Notes: generated by a model from the letters alone, not told the origin. Counted from the first letter of the stretch, positions 1-64,000 are shown. The stretch: 64,000 bases of DNA from Portibacter lacus (GCF_021533215.1 NZ_JAJNKA010000005.1:62001-126000), one strand, 5' to 3'. Program-made: numbers and translations.

Positions 1-928
1 TTTCATTTTTTTCAGAAGTACCTTCACTGATTATAGATTCTCCTGTGCTCAAGTTTCTGCTAATTGTTTCAAAAGTTCCAGGATATGTTCTAGTCCCTAC
101 ACCGAACTGTGAAAAGAGGTTAAACTTATCCGTTCTTCGATTCACACTTACACCGATACTATGGTTAGCAGGTATTCCAGTATTTAAGGTAATAGAACCA
201 TTAAGACCTTTTTTCTCATCTTTCTTTAGGATGATATTGATGATTCCAGCCGTCCCTTCTGCATCATATTTTGCACCTGGATTAGTGATCACCTCTACTT
301 TTTCAATCATGTCAGCAGTAATAGTCCCTAATGCATTTCCAGACTCATCTGCGATTACAGAAGGTTTTCCATTAATCAACATCTGTACACCACCACTTCC
401 TCTTAACTTAATATCTCCCTCTATTCCTACTGTAACGGATGGAACATTGTTTAAAACTTCCAGTGCACTTGCGCCAGTACTACTTAAGTCTTGACCGACA
501 TTAAACACTCTCTTATCCAACTTGAATTCCGTCTGAGATTTCTCAGCACGAACGATAACCTCATCCATCATCTGAGAACTAGGACTTATGGTAATTAACC
601 CAAGATCCGCAATACCTTTATTAAAATTTATTTCTGTAATTGTTTTCGTTTCGAAACCGATAAAACTCGCTTCTATAATCACATTATCATTTAATGCGCT
701 TACCTCAAATCTTCCATCCACATCTGTCGTCGTACCAGCTATTAAATCTTTGGTATCAGCAGAAAGTACTGCGACAGTTGCATATTCTACAGGTAGGTTA
801 CTCTGTCCTTCTACAATTGTTCCTCTAATGATAACTTTTAGACTTTCCTCGGCTATTGGACTTGGTCCTTGTGCAAATACACTGAACGCAAAACCGATTA
901 TAAAAAGGATACCAGATAATTTTCTCAT
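1..928 (-). CDS. TonB-dependent outer-membrane beta-barrel family protein, N-terminal part (runs off window start)
   Basis: Reading leftward from ATG at 926-928, about 309 codons are open to the window edge, so the barrel C-terminus is missing. The product starts with a signal peptide (MRKLSGILFIIGFAFSVFAQ), followed by a carboxypeptidase-regulatory-like beta-sandwich (about residues 30-115, with GTTTDVDGRFEV) and a TonB plug (about 120-225, with LRGSGGVQMLINGKPSV and NPGAKYDAEGTAGIINIILKK). These are hallmarks of the outer-membrane beta-barrel family related to TonB-dependent receptors, common in Bacteroidota for peptide or unknown ligand uptake. The barrel begins near residue 235. The substrate cannot be told. 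The plus-strand open frames at 45-494 and 588-959 are antisense shadows of this gene. Confidence 0.9.
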   Translation of the reverse strand, partial: MRKLSGILFIIGFAFSVFAQGPSPIAEESLKVIIRGTIVEGQSNLPVEYATVAVLSADTKDLIAGTTTDVDGRFEVSALNDNVIIEASFIGFETKTITEINFNKGIADLGLITISPSSQMMDEVIVRAEKSQTEFKLDKRVFNVGQDLSSTGASALEVLNNVPSVTVGIEGDIKLRGSGGVQMLINGKPSVIADESGNALGTITADMIEKVEVITNPGAKYDAEGTAGIINIILKKDEKKGLNGSITLNTGIPANHSIGVSVNRRTDKFNLFSQFGVGTRTYPGTFETISRNLSTGESIISEGTSEKNE

Positions 929-961
929 TACTTACTATTTAGTTCTATTTCTATTCTAACA

Positions 962-969
962 CAAAAGTA
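962..969 (-). promoter_or_regulatory. candidate -7 element (TACTTTTG) for the outer-membrane receptor
   Basis: On the minus strand the sequence reads TACTTTTG, a match to the Bacteroidota TAnnTTTG box, 33 nt upstream of the ATG at 928. No clear -33 TTTG is visible at the usual distance, so this is only a candidate. The remaining part of the 929-1248 gap shows only the palindrome annotated separately. Confidence 0.4.
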
Positions 970-1140
970 CGAACAAAGTATACTTTGAAACGTAAATAAT
1001 ATGTGAACGACATGTTAAGCATGCCGACCAACAAGAATTAACATGAAATGTGTGTGGTTTATGTAGGTCAATGTCGATTCTAAAGCCTCAAACAACATCA
1101 TGAAATAGTTCATTTCTTCCTACTATCGGAAATATCATAT

Positions 1141-1156
1141 CTTAAGTTAACTTGAG
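1141..1156. promoter_or_regulatory. near-perfect 16-bp palindrome upstream of the acyl-CoA operon
   Basis: CTTAAGTTAACTTGAG is an inverted repeat with a single mismatched pair, 92 bp upstream of the quinone reductase start. It overlaps an ACTTGAGTCA string that resembles the half-sites of the palindrome at 2255-2269. It may be an operator for a fatty-acid-responsive regulator (TetR/FadR type), but no regulator gene is present nearby and the site may be chance in AT-rich DNA. Confidence 0.35.
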
Positions 1157-1248
1157 TCAGAGGTAATTATCAAATTCTGACGTAAAACCTAGATCACGGT
1201 TAATATTATTTATTTTATCTTGAGCAAATTGAATTTTAATCCAATTTT

Positions 1249-2226
1249 ATGAAAGCAATTGTTTGTTCATCCTTCGGCCCTCCTTCTAATCTTGAATTCA
1301 AAGATGTTCCAGATCCTATTCCAGCAGACGATGAAATCCTCATCAAAGTACACGCTTGCGGAATTAATTTTCCAGATACGCTGATCATACAGGGGCTTTA
1401 TCAGTTCAAGCCTGAATTCCCATTCTCGCCGAGTGGTGACATAGCTGGAGTGGTAGAAGCTGTAGGTTCAGCTGTGAAACATTTAAAGGTGGGTGATACA
1501 GTCATTGCGATGACTACTTACGGAGGCATGGCAGAGAAAGCAGTTGCGAAAGCGAGTGTTACTTTCCCGAAGCCCCCAGGAATGCCGATGGTGAATGCTG
1601 CCTCTTTTATGATTGCTTACGGTACTTCTTATCATGCTTTAGTGGATCGTGCAGAATTAAAAGAAGGAGAAACACTCCTTGTTCTCGGTGCTTCTGGAGG
1701 TGTAGGGCTTAGTGCTGTTGAAATCGGAAAACACCTGGGTGCACATGTAATCGCAGCAGCATCTACCGCTGAAAAATTAGCGCTTTGCGAGAAGCATGGT
1801 GCAGATGAATTCATTAATTACACGGAAGTTAATCTGAAAGAAAAGGTGAAAGAATTGACCAATGGAAAAGGAGTCGATGTGATTTATGATCCTGTAGGCG
1901 GTGATTTTTCAGAACAGGCATTAAGGGCAATTGCATGGAAAGGAAGACATCTGGTGGTGGGATTCGCAGCAGGAAGTATTCCGAAAATTCCATTGAATCT
2001 TGCTTTGCTAAAAGGTTGTTCCATCGTAGGTGTATTCTGGGGTAGTTTTGCACAAAGGAATCCTAAGAAAAATATGCAGAACACGATGGATTTGCTTCAG
2101 CTCTTCACAAAAGGAATTCTAAAACCACACATTCATAAAATTTATTCCTTAGAAGAGGGTCCTCAAGCGCTGGTGGATATGATGGAAAGAAAAGTAAAAG
2201 GGAAGGCGGTTGTGAGTATTGTTTAA
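1249..2226 (+). CDS. NADPH:quinone oxidoreductase, zinc-independent MDR family
   Basis: The 325-residue product has the medium-chain dehydrogenase/reductase layout: an N-terminal GroES-like domain (about 1-125, with the GINFPDTLIIQGLYQ region) and a Rossmann domain with the nucleotide-binding loop GASGGVG near residue 147. The quinone-reductase/crotonyl-CoA-reductase-like branch lacks structural zinc cysteines, as here. It probably reduces an enone or quinone with NADPH; in this context the substrate may be an enoyl-CoA-like or aldehyde intermediate. It is the first gene of the acyl-CoA operon, with 105 nt before the next gene. The start is the ATG at 1249, which fits the conserved MKAIVC opening. 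Confidence 0.88.
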   Translation: MKAIVCSSFGPPSNLEFKDVPDPIPADDEILIKVHACGINFPDTLIIQGLYQFKPEFPFSPSGDIAGVVEAVGSAVKHLKVGDTVIAMTTYGGMAEKAVAKASVTFPKPPGMPMVNAASFMIAYGTSYHALVDRAELKEGETLLVLGASGGVGLSAVEIGKHLGAHVIAAASTAEKLALCEKHGADEFINYTEVNLKEKVKELTNGKGVDVIYDPVGGDFSEQALRAIAWKGRHLVVGFAAGSIPKIPLNLALLKGCSIVGVFWGSFAQRNPKKNMQNTMDLLQLFTKGILKPHIHKIYSLEEGPQALVDMMERKVKGKAVVSIV

Positions 2227-2254
2227 AAAAAACACTGTAAACTCAATTTATATA

Positions 2255-2269
2255 TTGACTTAGAGTCAA
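2255..2269. promoter_or_regulatory. perfect palindrome TTGACT-TAG-AGTCAA, candidate operator
   Basis: Six-base arms are separated by 3 nt. The site lies 20 nt before a -7-like TATTTTCG (2289-2296) and 63 nt before the acyl-CoA dehydrogenase start, exactly where a repressor would act. The position and the perfect symmetry are seen directly. The link to a TetR-type fatty-acid regulator is inference. Confidence 0.45.
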
Positions 2270-2331
2270 ATTCTATCCCTTAATTCGTATTTTCGGCATG
2301 TAATCGCAACATTTCACTTAAAAACACGAAC

Positions 2332-4125
2332 ATGGCAACATTTATAAATACAGATACACTAAAATTCCAATTATTCGACGTGCTTAATGCAGAGCAATTG
2401 TTGGAATCCGAATACTTCGGTGACCACGATAAAGAAGGACTAGGAATGTTCCTAGATTCTATCACAGATTTTTCGGAAAAAGAACTATTCCCTTACTTCC
2501 AAGAGATGGATGAAAACCCTGCTCATTTTAAAAATGGAAAAATCATTACGCATCCACAAGTTGCTAAGATGTTTTCTGAAGCAGCAGACTTGGGTGTTAT
2601 TGCAGCAACTTTATCTAATGATCACGGCGGATTACAAATTCCTTTGTCAGTTCATACCGTCGCAACAGCCATCATGGATGCGGCCAACAATTCCATGCCT
2701 GGTTATGCAGGTTTGACGCTTGGATCTCTAGAGTTAATTCTTGAATTCGGATCGGATGATCTGATTCAGAAGTACGCTGAGCACATGATGACTGGGCAAT
2801 ATGCTGGGACCATGTGCCTGACAGAACCTCAAGCTGGATCATCACTTTCGGATATCACGACGTCTGCGACACCTCAGGAAGATGGTACGTATTTAATAAA
2901 AGGGCAGAAAATATTTATTTCAGGTGGAGATCATGAACATACTGAAAATGTAATTCACTTGTTATTAGCTAGAATAGACGGAGCTCCAGCTGGAACGAAA
3001 GGTATTTCTCTTTTCACTGTTCCTAAGTTTAGCCCAGATGGTTCCTCGAATGATGTCATAACAGCAGGAGAATTCCTTAAAATGGGTCAGAAAGGCTACT
3101 GTACCACACACCTGATTTTCGGAGAAAAAGACCATTGTGTCGGTGAATTAGTGGGAGAAACTAATCAAGGTTTGAAGCAAATGTTTAAGATGATGAACGG
3201 TGCGAGAATTGCAGTAGGCCGAGGTGCTGCTGCAATTGCTATGGCTGCATATGAAGCATCTCTTAAATATGCCAATGAAAGAAGTCAAGGTAGAAAAGTT
3301 ACAGATACAGGAAAAAAAGATCCATCACAAGAGCAAACGCTTATCATCAATCATCCCGATGTTCGACGATTGATGCTTCGCCAGAAAGCAATTAGTGAAG
3401 GTGCAATGAGTCTCGTATTGCAAAGTGCATACTACCATGATCGCATCACTGCAAGTAATGATCCGGAAGAAAAAAAGAAATATCATCTACTATTAGAATT
3501 GTTGACTCCGATGGCGAAAACCTATCCGTCAGAAAAAGGAATTGATGCCGTTTCTGATGGCCTTCAGGTCCTAGGTGGTTATGGATTCTGCTCTGAATAC
3601 ATTCTTCAGCAATATTATAGAGACATCAGAATTTTCACGCTTTATGAAGGAACAACTGGTATTCAATCCATAGATCTTCTCGGTAGAAAAATGACGATGA
3701 ATGAAGGCAAAGCGCCTCAATTATTGGCACAGGAAATCAGTAAAACACTGTCTGTCGCTAGAAAAATAGATGATTTCGCACCCTATGCGGATCAGCTCGG
3801 GAGACGACTTAAAGATATCGTCGATATTATGGAGTATTTAGGTCAATTTTCGAGCAAGGGTAAATTCAATACCTACTTAGCCGACGCATCCCTATTTATG
3901 GAGTATTTTTCTACTGTAGTAGTGGCATGGCAGTGGCTAAAAATGGGTATTAAGGCAACTGAAATGAAAGGATCAGGTGTTTATTCTGATGAATTTCTAG
4001 AAAGTAAAATTCACACGATGAAGTTTTTCTTCCACTACGAGGTTAAAGCTACAGCGGGATTGAAGGATATCATTATGGATCCAGCAATGTTGACATTAAA
4101 AACTGAAAAGGAAGTAATCATATGA
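2332..4125 (+). CDS. acyl-CoA dehydrogenase, long (about 600 aa) form with C-terminal extension
   Basis: The 597-residue flavoprotein has the acyl-CoA dehydrogenase core: N-terminal helical domain, middle beta domain with MCLTEPQAGSSLSD (about 164-177), C-terminal helical domain, and the catalytic-base loop LYEGTTGIQSIDLLGRK (about 438-454). About 140 further residues follow, as in the Acyl-CoA_dh_C/DUF-type long dehydrogenases of beta-oxidation in Bacteroidota and Proteobacteria (FadE-like). It oxidises an acyl-CoA to the trans-2-enoyl-CoA and passes electrons to ETF. The length matches the usual 590-600 aa. Its stop codon overlaps the next start (ATGA), so translation is probably coupled to the downstream SDR. 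Confidence 0.93.
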   Translation: MATFINTDTLKFQLFDVLNAEQLLESEYFGDHDKEGLGMFLDSITDFSEKELFPYFQEMDENPAHFKNGKIITHPQVAKMFSEAADLGVIAATLSNDHGGLQIPLSVHTVATAIMDAANNSMPGYAGLTLGSLELILEFGSDDLIQKYAEHMMTGQYAGTMCLTEPQAGSSLSDITTSATPQEDGTYLIKGQKIFISGGDHEHTENVIHLLLARIDGAPAGTKGISLFTVPKFSPDGSSNDVITAGEFLKMGQKGYCTTHLIFGEKDHCVGELVGETNQGLKQMFKMMNGARIAVGRGAAAIAMAAYEASLKYANERSQGRKVTDTGKKDPSQEQTLIINHPDVRRLMLRQKAISEGAMSLVLQSAYYHDRITASNDPEEKKKYHLLLELLTPMAKTYPSEKGIDAVSDGLQVLGGYGFCSEYILQQYYRDIRIFTLYEGTTGIQSIDLLGRKMTMNEGKAPQLLAQEISKTLSVARKIDDFAPYADQLGRRLKDIVDIMEYLGQFSSKGKFNTYLADASLFMEYFSTVVVAWQWLKMGIKATEMKGSGVYSDEFLESKIHTMKFFFHYEVKATAGLKDIIMDPAMLTLKTEKEVII

Positions 4126-4877
4126 GTTTAAAAGATAAAGTTGCCATCATTACTGGCTCTAGTAAAGGAATTGGTCTAGCCATTGCAGAAAAATTCTGTG
4201 AGCAGGGAGCAAAAGTAGTAATTAGCAGTAGAAAGCAAGACGCATGTGATGTTGTTGCAGCAGGATTAGCATCTAGAGGTTATGAATCGGCGGGCATTGC
4301 TTGTCATGTAGGAGATCTGGAACAAAGAAAATCCTTAGTTGATCAGACCATAGAGAAGTACGGCAAGATTGATATTTTGGTGAATAACGCAGCAATTAAT
4401 CCGATTTTCGGACCGATTGAAGATGGCGATGAAGCAGCCTTTGATAAGATTATGAATGTCAATGTAAAGGCGGTTTGGTCGTTGTCAAATCTTGTACTTC
4501 CTCATATGATTAAAAATGGAAGTGGATCGATTATTAATATTAGTTCGGTGGAAGGTATTCACCCTGGCTTTGGCTTAGGGTTATATTCTACCAGTAAGGC
4601 GGCAGTAATCATGTTGACGAAGAATCAAGCGAAAGAATGGGGAAAACACAATGTCAGAAGTAACGTCATCTGCCCTGGCTTGGTAAAAACTAAATTCAGT
4701 CAGGCCTTATGGGAAAATGAAAAGCTTCTTGGAAAATTAGAGCGATCTATTCCAAGTGGTAGAATGGCTCAACCAGAAGAAATGACAGGAATCGCCTTGT
4801 TATTGGCCTCAGATGATGGTTCTTACATGACGGGCGGAGTCTACACAGCCGATGGCGGATATTTGATTGCAGGTTGA
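4122..4877 (+). CDS. SDR family oxidoreductase
   Basis: This 251-residue classical short-chain dehydrogenase carries the cofactor motif TGSSKGIG (about 12-19), the NNAA motif (about 88-91), catalytic Ser in INISSVEG, YSTSK (about 154-158), and the C-terminal MTGGVYTADGGYLI typical of the FabG-like family. It overlaps the upstream dehydrogenase by 4 nt. In this operon it most likely acts on a 3-hydroxyacyl-CoA or related hydroxy/keto intermediate. Exact substrate and NAD versus NADP preference cannot be fixed from sequence alone. Confidence 0.9.
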   Translation: MSLKDKVAIITGSSKGIGLAIAEKFCEQGAKVVISSRKQDACDVVAAGLASRGYESAGIACHVGDLEQRKSLVDQTIEKYGKIDILVNNAAINPIFGPIEDGDEAAFDKIMNVNVKAVWSLSNLVLPHMIKNGSGSIINISSVEGIHPGFGLGLYSTSKAAVIMLTKNQAKEWGKHNVRSNVICPGLVKTKFSQALWENEKLLGKLERSIPSGRMAQPEEMTGIALLLASDDGSYMTGGVYTADGGYLIAG

Positions 4878-4949
4878 TCACATTTGATTTCTACTTGTGA
4901 AATTTATGCTTAACCCTTTAACCTCTAATCTATAAACTTTTAACTATTC

Positions 4950-6164
4950 ATGGATTTCGAACACAGTGAAAAAGTAAAAAAATACCAGGCAAAGCTTCAA
5001 GCTTTCATGGATGAACATATCTATCCTGTCGAAAGTCAGGTCGCTCAGTTTCATCACGAACATGCTAATGATTGGCAACAATGGCCAGGATTAGATGCCT
5101 TAAAAGCAGAAGCTAGGAAGCAAGGGCTGTGGAATTTATTTCTTCCAGCGAGTTATGGTGAATTGAGTCCAGGTCTTACGAATCTAGAATATGCACCACT
5201 AGCGGAAATGATGGGACGCGTGCTCTGGTCTTCAGAAGTATTCAATTGCTCTGCACCTGATACTGGAAACATGGAAGTATTTGCTAAATATGGGACTAAA
5301 GAACAACAAGAGAAATGGTTAAAGCCATTGATGAAAGGAGAAATTCGATCATCATTTCTGATGACGGAACCACAAGTCGCTTCTTCAGATGCTACGAATA
5401 TAGAAACATCCATCGTGAAAGATGGAGACCATTATGTTATCAATGGTCATAAAGTATGGTCTTCTGGGGCATTACACCCCAATTCCGAAGTTGCCATTAT
5501 CATGGGGAAAACCGATCCTAGTGCTGCACGTCACGTTCAGCAATCCATGATCATTGTCCCTATGAATACTAAAGGCCTAGAAATCAAGCGCCCACTAACT
5601 GTCTTCGGCTACAATGATTCTCCTGAAGGACATGGAGAAATAATATTAGAAAACGTTCGAGTTCCAGCTGCCAACTTATTGCTAGGAGAAGGACGGGGTT
5701 TTGAGATTGCACAGGGAAGACTGGGACCAGGGAGAATTCACCATTGTATGCGATTAATCGGAATGGCCCAAAGAAGCCTTGAATTAATGGCGAAACGTGC
5801 CACGGAAAGAAGTACTTTCGGAAAAGTATTCATAGAATATAGTAGTATCAGGCAAGAAATTGCTCTTTCTAAATGTGAAATAGACCAAGCAAGATTACTA
5901 TGTTTATCGGCAGCGGACAAGATGGATCGTGAAGGAAATAAGGCCGCTAAAGATCAGATCGCAATGATTAAAATTGTGGCTCCGAAAATGGCACTAAAAG
6001 TGATCGATCGAGCCATGCAGATTCATGGAGGAATGGGACTAAGTCAAGATTTCCCGATGGCACATTATTTTGCAGCAGCACGGATGCTCCGACTAGCGGA
6101 CGGTCCTGATGAAGTGCATATGTATCAATTAGGAAAAAGCATCATCAAGAAATGGGCGAAATAA
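4950..6164 (+). CDS. acyl-CoA dehydrogenase, ACAD10/11-like
   Basis: The 404-residue acyl-CoA dehydrogenase shows the FAD-domain motif [15 protein letters not shown] (about 136-150), RRL-type helical domain sequence [12 protein letters not shown], and the C-terminal loop [32 protein letters not shown]. The DGPDEVH ending is characteristic of the ACAD10/ACAD11 subfamily, which in eukaryotes is fused to an APH-type kinase domain. Here the kinase is the next gene, overlapping by 13 nt, so the pair is the split version of the same module. In mammals ACAD11 acts in oxidation of 4-hydroxyacyl-CoAs after phosphorylation by the kinase part; a similar role here is inference. Confidence 0.92.
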
Positions 6165-7204
6165 GAACAGTACTTAAAGGTGAAGAAATACCAGAGTCGA
6201 AACTTCGAGAAATCTTACAGAAGGCGAATCTCCTCGACGATGTGAATTCTAACATTGACCTACAACAATTTTCAAGTGGCTATTCTAATCTTACCTACCT
6301 CATTACCACTGATCAGAAAGAATATGTTCTCAGACGACCACCATTCGGAGCGGTAAAGCGAGGCCACGATATGGGACGCGAGTATAAAGTCCTCAATGCA
6401 CTTCAAGGACATTTTAAGAAAATCCCGAAAGTTTACTTCTTCGATGAATCTGAATTGCTAGGTGTTCCATTTTATATAATGGAGAAAGTGAATGGTGTAA
6501 TTGTTCGTAACGAAAAGTTAGTTCCAGAAAGTTATGGTGAAATATCTGATAAATGGCTGGATACGTTTGTAGAACTTCATGCGCTCGATTACAAAGAAGT
6601 TGGACTAGAAGATTTCGCTCGTCCTATAGGATATGTAGAAAGACAAGTACGGAATTGGTCCAAGCAATATATCGCTGCTAAAACCAAAGAAGTGAAAGCA
6701 GCAGCTGTCGTTATGGATTGGATGGCTGCAAATCAAGTAGAATCTGAAGAACACTGTTTGATTCACAATGATTTCCGTTTCGATAACGTCATTTTCAAGG
6801 ATGATACTTGGAGTGAGGTGGCAGCAGTATTAGATTGGGAAATGGCCACAATCGGCGATCCGTTAATGGATCTTGGAACGACCTTAGGTTACTGGACAAT
6901 GGCATCGGATCCTGAATTTTTACAGAAAGGGCTCCCATCTTCTACGGTGTATCCTGGTAACTTATCTCGATCAGAATTGGTCTCAGAATACGCTCGCAGG
7001 TCAGGCAGGGAAATTGACCATATCATTTTTTACTACGTATATGGCTTGTTCAAGATTGCCGTTATTGCACAGCAAATCTACTACAGATATAAAAAAGGAT
7101 TAACCACCGATCCGAAGTTTGCAGGATTAGAAGCGGCATCTGAAGGGTTGTGTATGATGGCTTTGCAAGCGATCGAGAAAAAGAAAATTGAAAACTTATT
7201 TTAA
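6152..7204 (+). CDS. phosphotransferase family protein (APH-like, ACAD10/11 kinase-type)
   Basis: The 350-residue protein has the aminoglycoside-phosphotransferase/choline-kinase fold. The catalytic loop HNDFRFDN (Brenner motif HxDxxxxN) lies near residues 205-212 and the Mg-binding segment [16 protein letters not shown] near 230-245. The N-terminal [12 protein letters not shown] and [17 protein letters not shown] are typical of the ACAD10/11 kinase branch rather than antibiotic resistance enzymes. The start overlaps the acyl-CoA dehydrogenase by 13 nt. By analogy it phosphorylates the hydroxyl of hydroxyacyl-CoAs so that the neighbouring dehydrogenase and SDRs can process them; that is established for the mammalian fusion and inferred here. 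Confidence 0.88.
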
Positions 7205-7213
7205 CTGATTAGA

Positions 7214-7960
7214 ATGGAGAATACTAAGAAAACAGCTGTAATTACTGGCGCGGCATCTGGCTTAGGCCTTGCTATGGCTAATGCATTTGCAGAAGAAGGT
7301 TATCAACTTGTACTCGCTGACATCAATGAAACTGGTCTAGAGAAAGTGAAAAATACACTTGGTGAAAATGTCATTACCTCGAGAGTAGATGTTTCTAATT
7401 ATGAGCAAGTGGAAGGTCTTATAAATTTAGCTGTAGGTCAATTTGGTAGTGTGGATGTGATGATAAATAATGCTGGAATTGGGCCACGAAATTTAGTACC
7501 CGTAGCGGAGTATTCTTTTAAGGATTGGGATGATGTGATTGCGGTGAACCAAACAGGAGTGTTTTATGGCATGAAGGCTGCGCTTATTCAAATGCTCAAG
7601 CAAGGTCAAGGAAACATCATCAATGTTGCATCATTAGCAGGTCTCAAGGCTTCTCCTAATAATATTAGTTATGCAGCTTCCAAGTTTGCAGTGGTGGGCA
7701 TGACCAAGTCGGCAGCGATGGAATATGGTCGAAAGAAAATTAGAATCAATGCGATCTGTCCAGGATATTCGCATTCGGCTTTGCTGGATAAAATGTTCAA
7801 GTTCAAACCAGAACTAGAGGACGGATTAAAAAACCTTATCCCTTTCCGCAGGTATGGAGAAGCTTCCGAAATTGCGGATGCAGCGATATGGTTGGCATCT
7901 GATAAGTCTTCCTATATGACAGGTCAATGTTTAACGCTGGATGGAGGATTGTCGCTATAA
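7214..7960 (+). CDS. SDR family oxidoreductase
   Basis: This second 248-residue classical SDR has TGAASGLG (about 12-19), NNAGIGPRN (about 88-96), the catalytic Ser in INVASLAG, YAASKFA (about 154-160) and the terminal MTGQCLTLDGGLSL. It starts 9 nt after the phosphotransferase stop and is the last gene of the acyl-CoA operon. It is not a close copy of the SDR at 4122, so it probably handles another step. The substrate is unknown. Confidence 0.9.
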   Translation: MENTKKTAVITGAASGLGLAMANAFAEEGYQLVLADINETGLEKVKNTLGENVITSRVDVSNYEQVEGLINLAVGQFGSVDVMINNAGIGPRNLVPVAEYSFKDWDDVIAVNQTGVFYGMKAALIQMLKQGQGNIINVASLAGLKASPNNISYAASKFAVVGMTKSAAMEYGRKKIRINAICPGYSHSALLDKMFKFKPELEDGLKNLIPFRRYGEASEIADAAIWLASDKSSYMTGQCLTLDGGLSL

Positions 7961-7962
7961 GT

Positions 7963-8028
7963 TACTATGAAATTGTTCATGTAGAACCACTGATCGTCTC
8001 ACCTCCAGTTGAGCCTATCAATGTGGTG
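7963..8028 (+). repeat. REP-like repeat, copy 1 (3' part only)
   Basis: The segment from CTATGAAATTGT to ATCAATGTGGT matches the second half of the copy at 8141-8268 almost base for base (GTAGAACCACTGATCGTCTC, then GTTGAGCCTATCAATGTGGT). It begins 2 nt after the SDR stop codon. The first half with the TCCGCT hairpin is missing. Confidence 0.85.
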
Positions 8029-8063
8029 TGAATTAAAAATCATACTTTAAACTTAACAATGCC

Positions 8064-8126
8064 GGTACGCTGTACCTTGATTTCACTTTGTAGGACAAGT
8101 TACAAACAATGTCGGTACGCTGTACC
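8064..8126 (+). repeat. two copies of palindrome GGTACGCTGTACC, 50 bp apart
   Basis: GGTAC-GCT-GTACC occurs at 8064-8076 and 8114-8126, each preceded by AACAATG(C/T)C and followed by TTG. Each copy can form a perfect 5-bp hairpin. These are short palindromic units of the same repeat block. A 64-codon open frame that runs through them is not a gene. Confidence 0.8.
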
Positions 8127-8140
8127 TTGTATCATGCATC

Positions 8141-8268
8141 ATGCTTCGAATCCACAATATTCATTGGTTTCCGCTGGTAAGCGGATAGACTACTTCAGGA
8201 GATTCTATGAAATTGTATGGTGTAGAACCACTGATCGTCTCACTTTCAGTTGAGCCTATCAATGTGGT
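8141..8268 (+). repeat. REP-like repeat, copy 2 (full length)
   Basis: This 128-bp unit starts ATGCTTCGAATCCACAATAT and ends ATCAATGTGGT. It contains the hairpin TCCGCT-GGTA-AGCGGA at 8170-8185. It is the longest of three related units between the acyl-CoA operon and marC. Confidence 0.85.
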
Positions 8269-8326
8269 TCGGCTGTGAGATCAAACTCTGATCACAAAGA
8301 CTATTTAACCTGATGGTAATAATGTG

Positions 8327-8393
8327 CCGTAGGTACATCATCTTTGTAGCTCATAAAACACGATAATCTATAAGCTCCGTAGGTGCGACACCT
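8327..8393 (+). repeat. CCGTAGGT palindromic units
   Basis: GCCGTAGGTACATCATCTTTGTAGCTC and, 50 bp on, TCCGTAGGTGCGACACCTG share the CCGTAGGT core; the second forms a perfect hairpin AGGTG-CGA-CACCT (8381-8393). From memory, strings of this type (CCGTAGGTACATCATCTTTGTAG) recur in many Bacteroidota genomes as interspersed palindromes, possibly mobilised by REP-associated (Y1) transposases. No transposase is present here. Confidence 0.6.
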
Positions 8394-8438
8394 GATTCGA
8401 AGCAGGTTATGTAACATTGCTAATTCTCTGCATACCTT

Positions 8439-8530
8439 ATGCTTCGAATCCACAATATTCATAGGCTTCCGCTTGTAAGCGGATAGACTACTTCAGGTGA
8501 TTCTATGAAATTGTTAATGTAGAACCACTG
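8439..8530 (+). repeat. REP-like repeat, copy 3 (5' part only)
   Basis: The unit repeats copy 2 from ATGCTTCGAATCCACAATAT through the hairpin TCCGCT-TGTA-AGCGGA (8468-8483) to GTAGAACCACTG, then diverges into the marC 3' flank. The hairpin loop changes (GGTA to TGTA) while the stem is kept, as expected if the hairpin is functional or arose as a mobile palindrome. Confidence 0.85.
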
Positions 8531-8540
8531 TTCCTTAAGC

Positions 8541-9155
8541 TTATAAACTACTTATAAAAGTATTAATGTATTCACTGATTCCATCTAGCAACATCTGGAC
8601 AGCCATGATAAGAAGCAACATTCCCATTAATTTCTCTAATGCGACCAACCCTTTCTTTCGTAGTAATCTAAAAAACAAAGGAGAGGATAGTAAAATTGTT
8701 GCAGTGATTGCCCAAGCAATTAGGACAGCGAAAAACAACCCACTCAAGTGTCCTTCATGATTATTCGCCATAACCATTAAAGTAGCTAAAGCAGATGGGC
8801 CGGCGACCATAGGCATGGCAATCGGAACAATAAATGGCTCGCCAGTAGATGCAAAAATACTGCTCCCGTCTGCGGCTGGAAATATCAACTTAAGCGCTAT
8901 GATTAAAAAGATCAATCCACCAGCTATAGAAACAGATGATGTTTCTAGATGAAATAAGTTTAGAAATCCACGTCCTGCAAAAAGGAATAATAACAAAATT
9001 ACAAGCCCTATGAGCATTTCTCGTATGATAATGCGTCTGTGTTTCTTACGATCTATATCTTTAAGAATCGTTAGCAATAATGGAACATTTCCGAACGGAT
9101 CCAGAATAAATGTTAAAACTAATGCTGTCGATAATATTGAAAATCCAGTCTCCAT
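8541..9155 (-). CDS. MarC family integral membrane protein
   Basis: The 204-residue protein has six predicted membrane helices and the family signatures FILDPFGNVPLLLTILKD (N-terminus) and PIAMPMVAGPSALATLMV (about 112-129). MarC/NAAT-family proteins are inner-membrane proteins of uncertain function; the original link to multiple antibiotic resistance was not confirmed and some relatives have been proposed as amino-acid transporters. It is transcribed alone, toward the repeat block. Confidence 0.88.
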   Translation of the reverse strand: METGFSILSTALVLTFILDPFGNVPLLLTILKDIDRKKHRRIIIREMLIGLVILLLFLFAGRGFLNLFHLETSSVSIAGGLIFLIIALKLIFPAADGSSIFASTGEPFIVPIAMPMVAGPSALATLMVMANNHEGHLSGLFFAVLIAWAITATILLSSPLFFRLLRKKGLVALEKLMGMLLLIMAVQMLLDGISEYINTFISSL

Positions 9156-9340
9156 ATTTTCTTCATTTTTAAAAAGCCCGCAAACATAGAACTATTAAAC
9201 GGGGGAAAATAACAAAGTCGTTGTTATTTTACTGTTAAGATTGGGAAGGCAAGAAAAAATCTTCATGGTCTTGTATGTAGCGAGGCTATGAAGTTTTTTG
9301 GTGAATGGCTATTTGCCGATTTTGTAGCTTGCATTTTACT

Positions 9341-9392
9341 AACCATGATATTGATAGCCTGACTGCATGTCAGACCATCAAATCAATTGGTG
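9341..9392. repeat. 52-bp imperfect hairpin element
   Basis: The arms AACCATGATATTGATAGCCT-GAC and GTCAG-ACCATCAAATCAATTGGTG pair around a TGCAT loop (9364-9368). The innermost five pairs are perfect, and the outer parts pair with small bulges. It lies in a 348-bp gap (9156-9503) between marC and the reductase, in which I see no coding potential. There is no T-run after it, so it is not a classical terminator; it may be another REP-type unit. Confidence 0.5.
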
Positions 9393-9503
9393 TTATCGCA
9401 AAAAGTGCAACATCAATATTTTCAAATAGATTAAGAAGCGATATGCAAAACAATAAAGTTAAAACCGTGTTTTAATGATCTCAATTAAAAACAGAAATAA
9501 CAA

Positions 9504-10496
9504 ATGAATAAACAACAGATATTAAGAAATAGACCTCACGGATTGCCGGATGAAAATACTTGGGAATTAATTGAAACAGAAACGCCGACAATAGGTGAAA
9601 ACGAAATTTTAGTTAAAAATAAATATATTTCCCTTGATCCAGCGATGAGAGGATGGATGAATGATGCGAAGTCTTATCTTCCCCCTGTGCAGATAGATGA
9701 TGTAATGCGAGCATTGACTGTAGGAGAAGTAGTTGAATCCAAAAATGATAAATTCAAAAAAGGAGATTTCGTTTGTGGAACTGGTGGAGTTCAAGAGTAT
9801 ACCGCAACAGATGGAAGAGGTTTCTATAAAGTTGATCCTAATTTAGCGCCGCTTGAAACATATACTGGAACCATAGGAATGCCCGGCCTAACAGCTTATT
9901 TTGGTTTACTAGAAGTAGGAGCACTTAAAGAAGGAGAAACAGTATTGGTTTCTGGTGCAGCTGGAGCAGTGGGAAGTGTTGTTGGTCAAATTGCGAAAAT
10001 TAAGAATTGTAAAGTAGTTGGTATCGCTGGAGGAGCAGAGAAATGTGCATACTTAGTGGATGAACTAGGTTTCGATCACGCGATAGATTACAAGAACGAA
10101 AAAGTCGTTCATAAAATACATGAATACTGTCCTGATGGTGTAGATGTTTATTTTGATAATGTGGGAGGAGAGATTCTAGATGCAGCATTAACAGCGATAA
10201 ATAAGAACGCAAGAGTAGTAATCTGTGGAGCAATTAGTCAGTACAATGCTACTGAAAAACCAAAAGGTCCAGCAAATTACTTGTCTTTATTGGTTAATCG
10301 TGCCCGAATGGAAGGCTTTATAATCATTGATTATGCTAAAAGATATCAAGAAGGCCTAAGTCAGATGGGACAATGGGTTGCTGAAGGAAAAATCAAACCA
10401 AAAGAAACCGTTTTCGAAGGAATTGAGAATTTCAGGGAAATATTCTTGAAGTTGTTTTCTGGAGATAAGAAAGGGAAATTGGTGCTAAAAGTATAG
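9504..10496 (+). CDS. NADP-dependent oxidoreductase (CurA / leukotriene-B4-dehydrogenase-like MDR)
   Basis: The 330-residue reductase starts MNKQQILRNRPHGLPDENTWELIE and contains YISLDPAMRGWM and MPGLTAYFGLLEVG before the Rossmann loop SGAAGAVGSVVGQIAK (about 151-166). This is the pattern of the zinc-free MDR subgroup that reduces carbon-carbon double bonds of alpha,beta-unsaturated ketones and aldehydes with NADPH (curcumin reductase CurA, prostaglandin/leukotriene reductases). It is monocistronic, followed by a strong terminator. The physiological substrate is unknown; detoxification of reactive enones is the usual guess. Confidence 0.9.
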   Translation: MNKQQILRNRPHGLPDENTWELIETETPTIGENEILVKNKYISLDPAMRGWMNDAKSYLPPVQIDDVMRALTVGEVVESKNDKFKKGDFVCGTGGVQEYTATDGRGFYKVDPNLAPLETYTGTIGMPGLTAYFGLLEVGALKEGETVLVSGAAGAVGSVVGQIAKIKNCKVVGIAGGAEKCAYLVDELGFDHAIDYKNEKVVHKIHEYCPDGVDVYFDNVGGEILDAALTAINKNARVVICGAISQYNATEKPKGPANYLSLLVNRARMEGFIIIDYAKRYQEGLSQMGQWVAEGKIKPKETVFEGIENFREIFLKLFSGDKKGKLVLKV

Positions 10497-10559
10497 AAAA
10501 GTAGCTTTTAGGTTTTCACAATTCATCTTTGGATAATATAGAAATAATTAGAATTAAAT

Positions 10560-10596
10560 GGCATGAGAATTTTCCTTTTCTCATGCTATTTTTTTT
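10560..10596 (+). terminator. rho-independent terminator after the oxidoreductase
   Basis: The stem GCATGAGAA (10561-10569) pairs with TTCTCATGC (10578-10586) around an 8-nt T/C-rich loop and is followed by TATTTTTTTT. Confidence 0.9.
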
Positions 10597-10696
10597 GACG
10601 CTCAAAAACCTATAGTAGAACCCTCTTGATAGGATCTTAAATTTTAATTCATCTCTTGCAGATTTAAGCCATCTTAATCAGGCCTTTCCATTGACC

Positions 10697-11008
10697 TTAA
10701 AAATAAGATGCTACAACCCAAATAATCGATAAAATACCAGAACCAATCGCAATTGCTCTGAACGCAATGAAACCTGATCGGTTGTTTCGAAAAACAATCA
10801 TGCCTATAATCGAAGATACTAACATTGAAATTATATAAATCGCTATTACCGTCAACCAATACAACAAGTCTCCCAACGAAGTTAAGATCGCCGCAATTAT
10901 GTTCTTCGCATTCGATGAGCTAGGTTCAAAAAAGACATAGGAAAACAGAAAATACAAGACCGTAAAAATAAAATAAGCAAGAAAGATTTTTTTAGCTAAA
11001 CTCTTCAT
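10697..11008 (-). CDS. small membrane protein of unknown function
   Basis: About 103 residues with three hydrophobic helices (near residues 8-26, 38-64 and 80-101) and a basic start MKSLAKKIF. The open frame extends upstream to 11086, but the added residues are basic, non-hydrophobic and lie inside glpD. The start ATGATGAAG at 11011/11008 overlaps the last codons of glpD by 17-20 nt, which argues for translational coupling. I recognise no family. Nothing in the sequence ties it to glycerol metabolism except position. Confidence 0.6.
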   Translation of the reverse strand: MKSLAKKIFLAYFIFTVLYFLFSYVFFEPSSSNAKNIIAAILTSLGDLLYWLTVIAIYIISMLVSSIIGMIVFRNNRSGFIAFRAIAIGSGILSIIWVVASYF

Positions 11009-12659
11009 CATAATAAGTCGTCGCGTCCTGAATGAGCATGTTGATATTCTCTGTCTCTTGGGCAACCCTCTCTTCCGACCACGCATATTTCTCTGCCATT
11101 AATTTCACAACCTCCTCTTTATAGTCAATAACACTTTTAATATTAAAATATAACCTTCCCGTGCGCCTTACGAAGAAGTCCTCTACGGTCATGGTCTGCT
11201 CTTTTGTAATACAATGATTCACCTCCGCAAAAATCAGTTCTTGCTCTGAAATGGTTCCATTCTCTCCTTTGGCTTCATTGATTATATCAAGGCAATCCTT
11301 GCCATAATTGGTGACAATATACCAGGCATAGTAAGGATTGATTCCTTCCGACACGAACTCATCAGAGAGCTTTTTAATATAATCAGTAACTTCTTTATTG
11401 GACTTAAATGGAGCATTCGTTAATCCGATCGTTTTTGTTTTAGCATCTGAAAACTCAATACCTTTTTCATCTTTCAGCAAATCAGCAATTAGATCTATCA
11501 CCTTCTCCGCCATTTTTCGATATCCAGTCAACTTTCCTCCGGCTATAGAAATCAGACCATTTTCCGACTGAAAAATTTCGTCTTTTCGAGAAAGTTCAGA
11601 AGGTGACTTTCCGTCCTCATGAATAAGTGGTCTCAATCCTGACCAGTTAGATTCTACATCATCCTCTGTAAGATTAACATCGGGAAACGCTCCATTGACA
11701 GCATTTATAAGATATTCACGATCCGCCTTAGTCGCAACAATTCGATTCAGATCTCCAGTATAATTCGTATCCGTAGTTCCCACATAAGTTGCTCGGCCTC
11801 TAGGAATCGCAAATATCATGCGTCCGTCAGGCACATCGAAGTATACAGAATGGTTTAGTGGTAATTTCTCATGTGGAAAAACTAAGTGAACACCCTTCGT
11901 CAAGTGCAACCTCTTACCTTTCAGTGATTCATTCATTTTTCGCAAGGTATCCACCCAAGGGCCAGCCGCTGAAACAACTTTACTTGCTTTAATATGATAT
12001 GTTTCTCCGTTCAGTCGATCCTTGGCAATAACGCCTTGAATCACATCTTCTTCTATAAAGTCAACAACTTCACAATAATTCAATGCTACAGCTCCAAAAC
12101 TCACCGCTTTCTTTATCAACTCGATAGTAAGTCTTGCATCATCTGTTCGGTATTCTGCATAATAACCTGCTGACTTTAGAATTTTCTCATCTAATAATGG
12201 CTCTTTTTCTAGCGCTTCTTCCTTAGTCAACATCACCCGCTTATCCTTCCCTGAAACTCCAGCTAAAAAATCATATACCCAAAGTCCGAAGGATGCTGAA
12301 TATTTTCCGAAAGTCCCATCTTCTACAATAGGCAACAACATCTTCTCTGGCAATGCCAAATGCGGAGCAAGTTTGTTCAATACTGCTCGCTCTTGGCCTG
12401 TTTCTCGAACTAAACCAACATCGAACTGCTTCAAGTAGCGCAATCCTCCATGAATTAGCTTGGTCGATTTCGAACTTGTTCCAGATGCAAAATCTTTCTT
12501 TTCCACCAGTCCTACTTTTAATCCTCTACTAGCAGCATCAAGTGCAATCCCGCAACCTGTTACACCACCACCAATGATTAAAAGATCAAATGATTCATTA
12601 TTTAATGATTCTACAATATCTTGCCGACTTAAACCGGAGAAAGGAGCCTTTTCCATCAT
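10992..12659 (-). CDS. glpD: glycerol-3-phosphate dehydrogenase/oxidase, FAD-dependent
   Basis: The 555-residue enzyme oxidises sn-glycerol 3-phosphate to dihydroxyacetone phosphate at the membrane and feeds the quinone pool. Visible signatures are the FAD dinucleotide fold DLLIIGGGVTGCGIALDAA (about 25-43), the family motif KSTKLIHGGLRYL (about 63-75), VSAAGPWVD (about 228-236) and the C-terminal DAO_C-type helical domain (about 400-520). The length fits aerobic GlpD. Either of two adjacent Met codons may be the start. The gene is divergent from the DMT exporter, with 43 nt between the two starts. Confidence 0.95.
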   Translation of the reverse strand: MMEKAPFSGLSRQDIVESLNNESFDLLIIGGGVTGCGIALDAASRGLKVGLVEKKDFASGTSSKSTKLIHGGLRYLKQFDVGLVRETGQERAVLNKLAPHLALPEKMLLPIVEDGTFGKYSASFGLWVYDFLAGVSGKDKRVMLTKEEALEKEPLLDEKILKSAGYYAEYRTDDARLTIELIKKAVSFGAVALNYCEVVDFIEEDVIQGVIAKDRLNGETYHIKASKVVSAAGPWVDTLRKMNESLKGKRLHLTKGVHLVFPHEKLPLNHSVYFDVPDGRMIFAIPRGRATYVGTTDTNYTGDLNRIVATKADREYLINAVNGAFPDVNLTEDDVESNWSGLRPLIHEDGKSPSELSRKDEIFQSENGLISIAGGKLTGYRKMAEKVIDLIADLLKDEKGIEFSDAKTKTIGLTNAPFKSNKEVTDYIKKLSDEFVSEGINPYYAWYIVTNYGKDCLDIINEAKGENGTISEQELIFAEVNHCITKEQTMTVEDFFVRRTGRLYFNIKSVIDYKEEVVKLMAEKYAWSEERVAQETENINMLIQDATTYYDEEFS

Positions 12660-12702
12660 TATTATTTATTAGATACTAAATTAACGTAGAAAGCTGAATT
12701 AA

Positions 12703-13623
12703 GTGCCAACTAGCCCAAAAACATTTACAATTAAAACGTTAAAAGCGCATCTTGCCCTAATCGGTGTCGCCATTTTCTATAGTGGAAACTTCATCGTTGC
12801 TCAAGATGTGATGGTTGGGAATTTTATTCCTCCAGTAGCACTCGTCTTCTTTAGAGTATTCGGTGCTGGCATTCTTTTCTGGATATTTCACAGTATTTTC
12901 ATTAAAGAAAAGATTCAACGAAAGGACATTCCATACTTTATTTTATGTTCGGCAATCGGAATTGTTCTCGCGATGTATACCTTTCTGATTGGTCTAGAAA
13001 AAACACCTACGATTAATGCATCTCTGATCATCAGTACAACACCAATCATCGTCGCCATTTTTTCAGTTTTCATCCTAAAAGAAAAATTAACAACAAGCAA
13101 AATCATCGGTTTGCTTCTAGCTGGAATCGGAACAGCCATACTGCTCTCCGCTAAGGGAAAGTTTGAATTGCACAAAGACTACATTTTCGGAAATTCACTA
13201 GTTTTCTTGAACGCAATCGTCTATGGTCTCTACCTTGTGCTTATAAAGCCAATGCTAAAAAAGTACCATCCATTAACAGTTATAAAATGGGTATTTACAT
13301 TTGCTTCACCTGCTATTTTATTAATATCCTTTCCTGAACTGAAGGAAATCAATTGGCAAGGATTCTCAGGATATGCTTGGTTCGGATTATGCTATGTAAT
13401 CCTATTTGCTACCTTTTGCACCTATGCACTGAATGCATATGCGATTAAGATTTTAAGTCCTGTTATTGCAGGATTGTATTTATATCTGCAACCATTTCTA
13501 ACCACCATTCTTTCTATCTCATTTTCGAAAGACCAATTAACAACAACAAAAGTCATCGCAGGAATTTTCATTCTTACAGGTCTCTTTTTTGCAATTAGAA
13601 AAACTTTTCCACGAAACACTTAA
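12703..13623 (+). CDS. DMT-superfamily (EamA) transporter
   Basis: The 306-residue protein has ten hydrophobic helices arranged as two EamA repeats (about 14-145 and 160-300), with the typical phrases LEKTPTINASLIISTTPIIVA and ITGLYLYLQPFLTTILS-like sequence near the end of each repeat. Such carriers export amino acids or other metabolites; the substrate cannot be assigned. The first in-frame start is GTG at 12703, and no ATG lies before the first helix, so GTG is the likely initiator. Confidence 0.85.
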   Translation: MPTSPKTFTIKTLKAHLALIGVAIFYSGNFIVAQDVMVGNFIPPVALVFFRVFGAGILFWIFHSIFIKEKIQRKDIPYFILCSAIGIVLAMYTFLIGLEKTPTINASLIISTTPIIVAIFSVFILKEKLTTSKIIGLLLAGIGTAILLSAKGKFELHKDYIFGNSLVFLNAIVYGLYLVLIKPMLKKYHPLTVIKWVFTFASPAILLISFPELKEINWQGFSGYAWFGLCYVILFATFCTYALNAYAIKILSPVIAGLYLYLQPFLTTILSISFSKDQLTTTKVIAGIFILTGLFFAIRKTFPRNT

Positions 13624-13843
13624 GTTAAATCGTAATGTATAGGTATGTGGCTTATAAACAATTAAGGTCGGATATTTTACGAAAAAGACATTTAACTAAA
13701 GTTTAATAGATTGATTTTCAGATGCTTATCAGAATCGGACTAGATATGTAAATGTGGATAAAAAATGTAGTTAATAAATTTTCTTGGTTGCATTTTTATT
13801 TATATTTACCACCTGTTAAATTATAATCCAGCAGAAGAGAACA

Positions 13844-15244
13844 ATGGAACATAGAACGAAACGAGACCATAGACTGATACATCTTGTCACTGAGTTTGAG
13901 GCCATGTCAGAAACTGGGAATCTGACTTACCTTGACGAGAAGACGTATTATCAGCTGATCAACTACTACGAAGATGAATGCCTTATCGATAAGGCATTAG
14001 AAGTCGTGAACATGGCATTAGACCAGTTTCAGTACAGAGCTGAATTTTATATCACGAAAGCTAAGCTTTTAATCAGAGACCAAAAGATATCCAAAGCCCT
14101 AGAAATTATAGAGAAAGCAGAAAATATTTCTCCTTTTGAAAATGAAATCATTATTCTGAAAGCGAGATGTATCGGCGGAGAGAAAGGATTAAAGATGCTT
14201 GAACCCATTAAGTTATACGCTGGGAATGCTGAATTGATCGAAATTTACATTTGTGAATCGCATATCTACGAGAAGTCAAAACAATACAAGAAAATGTTTT
14301 TGACCTTGAAAGAGATCATCAAGTTATCTCCAGATCATTCCGTAGCATTAGAGCGAATTTTCATTTGCGTAGATCTTGCTAAGAATTTCGAAGAAAGTAT
14401 AGAATATCACCAAGCTTTATTAGAAAACAATCCTTATAATTTCTTAGCGTGGTATAATTTAGGACATGCATTTGCTTGTACAGGAGAATATGAAAAAGCT
14501 ATTTCAGCAATGGAATACAGCTTTATCATCAATAAAAATTTTGAATTAGCTTATTTAGATTGTGCTGATATCTGTGTTCAGGTATGCAATTATTCTAAGG
14601 CGCTTACGATTTTCGAAGAGGCGAATAGTTACTTCGGACCGGACAGTGAAATCTTACTTCAGATCGCACAATGCCACTTGAAGTTAGAAAATTTACTCTC
14701 GGCAAAAGCGAATTTGTTTTCAGCATTGAGACTTGATACATACAATGACGAAATTTATTTTTATTTAGGTCAATGTTATCTTAAGGAAAAATCATTGCAT
14801 TCAGCTATAAGTGCATTTAACAAGGCGATCAACTTAGAGTCTGATAGAGAAGAATACTATGAAAGTTTAGCTCAAGCCTATGTTCAATTAGGAGACAATG
14901 CGAACGCGGTTATCTATTATGAGATGGCAACAGAAATTGCACCTGAGCAAGAACACTTGTGGTACCAATATGCAAGTTTACTCGTAAAGTTAGATAGAAT
15001 AGATGATGCATTAGACGTTTTGGACAATGCAGAACTAGACGCTGTAGGACCAGAGTTGCTTTACTGTAGAGCAGTTTGTCTTAGTTTAATCGGTCGTAAA
15101 AAGGAAGCTTTAGTTATACTTGATGAAGCCTTAATCGACAACTTCGAAATGCACAATAAATTATTCGAGCTTGACCCATCGTTAAAGTTTGACAAAGATA
15201 TACTCTCGATTATCCATTATTATGAGGGAGAACCAAAGATGTAA
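13844..15244 (+). CDS. tetratricopeptide repeat protein
   Basis: The 466-residue protein has no signal peptide or membrane helix and is built of about ten to twelve TPR-like helix pairs (for example PYNFLAWYNLGHAFACTGEYEKAISAMEYSF and DEIYFYLGQCYLKEKSLHSAISAFNKAINL). It is a cytoplasmic scaffold or adaptor of a type found once per genome in many Bacteroidota. It stands alone and ends in a terminator. No enzymatic domain is visible. Confidence 0.88.
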   Translation: MEHRTKRDHRLIHLVTEFEAMSETGNLTYLDEKTYYQLINYYEDECLIDKALEVVNMALDQFQYRAEFYITKAKLLIRDQKISKALEIIEKAENISPFENEIIILKARCIGGEKGLKMLEPIKLYAGNAELIEIYICESHIYEKSKQYKKMFLTLKEIIKLSPDHSVALERIFICVDLAKNFEESIEYHQALLENNPYNFLAWYNLGHAFACTGEYEKAISAMEYSFIINKNFELAYLDCADICVQVCNYSKALTIFEEANSYFGPDSEILLQIAQCHLKLENLLSAKANLFSALRLDTYNDEIYFYLGQCYLKEKSLHSAISAFNKAINLESDREEYYESLAQAYVQLGDNANAVIYYEMATEIAPEQEHLWYQYASLLVKLDRIDDALDVLDNAELDAVGPELLYCRAVCLSLIGRKKEALVILDEALIDNFEMHNKLFELDPSLKFDKDILSIIHYYEGEPKM

Positions 15245-15295
15245 GAGAATCCTCTTTAACTAGGGGTAAAACTCAATCTTTATTACCAAAATTCG

Positions 15296-15325
15296 ATAGC
15301 CTTCTGCAAACAGAAGGCTATTTTT
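15296..15325 (+). terminator. terminator after the TPR gene
   Basis: The perfect 11-bp stem ATAGCCTTCTG / CAGAAGGCTAT closes a CAAA tetraloop and is followed by TTTT. Confidence 0.92.
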
Positions 15326-15359
15326 ATGTAATGGACTTTACTTACTTACCAATAAAAGA

Positions 15360-15512
15360 AAAGTGTCTCGCAGAGGCGCTAAGCACGCAAAGTTATAAGT
15401 GAAGAACTTACCTCCTTTCTAGCTTCTACCAACTTCCATATCAAGGTGATTTTCATTTCTTAACCTAAATCCAAAAAATTCTCTGCGACCTCAGCGGCTC
15501 TGCGAGATAATA
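15360..15512. repeat. MITE-like inverted repeat (TCTCGCAGAG... element)
   Basis: The left end GTCTCGCAGAGGCGCTAAGC and the inverted right end CTCAGCGGCTCTGCGAGATA bracket about 100 bp without coding potential. The arms TCTCGCAGAGGCGCTAAG and its near-complement pair with few mismatches. From memory, TCTGCG/CTCTGCGAGA strings of this kind recur as interspersed repeats in many environmental bacteria. It occupies most of the 399-bp gap 15245-15643. Confidence 0.6.
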
Positions 15513-15573
15513 CTTGTATCGTGCAAGCATCCTAAAATGCTTCACATTAATATGCAATAGAAAAAATTGACAT

Positions 15574-15608
15574 AAAAAAAACCACCCCTTACATTACATA
15601 AGAGGTGG
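15574..15608 (-). terminator. terminator after the T9SS cargo gene
   Basis: Read on the minus strand, CCACCTCTTA pairs with TAAGGGGTGG (one mismatch) around TGTAATG and is followed by TTTTTTTT. It lies 36 nt beyond the stop codon of the minus-strand gene. Confidence 0.9.
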
Positions 15609-15643
15609 CCTGTTTAACTACTGAAGGAATTATCCAACAGCTC

Positions 15644-17434
15644 TTATCTAACTACCATTTTCTTTGTTTGCTTGAAATCTCCAGCTTCTAATGTGTATAA
15701 GTATATACCTGAAGCAAGGTTCGTATTCTCTAAAGAATATACGTGCGTTCCTGCACTTAATTTTTGATTCACAAAAGTATGGATCAATCTACCATTAAGG
15801 TCAGAAAGTGTAAGCTTCACATTCGAAGTTTTAACAAGGTTGAACTCAACATTCGTTGCAACATCAAATGGATTCGGAGTATTCTGAGCTAATTCTGGCT
15901 GAGCTTCTCCCAATTTAGAGTTTTCAACAGAAGAGATTCCTAATACTGCATCAGCATATCTACTTTCGATTGCTGCTCTAGAAGCAGCAGGGTCGAAATT
16001 ATCTATTTCATCACTCCAGTGTAACGCTCCGATGGTATGACCATCCGTTTTTGATACAAAAGAAGATCCTATCTGGAAATTCTCATTCAAGTCATAAAAG
16101 TTCACAATACCATCTCCATCTTCTGTCTTTTCACCAGGAACAGTTAAAGGGTCAGTATCACCGAAGTAGAATCCGCTCATATCAGGAGTTCTCGTTTCTT
16201 CCGCTACAGCATATTGTAGTCTATTCCATATTGCAAATTGCTCTACATCATCAGCTGACATTGCTTCGGTAGCTAATTCAGGGTCTGTTCCAAGGATGTT
16301 GTTTTCTTCTACGATGTTATCATAATTAGCATAAAATGCAATTGCTCTTTCATTCATCCATGGTGTCGGAACATTTACTTTGTGTGGGCCGTCTGCTCCA
16401 CTCCACGTGATGTAAGAAACAGGATAGTCTCCTATATCATTAAATCCACCATTGTAATACGCCCCTAATTCATCTTGATTAAAGTAGATGTTATCTGCAG
16501 TGTAGATTTTATAGTTGTTGATATCAGAAACTTCATCCGTCAATGTGTTTTCATCTACTCTTGCCCAAGCTGGAACCAAAATAGATGCCTCTATGGTATC
16601 TAATCCAACAATACAAGTAGGAATGTTATCTGGCTCAAGTGCAATAAGATTTGTATCCTCACCTTTCAATTGATTGTTATAAAATAAGTTGTTCGTAAAA
16701 TAAGCTTCTAAGTAGTAGTTATTCAAGATAACGTGAGCAACATTGTTGATAAATGAGTTGTGATTAAACAAAGCATATTTACACATTGCTTCTTGCTGTA
16801 GAATTGCCATTCCACTACCTACAACCGTATTGTTTTCGAATGTTAAGCTATCGATAGGAACTTTAGCTTCTACTACTCTGTAAGCCCACCATTGGTTTTC
16901 CCAGAACATGTTTCTGAAGTAGTTGTTTCTCATCTCTATAACTAAACCATCAGTTACCGCATTCGCGAAGAAAAAACCAAATTCAGCAAATTCAAAAAGA
17001 GAATTAGACACTTTTAATTTTCTATTCAAACCTTGCAATTCGAACGTAAATTGTGTAATACCGCCTTGGTCATTCATGTTTTGGATGTGCACATTATCTA
17101 TAGTAAGATTACTGTTAATAATGCTATTAGATGGTCCGATATCAGCTGTAGTAATCGGAATAATAACAGGTTTTTTGCCTCCTTTTGCTCCTACAATTGT
17201 GATGGTACCATCTGGGTTATCCACATTAATGGCAGATTTCTGAAAGTGGAAACCAGGCATTAATCTATATACTCGATTAGGATTTAATCGAAGCGTATCC
17301 GCGTCTATATCATTGTTGATAGTCGTTTCAAGCAGACCAGCGTTTTCTGGCCCAGAAGCGATATCTAGGGTGTCTTGCGACCAGGCGAATCCGCTCAGAA
17401 GCATAAATAAAAGTAATGTAAAAACTTGTTTCAT
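15644..17434 (-). CDS. secreted right-handed beta-helix protein with T9SS type A sorting domain
   Basis: The 596-residue product begins with a signal peptide (MKQVFTLLLFMLLSGFAWSQ). Residues about 40-280 show repeated strand-turn patterns with Asn ladders (NSNLTIDNVHIQNM, IEMRNNYFRNM, LTFENNTVVGSG, YALFNHNSFINN, AYFTNNLFYNN) as in right-handed parallel beta-helix (pectate-lyase-like) proteins. The last about 80 residues, from ELAQNTPNPFDVATN to YLYTLEAGDFKQTKKMVVR, form a Por secretion-tail that directs export by the type IX system. No catalytic triad can be assigned. It lies 33 nt downstream of the TonB receptor in the same direction, so receptor and surface protein are likely made together. 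Confidence 0.88.
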   Translation of the reverse strand: MKQVFTLLLFMLLSGFAWSQDTLDIASGPENAGLLETTINNDIDADTLRLNPNRVYRLMPGFHFQKSAINVDNPDGTITIVGAKGGKKPVIIPITTADIGPSNSIINSNLTIDNVHIQNMNDQGGITQFTFELQGLNRKLKVSNSLFEFAEFGFFFANAVTDGLVIEMRNNYFRNMFWENQWWAYRVVEAKVPIDSLTFENNTVVGSGMAILQQEAMCKYALFNHNSFINNVAHVILNNYYLEAYFTNNLFYNNQLKGEDTNLIALEPDNIPTCIVGLDTIEASILVPAWARVDENTLTDEVSDINNYKIYTADNIYFNQDELGAYYNGGFNDIGDYPVSYITWSGADGPHKVNVPTPWMNERAIAFYANYDNIVEENNILGTDPELATEAMSADDVEQFAIWNRLQYAVAEETRTPDMSGFYFGDTDPLTVPGEKTEDGDGIVNFYDLNENFQIGSSFVSKTDGHTIGALHWSDEIDNFDPAASRAAIESRYADAVLGISSVENSKLGEAQPELAQNTPNPFDVATNVEFNLVKTSNVKLTLSDLNGRLIHTFVNQKLSAGTHVYSLENTNLASGIYLYTLEAGDFKQTKKMVVR

Positions 17435-17467
17435 GTTATAAAGATTTTGTTGTTAATAAGTAAACTT

Positions 17468-20400
17468 TTAATAATTATATCGTAACCCAAATTGGATTCT
17501 TCTACCATATTGTTCACTACTTGTAGGTAGTGGATCTTGATCTATGTATTCTACGAAATAATCATCGATGTGATTTAGAATATTTGTAGCATTAGCATAA
17601 ATGGAAAGTCTTTCTGTTATATTCTGTTTCAAGCTTAAATCGACTAAAACGAAGTCATCATAGTATGACTCACTTAAGGCCAGTCGAGTATCGATTCCTG
17701 TGATCGATCTTTCCTGGTATCTAAAAGATAACCTTGAGCTGAATCCTTTGATGTCATAACCTAGAATTACATTGACGATCTTGTTCGGTTGGTCAGCGAA
17801 CCTTCCTTCTCTAGTCTTGTATTCGAAACCAATAATGTCCTTTGGGAAAAAACCTGACGAATCTACACCAACTACGGCTTCGTCAAAGTATGGATAATGA
17901 GTACTTGACGTTAAGAATGTTGCATTCACATCAAGGACGAAACCTTTAAGGAAATTAGACAAGTACCAGAAATTCGTTTGCCATGAAACCTCTATTCCCT
18001 TATAAGAAGACTTCTCTAAATTGTTAAAAGCAATATTTGTTCTTGCTACCGGCTCTAGTTCATCATATGGATAAAGTTCCTCTCCCGGTAAACCATCTAA
18101 GAATGTACTTGGAGCGTTAATGATTCTATCATTCCTTAATGGGAAGTAGTTGTTCATTGTAAAGATGAATCCTGTTACTTCTTTATAAAATGCATTCACT
18201 GTGAAAAGACCAATTTTATTACCATATACTGCCAATCCAAGATCGTAGTTATAAGCTGTCGAAGGTTTCAGGTATGGATTTCCTGAGGTAAACGCTGATG
18301 TAGAGTACTCTGGAATAATAACCAATGGAGAAAGCCTTCTGAAATCAGGTCTGGACGTACTTCTATAAGCTGCAGCCTGTAGAAAACTCCAATCGTTAAT
18401 TTTATACTTCATATTCAATGAAGGGAATAGAAACTCATTCATCCGATCTGCAGATGTTGGCCTAGGAACACCTTTTATTCCACTTACACTACCACTTTGG
18501 GTGAAAAGCAGATAGGATTGATAACTTGTTGCTTCTCTTTCATACCTCAATCCAGGTAAAATCATAAGCTTCTTCCATAGATTAAATTCAACCATTGCAA
18601 AACCTGCATAGGACTCTTCTCTATTTGTATAATCCTTGTAGAAATTACTATAGCCACCTTTCTGAAAGGATTTTTCACTGTTGTCCTTGAAGTCTTTATG
18701 CATTTCAGACAACATATTGATATCCGCTGACCATCCTAAGTTATATCTTCCATCAAGAAAAACACCTGGATCATAATTAGGATCTAGAAAGTTTATAGCT
18801 TCTAAACCACGCTGAGCACCAAGGTTAGTTTCAATCCAAGGATAAAGCGCTATTAATGCTTCTTTCCTAGACCTTCCGATTCCATATTGATAATCTACAA
18901 AGTCTTCATCTTGTCCACTATCTCTTGTTAGTAAGTGATACTTTCCACCGACAGTGATCACTCCAGAAAAATTCTTATTTAATTCAAATGGGATTTCATA
19001 GTTTAAAAGAATATCTCTATTAATGTCTTTTAATGTAGAGGTGCTTAATGAAGCACCTTGGAAATAGGTAGAATTAACATCAATATTCTGAAAACTATTT
19101 AATACTTCAGCTGGGTGTCTAAAGATTAAATAATCCTGATTGATTGGATCAGCACCATCATCTAATTGCAAGAAATCAAAGCTTGTGCTTGGAGAAGTAC
19201 TATTCGCAATGCTAGTTGATAGTGTAAGATTAAGATTCGTACCTAGAAACTTATACTTCGTCTGAAGTGAGTTAATGGTAAAGTTTGTATTATTTCTATA
19301 CTCTCCTACATTCTGACGATAAGGCTCATTAGGACTTGTGAAAGTAAAGCTGTTCGTTCTATTCGTGCTTTCATCAATTTTTCTATTGTACAATGAAAAA
19401 TATTTCACTTCGAAGAAGTCAGAATCATAATCCAGTACTAGCGTCGCTCCATTTCTAGACCTTTGGGTATTCTGATCAGTTAATGTTGCACCGAGAGTTC
19501 TGAATTTATATGACTCTTCCCCTGTAAGATTACCTTCTGAATCTAGCACTTGAGAAAGAATGGCTCCACTATAACTACCACCGAATCTGTGAGATGGCAG
19601 CTGCTTCGTCTCTGAGGTCAATTGCAATCTTGCACCTATTTTGTTTTTGAAGAAACGATTACTTACCGCTCCTACCACTTTGTAATTATTAAAGGAAGAA
19701 CCTAGGAAATTATAGCCTCCTTCCACATTGGTATTAAATTTCAGACCTTCGGATGCACTTCTGAGTTTAAGATTAATCGTTCCACCGATTGCATCTGCAT
19801 CCATATCTGCTCTAAGACTTTTAGATACTTCTACTCCTGAAAGCATTTCACCTTGAATAAGATTCAAATCCACACTTCTATCATAATCATTCGTCGAAGG
19901 CATTTTTATCCCTTCTATACTAACATTACTATATTTCGGTGAAAGTCCTCTTACAATTACCTTGTTAGCTTCTCCTGAAGAACGGGAAACCGATATCCCT
20001 GGAAGTCTTCCGATAGATTCCGCAGCATTAGCATCCGGTAGTTCTTCCATTTTTTCTGCGGAGATAACATTCACAATCTTATTAGAAGCTAGCTGCTCAT
20101 TGATCGCAGATATCTGCCCACTTGCTTGAGCTGAAATCGTTACCGCCTCGAGTAGTGTGCCGAAAGTTAATTCAACATCTATCGTAATTTTTTCTCCATC
20201 TTGAATTTGGATTTCTTGTCTGACATCTGTATAACCCAGATAGGAAACGACTAATGTATAATTACCTTCAGGTGCAAATAAAGTATAGTTTCCTTCTAGA
20301 TCCGTAGTCGTTCCAATAGAGGTCGAATCAAGAGAAACATTCGCAAATGCTAGAGACTCACCAGTACTTGCATCTGTTATTTTTCCAGAGATAATTCCAT

Positions 20401-20494
20401 TTGCAAAGGAGTCCGCCCCTATTAATGTTATTGAAATAAAGGATAGGCTCAGGATAAATAATGACGTCCTTAATGTAGTGTAGATTTTTTCCAT
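17468..20494 (-). CDS. TonB-dependent receptor
   Basis: The 1008-residue outer-membrane receptor has a signal peptide (about 1-32), a carboxypeptidase-regulatory-like domain (about 33-118, SGKITDASTGESLAFANVSL), a plug with PDANAAESIGRLPGISVSR and VIVRGLSPKYSNVSIEG (about 150-240), and a long barrel ending in the aromatic-terminated strand RRIQFGLRYNY. The plug resembles the TonB-Xanth-Caul-type receptors often involved in carbohydrate or complex-ligand uptake rather than SusC. It is followed by the beta-helix T9SS protein; no SusD is present. The substrate is unknown. An upstream direct repeat (20550-20567) may regulate it. Confidence 0.93.
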   Translation of the reverse strand: MEKIYTTLRTSLFILSLSFISITLIGADSFANGIISGKITDASTGESLAFANVSLDSTSIGTTTDLEGNYTLFAPEGNYTLVVSYLGYTDVRQEIQIQDGEKITIDVELTFGTLLEAVTISAQASGQISAINEQLASNKIVNVISAEKMEELPDANAAESIGRLPGISVSRSSGEANKVIVRGLSPKYSNVSIEGIKMPSTNDYDRSVDLNLIQGEMLSGVEVSKSLRADMDADAIGGTINLKLRSASEGLKFNTNVEGGYNFLGSSFNNYKVVGAVSNRFFKNKIGARLQLTSETKQLPSHRFGGSYSGAILSQVLDSEGNLTGEESYKFRTLGATLTDQNTQRSRNGATLVLDYDSDFFEVKYFSLYNRKIDESTNRTNSFTFTSPNEPYRQNVGEYRNNTNFTINSLQTKYKFLGTNLNLTLSTSIANSTSPSTSFDFLQLDDGADPINQDYLIFRHPAEVLNSFQNIDVNSTYFQGASLSTSTLKDINRDILLNYEIPFELNKNFSGVITVGGKYHLLTRDSGQDEDFVDYQYGIGRSRKEALIALYPWIETNLGAQRGLEAINFLDPNYDPGVFLDGRYNLGWSADINMLSEMHKDFKDNSEKSFQKGGYSNFYKDYTNREESYAGFAMVEFNLWKKLMILPGLRYEREATSYQSYLLFTQSGSVSGIKGVPRPTSADRMNEFLFPSLNMKYKINDWSFLQAAAYRSTSRPDFRRLSPLVIIPEYSTSAFTSGNPYLKPSTAYNYDLGLAVYGNKIGLFTVNAFYKEVTGFIFTMNNYFPLRNDRIINAPSTFLDGLPGEELYPYDELEPVARTNIAFNNLEKSSYKGIEVSWQTNFWYLSNFLKGFVLDVNATFLTSSTHYPYFDEAVVGVDSSGFFPKDIIGFEYKTREGRFADQPNKIVNVILGYDIKGFSSRLSFRYQERSITGIDTRLALSESYYDDFVLVDLSLKQNITERLSIYANATNILNHIDDYFVEYIDQDPLPTSSEQYGRRIQFGLRYNY

Positions 20495-20549
20495 ATATAT
20501 GTGTTACAAAGTGTTTGATATTAGTATACCCTTTTGTCCAGCGCAATGG

Positions 20550-20567
20550 CTTTACAATCCTTTACAA
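20550..20567 (-). promoter_or_regulatory. direct repeat TTGTAAAG, 10-bp period, upstream of the TonB receptor
   Basis: On the minus strand TTGTAAAG occurs twice, one helical turn apart, 56-73 nt upstream of the receptor start. Such spacing suits a dimeric activator. The rest of the 332-bp gap (20495-20826) holds a hairpin GTAGCAT-TG-ATGCTAC near 20640-20660 and no gene. Confidence 0.35.
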
Positions 20568-20826
20568 CATCATAGAATATGTTAATCTGAGAACTTGTGA
20601 TATTCACTCCCCTCTTAAACTTGTGCGCGTACACAGTAGCCCGTAGCATTGATGCTACTTAATCTTTAAATAAGCTGTCTTAGCAAATATATTACCGCAT
20701 TAATTTAAGTGAACTATACATCTTTCATGGTGTTAAAAGGCAAAAGTTTTTCAATAATTTTTTGGTTCTTTAAAAGTTTATTTATGTCGCAATTACTATT
20801 TTAATGATTTGGGTTGCGTTAGATTT

Positions 20827-22014
20827 TTATCTAACAAATGGATCCGAAAATCTCTCTGCTTGTACAAAGTCTTCATCGCTTAAAGTGTTCAGAAATGCGA
20901 CCAAAGCAGCTTTATCATTCTGATCAAACTTTAACAATCTAACTTGATCTCCCTGTACGAATTTGTCATCTAGATTCTGATGTAACTTCATATTATCACT
21001 GTAGTGATCGACCACCTCCTCTAAGGTCTCGAATCTACCATCGTGCATGTATGGTCCAGTTAGACCTATATTTCTTAACGTTGGAATTTTGAATTGACCA
21101 TTACTGAATCCGTTATCAGCATAAACGATATCTAATCCGATATTAGCAGTACCCATGATCTCAGGTCCAGCATATTCACTATTCCCAAATGAGTTGTCTT
21201 GTTGATTGATAAAACTATTACTAATAGAAGATCCACCACCGTTTCCGTCTGGCGCACTAAAGTTTATTCCTTTGTGACAAGTAGAACATTTCGCATGGTC
21301 GCTGAAAAAGATATCTTTTCCTCTCAATTCTAGTTCAGAATAATTAGAAAAGCCACTTTCAGATCCTTTATCAAACTTTGAATCCATGGAAACCATTGAC
21401 CTCAAAAACTGTGACAATGCTTCTACAACAAGTTGTTCCGTAAACTCTTCTGCTTGAAAAGCTTCTTCCACTAAAGGTTTATAATATTCAACTGAATTTA
21501 ATTTTTTAACGAGTTGTTCCATACTCTCCATTCCCATTTCGATATGGTTCTGGATTGGTTCTCTAATAAGGTTTTCTATACTATTAGAACGAGAATCCCA
21601 GAATAAGCTATTATTCACCACAGGATTAACGATTGCCATACTATTTCTTGGCGTTACTTTATTTTCGAAACCTACACTTAAGGCCTTATTATCTGCGAAA
21701 GCACTTTTTTGATCATGACAAGAAGCACATGAAACTCTATTATTCAATGAAAGTTGCGTGTCATAGAATAGGACTCTCCCTAGCTTAGCACCTTCATTGG
21801 TTACGCCGCTATTTCTTAAAAGTTGTGGAACTTGTCGAGAGGATTCACTTAATGAACTTGCATAATTAGCGTTTATGTAATCAAGGTTTTCGGTAGGAAG
21901 ATTTAACTGGATATCCTTTTTATAAACCTGAATATCTTTCTGACAACTGGTGAGTACCAATGCCAGAGTTATGATCACAAAGCTTGTAAACTTAAATTTT
22001 TCCATAGTCATCAT
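20827..22014 (-). CDS. di-heme cytochrome c peroxidase family lipoprotein (MauG/CcpA-like)
   Basis: The 395-residue protein has a lipoprotein signal (lipobox LTSC, Cys24) and two c-type heme motifs, CASCH (96-100) and CSTCH (243-247). The flanking phrases LGRVLFYDTQLS, NRVSCASCHDQKSAFAD, TPRNSMAIVNP, LFWDSR and FKIPTLRNIGLTGPYMHDGRF are diagnostic of bacterial di-heme peroxidases. It should be anchored in the envelope and reduce H2O2, or oxidise a partner as in MauG. It precedes the TonB receptor by 332 bp on the same strand, so it may belong to the same functional block. A hairpin GTTAGAT/ATCTAAC (20818-20835) overlaps the stop codon but has no T-run. Confidence 0.93.
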   Translation of the reverse strand: MMTMEKFKFTSFVIITLALVLTSCQKDIQVYKKDIQLNLPTENLDYINANYASSLSESSRQVPQLLRNSGVTNEGAKLGRVLFYDTQLSLNNRVSCASCHDQKSAFADNKALSVGFENKVTPRNSMAIVNPVVNNSLFWDSRSNSIENLIREPIQNHIEMGMESMEQLVKKLNSVEYYKPLVEEAFQAEEFTEQLVVEALSQFLRSMVSMDSKFDKGSESGFSNYSELELRGKDIFFSDHAKCSTCHKGINFSAPDGNGGGSSISNSFINQQDNSFGNSEYAGPEIMGTANIGLDIVYADNGFSNGQFKIPTLRNIGLTGPYMHDGRFETLEEVVDHYSDNMKLHQNLDDKFVQGDQVRLLKFDQNDKAALVAFLNTLSDEDFVQAERFSDPFVR

Positions 22015-22064
22015 CTTTTAAATCTATAGTTATAACGTGTAACTGGAGATTTATTTTAACTAAA

Positions 22065-22640
22065 TTAGAATTTATAATTTAAAAAAATAGAAATAGGGGG
22101 AATAATTGTTGCATTAAATATGCTAGATGTACCTCCTACAACTCCCACAAAGCCAATTCCTTCGGTGCTCAAACTCAAATTTTCAAAAATTAAATATTCT
22201 ATTCCCAGACCCAAACCGATCCCCGCTCCTGCATTCTCTGTATCCGTGAAGTCATTAATGGGAGAATTAAAATTTCCAGCCATTAGCATTAAATCAAAGG
22301 TTTGATAAAAAATAAACTTTTCATTTACTTCATTTCTCCGTTCGAAACCCAGCCGGATATTAACATTTAAAATATCGGTCCCACTATTATTAAAATCATC
22401 GTCTGACAGTATGTGCATTCCGATACCCATTCGAAAAGCATTCTTATCCTTAATAAATTTCATGGTCGCAGCATAAGGGCCCGTTTTATTTGTAATTTGT
22501 TTAAATGGGACCAATTGATTTACAAGTCCCGTCATATTCATTCCAAACTCAGTTATTAACTCAGACGAGTCATCATCACTCTGGGAAAACACAGATGATG
22601 AAAAAATAAACATTGCGATATAGATGACTAGTTTCTTCAT
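22065..22640 (-). CDS. small outer-membrane beta-barrel protein, paralogue of the next gene
   Basis: The 191-residue protein has a signal peptide (MKKLVIYIAMFIFSSSVFSQ) and alternating amphipathic strands with Gly-rich turns (GAGIGLGLGIEYLIFENLSLSTEG), ending in SIFLNYKF with the aromatic terminus expected for outer-membrane barrels (about 8 strands). It aligns with the neighbouring protein through AFRMGIGMHIL...VNIRLGFERRNEVNEKFIFYQTFDLM. No function is known. It lies only a few nucleotides downstream of its paralogue (stop-to-start 3 nt) and 50 nt upstream of the peroxidase, so the three are probably co-transcribed. Confidence 0.8.
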   Translation of the reverse strand: MKKLVIYIAMFIFSSSVFSQSDDDSSELITEFGMNMTGLVNQLVPFKQITNKTGPYAATMKFIKDKNAFRMGIGMHILSDDDFNNSGTDILNVNIRLGFERRNEVNEKFIFYQTFDLMLMAGNFNSPINDFTDTENAGAGIGLGLGIEYLIFENLSLSTEGIGFVGVVGGTSSIFNATIIPPISIFLNYKF

Positions 22641-22643
22641 TGT

Positions 22644-23306
22644 TTAAAATCTAACCATGATATATAAATGGATCGGAACTGAAATATTCGCCTGAAATTC
22701 AGAGGTCTGTCGAGTTGCATTGTTTTCAGGGCTAAATTTAAAAGTTTCCTTTTCTGTCTTTATATTATAAATACCATAAAAATTCCCTTCTGTTCCTAAA
22801 TAAATGTACTTGTTAATATAATATTCGAACCCATAGACTGGACCTCCTCCGACACCTATTGTATTCGAAGAAAGATTGGTTATATCTATATCATTACTAA
22901 AAGTACTTTCTTCGTTATTCATAGATGAAACCAAGTCAATCCCATAAAAAAAACCAAATCGATTCCCCAGGTACTTCTTCCTTTCATACCCAACTCTTGC
23001 CCGAACTTGAAAATTGTTAAATATGACTTGTTCTACATCTGTCAATGTTTCATCCGAATTCTTTAAGTTAAAACCAACACCGATACGAAGTGCACCTTTT
23101 TTCCGATTAACTTTTGCTACAAATGGGAAGGTTTCTATACTTGCATTGCTATTAGAATTGCCGATAAAACTGGTAAGAACATTTGTAATGTTTAGACCAA
23201 TGTCTGAAGTCTGAGGAAACGTAAATTTATCCTGTGCTGATAACGTTCTAGTCATTAGCAAAGAACACAAGACCACCAAACTATAAATTTTCCACTTTTT
23301 ATACAT
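22644..23306 (-). CDS. small outer-membrane beta-barrel protein
   Basis: From the ATG at 23306 the protein has 220 residues with a signal peptide (MYKKWKIYSLVVLCSLLMTRTLSAQ) and a predicted barrel ending IPVHLYIMVRF-like (VPIHLYIMVRF). The frame stays open to 23384, but those residues precede the signal peptide and would overlap the divergent rhomboid gene, so I prefer the internal start. ALRIGVGFNLKNSDE and VRARVGYERKKYLGNRFGFFYGIDLV match the paralogue downstream. The gene pair looks like a local duplication. No ligand is evident. Confidence 0.78.
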   Translation of the reverse strand: MYKKWKIYSLVVLCSLLMTRTLSAQDKFTFPQTSDIGLNITNVLTSFIGNSNSNASIETFPFVAKVNRKKGALRIGVGFNLKNSDETLTDVEQVIFNNFQVRARVGYERKKYLGNRFGFFYGIDLVSSMNNEESTFSNDIDITNLSSNTIGVGGGPVYGFEYYINKYIYLGTEGNFYGIYNIKTEKETFKFSPENNATRQTSEFQANISVPIHLYIMVRF

Positions 23307-23342
23307 TAATGTAAATATCATAAAATTTAATAAATTACATCT

Positions 23343-24020
23343 ATGATTTTTCCAATAGGTGATGAAAACGTAAAAGGTGGGCACCCACCTATTTTCAGTT
23401 ATGGCTTTATTGTCGTCAATTTAATTGTATTCATCTTTCAGTTAACGATGGACGGTGATGAATTAAGACAATTCTTTTTCACTTTTGGATCCATTCCTAA
23501 GGTTGTCCTTAACGGTGATAATTATTTTAGTCTTTTCTCTAGTATGTTTCTGCACAGTGGTCTGATGCACATCATAGGTAACATGATCTTTCTCTGGGTT
23601 TTCGCAGATAATATAGAAGCTGTTATTGGAAATGCGAATTTCTTACTCTTTTATCTTTTAGGTGGATTATTTGCAAGTGCTGGGCACATCCTTTTTAATA
23701 TCGATTCTAATATACCAAGCGTAGGAGCAAGTGGAGCGATTTCCGCAGTATTGGGCGCATATATTGTACTTTTTCCAAAGTCTCGAATCAAAGTACTTTT
23801 TTTTATTAAAATCTTTTATGTCTCGGCATTTCTCTTTTTAGGATTTTGGATAATTCAACAAGTAATTTCTGGGTTTTCAAATATGGGTCCTGAAACGGCA
23901 CAATCATCAGGTGTCGCTTGGTGGGCACACATCGGTGGATTCGTTTTCGGTGTTGCAGCTGGATTTTTCTTCAAGAAAAGAGGATACATGAACAAGGTGG
24001 AGTATAATCCAAAAGCATGA
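23343..24020 (+). CDS. rhomboid family intramembrane serine protease
   Basis: The 225-residue membrane protein has six helices and all rhomboid signatures: HxxxN-type motif HIIGN (76-80), catalytic Ser130 in GASG (128-131) and catalytic His196 in AHIGGF. It cleaves transmembrane substrates within the inner membrane. The fifth/sixth-helix spacing is normal, with an inserted soluble segment (FSNMGPETAQSSG) before the last catalytic helix. The start lies 36 nt from the divergent outer-membrane protein start. It precedes the glycogen genes by 73 nt, but a functional link is unlikely. Confidence 0.92.
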   Translation: MIFPIGDENVKGGHPPIFSYGFIVVNLIVFIFQLTMDGDELRQFFFTFGSIPKVVLNGDNYFSLFSSMFLHSGLMHIIGNMIFLWVFADNIEAVIGNANFLLFYLLGGLFASAGHILFNIDSNIPSVGASGAISAVLGAYIVLFPKSRIKVLFFIKIFYVSAFLFLGFWIIQQVISGFSNMGPETAQSSGVAWWAHIGGFVFGVAAGFFFKKRGYMNKVEYNPKA

Positions 24021-24093
24021 TTAATTAATTAATAATACCAGATTAGGTGAGTTTTAAATTAATTTTTAATAAATTATTCTCGAAATAAAACGA

Positions 24094-26001
24094 ATGGGAA
24101 CAAAAACAATAGTGCATAGCTTATTCACCGATTTTGATATTAATTTATTTAAATCTGGTAAGCATTTTAAGCTTTATGAAAAATTTGGAGCACATGCTCT
24201 AACGCTTAATAAAGAAAAAGGTGTTTACTTTTCTGTGTATGCACCCGCGGCGAGTAAAGTTCAAGTGATAGGAAACTTCAATTCTTGGAATGGAGAGGGT
24301 TATGAATTATATGTAAGGTGGGACAGTTCTGGAATTTGGGAAGGATTCATTCCTGGCGTGAAGGAAGGAGAATTATATAAATTTGAAATTCTATCTACCA
24401 AAGATGATCGAGTTCGTAAAAAAGCCGATCCATACGCTTTCAAGACTGAATTAATGCCACTTTCTGCTTCCATCGTCTGGTCATCAGACTACAAGTGGAA
24501 GGATAAAAAGTGGATGACAAAGGAACGTCCTATTAAAAACGCTCACGATGCACCTAATTCAATCTATGAAGTACACCTAGGTAGTTGGAAAAAAAATAAT
24601 AGTCACTCTCTTTCTTATACTGAGTTGGCGACCGATTTAGTGGATTATGTTAAAGATATGGGATTCACCCATGTGGAGATGATGCCGATTACAGAGCATC
24701 CATACTACCCTTCTTGGGGTTATCTTTCGACATCTTATTTCGCTCCGACGAGTCGCTTTGGCGATCCAGATGAGTTAAAATTCTTAATAGATGCTTTTCA
24801 TAAGGCTGGTATCGGAGTAATCGTAGACTGGGTCCCGGCTCATTTTCCGAATGACGATTTCGCGTTAGCTGATTTTGATGGAACTTGTGTATATGAGCAT
24901 TTCGATCGGCAGAAAGGTTTTCATCCTGACTGGAATAGTTTAATTTTCAATTTTGAAAGGAATGAAGTTCGTTCCTTTTTAATATCAAGTGCATTTTATT
25001 GGTTAGAACATTTTCACCTAGATGGATTGCGAGTAGATGCCGTGTCCTCCATGCTTTATCTAGATTATTCTAGAGAGGAAGGTCAGTGGTCGCCGAACAT
25101 ATTCGGAGGCAATGAATACTTAGCAGCTAAAGATTTTCTTCGCGACTTGAATATTGCCATTTATGGAACATTTCCTAATGTGCAGATGATTGCTGAAGAG
25201 TCTACTGCCTTTCCAGGAGTAACAAAACCTGCTCACCTCGGTGGTCTTGGATTTGGAAAAAAATGGATGATGGGTTGGATGAATGATACTTTGGCTTATT
25301 TCTCCAGAGATCCTATTCATAGAGTATACCATCATAATGAGATAAGCTTTTCATTGACCTATGCATTTACCGAAAACTTTTTGCTTCCGATATCACATGA
25401 TGAGGTCGTACACGGAAAGGGTTCTATCATTTCTAGGATGCCAGGTGATGATTGGCAGCAATTCGCTAATCTAAGATTGCTTTATTCTTATATGTTTACT
25501 CATCCTGGTGACAAATTACTCTTCATGGGTAATGAAATCGGTCAGCGAACAGAATGGAACTTTAACGAATCCATAGAATGGCAGATATTAGGCAACCTAC
25601 ATCATAAAGGAATCCAGACCCTCATTCGCAACCTGAATGCGATATTTACTGGTGAAGAAGCATTACATAAATTAAATTTTTCGGGAGAAGGATTCGAATG
25701 GATCTCTTATGACGATTATAAGAACAGTATTCTTTCTTACATAAGAAAGAGTGAAGATGAGTCTGTAATTGTCATATGTAATTTTACTCCAGTTGTTCAT
25801 ACTGAATATCGAATCGGAGTTCCTGAAAAAGGAAAATATAAAGTCTTAATGAATACCGATGACATCAAATATGGTGGTGCCGGCGGATCTAAGAAACGAG
25901 TATATAATTCTAAAGCTAAAGCGTCTCATGGGAAAGACAATAGTGTCGAGCTTATATTGCCTCCATTAGGTACGTTAATCTTAAAAAAAGAATCAAAATG
26001 A
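24094..26001 (+). CDS. glgB: 1,4-alpha-glucan branching enzyme
   Basis: The 635-residue GH13 enzyme introduces alpha-1,6 branches into glycogen. An N-terminal carbohydrate-binding module (about 40-120, VYAPAASKVQVIGNFNSWNG) precedes the TIM barrel with STSYFAPTSRFG (212-223), nucleophile Asp315 in GLRVDAVSSMLY, acid/base Glu368 in MIAEEST and Asp436 in ISHDEVVHGKGS, then a C-terminal beta domain. The length is near the short form of GlgB. Its last codons overlap glgA by 4 nt (ATGA). Confidence 0.96.
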   Translation: MGTKTIVHSLFTDFDINLFKSGKHFKLYEKFGAHALTLNKEKGVYFSVYAPAASKVQVIGNFNSWNGEGYELYVRWDSSGIWEGFIPGVKEGELYKFEILSTKDDRVRKKADPYAFKTELMPLSASIVWSSDYKWKDKKWMTKERPIKNAHDAPNSIYEVHLGSWKKNNSHSLSYTELATDLVDYVKDMGFTHVEMMPITEHPYYPSWGYLSTSYFAPTSRFGDPDELKFLIDAFHKAGIGVIVDWVPAHFPNDDFALADFDGTCVYEHFDRQKGFHPDWNSLIFNFERNEVRSFLISSAFYWLEHFHLDGLRVDAVSSMLYLDYSREEGQWSPNIFGGNEYLAAKDFLRDLNIAIYGTFPNVQMIAEESTAFPGVTKPAHLGGLGFGKKWMMGWMNDTLAYFSRDPIHRVYHHNEISFSLTYAFTENFLLPISHDEVVHGKGSIISRMPGDDWQQFANLRLLYSYMFTHPGDKLLFMGNEIGQRTEWNFNESIEWQILGNLHHKGIQTLIRNLNAIFTGEEALHKLNFSGEGFEWISYDDYKNSILSYIRKSEDESVIVICNFTPVVHTEYRIGVPEKGKYKVLMNTDDIKYGGAGGSKKRVYNSKAKASHGKDNSVELILPPLGTLILKKESK

Positions 26002-27422
26002 AAGTCTTACACGTAAGCACGGAATGTTATCCTGCAGCAAAAGCTGGAGGAATGGGAGATGTGGTAGGATCTTTACCCAAGTATTTGAAAAAGCATGGTA
26101 TTCAAGCCGATGTCATTATACCGAAATATGCTACGAAGTGGTTTCACGATAAAGCCTATGAAACTGTTTTTTCTGGTTCTTTTTACCAGAGAGGAAGCTA
26201 TATACAGTACGCTATTCAGAAAGTTAGGAGTAGTGGTTTAGATTTCGATCTATACTGTGCAGATATTCCGGGAAAGTTTGACCGCGATTCTATTTATTTA
26301 GGCTGGGATGGTCATGGTTTTCACGACGAAATCGACCGAAATATTGCCTTCCAGAGAGTTGCACTAAGTTGGTTAAATGATGAAAGTACCAACTACGATC
26401 TTGTGCACTGTCATGATCATATGACAGGCTTGATTCCGTTCTTTATGAAATATGGATATGAGTTTAGGAGTCTACAACAAATGCCTAGCTTTTTCACCAT
26501 ACACAATGCCGCTTATTATGGGCAAATGTCATGGAATAATAGGGATGTATTACCTGCTTTCGAAGATCAATATGCCGGTTTGTTAGACTGGGATAATACG
26601 ATTCATTCATTAGCGACCGCAGTAAAATGTGCAACCGTTGTGAACACTGTTTCCCCGAGTTATATGGAGGAAATTATAAATGTAAATAGCAGTTTGGCAT
26701 ATCTATTCCGCGGAGAAAAACATAAATGTATCGGTATTCTTAACGGGATAGACAATGATGAATGGGATACCAAAACAGATCAACTCATCAAGTACAATCG
26801 GAAGAGTTCATGGGTCGATTTCAAACAAAAGAATAAAGAAATATTTGCTGAAGAATACGGATTAGATCCGAATAAGCCTTGGTTTTCGTTCATCGGCAGA
26901 TTCAGCGAACAGAAAGGAGTCGATACTTTAGCTCCAGCTATACAAGCTGTCTATGAACAGAATAACAATGCCTGTTTTGTAATTTTAGGAAGTGGTGACA
27001 AGCGCCTCGAACATCAGATTTCAAGTATCGAGACTCCTGGAATTGTTAAAACATTCATCATGTATAATGAAGCTATTGCTCATCAGATCTATGCGAGCTG
27101 TGATTTCATTTTGATGCCATCTAGATTTGAACCTTGTGGTTTGAATCAAATGTTCGCCATGCGCTATGGAACCATACCTGTTGTCAGGTCTACTGGAGGT
27201 CTAAAAGACACGGTCGTGGAATCCGCAGAAGATGGTACTGGGTTCACCTACCAGGGAAGCAATTCTTATGAATTAGCAGAGGCAATGAAAAGAGCTCAAA
27301 GCACCTATGAAGACCACAATAACTTTAAAAAACTAAGGACGAGATGTACTCGAAAAAATTTCTCTTGGGATAAATCCGCAGAGGAATACGCGAATCAATA
27401 TAAAAAACTTAAGCATGACTGA
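25998..27422 (+). CDS. glgA: glycogen synthase (ADP-glucose type, GT5)
   Basis: The 474-residue enzyme elongates alpha-1,4-glucan from ADP-glucose. It opens with MKVLHVSTECYPAAKAGGMGDVVGSLPK, whose KAGG(M)GDV loop is the family signature, and contains FIGRFSEQKGVD (about 294-305) and MPSRFEPCGLNQMFAMRYG with the conserved Glu of the C-terminal Rossmann domain (about 373-391). It overlaps glgB by 4 nt and glgC by 8 nt, so the three glycogen genes are translationally coupled. Confidence 0.95.
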   Translation: MKVLHVSTECYPAAKAGGMGDVVGSLPKYLKKHGIQADVIIPKYATKWFHDKAYETVFSGSFYQRGSYIQYAIQKVRSSGLDFDLYCADIPGKFDRDSIYLGWDGHGFHDEIDRNIAFQRVALSWLNDESTNYDLVHCHDHMTGLIPFFMKYGYEFRSLQQMPSFFTIHNAAYYGQMSWNNRDVLPAFEDQYAGLLDWDNTIHSLATAVKCATVVNTVSPSYMEEIINVNSSLAYLFRGEKHKCIGILNGIDNDEWDTKTDQLIKYNRKSSWVDFKQKNKEIFAEEYGLDPNKPWFSFIGRFSEQKGVDTLAPAIQAVYEQNNNACFVILGSGDKRLEHQISSIETPGIVKTFIMYNEAIAHQIYASCDFILMPSRFEPCGLNQMFAMRYGTIPVVRSTGGLKDTVVESAEDGTGFTYQGSNSYELAEAMKRAQSTYEDHNNFKKLRTRCTRKNFSWDKSAEEYANQYKKLKHD

Positions 27423-28698
27423 TAAGACAATTTCCGTAATACTGGGTGGTGGAGCAGGTACCCGGTTATTCCCTTTAACAAAAGATAGATCAAAGCCCGC
27501 TGTACCACTTGGAGGTAAGTATCGATTAATCGATATTCCACTTAGCAACTGTTTGAATTCGAATCTGAGAAGAATTTTCGTTCTCACACAATTCAACTCT
27601 GCATCATTGAATAAGCACGTAACGAATGCCTACCATTTCGATGTGTTCTCTAAAGGTTTCGTAGATATTCTAGCTGCTGAACAGACACGAGAAAATGAAA
27701 ATTGGTTCCAAGGTACAGCTGATGCAGTTCGCCAAGTGATGCCAAGAATAAACCATCATGATCACGAACATATTATCATTTTATCTGGTGATCAACTGTA
27801 TCAAATGGACCTAAAATCTATTATTAAACACCATGTTAAGACAGGTGCCGACGTAACAATAGGAACCATCCCTGTAAATTCAGAAGATGCACCTGGATTC
27901 GGTATTATGAAGGTGGATAGTGAAGACAATATAAATGACTTTATCGAAAAACCTTCCGCGGATATCTTAGATCAATGGGTTTCACCTCTAGATGAAAAAT
28001 ACACCAGCGAAGGAAAAAATTATCTCGCTTCTATGGGTATATATGTCTTTACGAAAAAAGCGCTTGCTAATCTTTTTAGCGATATTCCAGGGGCTACGGA
28101 TTTCGGAAAAGAATACATTCCTCATGCAGTAAACAATTCAAAATACAAAGTTGCTAGTTTCCCATTTGGTGGGTATTGGTCAGACATTGGAACCATTAAA
28201 TCATACTATTCAGCAAACTTAATGTTGAATGATTTTCTTCCAGAGTTTAATATGTATAGTAATCAGTCTCCACTATACTCAAGAGCTAGAATGTTAGCAC
28301 CAAGTAAATTTTTCGGTACGATTGTAAATAGTAGTTTAATCTCTGAAGGTTGTATTCTACATGCCAGGGAAATAGACAATTCCGTTATTGGAATTAGATC
28401 TAGAATCGGACCAAGAACGCTTGTTAAAGATTCAATAGTTTTTGGAAATGACTATTACCAAAAACTTCAAGATATTTCAGAAGAATCGCAACAAAAACTT
28501 CTAGGAATTGGCAAAGATTGTGTGATCGATAAGGCCATTATAGAAAAGAATGTTAAAATTGGAAACTTCGTGGAAATCATCGGACACGAGTCTTTAGAAG
28601 ATTCTGAAACGGATACACATTGTATAAGAGACGGGATTGTGGTTGTTAAGAAAGGCGCGGTTATACTAGATAATACCAAGATAGGATATGGAGCATAA
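27415..28698 (+). CDS. glgC: glucose-1-phosphate adenylyltransferase
   Basis: The 427-residue enzyme makes ADP-glucose from ATP and glucose 1-phosphate, the committed step for the two upstream enzymes. The N-terminal nucleotidyltransferase domain shows LGGGAGTRLFPLTKDRSKPAVP (split signature GGGAGTRLFPLT), the site GTADAVRQ and SGDQLYQMD; FGGYWSDIGTIKSYY marks the sugar-phosphate site; a left-handed beta-helix domain follows (about 300-425). It resembles plant/cyanobacterial-type enzymes in size and motifs. It overlaps glgA by 8 nt and ends in a strong terminator. Confidence 0.95.
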   Translation: MTDKTISVILGGGAGTRLFPLTKDRSKPAVPLGGKYRLIDIPLSNCLNSNLRRIFVLTQFNSASLNKHVTNAYHFDVFSKGFVDILAAEQTRENENWFQGTADAVRQVMPRINHHDHEHIIILSGDQLYQMDLKSIIKHHVKTGADVTIGTIPVNSEDAPGFGIMKVDSEDNINDFIEKPSADILDQWVSPLDEKYTSEGKNYLASMGIYVFTKKALANLFSDIPGATDFGKEYIPHAVNNSKYKVASFPFGGYWSDIGTIKSYYSANLMLNDFLPEFNMYSNQSPLYSRARMLAPSKFFGTIVNSSLISEGCILHAREIDNSVIGIRSRIGPRTLVKDSIVFGNDYYQKLQDISEESQQKLLGIGKDCVIDKAIIEKNVKIGNFVEIIGHESLEDSETDTHCIRDGIVVVKKGAVILDNTKIGYGA

Positions 28699-28718
28699 TG
28701 GCTCTAGCGATAAAAAAT

Positions 28719-28752
28719 AAAAAAGCACCGCGATATCCGTGGTGCTTTTTTT
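28719..28752 (+). terminator. terminator of the glg operon
   Basis: AAAAAAGCACC and GGTGCTTTTTTT form a GC-rich stem around GCGATATCCGT. The A-run before and T-run after allow it to work on both strands, so it can also end the minus-strand gene at 28822-30462. Confidence 0.92.
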
Positions 28753-28821
28753 GTTTTATATCATCTCAATAAGTGATCTCTGATCCTCAGATAAGTAGGG
28801 ACATATATTTTACGGATTGAT

Positions 28822-30462
28822 CTAAGGTCGAATCACCTTTTTACAAATTTCCGAGTAGACTCGAGCCGCTTTTATCAAGTCTTCCTTTGTCTTCTTTATT
28901 CCTCCTTCTTGAATGATTTTCCGCAGATCTTCACAATCACTAAAGTAGTCTGACAATCCCTTTTCCCACAATAAAAAACTTGTACTTTCCAAGGATATTG
29001 GAAATTCTTGACCACTTTTCTGAAAAGCAAATTCAGGCTTTTCATCACTCAAGGCACCAGATGAAGGGTAATATTTGTAAAGTTTCAAGCTTTCTGATTG
29101 ATACACTTCTTCTAAAATTTCAACACTGGCTTCCGTTTTTCCTTTTGCCGAAGGCGAAAACTTCATTTTTGTAAACTTCCTATCTGCAACTTCAAAACTT
29201 GAAACCCAATAATCTGTCAATTTAATCTCATCCAAAACGCCATCTTTATTCACTACGAACTTAACATTCCCTCCCTCTCCGAAAATTAGATCATCAGCTT
29301 CTTTATCCAGCAGCATTTTTCCATAAACTTCCTCGTTTCTATATACGATGGTTGCATTATTCGCATTAGCATCTTCTAAGAGTCTTTCATTTTCCGCTTC
29401 TTGATTAGCGATCGCGCCCGGTGGCAATGCATTCGAAAGATCCCTTTCATAATATATGGTACTCACACCTATGTCTCTCATTCTTTCTAGTGTCCTTTCT
29501 GCCTTTGAAATTCTATTGCTACTTCTGCTATCTTTTCCCATTGCTTTTAAGGATAATTCAGCGTACTCAATAGATGAGGCCATGTCTTCTAAATAATAAT
29601 AAATGGTAGACAGGTTAAGGTTAGCAGCTTTATAAATTCTTTTTTTCTTTTTATCGCCTCTAGGATCTTTAGAAGCCATTTGCTTATAAAATCGAATTGC
29701 AGGTTCTAATTTCTCCTTACGAAATTCTGTGTTCGGGTAATGGCTTCCACTTGAAAAAAGAAGCTTTATCGTTTCATAATGCTTCTCCCATTGATCTTCC
29801 GAAGAGTGCTTCGTGATTAGATATATCTGTTCTCGCGTGGAAGTTTTTCTGAAGTCAAAACTTTGCAACATCGAATTAGAATATGAATAAGCATTTCTTC
29901 TAATTTCTTGGGCAGCATCTCTAGTGATGTCATTGATCAACTTATTCGCGCTTTTCTTAAGTTGAGCCTGGTTTTTATACAATTGAGTTCCTAATTCTCT
30001 GTCATAAACTTCAGACTTACTAGATAATATTCTTCCATCTGGGTCAATAATTTTAGCAGAGCTACTTCCGCTAAATGGCACTGCATAATAGTATTCTTTT
30101 ACAATGACTTCATTTCCACTCTTGTCTTTGGTTTTTGTGGTTTTAGTTTTCATTTCTTCTTTACCGATCGTAAGGTATCCCAAATCTACCACCAAATGCA
30201 AGTGGCCTGCACTGCCACCATAACCATTAACTTTCTTAAACCCTTGCATGGAAAAATCATCCGCAAATCCTTTAGGACTCACTCCTGAAATCTGCAAAAC
30301 CTCACCACCAGCTTCTACGCTAAAAGTCTTGTAATCTAAAGGGACAGCAATCGACGGTAGGCTGACATATTTGATAACGACAGCTTTGTCTTTTAGCTTT
30401 TGAGCATTTATAGCTGCACAGAAAATGAAAATAAATAGGAGAGTTGCATTAATTCTAGACAT
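28822..30462 (-). CDS. secreted protein of unknown function with TPR-like segment, divergent from the CsgG/FlgT-like operon
   Basis: From the ATG at 30462 the product has 546 residues with a signal peptide (MSRINATLLFIFIFCAAINAQ). A second ATG 8 codons upstream is possible but gives a charged N-terminus. A Gly/Ser-rich N-terminal part (about 25-200) is followed by helical repeats with TPR character (AANLNLSTIYYYLEDMASSIEYAELSLKA, about 285-313). I recognise no named family. It faces the exported-protein operon across a 330-bp gap and, like those genes, codes for a periplasmic or surface protein; shared function is inference. Confidence 0.75.
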   Translation of the reverse strand: MSRINATLLFIFIFCAAINAQKLKDKAVVIKYVSLPSIAVPLDYKTFSVEAGGEVLQISGVSPKGFADDFSMQGFKKVNGYGGSAGHLHLVVDLGYLTIGKEEMKTKTTKTKDKSGNEVIVKEYYYAVPFSGSSSAKIIDPDGRILSSKSEVYDRELGTQLYKNQAQLKKSANKLINDITRDAAQEIRRNAYSYSNSMLQSFDFRKTSTREQIYLITKHSSEDQWEKHYETIKLLFSSGSHYPNTEFRKEKLEPAIRFYKQMASKDPRGDKKKKRIYKAANLNLSTIYYYLEDMASSIEYAELSLKAMGKDSRSSNRISKAERTLERMRDIGVSTIYYERDLSNALPPGAIANQEAENERLLEDANANNATIVYRNEEVYGKMLLDKEADDLIFGEGGNVKFVVNKDGVLDEIKLTDYWVSSFEVADRKFTKMKFSPSAKGKTEASVEILEEVYQSESLKLYKYYPSSGALSDEKPEFAFQKSGQEFPISLESTSFLLWEKGLSDYFSDCEDLRKIIQEGGIKKTKEDLIKAARVYSEICKKVIRP

Positions 30463-30652
30463 TGTTGTTTTGATTTTATTGGTCAATTTTGGGAATCAAA
30501 TTTCCAGCAGAATTTGAATTCGAAACATAAATTAAGGAAGGTTTTAATAACAAACTTATAATATATACGATTTTTTGCTTTCATGAAGTTAATAAATAGT
30601 AAATGAACCATTAAATAGAGTTAATGTAAAAGAGAAGCTTAAAAATAATGCA

Positions 30653-30660
30653 TATTTTTG
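30653..30660 (+). promoter_or_regulatory. candidate -7 element of the CsgG/FlgT-like operon
   Basis: TATTTTTG matches TAnnTTTG, 132 nt upstream of the A1 start. It has no obvious -33 TTTG partner. The gap 30463-30792 shows no gene; the extended open frame from 30658 has no signal peptide at its start and would begin inside this element. Confidence 0.45.
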
Positions 30661-30792
30661 GCTCTTTATTTATTTACAATCATTCCGCTATCATTGAATT
30701 GCACACGAAAAACTTCTTCCATCATTGATATGGTCTATTTAAAATTTGAAGAAAGATCCTACCGATCATTGGAAATTATAAACCCCAACAAG

Positions 30793-32376
30793 ATGAAATA
30801 TTATCTTATTATTTTATTGGCCCTGCTGTTATCCGTTAAAAGTTCAGCAGAAGAAAAAAGGAACATTTCTGTACTTATAGAAGAAACGAACTTGAAAAAT
30901 CAGTTCGAAGCTCTTTTTGTGGATCGATTATTTGATTACTTAAATCAGTCCGATAGAATTACATATCAGCGATACCATTATGATTTGAAAAAGAAGTCAG
31001 TCGTATTTAAGTCCGATGGGAAAGAAAATTTCTCTGAGAAAATAATCTTGATCGAACCTGATTTTAAAAATATTCTAACACCAAAAATTGAGATGAAAAA
31101 AGACTCTATCACTGGCAAGACAGTGGGAGCATATATGAATCTCAATTTGGATTTTATTTGTTACTTCAAACAAATAGATCTCGCTTCATCTCAGATAGAG
31201 TTTGCCAAGAAAGTGGCAATGGAGCCTTCTACGTTAAATACGAAGTCTGATGTTTTAGAAATCAATTTCGAAAAATATTTTGTAGGTAATATCCCTAAAG
31301 TAGGTACTAAAGAGTACAAGGCCATTTTAGACAATATTCATGCTGAATACAAATCTCAGATTGAGATGCACTATATCAATAGGATTAATAAAGATTATTC
31401 CATGCTGGGAGACATCGAAAGTGCTATTAATGCACAGACAGATACCTCTCCATTTACCATTGAAGAAATCCCAGATAAGAAAGGGAAAAAAATGAGCAGC
31501 TTTATTATCAAGGCAGGAAAAAATGTAGACTTGTCCGCTTATCAAGGCATCAGTATTTATAAAAAATTAACGATTGCAGGTGAAGAGACAGTAGAACAAA
31601 TAGGAGTAGCTATCGTTACCGATGTAGATCAAACTGAAAGTACAGCTCGTTTTGTTTTTCGAGGTGGCAAGGAACTGTCTGAGGCTTATCAGAATGGTGA
31701 GGAAGTTTTCGCTGTTAGGAATCCTGCATTACTTAATGATATGGTTAGTCTAAGAGAGAAAGAATTCAGGGTTGCAATAGATAATAAATGCTTCTTCTGT
31801 AATTATGAAATACAAAATCAATTATCTGAACTGTACTTCATTAAGCTTCTGGAACGATCTGATGACTTCGTGTCTAAATATTTTATAGAAAAGTTTAAGT
31901 CAGAAGGCTTTATTGACAGCGCAGTAGAAAAAGTTATTGGTAATCAGGAAGGGGTTGATTTCAGTATCAATGCTGATACAAAGAATGTAAAAGTAACGAA
32001 TATAGCAACTGGAGCACTCCAGTCGTTCGCTCTAGCTGATATTAAAAATGACTACCGAATCCTCTTTCTAGAAATGTTCCCACCACAGATGAAATTCCTA
32101 GAAATCGCTAAACAAAAAAAGGATAGGGTAAAAAACATTTACCTCTATTCTCCATATGGCTTACAACAGACGGAATATGTCTACATCTATCAAGTGTATT
32201 ATGAAGAGGTGTTAGGAGAAAAATATAGAAGGACTAAGGAGTTAGGAAATGGGCAAGTTCGAGCGAATTATTCGGATTTAATTGCAGATGTTGCGCTTCA
32301 GAAAAACGAGAAGCAAGTAAGTAAAGCGATTAATGCAGGCACCGAGCTCTTGTTTACATATTCAAAGTTAAAGTAA
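30793..32376 (+). CDS. secreted protein A1 of the CsgG/FlgT-like cluster (paralogue of A2)
   Basis: The start at 30793 gives a clean signal peptide (MKYYLIILLALLLSVKSSAE) and 527 residues; the open frame extends 45 codons upstream without coding character. It aligns over its whole length with the protein at 33274 (for example QMKFLEIAKQKKDRVKNIYLYSPYG versus QMKYLGIAKQKKDRVKRIYVYSPYG, split here only by substitutions). A central segment (about 235-318, IIKAGKNVDLSAYQGISIYKK to FVFRGGKELSEAYQNGEEVF) resembles the C-terminal domain of the next gene. Residues 333-336 are a CxxC motif (CFFC). No known family is recognised; the protein should be periplasmic or outer-surface. Confidence 0.8.
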   Translation: MKYYLIILLALLLSVKSSAEEKRNISVLIEETNLKNQFEALFVDRLFDYLNQSDRITYQRYHYDLKKKSVVFKSDGKENFSEKIILIEPDFKNILTPKIEMKKDSITGKTVGAYMNLNLDFICYFKQIDLASSQIEFAKKVAMEPSTLNTKSDVLEINFEKYFVGNIPKVGTKEYKAILDNIHAEYKSQIEMHYINRINKDYSMLGDIESAINAQTDTSPFTIEEIPDKKGKKMSSFIIKAGKNVDLSAYQGISIYKKLTIAGEETVEQIGVAIVTDVDQTESTARFVFRGGKELSEAYQNGEEVFAVRNPALLNDMVSLREKEFRVAIDNKCFFCNYEIQNQLSELYFIKLLERSDDFVSKYFIEKFKSEGFIDSAVEKVIGNQEGVDFSINADTKNVKVTNIATGALQSFALADIKNDYRILFLEMFPPQMKFLEIAKQKKDRVKNIYLYSPYGLQQTEYVYIYQVYYEEVLGEKYRRTKELGNGQVRANYSDLIADVALQKNEKQVSKAINAGTELLFTYSKLK

Positions 32377-32487
32377 GTTCCTATTTTTAAACATCAAGTT
32401 TTTATTAAGAAATCCCTATTTTTTCTAATACAAATATGAAATAAATTAATAATCGTATTTTCGCGATTTATTGACAATTTTCAGACC

Positions 32488-33267
32488 ATGATTAAACAAC
32501 TTCTTTTACTTGTTACTATACTATGTTATAGCAGCAATATCAATGCTCAGAGTCGAATTGCCATTTATGAAACAGACATCATAGATGCAAAACAGAAACA
32601 ATTAATTACATTATCCATTTTCGAGGGAAGTAGTACTGAAGAAGATATTCAAAAGATACCTGAATATCTTATTTCTAGTTACTCACAAGATGACAGATTT
32701 ATCGTCATTGATAAAAAGAACGAACAACTCATCAAAGATGAAAAGGAAAGACAAAAGTCCGAAGACTTCATAGATGGTTATATTGTTCAACAAGGAAAGT
32801 TAGAAGGAGCAGAATTTCTTCTTAGATCTTTTGTAACCAATAAGGGTAAAGAACTTGCCATTCGAATCTATGATGTAGAAAATAGTCAAATACTATGCGA
32901 ATCATCAACGCCATTTAGAAATGTAAAAAATGCTGTTGAATCACTCGTGAGTGACCTTAACTCAAAGTGCTTCGAATTATATATTGACGTAGTCAGAGTA
33001 GAAGAAGAGAAAAAAGGAAAGGCAAAATCTATTCTAATTCTAGGCGGTAATTCTCAAAATTTGACGAATAGAGCAACTGTTGAAATTTTCACCAAAGTAA
33101 CCGAGGAAATAAACGGTAGGAAAATAGAGCGAAACTTGCCAGTTGGAAAAGGCGTAATCAGTCAAGTTCAGGATGAAAATTTTTCTCTTGTTAAGGTTCT
33201 AGATGGTGGAGAAGAAATCAAAAACAGATTAGATCAAGGCCAGAAATTATTCTGCAAAATAAAGTAA
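32488..33267 (+). CDS. CsgG/FlgT-like exported protein
   Basis: The 259-residue product has a signal peptide (MIKQLLLLVTILCYSSNINAQ). Its N-terminal half (about 22-170) shows the CsgG/TolB-N-like pattern: an assembly domain with SYSQDDRFIVIDKKNEQLIKDEKERQKSEDFIDG, then EGAEFLLRSFV and IRIYDVENSQIL, as in CsgG, LpoB-like and FlgT middle domains. The C-terminal half (about 180-259, SILILGGNSQNLTNRATVEIF to KVLDGGEEIKNRLDQGQKLF) resembles a FlgT C-domain-type small beta-barrel and the centre of A1/A2. No lipobox is present, so unlike CsgG it would be soluble or peripheral. Family placement is by pattern and should be checked by profile search. Confidence 0.68.
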   Translation: MIKQLLLLVTILCYSSNINAQSRIAIYETDIIDAKQKQLITLSIFEGSSTEEDIQKIPEYLISSYSQDDRFIVIDKKNEQLIKDEKERQKSEDFIDGYIVQQGKLEGAEFLLRSFVTNKGKELAIRIYDVENSQILCESSTPFRNVKNAVESLVSDLNSKCFELYIDVVRVEEEKKGKAKSILILGGNSQNLTNRATVEIFTKVTEEINGRKIERNLPVGKGVISQVQDENFSLVKVLDGGEEIKNRLDQGQKLFCKIK

Positions 33268-33273
33268 TACATT

Positions 33274-34836
33274 ATGAGATCATTTTTATTAATAAGTCTA
33301 ATAAGTATTTGTGCTACTTTAGGCTATGCGCAGAAATCTAATGTCGTTTCTGTTATCGTGAATCAAAGTGCTAATAGCCCTTATGAAACTCAATTGGTTA
33401 AGTTAATCATGACCAGTCTAAACGAGTCAAAAACAACAAAATTTCAAGAATACCAATTCAATGAAGCAAATGGAAAAGTTACGTTTCTGGGAACAAAGGA
33501 AGAGTTTTCTACACATGCTTTACTTTTGAATCCTGAATTCAACAATAGCCTTACTCCCGAAATTCAATACACCTCGGATACTACGGGAAAAGTGAAAAGT
33601 GCTTTAATGAATGTCAATTTAGATTTTACGTGTAATTACAAATATTTAGAATTAGGAACAGGAATCGTTGACATTGCTAAGGAAGCAAAAATGGATCCTT
33701 CGAAATTAAGCACCAAACCGGAGGTGATTAATATTGAAATAGGGAAGTACATCAAAGGGAAGTTGCCAAAAAAGGATACAAAGGCATTCAAAGAACTCGA
33801 AGAAAAAATTCATAATGCGTATAAGAGTCAGGTTGCGAAACATTATACAGACAGAGTTAAAAGTGACTACTCTGTGATAAGCGAAATTCGAAGTACTATA
33901 TTTGCAAATTCCGACCCAAAGCCCTTCGAAGTAACAGCAGAAGATGCTGGTAAGAAGAAAATAAGCACTTTCTCTTTTAATGCCGGAAGCAATCAGGATA
34001 TCGCAAAAAGAGAGGCTATTAACGTTTTCAAGAAAGTACAAATAGGAGATTTCGAAGGCTTCGAAAGAATAGGTACTGCACTAACAAAAGAGGTCGGACC
34101 AGATCAAAGTACTGCAAAGTTTTTAATCTCGGGAGGGAAAGGCTTAAAAGAAGCGATCGATGAAAAAGCTACTATTTACGCAGTAAGAAATGAAACACTT
34201 CTAAATAAAGAACTAAAAAATAAAGAAAAGCAATTCAGAGTATCTCTTGAAAAAGAATGTGTATTCTGCAATTTTGATATACAAACACAATTAGCTGACC
34301 TTTATTTCATCAATTTTATAGATAAAAGTGATGAATTTATTTCCAAGCATTTTATTGAAAAATATAAAGGTGAGAAGTTTATAGATGATAAAGTAGAAGA
34401 TGTGCTCGGTCTTAAAGAAGGAATAGATCACATCATTTCTTTAACTGAACAACAAATTCAGGTTACAAGCACCGAAACAGGGCAGGTAGTTGCTAAAGAT
34501 AAAAAAGATATTGACAATGATTATCGCAAGCTATTCTTAGAGGTGTTTACTCCACAAATGAAATACCTAGGTATCGCTAAACAGAAAAAAGATCGAGTAA
34601 AAAGGATTTACGTTTATTCTCCATATGGTTTCATAACCAGAGACCCTATAAATATTCAAAGTGTGAAATATGAAGAAATTTCAGGCAAAAAATTTGAACG
34701 TAAGACCGATTTAGGTACTGCACAGTTTATTAATTCGCATAGTGAATTAATAGGTGAAATCGTTCTTATGAAGAATGAAAAAGATATTAGCAAGGCTATA
34801 TTAAATAATGAAACTTTGCATTTTACTTATAACTAA
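33274..34836 (+). CDS. secreted protein A2 of the CsgG/FlgT-like cluster (paralogue of A1)
   Basis: The 520-residue protein has a signal peptide (MRSFLLISLISICATLGYAQ) and starts 6 nt after the CsgG-like gene. It is a full-length paralogue of A1, with the same order of segments: N-terminal domain, MNVNLDFTCNYKYLEL, shared central beta domain (about 231-313), CVFC at 329-332 and the conserved KKDRVKRIYVYSPYG near 443-457. Its stop codon overlaps the next start (TAATG). The function is unknown; the retained CxxC suggests metal or disulfide chemistry. Confidence 0.8.
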   Translation: MRSFLLISLISICATLGYAQKSNVVSVIVNQSANSPYETQLVKLIMTSLNESKTTKFQEYQFNEANGKVTFLGTKEEFSTHALLLNPEFNNSLTPEIQYTSDTTGKVKSALMNVNLDFTCNYKYLELGTGIVDIAKEAKMDPSKLSTKPEVINIEIGKYIKGKLPKKDTKAFKELEEKIHNAYKSQVAKHYTDRVKSDYSVISEIRSTIFANSDPKPFEVTAEDAGKKKISTFSFNAGSNQDIAKREAINVFKKVQIGDFEGFERIGTALTKEVGPDQSTAKFLISGGKGLKEAIDEKATIYAVRNETLLNKELKNKEKQFRVSLEKECVFCNFDIQTQLADLYFINFIDKSDEFISKHFIEKYKGEKFIDDKVEDVLGLKEGIDHIISLTEQQIQVTSTETGQVVAKDKKDIDNDYRKLFLEVFTPQMKYLGIAKQKKDRVKRIYVYSPYGFITRDPINIQSVKYEEISGKKFERKTDLGTAQFINSHSELIGEIVLMKNEKDISKAILNNETLHFTYN

Positions 34837-35294
34837 TGAATATGAAATACAGCTTAGCTTTTATTACGATTTTGATGGTCAGCTGCGTTACCGTACAGCC
34901 GGTTTCTTTTAATAGAACGGGAGAAGTCACTTGTGTAGAGAAAGGAAGAACAACGATCTCCTTAGTAAGTACCGGTAGGGCTCACAATACTGATGTTGCA
35001 TCTGAGTATGCAGTAAGAAATGCATTCGAAAATTTATTATTCAAAGGTATTCCTGATTCTAACCAAGAAAAACCCTTGGTACCTAACGAAGTAGAAAGTC
35101 TTAAGAAACATGGTAGTTTTTATGATGATCTACTAAATAAAAGAGAGTATCAACGATTTATCATTGAATCAAATATCCAAAACTCAGCAGGTGCTAGAGG
35201 GTCAGCTATCAATGATGTATTTCTGAAAATAGACTTACAAGCTTTAAAATCACATTTAGAACAAAACAGTATAACTAGAAAATTCGGTTTATGA
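34836..35294 (+). CDS. LPP20/FlgP-like lipoprotein
   Basis: The 152-residue lipoprotein (MNMKYSLAFITILMVSC; Cys17 as lipid anchor, start possible at either Met1 or Met3) contains ISLVSTGRAHNTDVASEYAVRNAFENLLFKGIPDS, a pattern of Gly followed by Ala-spaced helix typical of LPP20-type lipoproteins such as FlgP. The phrase ENLLFKGIP recalls an uncharacterised Bacteroidota family. It overlaps A2 by 1 nt and the next gene by 4 nt, so it is tightly coupled. It likely anchors the complex at the outer membrane; that is inference. Confidence 0.65.
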   Translation: MNMKYSLAFITILMVSCVTVQPVSFNRTGEVTCVEKGRTTISLVSTGRAHNTDVASEYAVRNAFENLLFKGIPDSNQEKPLVPNEVESLKKHGSFYDDLLNKREYQRFIIESNIQNSAGARGSAINDVFLKIDLQALKSHLEQNSITRKFGL

Positions 35295-36172
35295 AAAAAT
35301 ATATATTCAGCATTGCGCTAAGTACATTATGCATTCTATTCGCTACTTCTAAAGGAGTAAGTCAGGAAGAAATGGCAAATATACAGCCTACGATAATGGT
35401 TATCCCATTTGCGAAGAAAAATGACAACCTCAGAAGTGCTTATGAAAGAAGTGAAATCGTAAGAATTGCGATCACTAAAGTGAAAGAAGCGTTCGATGAA
35501 AGAGGAGTGAATACCATTGACCTAAGGGCAAAATTAAAGCAATTAAACAATACGGAAGCACTTACTGAAGATCAGGCTAGTGGTTTAAAAGATGAAGTAC
35601 TAAGTATTTCGGGTGCAGATATCTATGTTGAGGTAGAAGCATCAGCTAACAAAGGAAGTAGTGGAAATAGTGTGAATATTATTATGACTGCTTTTGATGC
35701 TTTCTCAGGAGAATCTTTATCTAATAAGACTGCGAATTCTCCTACGATGTATACTGATAATTTCGAAAAATTGGCTGAAAAAGCGGTAGAAAGTGAAATC
35801 GATAACCTACTTAATACTATACAAGAGAAATTTAATGATATCATTAAAAATGGAAGAACGATCGTCGTGAATGTAGGCGTAAGTGATGAAGCTGATTATG
35901 ATTTAGATGCAGATACTCCTGATGGCGATTTATTAAGTGATTATATAGAGTTTGCTATCGAAGATCTAGCTTATAACAACTACTACCATGTTCAAGGAGT
36001 TACTCAAAATAAAATCATTTTTGATATCGTGAAAGTTCCTTTAAAAACTGAAGACGGACGAGCGTATAGAGTTTCTCGTTTCGCATCTTCATTGAGAAAG
36101 AAATTAAAAGAAATCGGTTATGAAAGTGATCGTGTCATTACAGGAAATAATGTTGTTATTACCTTAAAATAG
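35291..36172 (+). CDS. DUF6175-like exported protein
   Basis: The 293-residue protein has a signal peptide (about 1-25) and then QPTIMVIPFAKKNDNLRSAYERSEIVRIAITKVKEAFDERGVNTIDLRAKL, an alpha/beta segment similar to proteins annotated DUF6175 and to the N-domain of CsgG/TolB-like proteins. SGADIYVEVEA marks a second strand-rich part, and NGRTIVVNVGVSDEADYDLD with LRKKLKEIGYE indicates a second alpha/beta repeat (about 190-290). The DUF name is from memory. It overlaps the lipoprotein gene by 4 nt and belongs to the same operon. Confidence 0.65.
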   Translation: MKKYIFSIALSTLCILFATSKGVSQEEMANIQPTIMVIPFAKKNDNLRSAYERSEIVRIAITKVKEAFDERGVNTIDLRAKLKQLNNTEALTEDQASGLKDEVLSISGADIYVEVEASANKGSSGNSVNIIMTAFDAFSGESLSNKTANSPTMYTDNFEKLAEKAVESEIDNLLNTIQEKFNDIIKNGRTIVVNVGVSDEADYDLDADTPDGDLLSDYIEFAIEDLAYNNYYHVQGVTQNKIIFDIVKVPLKTEDGRAYRVSRFASSLRKKLKEIGYESDRVITGNNVVITLK

Positions 36173-36181
36173 AAACAAGAT

Positions 36182-37054
36182 ATGTTCAATAGGATATTAA
36201 CTATTCTGCTTTTAGCCTTAAGCCTTCCTTTTCTAAGCGCTCAAGATTCAAGCCCTGTTCTGGTTTTAAATCTGGAAATAGAAGGAATAGAATGCAATAA
36301 AAGATTTGTTCAGGAAGCTTACAATAAATTTGCCTCTGTATATAAGGATGTAGTCTTTGCAGCTCAGGAAAGTGATCTGCACCAATTAAATATTATTCCT
36401 GAAATAAAAAGCTCTAACCTTTTAGAGGGTATTGATACCTACCACTATGTAGAAATGAATATCACGCTCAATCTGCAAAATCTGAAAACCAGCACTAAAA
36501 AAGAGCTTCATTTAAAAGGTGTCGGTAAATATAAGAATGAATGCGGGGCGATACGGAAGGCATATCTAAATGCATTAACCAGCTCGAAAAGTGATGTTAA
36601 ATCTTTTATAACTGATTTTTATCAATCCTCTTTCAGCAATGATTGTGAATCTTTCGTAGAAGAAGCTAAAGTTTTAAATCAAAAGCAAAGGTATAGAGAA
36701 GCCTTAATTCTCATGTACAAAGCGCCAAAAAATGAGGAATGTAGCACTGAGATAAATCAACTTACTGAGGATATTCATTTAAACATTGCTAAAGCGTCCT
36801 GTGAGAAGGAAATTCACGCTCTCACCCTCATTGTAAATACCAAAGACTTATATCAAATTCGAAAAAACACATACAAACTTCTTCGTATTCCACCTGATGC
36901 ACCTTGCGCTGAGGAAGCAATCAATCTTTCTAAAGAGATCGGCAAATTATTCGAAGTTGAAAATCAAAAACTCCCTAAAGAAGTAAGCGAATTCAATGTA
37001 TTTATCGAAAATCAAAATAGAGATGGCTGGAGAGATCGTTATCTCCGAAGTTAA
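36182..37054 (+). CDS. secreted protein of unknown function, last gene of the CsgG/FlgT-like operon
   Basis: The 290-residue protein has a signal peptide (MFNRILTILLLALSLPFLSAQ), a strand-rich N-terminal half (about 25-130) and a helical, Cys-containing C-terminal half (CESFVEEAKVLNQKQRYREALILMYKAP, about 158-185, and CEKEIHALTLIV) with TPR-like character. Six cysteines suggest disulfides in the periplasm. It starts 9 nt after the DUF6175-like gene and converges on proC, 13 nt away. I do not recognise a family. Confidence 0.75.
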   Translation: MFNRILTILLLALSLPFLSAQDSSPVLVLNLEIEGIECNKRFVQEAYNKFASVYKDVVFAAQESDLHQLNIIPEIKSSNLLEGIDTYHYVEMNITLNLQNLKTSTKKELHLKGVGKYKNECGAIRKAYLNALTSSKSDVKSFITDFYQSSFSNDCESFVEEAKVLNQKQRYREALILMYKAPKNEECSTEINQLTEDIHLNIAKASCEKEIHALTLIVNTKDLYQIRKNTYKLLRIPPDAPCAEEAINLSKEIGKLFEVENQKLPKEVSEFNVFIENQNRDGWRDRYLRS

Positions 37055-37067
37055 AATCAACGAAGTC

Positions 37068-37880
37068 CTACTTTATCGTTTCTTTGCTTAACTCTTCAGC
37101 TCTTTTCAATGCAGATTTTAAGCCGTCTTGGAACTTAAGGTGTAATGCATCATTATGAAAAGTATTAAAAGCAGCTTCGGTTGTACCGCCTCTCGACGAT
37201 ACTTTCTGAATCCATTCATCGCATGAAAAGTCAAACTTACTATATAGCTCCACCGCTCCTCGAAAAGTCTGGTAGGTAAGCAACTCCGATTCTGATAAAG
37301 AGAAACCCATTTTCTTCGCGCCATCGATCATCGCTTGCATGATATAAAATACATATGCTGGACCAGATCCTGAAATGGCTGTTGCCGCATCTACTGATTT
37401 TTCAGTTTCTACATAGAGCGTTTTTCCTGTTGCATTTAATAAGTTCTGAACCATTACAAGCTCGATTCTTGTAACTGTTTCGGAAGAAGTGAAAGCTGTC
37501 ATGCCCACACCGACTTGCGCAGGAAGATTCGGCATTGCTCTGATAATTTTTGTAATACCGAGTGCTTTAGAAAGTGTTTCCATTTTTACACCAGCCATGA
37601 TAGAAAGAACCACTTGCTGATCATCCATAAAAGGCTTGATGCCCGTGAATAGAGCCTCCGTATCTTGTGGCTTCACAGCAAAAATGATTAAATCCGCCTC
37701 GCGAATATATTCACCTGGTTCACCATAAACCGTTCCTATATTAAGTTTCTTGAGTTCTTCTGCTTTCTTAAGAGATTTCTCAAGGATCAACATTTTATCG
37801 TGTGTGACGATATGAGATCGAAGAAAACTTTTAGCAAATGTTAGCCCCATGTTTCCTCCTCCTATTATTAAAATGTTCAT
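37068..37880 (-). CDS. proC: pyrroline-5-carboxylate reductase
   Basis: The 270-residue enzyme catalyses the last step of proline synthesis with NAD(P)H. It has the Rossmann start ILIIGGGNMGLTFAKSFL, the middle segment MPNLPAQVGVGMTAF (about 114-128), and the family signature SGSGPAYVFYIMQAMIDGAKKMG (split: SGSGPAYVFY, then IDGAKKMG) with SRGGTTEAAFNTF near 229-241. The length is normal. It is monocistronic and convergent with the exported-protein operon. Confidence 0.95.
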   Translation of the reverse strand: MNILIIGGGNMGLTFAKSFLRSHIVTHDKMLILEKSLKKAEELKKLNIGTVYGEPGEYIREADLIIFAVKPQDTEALFTGIKPFMDDQQVVLSIMAGVKMETLSKALGITKIIRAMPNLPAQVGVGMTAFTSSETVTRIELVMVQNLLNATGKTLYVETEKSVDAATAISGSGPAYVFYIMQAMIDGAKKMGFSLSESELLTYQTFRGAVELYSKFDFSCDEWIQKVSSRGGTTEAAFNTFHNDALHLKFQDGLKSALKRAEELSKETIK

Positions 37881-37958
37881 TGTTTATCTTTTTCCTAAAT
37901 TCTATAACTTGATTCTTTTCTCAGCTTCTTTCTCTTCCAAAAGTAAATATTTCCTCTT

Positions 37959-39542
37959 TTAGTTTTCATTCTGAAAGAAGAACTCGATGTCTGGATGATT
38001 ATCTTGTGCCATCTTTAATGCCCATGCCGTTTCCGCCATAAAAACAAGGTTGCCATCTTTATCCGTAGCTAAGTCATTTCTTCTACGGTCTTGGAAATCC
38101 TTGAATGCTTTCGCATCAGTCCATTTAATCCAGCACGCTTTGTACATATTTAGTGGCTCATAAGAACACTTAGCTCCATACTCATGCTCTAATCGGTATT
38201 GAATCACTTCAAACTGTAAGGCTCCTACTGTTCCGATAATCTTTCGATTAGATTCTTTCTTTGTAAACAACTGAGCAACTCCTTCATCCATTAATTGGTC
38301 AAGTCCTTTTTCTAGCTGTTTATACTTCATCGGATCAGCATTGTTCACATACCTAAACTGTTCAGGGGAAAACGATGGAATCCCCTTGAAATGTAGCTCC
38401 TCTCCTTCTGTCATCGTATCTCCAATTTTGAAATTTCCCGAATCATACAATCCTACGATGTCTCCTGGAAACGCTTCTTCAAGGATCGACTTCTTAGAAG
38501 CCATAAATGCAGTAGGATTCGCAAATTTCATTTTCTTGCCTTGTCTAACATGCAAGTAATTGGTATTTCTTTCGAAGGTTCCAGAACATATTCGCATGAA
38601 TGCGATCCGATCCCTGTGCTTGGGATCCATATTTGCATGGATTTTAAAAACAAAACCCGTGAATTTCTTTTCGGTTGGCTTTACAGATCTTTCTTCTGTC
38701 TCTCGGGGAAGTGGATTCGGAGCAATATCTACAAAACAATCTAACATTTCCTTTACCCCAAAGTTATTCACCGCACTCCCGAAAAACACGGGTGACAACT
38801 CACCTTTCAGATATGCTTCTTTGTCAAACTTAGGATATACCTGTTCGATCATATCCACCTCTTCTCTTAACTCTTCAGCTAATTGCTCGCCTACGATTTT
38901 ATCTAGTTCTGGATCCGAAAGATCTTCGAATAACATCGTACCATCATCTTCATTCTGCTTTCCATGTGGCATAAAAAGCACTAAACTTTTCTCATAAATA
39001 TTATATACGCCTTTGAATCTTTGTCCCATTCCGATAGGCCAAGAAAGCGGGCAAACTCTCAGTTTCAGTCTTAATTCGATTTCATCTAATAGACTAAATG
39101 CATCTTTTCCCTCTCGGTCCATCTTGTTCACGAATACAATCATCGGAGCCTTTCTCATTCGACACACTTCCACTAATTTCTCCGTTTGATCCTCCACACC
39201 TTTCGCTACATCTATTACCACAATTGCACTATCCACAGCGGTTAATGTTCTATACGTATCTTCTGCGAAATCCTTGTGACCTGGTGTATCTAGGATATTA
39301 ATTTGCTTATCTCGGTATTCGAAAGCCATAACAGAAGTAGCTACAGAAATCCCTCTTTGTCTCTCTATCTCCATGAAATCCGAAGTCGCGTGCTTCTTAA
39401 TCTTATTAGATTTTACCGCGCCCGCAATTTGTATCGCTCCACCAAATAATAGCAACTTCTCGGTTAAGGTTGTTTTACCAGCATCTGGGTGAGAAACAAT
39501 TCCGAACGTTTTTCTCTTTTCTATCTCCTCTATTAATGACAT
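37959..39542 (-). CDS. prfC: peptide chain release factor 3
   Basis: The 527-residue translational GTPase recycles RF1/RF2 after peptide release. It shows the P-loop [15 protein letters not shown] (about 17-31), [16 protein letters not shown] (switch I, 57-72), [16 protein letters not shown] (G3), [10 protein letters not shown] (G4) and the RF3-specific C-terminal domains with [15 protein letters not shown]. Length and motif order match RF3 rather than EF-G. It stands alone. Several open frames on the other strand (38341-39301) are shadows. Confidence 0.96.
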
Positions 39543-39720
39543 TTAATCCTTTGTTTTATAAAAGATTGCAAATGTACGAAGTTTTGTAGTATTAGTGAAT
39601 TAGGTCAATTGCATATTATAAATTCTATTTATTAGACTGATCTATTCAATACGATCATTTAAAGGCTAACTTTCTTGAAAACTGATTTTATTGCTACCTT
39701 ACTTTATAACTTGCAATCAC

Positions 39721-41310
39721 ATGAAATCGCCACTAATCGAAAAACTTATGGACTTTACCATGGCATTCTTCTTCAGATATCTAGTAATCCTTTTTTTATT
39801 TTCCTTCAATGGCTATTCTACGCTATCTGCCCAGTCTAGCACTCCTGAATTTAATTACGAATTATCCTTCGATGAATCTACCGACCACCAGTACCACGTA
39901 AGATTAGAAACAACTGGATGGACAGAAGATACAATTACTTTCCACCTTCCGAACTGGACACCTGGCTATTACCAGATTATGAATTTCGGGAAAATGCTCC
40001 GTAATTTTTCAGCACACAACGAACATGATGAAGTTTTAGAATTTATACAGATCGACGATAATTCATATCGTATTTCTAAAGGCAAAAGTAAAACCATATC
40101 CATAACATACGATGTGGTCACCTTTCGAAAATTCGTGGCGAACAGTTATGTCGATAGTGCCCATGCTTTCATCATTCCTTCTAATACCTTTTTATACGTA
40201 GACCATTACTTGAACCTTCCAGTAACTGTTTCTGTAAATCCTGGTGAGAACTGGACAGATGTCGCTACAGGTTTAAAGAAAATAGAAAAGCATCATTTCC
40301 TAGCTTCTGATTTTGATATCTTATATGATTCACCTTTGTTAGTAGGAAATCTAGAGCGTCTTCCTTCCTTCGATGTCAAAGGTGTAAAACATCATTTCGT
40401 TGGCTACGATATCGGGGAATTCGATCACGAATCATTCATCGATAAGCTTTCGAAAGTCATTGCTTCTTCCGTAGATATTATAGGTGATATACCTTTCGAC
40501 GAATACACCTTCATTGCGATCGGCCCTGGAAGAGGAGGAATAGAACATCTTAACAATACGGTATTTAGTTTCAGCGGAAATGGTCTCGAAAATCCAGAGC
40601 GGATGAACTCTATGTTGAATTTTTTAACACACGAATACTTTCACCATTACAACGTCAAAAGAATTAGACCTTTCGAACTAGGGCCTTTCGATTATCAGAA
40701 AGAAAATAGAACCAACATGCTGTGGATGAGCGAAGGTTTCACAGTCTACTATGAATTCCTCATTGTGAAACGGTCTGGTGTTGCAGATGAAAAAACTTTA
40801 TTTGCCAATTTCGAAAGAGATATTAATGGGAATGAAAACAATCCCGGACGCCTGCATCAATCTTTGGTAAATGCAAGTTATAATACTTGGAAAGATGGAC
40901 CATTTGGTAAGAGTGGTTTAGAGAAAAACAAAACCATTTCTTATTACCAGAAAGGTCCTATAATAGGTTTAATCCTTGATTTTGCCATCAGAAATGCAAC
41001 TGAAAATAAAGCGTCTCTAGATGATGTTATGAGGTTACTTTATACTTCTTTCTACCAAGAAAAGCAGAGAGGTTTTACAGATGCCGAGTTTCAATACGCC
41101 TGCCAGCAGATTGCAGGAAATCCACTTAACGACGTCTTCGATTATGTCTATTCAGTAAAAGAAATTGATTATGATAAATACTTAAACTATGCTGGTCTGC
41201 GATTAGTTCTGAATTCTGATGATCCGGCAAATAAGGTATATTCTATAGAGCGCCTTGAAAACTTGAATCCACTACAAAGAAAAATCTTGGAAAGCTGGAT
41301 GGGCGAATAA
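39721..41310 (+). CDS. M61 family (glycyl aminopeptidase-like) metallopeptidase, exported
   Basis: From the ATG at 39721 the protein has 529 residues and a hydrophobic export signal (MAFFFRYLVILFLFSFNGYS, about 14-33). The zinc motif HEYFH with a downstream NVKRIRPFELGPFDY and the catalytic-helper segment LWMSEGFTVYYE are the M61 signature. The N-terminal beta domain and the FATHYN-like catalytic domain are complete, but the PDZ domain that normally follows YAGLRL is missing: only about 40 residues remain. An upstream TTG (39691) keeps the frame open but lies before the signal. It should digest peptides in the periplasm. Confidence 0.9.
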   Translation: MKSPLIEKLMDFTMAFFFRYLVILFLFSFNGYSTLSAQSSTPEFNYELSFDESTDHQYHVRLETTGWTEDTITFHLPNWTPGYYQIMNFGKMLRNFSAHNEHDEVLEFIQIDDNSYRISKGKSKTISITYDVVTFRKFVANSYVDSAHAFIIPSNTFLYVDHYLNLPVTVSVNPGENWTDVATGLKKIEKHHFLASDFDILYDSPLLVGNLERLPSFDVKGVKHHFVGYDIGEFDHESFIDKLSKVIASSVDIIGDIPFDEYTFIAIGPGRGGIEHLNNTVFSFSGNGLENPERMNSMLNFLTHEYFHHYNVKRIRPFELGPFDYQKENRTNMLWMSEGFTVYYEFLIVKRSGVADEKTLFANFERDINGNENNPGRLHQSLVNASYNTWKDGPFGKSGLEKNKTISYYQKGPIIGLILDFAIRNATENKASLDDVMRLLYTSFYQEKQRGFTDAEFQYACQQIAGNPLNDVFDYVYSVKEIDYDKYLNYAGLRLVLNSDDPANKVYSIERLENLNPLQRKILESWMGE

Positions 41311-41384
41311 GTATTATATGAATTAGTACTTACACAGCTAAAAGCAACTCAAACATTGACCTAATAAAAGGTAAAAAAAGAAAC

Positions 41385-41392
41385 TATCTTTG
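41385..41392 (+). promoter_or_regulatory. -7 element TATCTTTG just upstream of xerD
   Basis: An exact TAnnTTTG match ends 3 nt before the ATG at 41396. If used, the transcript would start at or inside the start codon, that is, a leaderless or very short-leader mRNA. It can also be chance. Confidence 0.4.
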
Positions 41393-41395
41393 AAT

Positions 41396-42307
41396 ATGGA
41401 TTGGAATTCAGGGATCAATGGTTTTAAGTCATATTTGCTCTTAGAAAGATCACTTTCTAAGAATACGATAGATGCTTACGAACAGGACATCATTAAGCTT
41501 CAGACCTTCTTTTCCACAGAATACAACGCCAAAGGACCGCTTTCATTAACCTATCCAGATTTATCTGACTTCATAATCTATCTAAATGAATTAGGATTAG
41601 GAGCAAGAACTCAAGCACGAATCATCTCTGGTGTCAAAGCGTTCTTCAGATTTTTGTTGTTAGAAGATTTAATTCTAGATGATCCTTCTGAGTTAATAGA
41701 TGGACCTCGCTTAAGTCGCAAAATTCCAGAAGTGCTTTCCTATGAGGAAATTACTAAAATCATAGAAACCATTGACTTAAGCGAAGATCACGGTCATCGA
41801 AACAGGGCGATGCTGGAGACCCTTTATGCAAGTGGTCTAAGAGCATCTGAACTTATAAATTTGAGAATAAGCAATTTCTACCCAGACATCGGATTTATTA
41901 GGGTCGTCGGAAAAGGTAATAAAGAACGGTTGGTTCCTATTGGAGAAACGGCAATAGATCAAATTTTGATTTATATGGAACATTATAGATCTAAGTTGAA
42001 AACCATTCAGAAAGGATTCGAAGATCACATTTTTCTCAATAGAAGAGGAAAGATGCTTACCCGCGTAATGTTGTTTACCATCATCAAGAATGCGAAAGAA
42101 AAAGCAGGCATTGACAAAAAAGTAAGCCCGCATACCTTCAGACACTCCTTCGCTACGCATTTAGTAGATGGTGGAGCAGACTTAAAGGCCGTACAGGATA
42201 TGCTAGGCCACGAAAGTATTACCACTACCGAGATCTACACTCACTTAGATAACCAATATCTTCGCGACGTCATGATGACCCACCATCCTCGAAATAAAAA
42301 GAAATAG
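41396..42307 (+). CDS. xerD: site-specific tyrosine recombinase XerD
   Basis: The 303-residue recombinase resolves chromosome dimers at dif together with XerC. An N-terminal SAM-like domain (FKSYLLLERSLSKNTIDAYEQDI) precedes the catalytic domain with Arg in YASGLRASELI, HTFRHSFATHLVDGGADLKAVQ, LGHESITTTEIYTHL including the nucleophilic Tyr. An additional upstream TTG would add two residues; the ATG is preferred. Length and the LGLGARTQARIISGVKAFFRF segment fit XerD rather than an integron or phage integrase. XerC versus XerD cannot be fully separated without comparison. Confidence 0.9.
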   Translation: MDWNSGINGFKSYLLLERSLSKNTIDAYEQDIIKLQTFFSTEYNAKGPLSLTYPDLSDFIIYLNELGLGARTQARIISGVKAFFRFLLLEDLILDDPSELIDGPRLSRKIPEVLSYEEITKIIETIDLSEDHGHRNRAMLETLYASGLRASELINLRISNFYPDIGFIRVVGKGNKERLVPIGETAIDQILIYMEHYRSKLKTIQKGFEDHIFLNRRGKMLTRVMLFTIIKNAKEKAGIDKKVSPHTFRHSFATHLVDGGADLKAVQDMLGHESITTTEIYTHLDNQYLRDVMMTHHPRNKKK

Positions 42308-42388
42308 ATCCATATTTACCCAAGATTTTATGGTTTTCAATCGTTATAGCATCATCTTTACTGAAAATCCATTAGGTTTGCATCCATT

Positions 42389-43963
42389 TTGAAAATTACG
42401 ACCTTCATATTAACACTTATCACAACTGCCATTCTTTTTTCATGTGCAGTTCAGAAATCACCATTAGGTGGTAAGAAGGATGAAATTCCGCCCCAGCTCG
42501 ACAGCCTAAAATCGACTCCGAATTATATCACCAATTTTGACCTAAAAAAGGTGATTCTTAAGTTTGATGAGTTTATTCAGTTGAAAAATGCTTTCGAGCA
42601 AGTCGTTTATTCCCCGCCGATGGCTAATAAGCCTGAAATCGTCCAGCGTGGTAAGAAGCTAACGTTGAAATTTGCAAAAGAAGATACTTTAAAACCGAAT
42701 ACCACTTACACTATAAATTTTGGAGAGGCGATCGTCGATCTGAATGAGAGTAATCCTATTCCCAATTTCAGATACGTTTTCTCCACAGGAGACATCATCG
42801 ATTCACTAGAAATTTCGGGAATGGTCGTCGATGATATTACGCAAAAACCAGCAGAAGACGTTCTGGTTATGCTCTACGATAATCTAGAAGACTCTATTAT
42901 CTATAAAGAACAGCCTTACTACTTTGCTAAAACAAATAAAGCCGGAAAGTTTAGGATTCAGAATCTGCGAGCTGATACTTTTAAAGTCTTTGTGCTCAAC
43001 GACGGAAATCTAAATTTGAAATATGATTACGGAGAGGCAATGGGCTTTTTGGATACTTTTATTTATGTCAATGATACCTCTTCTATCAACCTGAGCTTGA
43101 ATATTTTTGAGCCAGAAATAGAACAGGAACTTGTAGATAGTGACTTTCAGCCCTTTCGAGCGAAATTTGAATTTAGCAATCCTCCTGAAAATGAAGAAAT
43201 TACAACTGCTAGAGATTCGATCTGGTGGCACCGAGAAATCAATAAAGACAGTGTTATTCTGTGGCACGATAATACGATTCCTAATGATACCTTCTTCGTT
43301 ATGGAGGATACGATTGTCTATAAAAGAAGAGTCAGCCGAACGGAATTTGAGCCTTTGAAAATTAAGCGTTCGAATATCAACAGGAATGGCGGAATTCCAC
43401 CTAGTAAAGGAATAGAATTAGAGTTTGCATTTGCTATTTCTAATATTGATACGAACCAATTCGAATTATCTGATACTTTGGTCAGGAGTATCTCTTCAAT
43501 CACGAAAGATTCATTGAATCCACGAAAAATCTACATTGATTATGATTTTAAGTTTGGAGATACGATGGCGCTTAGTGTTTTTCCAGGTGGTTTATCATTT
43601 GTCAATGGTGTTCAGAATGACACGATAACAGAGCTAATTATTCCAGAAAGTACTGAGAAGTATGGAAAGATATTCCTAAGTGTAGATAGCTTGAATGCTG
43701 AAAATCAATATGTGATTCAGCTTCTAGATAAAGAAACAGAAGTGCTTAAACGAATAATTACAGCGTCGGAAAGTGCTGAATTTATTTTCACCCTCCTTCC
43801 TCCTAAGAAATATTCCGTTAGGATTACTTTAGATCAGAATCGCAATGGAAAGTGGGACCCTGGAAGTTATGAGAGAAAGACGCAAAGTGAAAAATGGCAA
43901 ATCGTCGAACTAGAAGCATTAAGAGAAAATTGGGAATTAGAAGCTAAAGTAGAATGGAAATAG
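42389..43963 (+). CDS. Ig-like (SbsA/Big_5-type) domain lipoprotein
   Basis: The 524-residue protein begins at TTG (42389) directly before [18 protein letters not shown], a lipoprotein signal with Cys19; no ATG lies between the previous stop and the signal, so TTG is the probable start. It then shows [23 protein letters not shown] and an SbsA-type Ig-like domain (about 40-130, [24 protein letters not shown]), followed by carboxypeptidase-regulatory-like sandwiches. One such lipoprotein is found near lptB or cell-envelope genes in many Bacteroidota. The function is unknown, presumably at the outer membrane. It lies 13 nt upstream of lptB. Confidence 0.85.
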
Positions 43964-43976
43964 TAAATTAGCATTA

Positions 43977-44735
43977 ATGAAACTTAGAACAGACAATCTA
44001 GTAAAGCGTTATGGAAGAAGAGAGGTCGTAAGCTCTGTATCCATTGATGTATCTCAAGGGGAAATTGTAGGTTTACTTGGACCTAATGGTGCTGGCAAAA
44101 CAACGACGTTTTATATGACTGTGGGTTTCATAAAACCTTTTTCTGGCCGTGTGTATCTAGATGATGAAGACATCACTGACTTCGCCATGTACCGAAGAGC
44201 GCAGAAAGGAATCGGTTACTTACCGCAAGAACCGAGTGTGTTTCGGAAGTTAAGTGTAGAAGATAATATTTCGGCCATACTTGAATTAACCGAACCTGAT
44301 AAGACCATTCAGCAAGAGAAGATGGAAAGTCTGATCGATGAATTCAGCTTGCATAAGGTTCGAAAAAATATGGGTGACTCTCTGTCTGGAGGAGAAAGAA
44401 GAAGAACGGAGATTGCTAGAGCACTTGCTTCAGATCCTAAGTTTATTCTGCTGGACGAACCATTCGCAGGAATCGATCCGATTGCGGTAGAAGATATTCA
44501 GTATATCGTTGCTAAGTTGAAAAAGAGAAATATTGGGATATTAATTACGGATCACAATGTTCAGGAAACGCTTTCCATTACCGATCGTGCCTATTTAATG
44601 TTTGAAGGAAAGATTCTTAAGGCTGGGTCGGCTGAAGACCTCGCTGCAGATGAAATGGTACGTAAAGTGTATCTCGGAAAGAATTTTGAACTGAAAAGAA
44701 AATACATTAATGTAGATGACGAGCCCGATTTTTAA
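43977..44735 (+). CDS. lptB: LPS export ABC transporter ATP-binding protein
   Basis: The 252-residue ATPase powers transport of lipopolysaccharide from the inner membrane together with LptF/LptG. It has Walker [11 protein letters not shown] (about 34-43), Q-loop [15 protein letters not shown], signature [15 protein letters not shown], Walker [14 protein letters not shown] and H-loop [11 protein letters not shown], with the LptB-specific [15 protein letters not shown]. It overlaps the next small gene by 20 nt. The partner permeases are not in this window. Confidence 0.93.
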
Positions 44736-44985
44736 ATATTTTCTTTTTATAGCCTGTGCCCTTACTACCGTTTTTATGGTCAATGGTTGTACTGAGGAAG
44801 TTCCAGAACTGTCTTCAGCAAACAGAATATTAGCGGATAGTATATATAGAGTGGAAGCTAAATTGGTCATTAAAGAAGTGGACTCATTATGTGCGCTGGT
44901 GTACAAAGAAAATTTTGATCAAGCAATAGATTCTATTTCTAAAGTCAGATTAAAAGAAATTGAAAAATACATTCCTTCGAAATGA
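44716..44985 (+). CDS. small lipoprotein of unknown function
   Basis: The 89-residue product has a hydrophobic N-terminus ending NGC ([25 protein letters not shown]), suggesting a lipoprotein with Cys25, and a charged helical mature part. It begins inside the end of lptB (20-nt overlap) and overlaps the next gene by 4 nt. No family is recognised. The overlaps and signal make it a real gene rather than a shadow. Confidence 0.7.
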
Positions 44986-45317
44986 AAAGAGTTCTAGCCA
45001 TATTATTTTCTGTTTCTGTCTTGATTGCTCTTAGCGCATTTGCTAAAAAAGAGATGAAGACCCAAGAGGAATTAATGGAGGAGTACATACAGGAAAAGTT
45101 AGAAGAAACGCGAATAGAAGAGTGGGAAAAATGTATTAGAAATACCATAAAAGACGCTGAAAGTTATGTGGATTCTATCATATATACACAAGTAAACTTT
45201 AACATAGGCGATACCCTTCGTGCTCCTGGAAAACCCATGAAGCCGGCGAAACCATTCGATACATTGAGATTAGACTCCACTCCTATTGTTCCGATTATTA
45301 AAAAAATAAAAGAATGA
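44982..45317 (+). CDS. small exported protein of unknown function
   Basis: The 111-residue protein has a signal peptide ([21 protein letters not shown]), a highly charged helix (MKTQEELMEEYIQEKLEETR, then IEEWEKCI) and a Pro-rich end (GKPMKPAKPFDTLRLDSTP). It overlaps its neighbours by 4 nt on both sides (ATGA). No family is recognised. Position between lptB and a periplasmic peptidase suggests an envelope role. Confidence 0.72.
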   Translation: MKRVLAILFSVSVLIALSAFAKKEMKTQEELMEEYIQEKLEETRIEEWEKCIRNTIKDAESYVDSIIYTQVNFNIGDTLRAPGKPMKPAKPFDTLRLDSTPIVPIIKKIKE

Positions 45318-46450
45318 TAACGCGGATTTCCTTCCTCTTTATTATTTTATTCATCACCTGTCAGATTTCTATAGCTCAGAATAATATTCGACTAAGAGGA
45401 TACGGAATTGAAATTGGCGTTCTTCAGACAGGACCAATGAATGCAATTACTGATGTTCAGGGAGTTAAAGTTGGACATACAACCCTCATCCAAGGCGATG
45501 ATATCAGAACAGGAGTTACCGCCATTCTTCCTCACTCAGGTAACCTCTTCCAAGAGAAAGTTCCTGCAGCAATTTACATAGGGAATGGTTTCGGGAAGTT
45601 AGCTGGATACACGCAAGTTAAGGAGCTTGGAAATATAGAAACGCCTATTGTATTGACAAATACCTTAAGTGTACCTAGAGCTGCAGATGCATTGATTACT
45701 TATACTTTAATGCAACCTGAAAACGAAAATGTAAGATCTGTAAATCCTATTGTCGGTGAGACGAACGACGGATATCTGAATGATATCAGGAAGCGAGTCG
45801 TAACCGAAAAGGACGTTTTGAATGCAATTGCTCAAGCGAGTGATGGTCCAGTGGAAGAAGGGAATTGTGGTGCAGGAACAGGAACGAGTTGCTTTGGATA
45901 TAAAGGCGGAATAGGTACATCTTCTAGAGTAATTCCTGAAAAACTGGGAGGTTATACAGTGGGAGTTCTTGTACAAACTAATTTCGGTGGTATATTCAAG
46001 CTTAATGGAATCCCTGTTGCAAAAGAACTGGACAACTACTCTAGAATGCTGAAGTATGGATCGGATGGTTCGTGTATGATCGTAATCATTACCGATGCAC
46101 CCCTGGATTCAAGAAACCTAGAGCGATTAGCAAAAAGAGCCATGCTCGGATTAGGCAGAACTGGTGGTATTGCTTCTAATGGTAGTGGAGATTATGTTAT
46201 TGCTATTTCCACAGCAGAAGAAAACAGGATTCCTTATGAAAGTGATTCACCCATTTTATATCAGAACTTTCTCCGTAACAATAATACAACACCACTCTTT
46301 CTAGCAGCAATCGAAGCTACTGAAGAGGCCATTTTGAATTCCTTATTTGCTGCAGAAGATATGATCGGAGTGGATAATCATGAAAGAAAAGCGCTACCTA
46401 AAGAAGAAATTCTTGAATTGATTGAGAATTATAGGATGCTCGGTCATTAA
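45314..46450 (+). CDS. exported P1 family peptidase (DmpA / L-aminopeptidase D-Ala-esterase family)
   Basis: The 378-residue protein has a signal peptide (MITRISFLFIILFITCQISIAQ) and the P1 family core: AITDVQGVKVGHTTLIQGD, GNGFGKLAGYTQVKELG, EGNCGAGTGTSCFGYKGGIGTSSR and the self-cleavage region IASNGSGDYVIAIST, where a Gly-Ser bond would be cut to expose the nucleophilic Ser. DmpA-type enzymes are autoprocessed N-terminal-nucleophile aminopeptidases that act on D- or L-Ala substrates or beta-peptides. It ends the lptB transcription unit and converges on the cyclase gene, 11 nt away. Confidence 0.92.
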   Translation: MITRISFLFIILFITCQISIAQNNIRLRGYGIEIGVLQTGPMNAITDVQGVKVGHTTLIQGDDIRTGVTAILPHSGNLFQEKVPAAIYIGNGFGKLAGYTQVKELGNIETPIVLTNTLSVPRAADALITYTLMQPENENVRSVNPIVGETNDGYLNDIRKRVVTEKDVLNAIAQASDGPVEEGNCGAGTGTSCFGYKGGIGTSSRVIPEKLGGYTVGVLVQTNFGGIFKLNGIPVAKELDNYSRMLKYGSDGSCMIVIITDAPLDSRNLERLAKRAMLGLGRTGGIASNGSGDYVIAISTAEENRIPYESDSPILYQNFLRNNNTTPLFLAAIEATEEAILNSLFAAEDMIGVDNHERKALPKEEILELIENYRMLGH

Positions 46451-46461
46451 AAACAATGATT

Positions 46462-47100
46462 TTATAATATTGCCACAACTCTTGCTGGTGCGCCATCTCC
46501 ATCTTTAACTTTTAGAGGCATGGCGATCATCGTAACTTTTGCAGCGGTAATTTGCTCCACATTGATTAAACTTTCCACAATAATGACATCTCCATCCATC
46601 AGTATTTTATGAATTTCCGTTACTTCTTCTAAGTTATGAACATCTGCAACAGATGGTTGCTCGACCGCCAGGATATTAACTCTATTTTCTACGCACCATT
46701 CCGCCAGTTCTTTACTGATCCGAGGCAAGTCATCTAAATATTCTGGAGTGCCTAATCTAGACGACCATCCCGTTTTTATTATCAGACTTTCTCCAGGACT
46801 AAATTCAGACAACAAAACGCCTAAGTGTCTCAAGGTTATAAATCCCTTCGGGCCTACATCTGTAGCATCTATAATCCACGCTGGCGTAATAAATCGACCT
46901 ACTGCTATCTCATCTATTGCCTGATCAGCATTTCCAAAATGCCTAGGAGCATCCATGTGTGTTCCTACATGGGAGTAAATCTTATAATACGATGTATTCC
47001 ACCCATCTTTCTCTATCGTTTTAACGCTAGAAATTTCTACTCCATTCAGATCGTCACTTAAGTTGATCGTCAGGTCGATGATGCGCTGCGGATTGCTCAA
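46462..47100 (-). CDS. cyclase family protein (kynurenine-formamidase-like metal hydrolase)
   Basis: The 212-residue protein has the HxGTHxDAPxHF motif (SHVGTHMDAPRHF, about 44-56) of the cyclase/arylformamidase fold, in which these His and Asp residues bind metal, plus conserved RFITPAWIIDATDVGPKGFIT and LAVEQPSV-like segments. Family members hydrolyse N-formylkynurenine or related amides and lactones. No tryptophan-catabolism gene is near, so the substrate is open. It ends 1 nt before the SGNH hydrolase gene on the same strand. Confidence 0.88.
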   Translation of the reverse strand: MSNPQRIIDLTINLSDDLNGVEISSVKTIEKDGWNTSYYKIYSHVGTHMDAPRHFGNADQAIDEIAVGRFITPAWIIDATDVGPKGFITLRHLGVLLSEFSPGESLIIKTGWSSRLGTPEYLDDLPRISKELAEWCVENRVNILAVEQPSVADVHNLEEVTEIHKILMDGDVIIVESLINVEQITAAKVTMIAMPLKVKDGDGAPARVVAIL

Positions 47101-47101
47101 T

Positions 47102-47773
47102 TTATTTTTCTTTCATCACCTTTGGCTCAATTGCTGCTTTCCAGATAGCATAGCCTTTTTCATTCATATGTAAGCCATCTTGAATAAAGATATCTTTTAT
47201 CGGAGTGCCTTCGTCATTAAGCATTGGGTACCACACATCGATATATCCTACTCTTTCCGTTTTCTTACAATATTCTTCAAGTTCCGAATTTAATGCAACA
47301 TATTTATCAGCTAGATTCCACCTCGCAAGACTTGGCTTAGGAGAGATAAAGTATAACTCTACACCTGGTAAGTCTTTCTTTAACTTGGCAACGACCTCTT
47401 TAGTTGTTGTCATTATTTGTTCCGTAGTAAATTCTCCAGCAACATCATTGTCTCCTTCATAGATGAGAACTATATCTGGTTTGAACTTAACTACTAATTC
47501 ATCTAGAAAATATTGTAATTCATACATTTTAGAACCTCCGAATCCCGAATTTATGACATTATAATCTGGAAAATGTTCTCCGACATTCTTGTACATTCTA
47601 GCACTAGAACTACCTGTTAAGACCAATGTGCCCAGTGCGTCATCCCTAAATGCGTGCTCTTCTTTTTTTATTCTATCAATCTCCCCTTTCCACTTTATAT
47701 CAAGTTGTTCAGTTTGTGCATAACTGCTAACACTAAGAATACAAGTGATTATAATAAATAGTAAATTTCTCAT
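47102..47773 (-). CDS. exported SGNH/GDSL-type hydrolase
   Basis: The 223-residue protein has a signal peptide (MRNLLFIIITCILSVSSYAQ) and the SGNH blocks: LTGSSSARMY (block I, catalytic Ser), NSGFGGSKMYE (block II Gly), IYEGDNDVAG (block III Asn) and DGLHMNEKGYAIW (block V Asp and His). Such enzymes are esterases or acetylhydrolases acting on carbohydrate or lipid esters. It starts divergently from lpxH with 38 nt between and is followed directly by the cyclase gene. Confidence 0.9.
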   Translation of the reverse strand: MRNLLFIIITCILSVSSYAQTEQLDIKWKGEIDRIKKEEHAFRDDALGTLVLTGSSSARMYKNVGEHFPDYNVINSGFGGSKMYELQYFLDELVVKFKPDIVLIYEGDNDVAGEFTTEQIMTTTKEVVAKLKKDLPGVELYFISPKPSLARWNLADKYVALNSELEEYCKKTERVGYIDVWYPMLNDEGTPIKDIFIQDGLHMNEKGYAIWKAAIEPKVMKEK

Positions 47774-47796
47774 ACTTCGAAGATAATAAAATCAAT

Positions 47797-47804
47797 TACC
47801 TTTG
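47797..47804 (+). promoter_or_regulatory. -7 element TACCTTTG for lpxH, near-leaderless
   Basis: TACCTTTG is an exact TAnnTTTG match, 7 nt before the lpxH ATG at 47812. Transcription would begin within a few nucleotides of the start codon. The position between divergent genes supports a real promoter. Confidence 0.5.
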
Positions 47805-47811
47805 GCGCTGA

Positions 47812-48588
47812 ATGGAGAAAAAGGATGCCATATATTTTGTTTCTGACTTTCATCTGGGTACAGATGGAAAGTTAACTAGTAAGGAAAGAGAGCGAAAGCT
47901 CGTTAGGTTTTTAGACTCTATTACACACGATGCGGAAACCATTTACCTGCTCGGTGATATTTTCGATTATTGGTTCGAATATAATCGCGTCATTCCTAAA
48001 GGCTATGTCAGATTATTGGGTAAGCTTGCTAATCTTAAGGATGCTGGCGTTAACATTGAGTTTTTTACTGGAAATCATGACATCTGGATGTTTAAGTATT
48101 TCGAAGAAGAGCTTGATATTCCTATTCACCGAGAACCATTATTCGTAGAACATGATGGGAAAAAGTTTATTCTCGCTCATGGAGATGGACTAGGTCCAGG
48201 TGATCGAAGTTATAAAATGATCAAGAAGGTCTTCACGAATCCATTTCTACAGAAACTATACAGCACTATTCACCCTAACATAGGCTTACGCTTAATGCGG
48301 AAATTTAGCAGTAAGAGCAGAGAGAACAGTGATCTGGAAGAATTAAAATTTCTAGGAGCTGACCGAGAATGGTTGGTTCAGTTCTGTGAATCTTACATAG
48401 AAGAATCTGAAATTGACTACTTTGTATTCGGTCATCGCCACCTTCCTATTGACTACAAATTGTCCAATAATCATTCTAGATATATAAATTTAGGAGACTG
48501 GTTGAATCATTTTAGCTATGCAAAATTTAAAAATAGTAAATTGGACTTGTTATTTTTCGAAAATGAGCATGGCAAAATATATCCTTAG
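47812..48588 (+). CDS. lpxH: UDP-2,3-diacylglucosamine diphosphatase
   Basis: The 258-residue calcineurin-like phosphoesterase cleaves UDP-2,3-diacylglucosamine to lipid X in lipid A synthesis. It shows the metal motifs YFVSDFHLG (D-x-H), LLGDIFDYWFEY (G-D), FFTGNHDIWMF (GNHD), LAHGDGLGPGD and FGHRHLPIDY (GHxH). The YWFEY-type insert is typical of LpxH. The 3' end overlaps the next lipoprotein gene by about 20-26 nt. Confidence 0.94.
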   Translation: MEKKDAIYFVSDFHLGTDGKLTSKERERKLVRFLDSITHDAETIYLLGDIFDYWFEYNRVIPKGYVRLLGKLANLKDAGVNIEFFTGNHDIWMFKYFEEELDIPIHREPLFVEHDGKKFILAHGDGLGPGDRSYKMIKKVFTNPFLQKLYSTIHPNIGLRLMRKFSSKSRENSDLEELKFLGADREWLVQFCESYIEESEIDYFVFGHRHLPIDYKLSNNHSRYINLGDWLNHFSYAKFKNSKLDLLFFENEHGKIYP

Positions 48589-49366
48589 TCTTTTTATCAT
48601 CGGTTTACTCCTTGGGTGTAATATCACAAAAACGATCAAAGCACCCTTTGAGTGTGAACTTCTTGATAATCCCATTCAAAATTTCAAATTTGATGTTTTT
48701 GGAAATCTTTATACCATTGACCTAAAAAATCGATTAAAAGTATACGATAAAGATCTCAATTTTCTTTTCGAATATTACAACAACAGTCTTGGAAATATAT
48801 CCTACGTCGATGTTACTAACCCAAAGAAAATCATGTTGTTTTTTTCAGGTTTCCAACGGATCATTTTTGTAGATGACGCCTTATCTGAGATCGGTAGATA
48901 TCAAGGTGAATTCAATATTATTGCAGCAGGAAATTCAAGTGATAATAACATCTGGATTTATGATGGTTTGGATTACCGCTTAAAGAAAATTAGTAAGAAC
49001 AGTAAGGTTATTATCGAATCTAATCCAGTAGAAAGTTATATCCAGCTGGACATACATCCAGACTTTATCGTAGAGCAAAACAACATGGTCTTCATGGTAG
49101 AAGAAGGCAGAGGCATTGCCATTTTCGACAACTTCGGAAATTATTCGAGTTACTTACCACTAGAAGATTCGGGATCCATCATCGTCAAAGACAAGAGTAT
49201 TGTATATACCAAAGGTGGAATTCTATATCAGCAATTAACGGAGAATACATTAGCACAGACCCGTAAAATAAAAACGATTCCAGCGGGTGCTGAAATCGTT
49301 CGAATTTTTAATAAAAGTATCTTTTATACAGAAAATCGATGTTTGAAAAAGATAACACTTGACTAA
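48563..49366 (+). CDS. lipoprotein of unknown function, beta-propeller-like
   Basis: From MSMAKYILSLFIIGLLLGC the product has about 267 residues with a lipobox LLGC. The open frame extends 15 codons upstream inside lpxH without signal character. The mature part repeats short strand motifs (FGNLYTIDLKNRLKVYDKDL, then PKKIMLFFSGFQRIIFVDDAL, then NIWIYDGLDYRLKKIS) suggestive of a beta-propeller with NHL/6-bladed character. It is a family often found between lpxH and other envelope genes in Bacteroidota; its role is unknown. It overlaps frr tail to tail by 4 nt. Confidence 0.75.
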   Translation: MSMAKYILSLFIIGLLLGCNITKTIKAPFECELLDNPIQNFKFDVFGNLYTIDLKNRLKVYDKDLNFLFEYYNNSLGNISYVDVTNPKKIMLFFSGFQRIIFVDDALSEIGRYQGEFNIIAAGNSSDNNIWIYDGLDYRLKKISKNSKVIIESNPVESYIQLDIHPDFIVEQNNMVFMVEEGRGIAIFDNFGNYSSYLPLEDSGSIIVKDKSIVYTKGGILYQQLTENTLAQTRKIKTIPAGAEIVRIFNKSIFYTENRCLKKITLD

Positions 49367-49932
49367 ACAGTCATAATGTCTTTCTCTTTCATTTCTATTA
49401 GGCTGTCTATTTTAGCGTAGTATTTTTTAACCAACTGTTCCACTTCTTCCTCTTTTCGTTTGCCTGCATCTTCAGGGTAGCCATTCTTAACTTCTTTTTT
49501 AATAAAGTCAATCATTTTATGCCTCACACTTCGAACAGAAACTTTTCCGTCTTCACCGTGTGCCTTAGATTGTTTTACAAGCTGAACCCTTCTTTCTTCC
49601 GTCATCGGTGGAATATTGATTCTCACAAACTCTCCATCATTCATCGGAGTCAATCCTAGGTTAGCTTCGAAAATAGCGCGTTCTATAGGCGCAAGCATAT
49701 TTTTCTCCCATGGTTGAATCGTAATCGTACGGGAATCTGCTGTACCTACATTCGCTACTTGAGGTAGAGGAGTGGGTGCACCATAATAATCAACCATAAT
49801 ACTGGAAAGCATGGCTGGTGAAGCCTTTCCTGCTCTAATTTTTGATAACTCATTTTTGAGGTGCTCAATGGCATGATCTAGGTTTTCTTCACCTTGCATC
49901 ATGTTTTCATCAATATTCATTTCCTCACTCAT
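49363..49932 (-). CDS. frr: ribosome recycling factor
   Basis: The 189-residue protein has the RRF pattern: MEKAIEHLKNEL-type helix (LDHAIEHLKNELSKIRAGKASPAML, about 17-41), VDYYGAPTPLPQVANVGTADSRTITIQPW, AIFEANLGLTPMNDG, IRINIPPMTEERR-like (VRINIPPMTEERRVQLVK). It releases ribosomes after termination with EF-G. It lies 37 nt downstream of serS on the same strand. Confidence 0.96.
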   Translation of the reverse strand: MSEEMNIDENMMQGEENLDHAIEHLKNELSKIRAGKASPAMLSSIMVDYYGAPTPLPQVANVGTADSRTITIQPWEKNMLAPIERAIFEANLGLTPMNDGEFVRINIPPMTEERRVQLVKQSKAHGEDGKVSVRSVRHKMIDFIKKEVKNGYPEDAGKRKEEEVEQLVKKYYAKIDSLIEMKEKDIMTV

Positions 49933-49969
49933 GTTTTTTTAATTTTTATTCCAAATATAAATAATCTCT

Positions 49970-51247
49970 TTAGATCTTATCGAATCCTAAATACTTAACG
50001 AGTACTTCAGGCATTTTAATTCCATCTTCCGTCTGATAATTTTCTAAAATACAAGCAATGATCCTTGCTAGCGCTAGTGCACTACCATTCAATGTGTGTG
50101 CTAAATGCTTCTTTCCATCTCCGTCTTTGTATCTCAATTTTAGTCTATTTGCCTGAAAAGTTTCAAAATTAGAAACAGAACTCACTTCTAACCATCTTTT
50201 CTGAGCTGCTGAATAAACTTCAAAATCAAACGTTAATGCAGACGTGAATCCAGTGTCGCCGCCACATAATCTTAAAATTCTATATGGCAATTTAAGACTG
50301 TTTAATAGATGCTCCACATGAGCAACCATATCATGTAATGTATCGTAAGATTTATCTGGATGTTCTATTTGTACAATTTCTACTTTGTCAAACTGATGAA
50401 CTCTATTCAAACCCTTTACATGTGCTCCATAAGATCCTGCTTCTCTTCTAAAACATGGTGTATACCCAGTGAATTTTATAGGAAAATCGGATTCTTCTAT
50501 AATCTGATCTCTCATTATATTAGTGATCGGAACTTCCGCTGTAGGAATAAGATAAAGATCATCTCTCTCTACGTAATACATCTGACCTTCCTTATCCGGT
50601 AACTGACCCGTGGCACGTGCAGAATCTTCATTCACTAACAATGGAGGCACGATTTCTTCATAACCAGCATTACTCGCTTCATCTAAGAAATAAGAAATTA
50701 ACGCTCGCTGAAGTCTAGAACCTTTACCTCTAAATAAAGGAAATCCAGATCCAGCAATAAAAGCTCCTAATTTAAAATCAATCAAATTGTACTTTTCAGC
50801 TAATTCCCAGTGAGGTAAGGCATTTTCGCTTAGTACAGGTAGATCGCCTTGATGTGGTTTATATATCTCATTGTCCTCCTCAGAACTTCCTGCTGGTACA
50901 CTTGGGTGTAACTTATTCGGCACAGAAAGTAGATTGTTTTCTAATTCAGAAGTGATCTGAGTTAAAAGCGCATCTTGCTCTTCAGACTTTAATTTTATCT
51001 TAGCAACTTCATCTTTTAATGCTACCGCTTCATCTTTCTTCCCACTTTTAAAGAGGTTTCCAATTTCGCTGGATAATTGATTAAGTTTCGCTTTTTCTTG
51101 ATCCAATTCCGTCTGAACGGCTTTTCTCTTAGTATTAAGATCAATGATTTTCTCAACAACAGAAATATCGGTATCTCCCCAATTTCTTTTCTTAAGACTT
51201 TCCTTAATCTCATCTAAATGGTCCTCTATAATTTTTACTTGTAACAT
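49970..51247 (-). CDS. serS: seryl-tRNA synthetase
   Basis: The 425-residue class II synthetase has a long N-terminal coiled-coil arm (about 25-110), then motif 2 TPCFRREAGSYGAHVKGLNRVHQFDKVE (about 266-293), and motif 3 LNGSALALARIIACILENYQ (about 386-405), with LYLIPTAEVP and CGGDTGFTSALTFDFEVYSA. All catalytic parts are present. The minus-strand upstream region shows TAATTTCG, a weak -7 candidate. It is followed by frr. Confidence 0.96.
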   Translation of the reverse strand: MLQVKIIEDHLDEIKESLKKRNWGDTDISVVEKIIDLNTKRKAVQTELDQEKAKLNQLSSEIGNLFKSGKKDEAVALKDEVAKIKLKSEEQDALLTQITSELENNLLSVPNKLHPSVPAGSSEEDNEIYKPHQGDLPVLSENALPHWELAEKYNLIDFKLGAFIAGSGFPLFRGKGSRLQRALISYFLDEASNAGYEEIVPPLLVNEDSARATGQLPDKEGQMYYVERDDLYLIPTAEVPITNIMRDQIIEESDFPIKFTGYTPCFRREAGSYGAHVKGLNRVHQFDKVEIVQIEHPDKSYDTLHDMVAHVEHLLNSLKLPYRILRLCGGDTGFTSALTFDFEVYSAAQKRWLEVSSVSNFETFQANRLKLRYKDGDGKKHLAHTLNGSALALARIIACILENYQTEDGIKMPEVLVKYLGFDKI

Positions 51248-51330
51248 ATTCTGCTTGTATAAATGAAGATGCGAAATTAAGGATTAATCTAATAATTGCT
51301 GGATTTCCTAAATTAAATTATCGTTTACTA

Positions 51331-51360
51331 TTTGTATTTTAAAATATAAGTGTATTTTTG
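51331..51360 (+). promoter_or_regulatory. rho promoter, TTTG-N18-TATTTTTG
   Basis: TTTG (51331-51334) and TATTTTTG (51353-51360) match the Bacteroidota -33/-7 consensus with an 18-nt spacer. This implies a leader of about 135 nt before rho, long enough for the Rho autoregulation known in other bacteria. Confidence 0.7.
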
Positions 51361-51502
51361 CTGCGCAAACCATACCGTTAGGTATTAAAAATTTCCTTTT
51401 AATTTCTATTCCACTGACTTTCGAATAATAAATCATAAGGTTTTTTAAACTATAATCATAAGTCCTTATCAAATTTTAATTATCAATTTCTAATAGAAAA
51501 CT

Positions 51503-53212
51503 ATGTACGATATTTTGCAGCTGAATGATATGCTTGTTCCAGAACTAAAGGATCTTGCGGAGAACATTGGCCTTACCAAATATAAAAGATTGAGCAAACA
51601 AGAATTAATCTATAAAATTCTTGACCAGCAAGCCATAGAGAAGGGCAAAAATGCAACGGAAGAAGAAAATGTAGAAAAGAAGAGAGCGCCTCAACCAAGA
51701 AAAAGAACAAATCCCAATAAACCCAACCCAAAGCCAACTCCAAAACCCGAAGCAAAAAAAGAAGAAAAACCTAAAGAAGAAAAAGCTGCACCTGTAGAGA
51801 AAAAAGAGCAAAAAGCTGATTCAGATGCCTCTAAAACTCAAGAAGCAAGACCTCCAAGAAAGAACCCAAGAAATAATAATCGCGATAAGAACAACAACCC
51901 TAATAGCAATAAAGAGCGAGATCAGAAGGATAATAAAGAACAAAGAGACAACAAAGACTCTCGAGACAACAAGGATAGCAGAGATAATAAGGAGCAGAGA
52001 GATAACAGAGAACAGAGAGATAACAGAGAACAGAGAGATAACAAACCTCAGCAGAAGAGTCAACCGAAAGAAGATGTCTTTAATGTTGAAATAGATGGTT
52101 TAATAGAAGGTGAAGGAATTTTAGAAATGATGCCAGATGGTTATGGCTTCCTAAGATCTGCAGATTATAACTACTTAACATCTCCAGATGACATTTATGT
52201 TTCTCCATCTCAAATCAAATTATTCGGGATCAGAACTGGTGACACAATCGTAGGTGCAATACGCCCTCCGAAAGAAGGTGAAAAATATTTCGCACTACTT
52301 CGTGTTTCTAAAGTTAATGGTCTAGAGCCTAAAATGATTAGAGAACGAGTTCCTTTTGATTATTTGACGCCTTTATTTCCAGAAGAAAAATTCAGTTTAG
52401 TATCTCACCCAGAAGGGAAAGATTACGGAAACAGAATGATCGACTTGTTCTCACCTATAGGAAAAGGACAAAGAGGACTTATCGTAGCGCAACCGAAAAC
52501 GGGTAAAACATTCTTATTAAAAGATGTTGCTAATGCCATTTCGAAAAATCATCCTGAATGTTACTTAATCGTAGCATTAATCGATGAAAGACCGGAAGAG
52601 GTTACAGATATGAAAAGAAGTGTAAGAGCGGAAGTTGTTGCCTCTAACTTTGATGAACCAGCTGAAAATCACGTTCGTGTTGCTAATATGGTGCTTGAAA
52701 AAGCGAAAAGATTAGTAGAATGTGGTCATGATGTTGTAATTCTTTTAGATTCGATTACTAGACTTGCAAGAGCATATAACACCGTTTCACCATCAAGTGG
52801 TAAAGTTTTATCAGGTGGTGTGGAAGCAAATGCATTACACAAACCGAAAAAATTCTTTGGTGCAGCAAGAAATATAGAAGGTGGAGGTTCACTTACTATT
52901 CTAGCAACTGCACTTATAGACACTGGATCTAAAATGGATGAAGTAATCTTTGAAGAATTCAAAGGTACTGGTAACATGGAGCTTCAGTTAGATAGATCAT
53001 TAGCAAACAAACGTTTGTATCCAGCGATCGATCTTACAAAATCAAGTACAAGAAGAGAAGAGTTGTTGTTAGGAGAAACTGTGCTTAAGAAAATGTTTAT
53101 TCTTAGAAAACACCTTGCTGATATGAAACCAGATGAAGCAATGGAATTCTTAAGAAAACACATGTTAGGAACTAGAAATAATGAAGAGTTTTTGATTTCA
53201 ATGAATTCATAA
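51503..53212 (+). CDS. rho: transcription termination factor Rho with long disordered insert
   Basis: The 569-residue RNA-dependent ATPase shows a Rho_N helical domain (1-45, [30 protein letters not shown]), a Lys/Asn/Arg/Asp/Gln-rich disordered insert (about 48-195), the OB-fold RNA-binding domain ([30 protein letters not shown]), and the RecA motor with [12 protein letters not shown] (P-loop), [15 protein letters not shown] (Walker B) and the Q- and R-loop region [22 protein letters not shown]. The insert includes a hexapeptide tandem repeat (RDNKxx, see separate entry). Inserts of this type are usual in Bacteroidota Rho and add RNA binding. It ends in a hairpin terminator. Confidence 0.97.
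51947..52045 (+). repeat. in-frame 18-bp tandem repeat encoding (R/K)DN(K/R)xx in rho
   Basis: The stretch encodes about six to seven hexapeptides: RDNKDS twice, RDNKEQ, then RDNREQ twice and RDNKPQ. The last three nucleotide units (AGAGATAACAGAGAACAG) are identical, so the array is recent and prone to slippage in steps of one hexapeptide without frameshift. It lies inside the disordered insert. Confidence 0.88.
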
Positions 53213-53232
53213 ACAATTCGACCAATAAATAG

Positions 53233-53264
53233 GGAAGCAAAATAGCAAATGCATTTTTGCTTCC
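53233..53264 (+). terminator. hairpin after rho
   Basis: GGAAGCAAAA (53233-53242) pairs with TTTTGCTTCC (53255-53264). The T-run lies inside the stem, so termination strength is uncertain. Confidence 0.65.
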
Positions 53265-53269
53265 GAAGC

Positions 53270-53301
53270 TTTGGTATTTAAAATATTTTGTATTACCTTT
53301 G
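53270..53301 (+). promoter_or_regulatory. rpmH promoter, TTTG-N20-TACCTTTG
   Basis: TTTG (53270-53273) and TACCTTTG (53294-53301) fit the -33/-7 consensus with a 20-nt spacer, giving a leader of about 30 nt before the rpmH start at 53338. Confidence 0.75.
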
Positions 53302-53337
53302 CACTCCCTTGAAAAAAAGGTTTAAAAGAATAAGAAA

Positions 53338-53493
53338 ATGAAAAGAACATTTCAACCATCCAGAAGGAAAAGATCCAACAAGCACGGGTTCAGATCAAGA
53401 ATGAGCACGAAAAACGGAAGAAAAGTTTTAGCATCTAGAAGAGCTAAAGGTAGACTTAAGCTTACTGTATCTGACGAAAGCAAATTGAAGTAA
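53338..53493 (+). CDS. rpmH: 50S ribosomal protein L34
   Basis: The 51-residue basic protein reads [20 protein letters not shown] and onward to [14 protein letters not shown], the universal L34 pattern. It is immediately upstream of rnpA, the conserved rpmH-rnpA order. The gene is short and easily missed. The Lys-rich tail (ESKLK) is slightly longer than the minimal 44-46 aa form, as is common in Bacteroidota. Confidence 0.97.
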
Positions 53494-53518
53494 GAAATTA
53501 CTTTTAGAAAATATATAT

Positions 53519-53556
53519 CTGAAAGTGGCATGTTCCGCTTTCAGATTTTTTATTTT
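53519..53556 (+). terminator. terminator/attenuator between rpmH and rnpA
   Basis: CTGAAAGTGG pairs with CCGCTTTCAG around CATGTT (one internal T/G opposition), followed by ATTTTTTATTTT. It lies only 5 nt before the rnpA start, so it can limit read-through from the strongly expressed rpmH gene into rnpA. Confidence 0.85.
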
Positions 53557-53561
53557 GCACT

Positions 53562-53951
53562 ATGGCCAACTTTAGCTTTCCTAAATCTGTACGCCTTACC
53601 AATAAAAAGAAATTTGAACTCCTCTTCGAAGAAAGTCAAATCGTCAAGGCATTTCCGCTAAAGATCATGTTTCGTTTAAAAGAGGACACTCTTAATGAGC
53701 CAGAGTCACCTAAATTCCAATTCGCTTTTACAGTTCCGAAAAGAAGTTTTAAGAAAGCAGTAGATCGCAATTACCTAAAGCGTCGGATGAAAGAAGCATT
53801 CAGATTAAACAAACAACTACTCGAAGAAACACTCCCTCCTTTTTATGGCATTATCATCTATACTAATAGAGAAAAACAAGATTTTCACGCCATAGAAAAA
53901 GCAATGATTAAAGCACTCACAAAGCTTAATGCTCACCTCTCAGATATTTAA
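53562..53951 (+). CDS. rnpA: ribonuclease P protein component
   Basis: The 129-residue basic protein binds the RNase P RNA for tRNA 5' processing. It shows FPKSVRLTNKKKFELLFEES at the N-terminus and the RNR motif region FTVPKRSFKKAVDRNYLKRRMKEAFRLNK (about 61-89). It starts 5 nt after the hairpin following rpmH. Spacing and order are typical. Confidence 0.95.
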   Translation: MANFSFPKSVRLTNKKKFELLFEESQIVKAFPLKIMFRLKEDTLNEPESPKFQFAFTVPKRSFKKAVDRNYLKRRMKEAFRLNKQLLEETLPPFYGIIIYTNREKQDFHAIEKAMIKALTKLNAHLSDI

Positions 53952-54001
53952 CAAAAAAAATATCGTTCACTATTAAACCTTTTGGTAATGCATATGTCTT
54001 A

Positions 54002-54481
54002 ATGGTTCAATATGAAACTATTTTGAACAATACATTTGATCCTTTTAATCATTTTGGCTTCTTAACCCACCGAGTTGCAAGGCTTTTGGACATTAGAATG
54101 CAACAAAGATTAAAAGATTTAGGATACGATTTTCCAAGCTCTTGCCTTGGAGTTCTAGCTAATCTATGGTATGAAGATGGCGTTACCCAATCCCATCTTG
54201 GCTACACTTTAGATAAAAACAAAAGTAGTATCAATAAAATGCTAGAAGCATTAGTGTCTTATGAATTAATTGAGAAAAGAGAAGATCCACAAGACAAGAG
54301 AAATAAATTGATCTACTTAACCGAAAAAGGAAAACTCTTCCAGGCTTCAGTCGAAGAAAGCTCTAAAGACCTGCGTTCAGAATTTATCAATGAATACACT
54401 GAGGAAGAATTAACAACTACGAAAAAAGTACTTAAAAACTTCTATTTAAATCTTAAGAACAAAATTTCAAACGATCTATAA
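54002..54481 (+). CDS. MarR family transcriptional regulator
   Basis: The 159-residue winged-helix regulator shows HRVARLLDIRMQQRLKDLGYDF, QSHLGYTLDKNKSSINKMLEALVSYELIEKREDPQDKRNKLIYLTEKGK (helix-turn-helix and wing, about 73-121). It starts the RND efflux operon, 2 nt before the membrane-fusion gene, and probably represses it in response to a toxic ligand; this is the usual arrangement. No operator palindrome stands out upstream. Confidence 0.9.
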   Translation: MVQYETILNNTFDPFNHFGFLTHRVARLLDIRMQQRLKDLGYDFPSSCLGVLANLWYEDGVTQSHLGYTLDKNKSSINKMLEALVSYELIEKREDPQDKRNKLIYLTEKGKLFQASVEESSKDLRSEFINEYTEEELTTTKKVLKNFYLNLKNKISNDL

Positions 54482-54483
54482 TA

Positions 54484-55605
54484 ATGAAAAAAGGAACAAG
54501 AAAAAATCTGATTTCTGCCCTAATTACTCTGCTCATCCTTCTTGGTAGCTTATTTATTTTCCAGAAATTCTCGAATCAAAAAGAATCTACGCTATCGAAA
54601 GCTCCACTCAAAAAGGAACTTAGAACCGTAAAGGTAGATTACTTCACACCAGAATCTGCAACGAATGAAATCGAGGTTGACGGAAGGTTACAAGCTTATG
54701 AAAGAGTATCGATAAGCTCTAAAGTAACTGGTATCATGCAACAGAATTCAGCCGACGTTAGAGAAGGCAAGTACTTTAAAAAAGGCGCCCTTCTTTATTC
54801 TATAGATGATCAAGAAGCAATTTTTAATCTACAAGCTCAAAAAAGTGCGCTCTTCACCACGATTTCTCAGATGATGCCAGATATAAAATTTGACTACCCT
54901 GACGAATTTCAAAAATGGGAAAAGTACCTCAGCGAGTTCCAGATAGATCAGCCAATCACCGCTATTCCTGAAGCCACAACGAATCAAGAAAAGTATTTCA
55001 TTGCTGGAAGAAATATCCTGAATCAGTACTATAGCATCAAAAGCTTAGAAACTCGATTAAAAGACTATAAAATATATGCTCCTTTCTCAGGAATCATTAC
55101 TCAGTCAAATGTTTTTCCAGGGTCTATTATTAGTCCCGGTGCAGCGCTAGCTACCATGATTAATACGAGCGTTTATGAAATGGTTTCTCCTATTCCTTTA
55201 GATGAGCTTAAGTACATCAAATTAGGCCAAACTGTAAACCTCACTTCTGTAGAATTAGGAAAAGAGTGGAAGGGAAAAGTAAATAGAATAGGAAATCAGA
55301 TAGATAACGCCACTCAGAATATTCCTATTTACATAACAGTTACAGGTTCAGGACTTAAAGATGGAATGTACCTTAATGGTGAGTTAAAAGGCGCAGAGCT
55401 GAAGGACATCATTAAACTACCAAAAGAAATATTTCTCAATCCTGAAACCATCTATGTGGTTAAGGATTCACTCGTCACTTCGAAGAACATCACTTCTCTT
55501 AAGAGAATTGACAACCATGTATTAGTTCGTGGACTTAACCCTGATGACGCTGTAATCACAGGTTCCTTAGCCGGTCTTTATGAAGGCCAAAAAGTAAAAA
55601 TATGA
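54484..55605 (+). CDS. RND efflux periplasmic adaptor (HlyD/membrane-fusion) subunit
   Basis: The 373-residue protein has an N-terminal membrane anchor (about 11-27), a barrel-sandwich half (VDGRLQAYERVSISSKVTGIMQQNSADVREGKYFKKGALLYSIDD), an unusually short helical hairpin, the second half-motif IYAPFSGIITQSNVFPGSIISPGAAL and the beta-barrel domain. It connects the inner-membrane pump to TolC. The start overlaps nothing; the 3' end overlaps the pump gene by 4 nt. Confidence 0.92.
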   Translation: MKKGTRKNLISALITLLILLGSLFIFQKFSNQKESTLSKAPLKKELRTVKVDYFTPESATNEIEVDGRLQAYERVSISSKVTGIMQQNSADVREGKYFKKGALLYSIDDQEAIFNLQAQKSALFTTISQMMPDIKFDYPDEFQKWEKYLSEFQIDQPITAIPEATTNQEKYFIAGRNILNQYYSIKSLETRLKDYKIYAPFSGIITQSNVFPGSIISPGAALATMINTSVYEMVSPIPLDELKYIKLGQTVNLTSVELGKEWKGKVNRIGNQIDNATQNIPIYITVTGSGLKDGMYLNGELKGAELKDIIKLPKEIFLNPETIYVVKDSLVTSKNITSLKRIDNHVLVRGLNPDDAVITGSLAGLYEGQKVKI

Positions 55606-58600
55606 GATCAGTAATTGATTATTTTATAAAGAACGAGATCGCCGGAAATATCCTAATGATCTTAATTTTCATCGTTGGGCTTTTCGGTCTGAATCAGATG
55701 AAAACAACCTTCTTTCCAGAAGTGGCCAGTAGAATCATTTCTATCCAAGCCATCTATCCTGGTTCTTCTCCCGACGAAGTAGAAGAAGGAATTGTTTCTA
55801 AGATAGAGGAGAACCTTAAAGGTCTAACTGGGATAGAAAGAGTAACTTCTGTATCATCTGAAAATAGCGCAAACATTACAGTGGAAGTATTGAAGGGATT
55901 TGACACAGAGACAATCCTTCAGGACGTAAAGAACGCGATAGATCGTGTGAGTTCCTTCCCCGTAGACATGGAACCGCTCATTGTCTACAAACAAGAAAAC
56001 TTAGGGTTCGCTATTAACTTTGCGATTTCTGGTGATGTTCCTCTGAAAACGCTTAAACAAATTGCCCGACAAGCAGAGGATGATATTAGAGCTTTAGACG
56101 ATGTTTCGAAAGTGACACTCGCAGGTTTTCCAGATGAAGAAATAGAAATTACATTCCGAGAAGAAGACCTAAGAGCAAACAATATTACTTTCGCAGAAGC
56201 AGCAACTAGAATCAGACAAACGAATCTAGAAATAACGGGAGGAACGATTAAAACCAATACGGAAGAACTTCTTATTAGAGCGAATAATAAAGAGTACACA
56301 GCATCTGCTCTTCAAGATATCGTTATTAAGACTAACCAAGATGGAGGTGTCATTAGATTATACCAAATAGCAGATGTACAAGATCGTTGGGCAGATAGTC
56401 CACAAAGAACATATGTAGATGGAAACCCTGCAGTTGTTGTCAATGTCCAGAACACTTTAGAAGAGGATATGCTAGACGTTACTGATAAAGTAAAGGTCTA
56501 CCTAGAAGAGTTTGCAATTAAATTCCCTGAAGTAAAAGCAACAGTGCTTCGAGATGGTTCAGTAACACTAAGACAAAGAATAGACCTCCTAACTACAAAT
56601 GGAGTCACCGGATTTATTATTGTTTTATTACTATTGGCTATGTTTCTGCACTACCGACTAGCATTTTGGGTGGCCTTAGCTATTCCAATTTCGTTCGCTG
56701 GTATGTTCCTTTTCGCTAGTATGATCGGCATAACAATTAATGTTATATCGCTTTTCGGAATGATTATCGTAATTGGAATCCTCGTGGATGATGGTATTGT
56801 CATCGCTGAAAACATATATCAACATTACGAAGATGGCGAGCCCGCATTTAAGGCAGCCCTTAACGGAACAATGGAAGTCCTACCTGCAGTATTTTCTGCC
56901 ATTTTAACAACCGTAATTGCCTTCTCGGCCTTCTTCTTTATCGATGGGCGACTCGGGGATATTTTCCGAGAAATGGCTATTGTGGTGATTTTCTCCCTAG
57001 TCTTTTCCTTAATAGAAGGCGCACTTATTTTACCTGCTCACATCGCGCATTCAAAAGCACTGAGCAAGGATAGGAAACCAAATTTAGTCATGCGTAGCCT
57101 AGACAAAATGATGGTTTTCTTAAAGGATAACCTTTATGGACCAGTATTGAATTGGGCAGTAAAGTTTAACTGGCCGACTTTAGCGATTTGTTTTGCAGGA
57201 TTGTTTATTGTTGGCGGTGCTTTCATGGGAGGAATGATTAAGTCTACTTTCTTTCCTGTAATACCTAGGGAAAATTTCCAAGTGCAATTGAAAATGGCAG
57301 CAGGTACTCGAGAGGATATCACGCTTGAAATCATGAATAGCATTGAAAACGCCATTTTAGAAGTTAACCAAGAATTAAAAGATGAGTATTTCAATGGTGA
57401 AATAAACCCAATTGAAAATATCCAAAAAACGATCGGACCCACTTCCTACCAAGCGGATCTGAATGTCAGTTTACTAGAAGGTGAAACTCGAGGCGATGTT
57501 TCTGCAGGGATGATTATCGCGAAAATAAGAGAGAAGGTCGGACCTTTGCCGATGGTTGAGACTTTCACATTCGGAAGTGGCTCACCTTTCGGGAAACCTT
57601 TGTCTCTTTCTCTATTAGGAGATGATGGAGACCAATTAACTGAAGCGGTGAAAGCTGTGAAAGCGAGTTTAGAAAAGATTCCCGACTTGAAAGATATTGT
57701 GGATAATAATCAAGAAGGTCTGAAAGAGATAGAACTTGAACTCAAACCTAAAGCATATAATCTTGGATTTACACTAAATGACATTATAGGTCAAGTAAGA
57801 CAAGGATTTTTCGGTGCAGAAGCCCAGCGGATTCAGAGAGGTGAAGATGAAGTAAGAATATGGGTAAGATACGGTGAAGAAGACCGATCTGACATCTCTG
57901 ATCTTGCAGACATGAGAATCAGAACCAGCACGGGACAGTCTATTCCATTAAGAGACCTTGCAGATTTCAAAACAGAACGTGGAATTGTCAATATCAATCG
58001 GATAGAGGGTTCAAGGGAAGTAAGAATAGAGGGTGATGTTGCAAATGATGAAGTTAGTATTAGTGATATTACCTCTGATGTGAAAAATGTAATCTTACCT
58101 CAAGTACTACGGGATTTTCCTGGAGTAGTTGCGTCATTCGAAGGACAAGAAAGAGAACAGGCTAAGACAATGGATTCTATGAAACTAGTCATGCCGATTA
58201 TTCTTTTGATGATGTTTTTCGTCATCGTCTTAACTTTTAAATCTGTAAGTCAGGCACTGATTGTATTCTCACTACTACCATTTGGATTTATCGGCGTAGG
58301 TGTCGGACACTATATTCATGGACTTCCGATATCATTATTCTCTATATTAGGAGTCATTGCACTGGTAGGTATTTTTGTCAATGATGCCTTGGTATTCATT
58401 ACAGCATTTAATGAACGGATCAAAGCTGGAGTTCCGCATGTTCAAGCTGTTATAGAAACAGGAAAGTCTAGATTCAGACCGATCCTATTAACATCGATAA
58501 CAACGATTGCAGGACTGGCACCATTAATCCTTGAAAAAAGTTTTCAAGCCCAATTTTTGATTCCAATGGCGATTTCTGTTGCCTATGGATTGTTATTCGG

Positions 58601-58832
58601 AACCTTTATCCTGCTGGTATTAATCCCAGCGTTGTTAATGATTACAAACCGAATTAAGAGGACTGCCATGCAAGCATACGGCGGTGAAAAAGTAAGTAGA
58701 GAGTCTGTGGAACCAGCATATCCAGGAAAAGAATCTAACTTCTTAGTTTATCTAATTGCAGGCCTAATTGCAATATTCCTGTTTGGTGCATTGGTTTATG
58801 GTTTGTTCCAATTTAGCTCAGTATTCGCATAA
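55602..58832 (+). CDS. RND efflux transporter, inner-membrane pump (HAE1/AcrB family)
   Basis: The 1076-residue pump has 12 membrane helices and two large periplasmic loops. The signature GMIIVIGILVDDGIVIAENIYQHYEDGEP (TM4 region, about 388-416) holds the paired Asp residues of proton relay; FFPEVASRIISIQAIYPGSSPDEVEEGI marks the first porter domain and LLTSITTIAGLAPLILEKSFQAQFLIPMA the equivalent TM10-11 segment. It drives proton-coupled export of drugs, lipids or metabolites. Substrate is unknown. Confidence 0.95.
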   Translation: MRSVIDYFIKNEIAGNILMILIFIVGLFGLNQMKTTFFPEVASRIISIQAIYPGSSPDEVEEGIVSKIEENLKGLTGIERVTSVSSENSANITVEVLKGFDTETILQDVKNAIDRVSSFPVDMEPLIVYKQENLGFAINFAISGDVPLKTLKQIARQAEDDIRALDDVSKVTLAGFPDEEIEITFREEDLRANNITFAEAATRIRQTNLEITGGTIKTNTEELLIRANNKEYTASALQDIVIKTNQDGGVIRLYQIADVQDRWADSPQRTYVDGNPAVVVNVQNTLEEDMLDVTDKVKVYLEEFAIKFPEVKATVLRDGSVTLRQRIDLLTTNGVTGFIIVLLLLAMFLHYRLAFWVALAIPISFAGMFLFASMIGITINVISLFGMIIVIGILVDDGIVIAENIYQHYEDGEPAFKAALNGTMEVLPAVFSAILTTVIAFSAFFFIDGRLGDIFREMAIVVIFSLVFSLIEGALILPAHIAHSKALSKDRKPNLVMRSLDKMMVFLKDNLYGPVLNWAVKFNWPTLAICFAGLFIVGGAFMGGMIKSTFFPVIPRENFQVQLKMAAGTREDITLEIMNSIENAILEVNQELKDEYFNGEINPIENIQKTIGPTSYQADLNVSLLEGETRGDVSAGMIIAKIREKVGPLPMVETFTFGSGSPFGKPLSLSLLGDDGDQLTEAVKAVKASLEKIPDLKDIVDNNQEGLKEIELELKPKAYNLGFTLNDIIGQVRQGFFGAEAQRIQRGEDEVRIWVRYGEEDRSDISDLADMRIRTSTGQSIPLRDLADFKTERGIVNINRIEGSREVRIEGDVANDEVSISDITSDVKNVILPQVLRDFPGVVASFEGQEREQAKTMDSMKLVMPIILLMMFFVIVLTFKSVSQALIVFSLLPFGFIGVGVGHYIHGLPISLFSILGVIALVGIFVNDALVFITAFNERIKAGVPHVQAVIETGKSRFRPILLTSITTIAGLAPLILEKSFQAQFLIPMAISVAYGLLFGTFILLVLIPALLMITNRIKRTAMQAYGGEKVSRESVEPAYPGKESNFLVYLIAGLIAIFLFGALVYGLFQFSSVFA

Positions 58833-58833
58833 T

Positions 58834-60168
58834 ATGAAAGTAATGAAGATGAAGATTAATTATATAGTAGTATTGTTCATAATGGCTTTAAGTGTCCATG
58901 CCCAAGAAAGTATGACGCTTCCGAAAGCAATATCAATGGGTCTGGAAAAAAATTATCAAATAAAAGTTGACGATAAGTTTATTCTAATTGCTGAAAACAA
59001 TGATACATGGGCAAGAGCTGGAAAGCTTCCTACCATCGACTTAACGGCCAATTTTTCCAATACCGTTACACAAGACAATAACCCAGCGAGTTTCCTTAAA
59101 GGAGAATATTATAATGGCTCTCTTAATGGTAATGTCGCTGCAAATTGGGTTGTTTTCGCAGGTGGAAGAGTGCAGATTGTAAAAGATCAACTTGGTATTT
59201 CTGTTGACCAACAAAGACTGAACAAACTGACTGGAGTCCACGAATTGATGCGGAATATTTATCAGGACTATTATGATGTCTTATTCCAACAAGAGCGGTT
59301 AATTGTTCTGGAATCAAGTCTAAGTCTCTCTAAAAACAGATTAGCATATGAAGAAACCAAAAGGTCTTTTGGCGCATCTAATAGTTTCAATTTGATACAA
59401 TTTGAAAATGCTGTACTTTCTGATTCCATCAATTTAGTTAATCAGATTCAACAGGTTGAAATATCTAAGCGGAACCTTTATAATACATTGAATATCATAG
59501 GATATGCTAATTATACATTCCCTGAAAGACTAGCCATCATTAATGAGCAAATAGACATCGCATCACTTAAGAAAGTACTTTCTGAGGAGAATTACACATT
59601 GAAAAGTTTAGAAATGATCGCTAGCCTGAACAGACTTAATACGAAATTGGAAAAGACTGATATGCTTCCGACGATAAGCGTTAATGCATCTGTAGGGGCT
59701 GCTGAAAATGGATTCAAGATCTTTGCTGATAATCCGATGACAGGCGAACCATATGATTTACTATTCAGTAATCGTCTCAACGGGAGTATAGGCGCCTCTG
59801 CGAGTTGGAGATTATTCGATGGTGGAGTACGAAAAGCAGATATCGCTAATGCACAGATTCAGGAAGATATAGATCAAATAAACATTGTAGAAGCACAAGC
59901 AACACTTGGGAATCAACTAGATATTCTAGTAGATAATCATGAAAATCAGCTTCAGATATTATCTCTTTCAGATGAGCAAATTAAAATTGCAGAGCGAAAT
60001 CTTGAGATAACAGAAGAACGATTCAAGGGTGGACAGATAAGCTCTATTGACTTCCGAAATGTACAAAATCAGTACTTGACTGCAGCCTTTTCTAAAGTGA
60101 ATGCTATCTATAGTTTAATCCTAACCAAGTCAGAAATTGACTTTTTAGTAGGCACTTTTTCTGAATAA
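58834..60168 (+). CDS. TolC family outer-membrane efflux protein
   Basis: Starting at ATG 58834 (1 nt after the pump stop) the protein has 444 residues with signal peptide MKMKINYIVVLFIMALSVHAQ; the open frame 22 codons longer upstream lies inside the pump gene and has no signal. Two OEP repeats are visible (LTANFSNTVTQ and SVNASVGAAENG with the long helices LKLEKTDM, QATLGNQLDILVDNHENQLQ). It forms the trimeric outer-membrane channel for the pump. The operon order marR-adaptor-pump-TolC is complete. Confidence 0.93.
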   Translation: MKVMKMKINYIVVLFIMALSVHAQESMTLPKAISMGLEKNYQIKVDDKFILIAENNDTWARAGKLPTIDLTANFSNTVTQDNNPASFLKGEYYNGSLNGNVAANWVVFAGGRVQIVKDQLGISVDQQRLNKLTGVHELMRNIYQDYYDVLFQQERLIVLESSLSLSKNRLAYEETKRSFGASNSFNLIQFENAVLSDSINLVNQIQQVEISKRNLYNTLNIIGYANYTFPERLAIINEQIDIASLKKVLSEENYTLKSLEMIASLNRLNTKLEKTDMLPTISVNASVGAAENGFKIFADNPMTGEPYDLLFSNRLNGSIGASASWRLFDGGVRKADIANAQIQEDIDQINIVEAQATLGNQLDILVDNHENQLQILSLSDEQIKIAERNLEITEERFKGGQISSIDFRNVQNQYLTAAFSKVNAIYSLILTKSEIDFLVGTFSE

Positions 60169-60189
60169 TCAATTGAATTAGACAGAAAA

Positions 60190-60235
60190 TACTAGATTTC
60201 ATAGAGGTTTTGTGTCCAAATAGGTCATACATTTG
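60190..60235 (+). promoter_or_regulatory. lytTR-gene promoter with 23-bp shared box and TACATTTG
   Basis: The box at 60190-60212 reads TACTAGAT then TTCATAGAGGTTTTG; 15 nt later comes the -7 element TACATTTG (60228-60235). The same box, at nearly the same distance, occurs before the two downstream secreted-protein genes. The implied start site is near 60241, leaving a leader of about 55 nt that contains a hairpin AAGCTAAG/CTTAGTTT (60253-60274). Confidence 0.75.
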
Positions 60236-60295
60236 AAGAAATAACTCTGGAGAAGCTAAGTTTTCGCTTAGTTTTCTGGGGAAAAATCCTTCAAG

Positions 60296-60712
60296 ATGAA
60301 AACAATAATGGTCCATGAAAGATTGAATCTTTCCCAAATGAAATTTGAAAAGCGTCCTGAAAAAATCAAAGATCTTGGTTTCAAAAAAGACTTTCTTTAC
60401 ATCAGGACATCAGATGTCATCTACTGTTTGAATAGGCAAGACATCAGTCATCTTAAGGCTCAAGGGAATTATACGGAAATCTTCACCGTCTGTGGTAAAA
60501 AGATACTAAGTTCTAAAACACTGAAATACTTCCAAAACATCCTTTCGTCACCTTTTTTTATCCGAGTTCACCAATCCTTTTTGGTAAATATCAGGCAAGT
60601 CAGTCAAGTACAATTAGGTGGTGGTCAGTGTACTATTAAAATGCTCGCTGGCTGTGAAATGCCCATTTCTAGATCCAGGCAGTCACATATCTTGTCGCTT
60701 CTCCAGAATTAA
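60296..60712 (+). CDS. stand-alone LytTR family DNA-binding regulator
   Basis: The 138-residue protein lacks a receiver domain: after about 22 residues it goes straight into a LytTR DNA-binding domain (KKDFLYIRTSDVIYCLNRQDISHLKAQGNYTEIFT, KILSSKTLKYFQNIL, FIRVHQSFLVNIRQVSQV with the conserved RVHxSFLVN motif near 101-109, and PISRSR at the end). LytTR proteins often control surface and secreted functions. Two large secreted-protein genes follow on the same strand and share its promoter box, so it likely activates them and itself. What signal it senses is not visible. Confidence 0.92.
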   Translation: MKTIMVHERLNLSQMKFEKRPEKIKDLGFKKDFLYIRTSDVIYCLNRQDISHLKAQGNYTEIFTVCGKKILSSKTLKYFQNILSSPFFIRVHQSFLVNIRQVSQVQLGGGQCTIKMLAGCEMPISRSRQSHILSLLQN

Positions 60713-60773
60713 TTTCCTGATGTTATCGCTTTCTGCGATGATATCGGTCTTAGGAAATAGATCTTACATCGCG

Positions 60774-60827
60774 GTAAGCGGTGTCAGATCAGTAAGCGCT
60801 GTCAGATCAATGAGCGCTGTTAGTTCT
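60774..60827 (+). repeat. 18-bp tandem repeat, three units
   Basis: GTAAGCGGTGTCAGATCA, GTAAGCGCTGTCAGATCA and ATGAGCGCTGTTAGTTCT run head to tail between the LytTR gene and the first secreted-protein gene. They lie 35-88 bp upstream of the second copy of the promoter box. They could be regulator sites or simply slippage. The open frame across them (60618-60884) has no coding character. Confidence 0.7.
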
Positions 60828-60861
60828 ATTCTTATCAATGAATTCATACATTTTAGTTTAC

Positions 60862-60907
60862 TACCAGAATTCATAGATGTTTAGCCTTTGTTTTGAACCT
60901 AATTTTG
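60862..60907 (+). promoter_or_regulatory. promoter of first secreted-protein gene with 23-bp box and TAATTTTG
   Basis: The box at 60862-60884 reads TACCAGAA then TTCATAGATGTTTAG; 15 nt later is TAATTTTG (60900-60907), then 17 nt to the ATG at 60925. This places the promoter downstream of an in-frame ATG at 60877, so that ATG cannot be the real start. Confidence 0.78.
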
Positions 60908-60924
60908 AAGAAAAGACAAAGACA

Positions 60925-63216
60925 ATGAAAACAACACAATTACATTCAAATTACAAAACGCTACAGTCTAAAATTATTCTCACGCTGGTTAGCATTATTC
61001 TCGTAGGCGCCTCCCTATTTGGTCAAAAAGTAGAAATACAAGGAGATGCTAATATTTCAGGACAATTAGAAGTTATGGATACCATCCTCTTTTCAGATGG
61101 AACGACACTTGCTTCTGCATGCCTGCAGATCCTACAAGATTCAGATGCTGACACAAAAATAGAAGTTGAAAAAAATGCAGATGAGGACATCATCAGATTT
61201 ACGATCAAAGACGTCGAAATAGCACGATTCGAAAACAATAGACTGGAACTAGCTGATGGTGGAGGTTCTGTGTTTATCGGATATAAAGCTGGAGCATCCG
61301 ATGATGCAACAAACAATAAGAGTGTTTATATTGGTTATGAAACGGGGCAGCAAGCTAATGGTTTTGCAAACACTGCTGTAGGTGCGAATGCTTTTCAGAA
61401 CAATTCTAATGGTTCCGAGAATACAACAATTGGCGTTTCGTCAGGATACCAATCATTAGGTTCTAACAATGTGTTTGTCGGTCGAGATGCTGGAAGAGAA
61501 GCAGCAGGAGGAAATGATAATACCTATCTGGGACATAGTGCAGGAAAATACAATAGGGGCTCAGGAAATATATTTTTAGGAAAAGATGCTGACATCGTCG
61601 GAACAGTGCATAACAAATTATTGATTGATAACAACTATCTACAGACTCCATTTATTTATGGTGAAATGGATGGGAGAAAATTAGAAATGGATGCGTGGAC
61701 AAGAGTACTAAGGAGGTTAGATATTGATGATAATAGTCTTCAGTTTACCAATATGGGAAGTGGTGACACCAATAAAGGCATCAAATTCGGAAGTACTACT
61801 GCTGGATTAATAGGTATAACCTTTGAGAATAATGGCAACTACAAAGACAAGCTTCATTTCAAAACCTTTTATGATCAAGGTGGCTTTTCTTTGCTAACAT
61901 TAAATGGAGAAAATGGAAATATAGGCATAGGAGAGGTAGATCCGCAAACTAAGTTGCATATAAGAGGGAGTAGAACAAGTGGTCATGTCATGAAAATCGA
62001 AAATACTAGCACAAGTGCAAGTGCCGATGGTTTAGAGATCAAGATTAACCGAACAATTACTGGTTCATTAAACAACTATATCACCTTCACAGATGCCAAT
62101 AGTACTACTGGGAGAATAGAAGGATTTGCGCTTGGAGAGGGGCCCAACTTTACAGATTTTCCTGGAATAGATTTTAGTGTATACTTTGATGTAAATGCTA
62201 TAATCAATGCTGTTTTTACTCCTGGAAGTTTTCCAACATTAAATCCAGGCTCATTTCCGTCACTGAATAGAGGAAGCTTACCATCTCTTTCTGGAGGTAG
62301 TTTCGGAAGTTTGAGCTTTAATGTTGACTTTGATGACCTTGCTGATAATTTAGCATGCCAAGCTAATCCATTTTGCAATAGTTATAAGCAATGGATTTCT
62401 GGAGGTATATCTGGAGCAAGTTTTCCAACATTAAATCCAGGTGCATTACCTTATCTCTATGGTGGCAGTTTGCCATACCTTTCAGGGGGATCACTTCCTC
62501 AATTTAATATTAATGGGCTAATTAATCCAAGCATACAAACTACAGCATATGCTGATATGGAAAAAATTGTGGGTTGGGCTTTTGAAAATGGAATAGAAGC
62601 CTTATCTGCTGATCCATATAGTATAAAACTAATGAATGATCCAGATTATTGGGCAAATATTGCAACTCAGAAACACGGCGGCGTCACTTACGGGTCCAAA
62701 GGTGCGGATTACGCGGAATGGTTAGAACGAGAAGATCCCTCGAAAGCTATTAAAGGCGGGCAAATAGTTGGTGTTAAAAATGGAAAAATAAGCCTAAATA
62801 CAGAAGGTGCAGATCAAATAATGGCCATATCAGTAATGCCTGTAGTGCTGGGAAATATGCCTGATTCATCAAGGGTTAAAGATTTCGAAAAGGTTGCTTT
62901 TATTGGTCAAACCCCTGTCTGGGTAGTTGGAGATGTCGAATCCGGAGATTACATTATCGCTTCTGGTCAAAATGATGGTTATGGATTAGCCGTTGCAGAA
63001 GAAGAATTGACCATTGAGCAGATCTCGAAAGTGGTCGGTCGTGCTTGGGAAGATGGGGATAAGATTGTTAACCTAGTCAATATGGCAGTTGGACTCAAAA
63101 CCAATGAAATGGCGAATATCCTTGGACGTATGTCTAAAGAAATGAACACTATGGATCAGAGATTAACTTCCATTGAAACGATGCTAAATGCTAAAGAATT
63201 AGCATTTAAGGAATAA
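60925..63216 (+). CDS. secreted surface protein: YadA-head-like repeats, octapeptide repeats, Peptidase_G2-like C-domain
   Basis: From ATG 60925 the product has 763 residues with a long signal peptide (to about residue 33, LVGASLFGQ). Residues about 95-230 are YadA-head/hep-hag-like 14-residue repeats (FIGYKAGASDDATNN, NTAVGANAFQNNSNGSENT, NNVFVGRDAGREAAGGNDNT, GNIFLGKDA). Residues 433-464 and 497-528 are two blocks of four octapeptides of the form xG(S/A)(F/L)PxLx. The C-terminus (about 590-745; KGADYAEWLEREDPSKAIKG, QIMAISVMPVVLGNMP) resembles the Peptidase_G2/IMC autocleavage domain of phage pre-neck appendage proteins, and ends in a coiled coil. No T9SS tail is present. Confidence 0.85.
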   Translation: MKTTQLHSNYKTLQSKIILTLVSIILVGASLFGQKVEIQGDANISGQLEVMDTILFSDGTTLASACLQILQDSDADTKIEVEKNADEDIIRFTIKDVEIARFENNRLELADGGGSVFIGYKAGASDDATNNKSVYIGYETGQQANGFANTAVGANAFQNNSNGSENTTIGVSSGYQSLGSNNVFVGRDAGREAAGGNDNTYLGHSAGKYNRGSGNIFLGKDADIVGTVHNKLLIDNNYLQTPFIYGEMDGRKLEMDAWTRVLRRLDIDDNSLQFTNMGSGDTNKGIKFGSTTAGLIGITFENNGNYKDKLHFKTFYDQGGFSLLTLNGENGNIGIGEVDPQTKLHIRGSRTSGHVMKIENTSTSASADGLEIKINRTITGSLNNYITFTDANSTTGRIEGFALGEGPNFTDFPGIDFSVYFDVNAIINAVFTPGSFPTLNPGSFPSLNRGSLPSLSGGSFGSLSFNVDFDDLADNLACQANPFCNSYKQWISGGISGASFPTLNPGALPYLYGGSLPYLSGGSLPQFNINGLINPSIQTTAYADMEKIVGWAFENGIEALSADPYSIKLMNDPDYWANIATQKHGGVTYGSKGADYAEWLEREDPSKAIKGGQIVGVKNGKISLNTEGADQIMAISVMPVVLGNMPDSSRVKDFEKVAFIGQTPVWVVGDVESGDYIIASGQNDGYGLAVAEEELTIEQISKVVGRAWEDGDKIVNLVNMAVGLKTNEMANILGRMSKEMNTMDQRLTSIETMLNAKELAFKE
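62221..62508 (+). repeat. two blocks of 24-bp (octapeptide) coding repeats
   Basis: Codons 433-464 encode PGSFPTLN, PGSFPSLN, RGSLPSLS, GGSFGSLS; codons 497-528 encode GASFPTLN, PGALPYLY, GGSLPYLS, GGSLPQFN. The period is strictly eight residues and the blocks are separated by 32 residues that contain a Cys pair (CQANPFCNSY). The first units of both blocks share SFPTLNPG, so one block probably arose by duplication of the other. Confidence 0.88.
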
Positions 63217-63236
63217 TTGAAAGCTCCTTACTCTAT

Positions 63237-63276
63237 GCGAAACGATAGCATAAAACCTGTCGTTTCGCAATTACTT
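63237..63276 (+). terminator. terminator after the first secreted-protein gene
   Basis: GCGAAACGA (63237-63245) pairs with TCGTTTCGC (63260-63268) around TAGCATAAAACCTG, followed by AATTACTTTTT. Both surface genes therefore need their own promoters. Confidence 0.82.
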
Positions 63277-63407
63277 TTTATCTATTATAAAGCAAAATAT
63301 CTTACTTTTTAATATGCTTCAAAATTCAAAATAGCATAAACATTGACCTAAAACCTAACCCCTTACACTCTTTTCACAACAATTATTCGGTTCATATAAT
63401 CAAAAGA

Positions 63408-63454
63408 TACTGGTTTTCATAGATGTTTTGGCCGCTGTGCTATGCATAGATTTG
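63408..63454 (+). promoter_or_regulatory. promoter of second secreted-protein gene with 23-bp box and TAGATTTG
   Basis: The box at 63408-63430 reads TACTGGTT then TTCATAGATGTTTTG; 16 nt later is TAGATTTG (63447-63454) and 17 nt after that the ATG at 63472, the same leader length as for the first gene. Confidence 0.78.
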
Positions 63455-63471
63455 TAAGAAATATTAATCAA

Positions 63472-64000
63472 ATGAAAGCTATTACTTACCACAAATCAAA
63501 AAGTTTATTACTTAGAAAAATCACTTTACTTTGCTGCTTAACCGTCTTTTTTTCTGGTCTATCTGCCCAGCAAGTCGAAATTTTAGGAAATGCAAAAGTC
63601 ACTGGCCAATTAGAAATTATGGATACCATCCTCTTCTCAGATGGGTCTGCACTTGCTTCAGCTTGCCTACAGATACTGGCTGATGCAGATAGTGATACTA
63701 AAATTCAGGTTGAACGATTTCCTGATGAAGACCTAATTAGGCTAACTTCTAACGGTAAAGAAGTGATGATCATCGATGAACGAAGACTTCGTTTAATTCA
63801 CAATACCAACTCTATTTTCATCGGTTCCTCTACGGGAAAAAATGATGATGGAGGAAATGCCAACTTATTTATTGGGAATGAGGCTGGGGCTGAAAACACA
63901 AATGGCGCACGAAACACATATATCGGTCACGATGCAGGTACTTCAAATATAAATGGATTTCATAATACTTATATTGGATCTGGTGCTGGTGCAAATGGAC
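63472..64000 (+). CDS. secreted surface protein, paralogue of the previous gene (runs off window end)
   Basis: The open 176 codons encode a signal peptide (to about residue 33, FFSGLSAQ), then VEILGNAKVTGQLEIMDTILFSDGSALASACLQIL, which matches VEIQGDANISGQLEVMDTILFSDGTTLASACLQIL of the upstream protein almost residue for residue, and the same YadA-like head repeats (NANLFIGNEAGAENTNGARNTYIGHDAG). It is a tandem duplicate under its own copy of the LytTR-type promoter. The C-terminal part is outside the window. Confidence 0.9.
   Translation, partial: MKAITYHKSKSLLLRKITLLCCLTVFFSGLSAQQVEILGNAKVTGQLEIMDTILFSDGSALASACLQILADADSDTKIQVERFPDEDLIRLTSNGKEVMIIDERRLRLIHNTNSIFIGSSTGKNDDGGNANLFIGNEAGAENTNGARNTYIGHDAGTSNINGFHNTYIGSGAGANG

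Follow-up and report, generated by a model that had tools for sequence, protein, structure and literature searches.

A conserved operon of exported proteins with predicted FlgT-like folds in Portibacter lacus

FlgT, FlgP and FlgO build accessory motor rings that are usually viewed as flagellum-specific add-ons. A compact run of genes for exported proteins in Portibacter lacus, found within the 64,000-nucleotide stretch of DNA analysed here (the window), raises the question of whether parts of this type can also serve an envelope structure that has nothing to do with a flagellum. The initial annotation, made from this DNA alone, described an exported gene cluster and read it as a flagellum-free envelope complex of FlgO/FlgP/FlgT or CsgG type. 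The observation is confirmed, and the interpretation is partly supported by the comparisons reported below.

The gene cluster and its products

Six consecutive plus-strand genes, here called B to G, span positions 30793-37054, and open reading frames together with signal-peptide-like N-termini confirm that all six encode exported proteins. B (30793-32376) and D (33274-34836) encode the two large paralogues of the cluster, which are 42% identical, and between them lies C (32488-33267), whose exported product is predicted to consist of a TolB_N/LpoB/CsgG-fold domain (residues ~20-165) and a FlgT_C-like barrel (~165-259). These are followed by E (34836-35294), encoding a predicted outer-membrane-type lipoprotein of probable SHS2-like (LPP20/FlgP/FlgT_N-like) fold, by F (35291-36172), encoding a predicted TolB_N/PelC/CsgG-fold domain and a C-terminal alpha/beta domain, and by G (36182-37054), whose product carries conserved cysteines and a helical-repeat-like C-terminal half. 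While 111 nt separate B from C, the last five genes are at most 9 nt apart or overlap, exactly as first described: 6 nt lie between C and D, D and E overlap by 1 nt (TAATG), E and F overlap by 4 nt, and 9 nt lie between F and G. No terminator-like site was found within the run from B to G. Gene A (28822-30486, minus strand), an open reading frame read from the sequence, faces the cluster and is the divergent secreted gene that had been noted there; its likelier start is an ATG 8 codons in, at ~30462. Motifs of the Bacteroidota -7 type lie on each strand of the A-B interval (30653 and 30558), with no -33 element, and the promoters are putative.

A hydrophobic, signal-peptide-like N-terminal stretch is present in all seven products A to G, and E carries a lipobox (LMVSC) with lipid cysteine C17. 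Among the seven, Pfam recognised F alone, as a DUF6175 protein (PF19672, E-value 3e-74, 250 bits against a cut-off of 23), in agreement with the family first suggested for it. The other six products (A to E and G) gave no Pfam match above cut-off, and none of the seven reached a cut-off in NCBIfam.

Conservation and distribution of the operon

Synteny was examined in 76 distinct loci related to the operon, in about 72 genomes. E lies directly upstream of F in 58 of these loci, G (or its Chlorobi-type counterpart) lies directly downstream of F in 70, and the three genes are contiguous in 57; the gaps have a median length of 9 nt. Conservation of the cluster is far above chance, and the neighbourhood, on whose conservation the envelope-complex reading had been staked, is thus retained across the sample. 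A third element belongs to the same run in 61 of the 76 loci and is either C, C together with D, or K, an alternative partner of ~450 aa that looks unrelated to C. The extra upstream D-like copy, B, is found at the P. lacus locus only. A homologue of A occupies the same divergent position at just one other locus (L013, about 22% identity over 587 columns), and A is tied to the operon at most loosely.

Relatives of F were found in 44/398 genomes of the order and in 36/395 genomes of the class, with a few weak matches in the class sample, which places the operon in about 9-11% of genomes in these samples. No relative of F was found in the two further genomes of the genus. The source genome measures 6.3 Mb. 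At 57-67% identity, the nearest F proteins with a named source come from Saprospiraceae or from unclassified Bacteroidetes MAGs, where the gene order is again C-D-E-F-G, and they make a position of the genome in or close to Saprospiraceae probable. A distinct form of the operon occurs in 10/98 genomes of the Chlorobi-type class, with host families f27 and f128 presumably being of Chlorobi type. In a maximum-likelihood tree of F, all 38 loci with C-type partners fall on one side of a branch with support of 100/99, and all but a few of the K-type loci cluster on another branch. On this tree, members of host families f1, f2, f5, f47 and f83 are intermingled, either inside a partner type or between types, and this mixture suggests that the operon travels as one unit.

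These patterns also bear on an alternative, namely that the proteins share only a promoter and common periplasmic folds and work independently of one another, for instance as proteins that bind ligands or respond to stress. Some of the 76 loci do lack C, E or G, as separate action would allow. Against such independence speak the long-term adjacency of the genes at such short gaps, the natural fusion of E and F described below, and the finding that the partner type changes only once on the F tree, and we regard it as quite unlikely.

Neither the P. lacus genome nor 71/72 operon carriers encode the P-ring protein FlgI, which a single carrier possesses. It is therefore unlikely that the operon serves a flagellum, and the flagellum-free character first proposed for it is supported. 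The gliding machinery or the type IX secretion system (T9SS) could be served instead, if the operon supplied an outer-membrane collar for either. SprA is indeed present in 71/72 carriers, the exception being one genome without a SprA match (G376), but it is also present in 382/395 genomes of the class sample regardless of the operon, and with a base rate of 97% the co-occurrence is uninformative as a functional clue. Moreover, an operon held by about a tenth of genomes is not needed for T9SS in general, and we consider an accessory role of this kind very unlikely.

Predicted folds and their likely location

An AlphaFold2 model of C, built from a 12-row alignment, reached a pLDDT of 77.8. Searched with Foldseek against the PDB, its top two matches were both FlgT (3w1e, E-value 4e-12, and 8z5n, the FlgT chain of the LPHT ring, 3e-11), followed by TolB, CsgG, GNA1162, PelC and LpoB. 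Structural alignment with VIA gave a Z-score of 12.8 to TolB_N on the N-terminal half of C and of 12.1 to FlgT over residues 21-259; C begins at the middle domain of FlgT, and the N-terminal SHS2-like domain of FlgT is absent from it. Over both domains the rmsd between C and FlgT is 11 A, with a domain placement that differs or is uncertain, and whole-chain TM-scores to FlgT are low (0.2-0.36) for both C and the E-F model discussed below, so that the likeness holds for the domains and their relative placement is not established. The structure search nevertheless places C among FlgT, CsgG and LpoB and not among unrelated folds. Entries for FlgP, FlgO and LPP20 were not among the structure matches listed, which is no evidence against likeness to them.

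Profile searches across the C family agree with this placement. Pfam CsgG (PF03783) was matched by 29/43 C-family proteins (best 2e-18) and LpoB by 28/43 (best 1.7e-9); weak matches were obtained to FlgT_M in 5/43 (best 6e-5) and to FlgT_C in 3/43 (best 4e-4), and marginal ones to FlgO in 2/43 (best E-value 0.017). The P. lacus protein itself is CsgG-like by profile and structure only, its LpoB match (E-value 0.025) falling below the cut-off. When the whole P. lacus genome was searched with the C profile, C was matched once, B and D were matched in two stretches each, and nothing was matched outside the operon. Because of these double matches, B and D are tandem doubles of the C layout, each holding two FlgT-like modules made of a TolB_N-like domain and a barrel. 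The comparison of C with the D family by hhalign gave a probability of 99.7% over the C-terminal half and a second match of 98.4% over the N-terminal half. Profile matches of C to F and to G stood at 96% in a first round and were partly due to the signal peptide; trimmed of signal peptides, they are modest (83% for C-F and 56% for C-G).

The abundance of LpoB matches invites another reading, in which these proteins of TolB_N/LpoB fold might stimulate a peptidoglycan synthase or coordinate growth of the outer membrane and the wall, forming no ring. The best structural matches of C do include LpoB and TolB, yet Foldseek favours FlgT over LpoB by eight orders of magnitude. LpoB also lacks the C-terminal barrel and is a lipoprotein, which C is not, as no lipobox was found in the P. 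lacus protein, and no conserved peptidoglycan synthase gene was noted around the operon. We consider an LpoB-like module unlikely.

The fold shared with CsgG raises in turn the possibility of a CsgG- or PelC-type portal that exports a fibre or polysaccharide, since the fold is predicted in both C and F and PelC is a ring-forming lipoprotein. In alignment to CsgG, however, C is missing the segment of the first transmembrane hairpin and has none at the second, besides having no lipid anchor, and a CsgG-like pore formed by C is therefore unlikely. The CsgG/FlgT-like character given to C in the initial annotation is supported, and a CsgG-type secretion pore is not. The operon has no conserved companion gene for a curli subunit, a polysaccharide synthase or a secreted substrate. 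The true curli genes csgE/csgF/csgG form a separate, unlinked operon elsewhere in the P. lacus genome, so that the earlier remark on missing curli genes holds for the window and not for the genome. An export portal is the least probable of the readings weighed here.

E and F form one protein in 10 Chlorobi-type genomes, with no internal signal peptide in 9 aligned rows. A supposed fusion of K to E (L067) was set aside, as a signal-peptide-like stretch at the junction makes it look like two merged open reading frames. A model of the E-F fusion (L155) reached a pLDDT of 88, and Foldseek again placed FlgT first (8z5n, 7e-8, over 397 alignment columns) and second (3e-7), ahead of CsgG and PelC. 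VIA aligned mainly the F part of this model (154-305), with Z-scores of 11.7 to PelC and 9.2 to the middle domain of FlgT, and also matched CsgG. The E part is predicted to run beta-alpha-(insert)-beta-beta-alpha, the order of FlgP/LPP20. FlgP has an SHS2-like fold in common with Lpp20 and FlgT, and an inserted segment behind the first helix accompanies ring formation (PMC12222027). E has an insert at this place, but a helical one by prediction, where FlgP has the beta-hairpin with which it forms rings; this counts against a ring-like scaffold. Direct matches to Pfam LPP20 were found in 0/55 members of the E family at an E-value of 0.05, and an LPP20 search of the P. lacus genome gave no match, control genomes likewise giving none. 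A side family that lies beside G in some loci shows weak LPP20/FlgT_N similarity and aligns with E. A FlgP-like (SHS2-like) fold of E is thus probable on the model; of the LPP20/FlgP-like lipoprotein named in the initial annotation, the lipoprotein is suggested by the lipobox, the direct LPP20 match is not found and the fold is reached indirectly.

A lipobox-like motif is present in 45/79 E members (P. lacus E and 44 of 78 others), and none of these has at least two acidic residues just after the lipobox cysteine. In this phylum, the lack of such an acidic signal speaks against export to the cell surface. Together with a DUF3575-type outer-membrane barrel gene that directly follows G in 6 loci, the lipobox of E and the missing export signal suggest an outer-membrane location of the cluster products.

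In G, cysteines 155, 187 and 207 are nearly invariant in 13 diverse relatives and lie in the helical-repeat-like half; TPR/ARM-type Pfam matches among the relatives are weak. The N-terminal half of G is homologous to the C-terminal part of a companion protein in Chlorobi-type genomes (hhalign 95.9%), in which an N-terminal Pfam LPP20 domain precedes this G-type domain in a natural fusion. When PDB sequences were searched with profiles of G, K, E and F, chance matches only were obtained. K was left without an assignable fold in profile searches, a point that we count against the scaffold reading given next.

A proposed periplasmic scaffold and its relation to known systems

Taking the above together, our tentative best explanation, held with less than even confidence, is that the operon specifies a periplasmic scaffold, anchored in the outer membrane and independent of the flagellum, in which the FlgT set of domains is split over several proteins and which most likely forms a ring or collar. 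E would act as the anchor, held by its lipid in the outer membrane's inner leaflet, and F would dock on it; C and the doubled B and D would supply the FlgT-like M+C modules, and G, as a disulfide-bearing helical-repeat protein, would join C, B, D, E and F. The assembly may then brace the outer membrane against peptidoglycan or surround another envelope-spanning device, so that its purpose would be something other than a flagellum. By Rosetta-stone reasoning, the natural fusion implies that E and F touch, and the way in which FlgT joins SHS2-like, TolB_N-like and barrel domains suggests a contact between E and C. The scaffold reading draws on the FlgT-like folds, the linkage and fusions, the partner split on the F tree, the lipobox of E and the absence of FlgI, as well as on the confinement of the C family to the operon in its own genome. 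Against it weigh the wide spread of domains of TolB_N/CsgG/LpoB type among periplasmic proteins, monomeric ones such as TolB included, the missing direct LPP20 match of E, the low whole-chain TM-scores and the modest trimmed C-F and C-G matches. PelC and CsgG form oligomeric rings at the outer membrane. FlgP and FlgT likewise oligomerise there (PMC12222027), and a periplasmic ring or collar is favoured for this reason. A bolder version, which is possible but doubtful, would see here a hitherto undescribed ring-forming outer-membrane machine of Bacteroidota and Chlorobi, made of FlgT/FlgP-type parts around a non-flagellar axis or as a lone envelope brace, with C and K as interchangeable partners and perhaps standing near the ancestral stock of the H-ring.

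In the open-access literature we found no published description of the operon, no paper on DUF6175, no work linking LPP20 to CsgG in Bacteroidetes or treating LPP20 lipoproteins in Bacteroides, and no relevant paper on FlgT or FlgP outside flagella. Conserved in bacteria that have no flagellum, an operon with predicted FlgT-type folds makes it possible to test whether rings of this sort can stand alone, and it bears on the origin of the flagellar outer-membrane rings.

Among known systems, FlgT of the Vibrio H-ring (3w1e, 8z5n) comes closest: C has its order of a middle TolB_N-like domain and a C-terminal barrel, the E-F fusion resembles its order of N (SHS2-like) and M domains, and FlgT too is exported and sits at outer-membrane rings. 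The operon differs in that the domains are split over several genes, C is without the N domain, FlgI is missing from the genome and identity is only about 10%. FlgP/LPP20 (IPR024952; Campylobacter basal disk) resembles E, a small putative outer-membrane-type lipoprotein, in predicted topology and insertion site, but E gives no match to Pfam LPP20 and its insertion is predicted to be helical. With CsgG, C shares the core alpha/beta domain, and many of its relatives match the Pfam family, whereas the hairpins, the lipid anchor and the curli partners are lacking. LpoB, TolB_N, PelC and GNA1162 have the core fold of C and of the middle of F and are outer-membrane-associated periplasmic proteins, but they are single-domain or have other partner domains, without DUF6175, E or G as partners. 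F, finally, is a clear member of DUF6175, a family without described function that gains from this operon a concrete context and partners.

Surroundings of gene A in the window

Immediately before gene A, the divergent minus-strand gene (28822-30486), lie three overlapping genes (24094-28698) that, from their sequences, read like those for a glycogen branching enzyme, a glycogen synthase and a glucose-1-phosphate adenylyltransferase, and a GC-rich hairpin with a T run (about 28725-28755) stands between them and gene A.

Variation among related loci

Three K-type or related proteins, K being the alternative partner of about 450 aa that replaces C in some loci, apparently carry a C-terminal extension resembling an outer-membrane barrel by reading (L072:8968-10917, L016:11623-13323 and L018:2986-4710); there was no Pfam match above the cut-off. 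In six related loci (L054, L055, L056, L057, L058 and L062) a DUF3575-type outer-membrane barrel gene lies immediately 3′ of the gene for G, the exported Cys-conserved protein. At L067:5515-7305, K and the lipoprotein E share a single 596-aa frame, which probably represents merged ORFs instead of a true fusion, given the signal-peptide-like stretch at the junction.

Two genomes hold two DUF6175 genes apiece (G213, with locus L134; G801, with loci L137 and L141). Downstream of G, after the E-F-G genes, an exported side family was observed at L071, L073, L076, L142 and L144; its N-terminal domain bears a weak likeness to LPP20/FlgT_N, and neither C nor K was observed as a partner at these loci. 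Outside the operon, a 456-aa exported protein (L079:7122-8492) shows similarity to FlgT_N (E 0.0014) and LPP20 (E 0.024), indicating that such domains are more widespread in relatives.

Flagellar and curli genes

The gene for the flagellar P-ring protein FlgI was found in only one of the 72 carrier genomes, G109 (L016 / L162), which could reveal whether the operon and flagella coexist. Genuine curli secretion genes, namely csgE, csgF and csgG, form a set elsewhere in the P. lacus genome (L001:907-3448; contig C32:513464-517102), with no linkage to the window, and the C-terminal half of this curli-locus CsgG is outer-membrane beta-barrel-like (OMP_b-brl).
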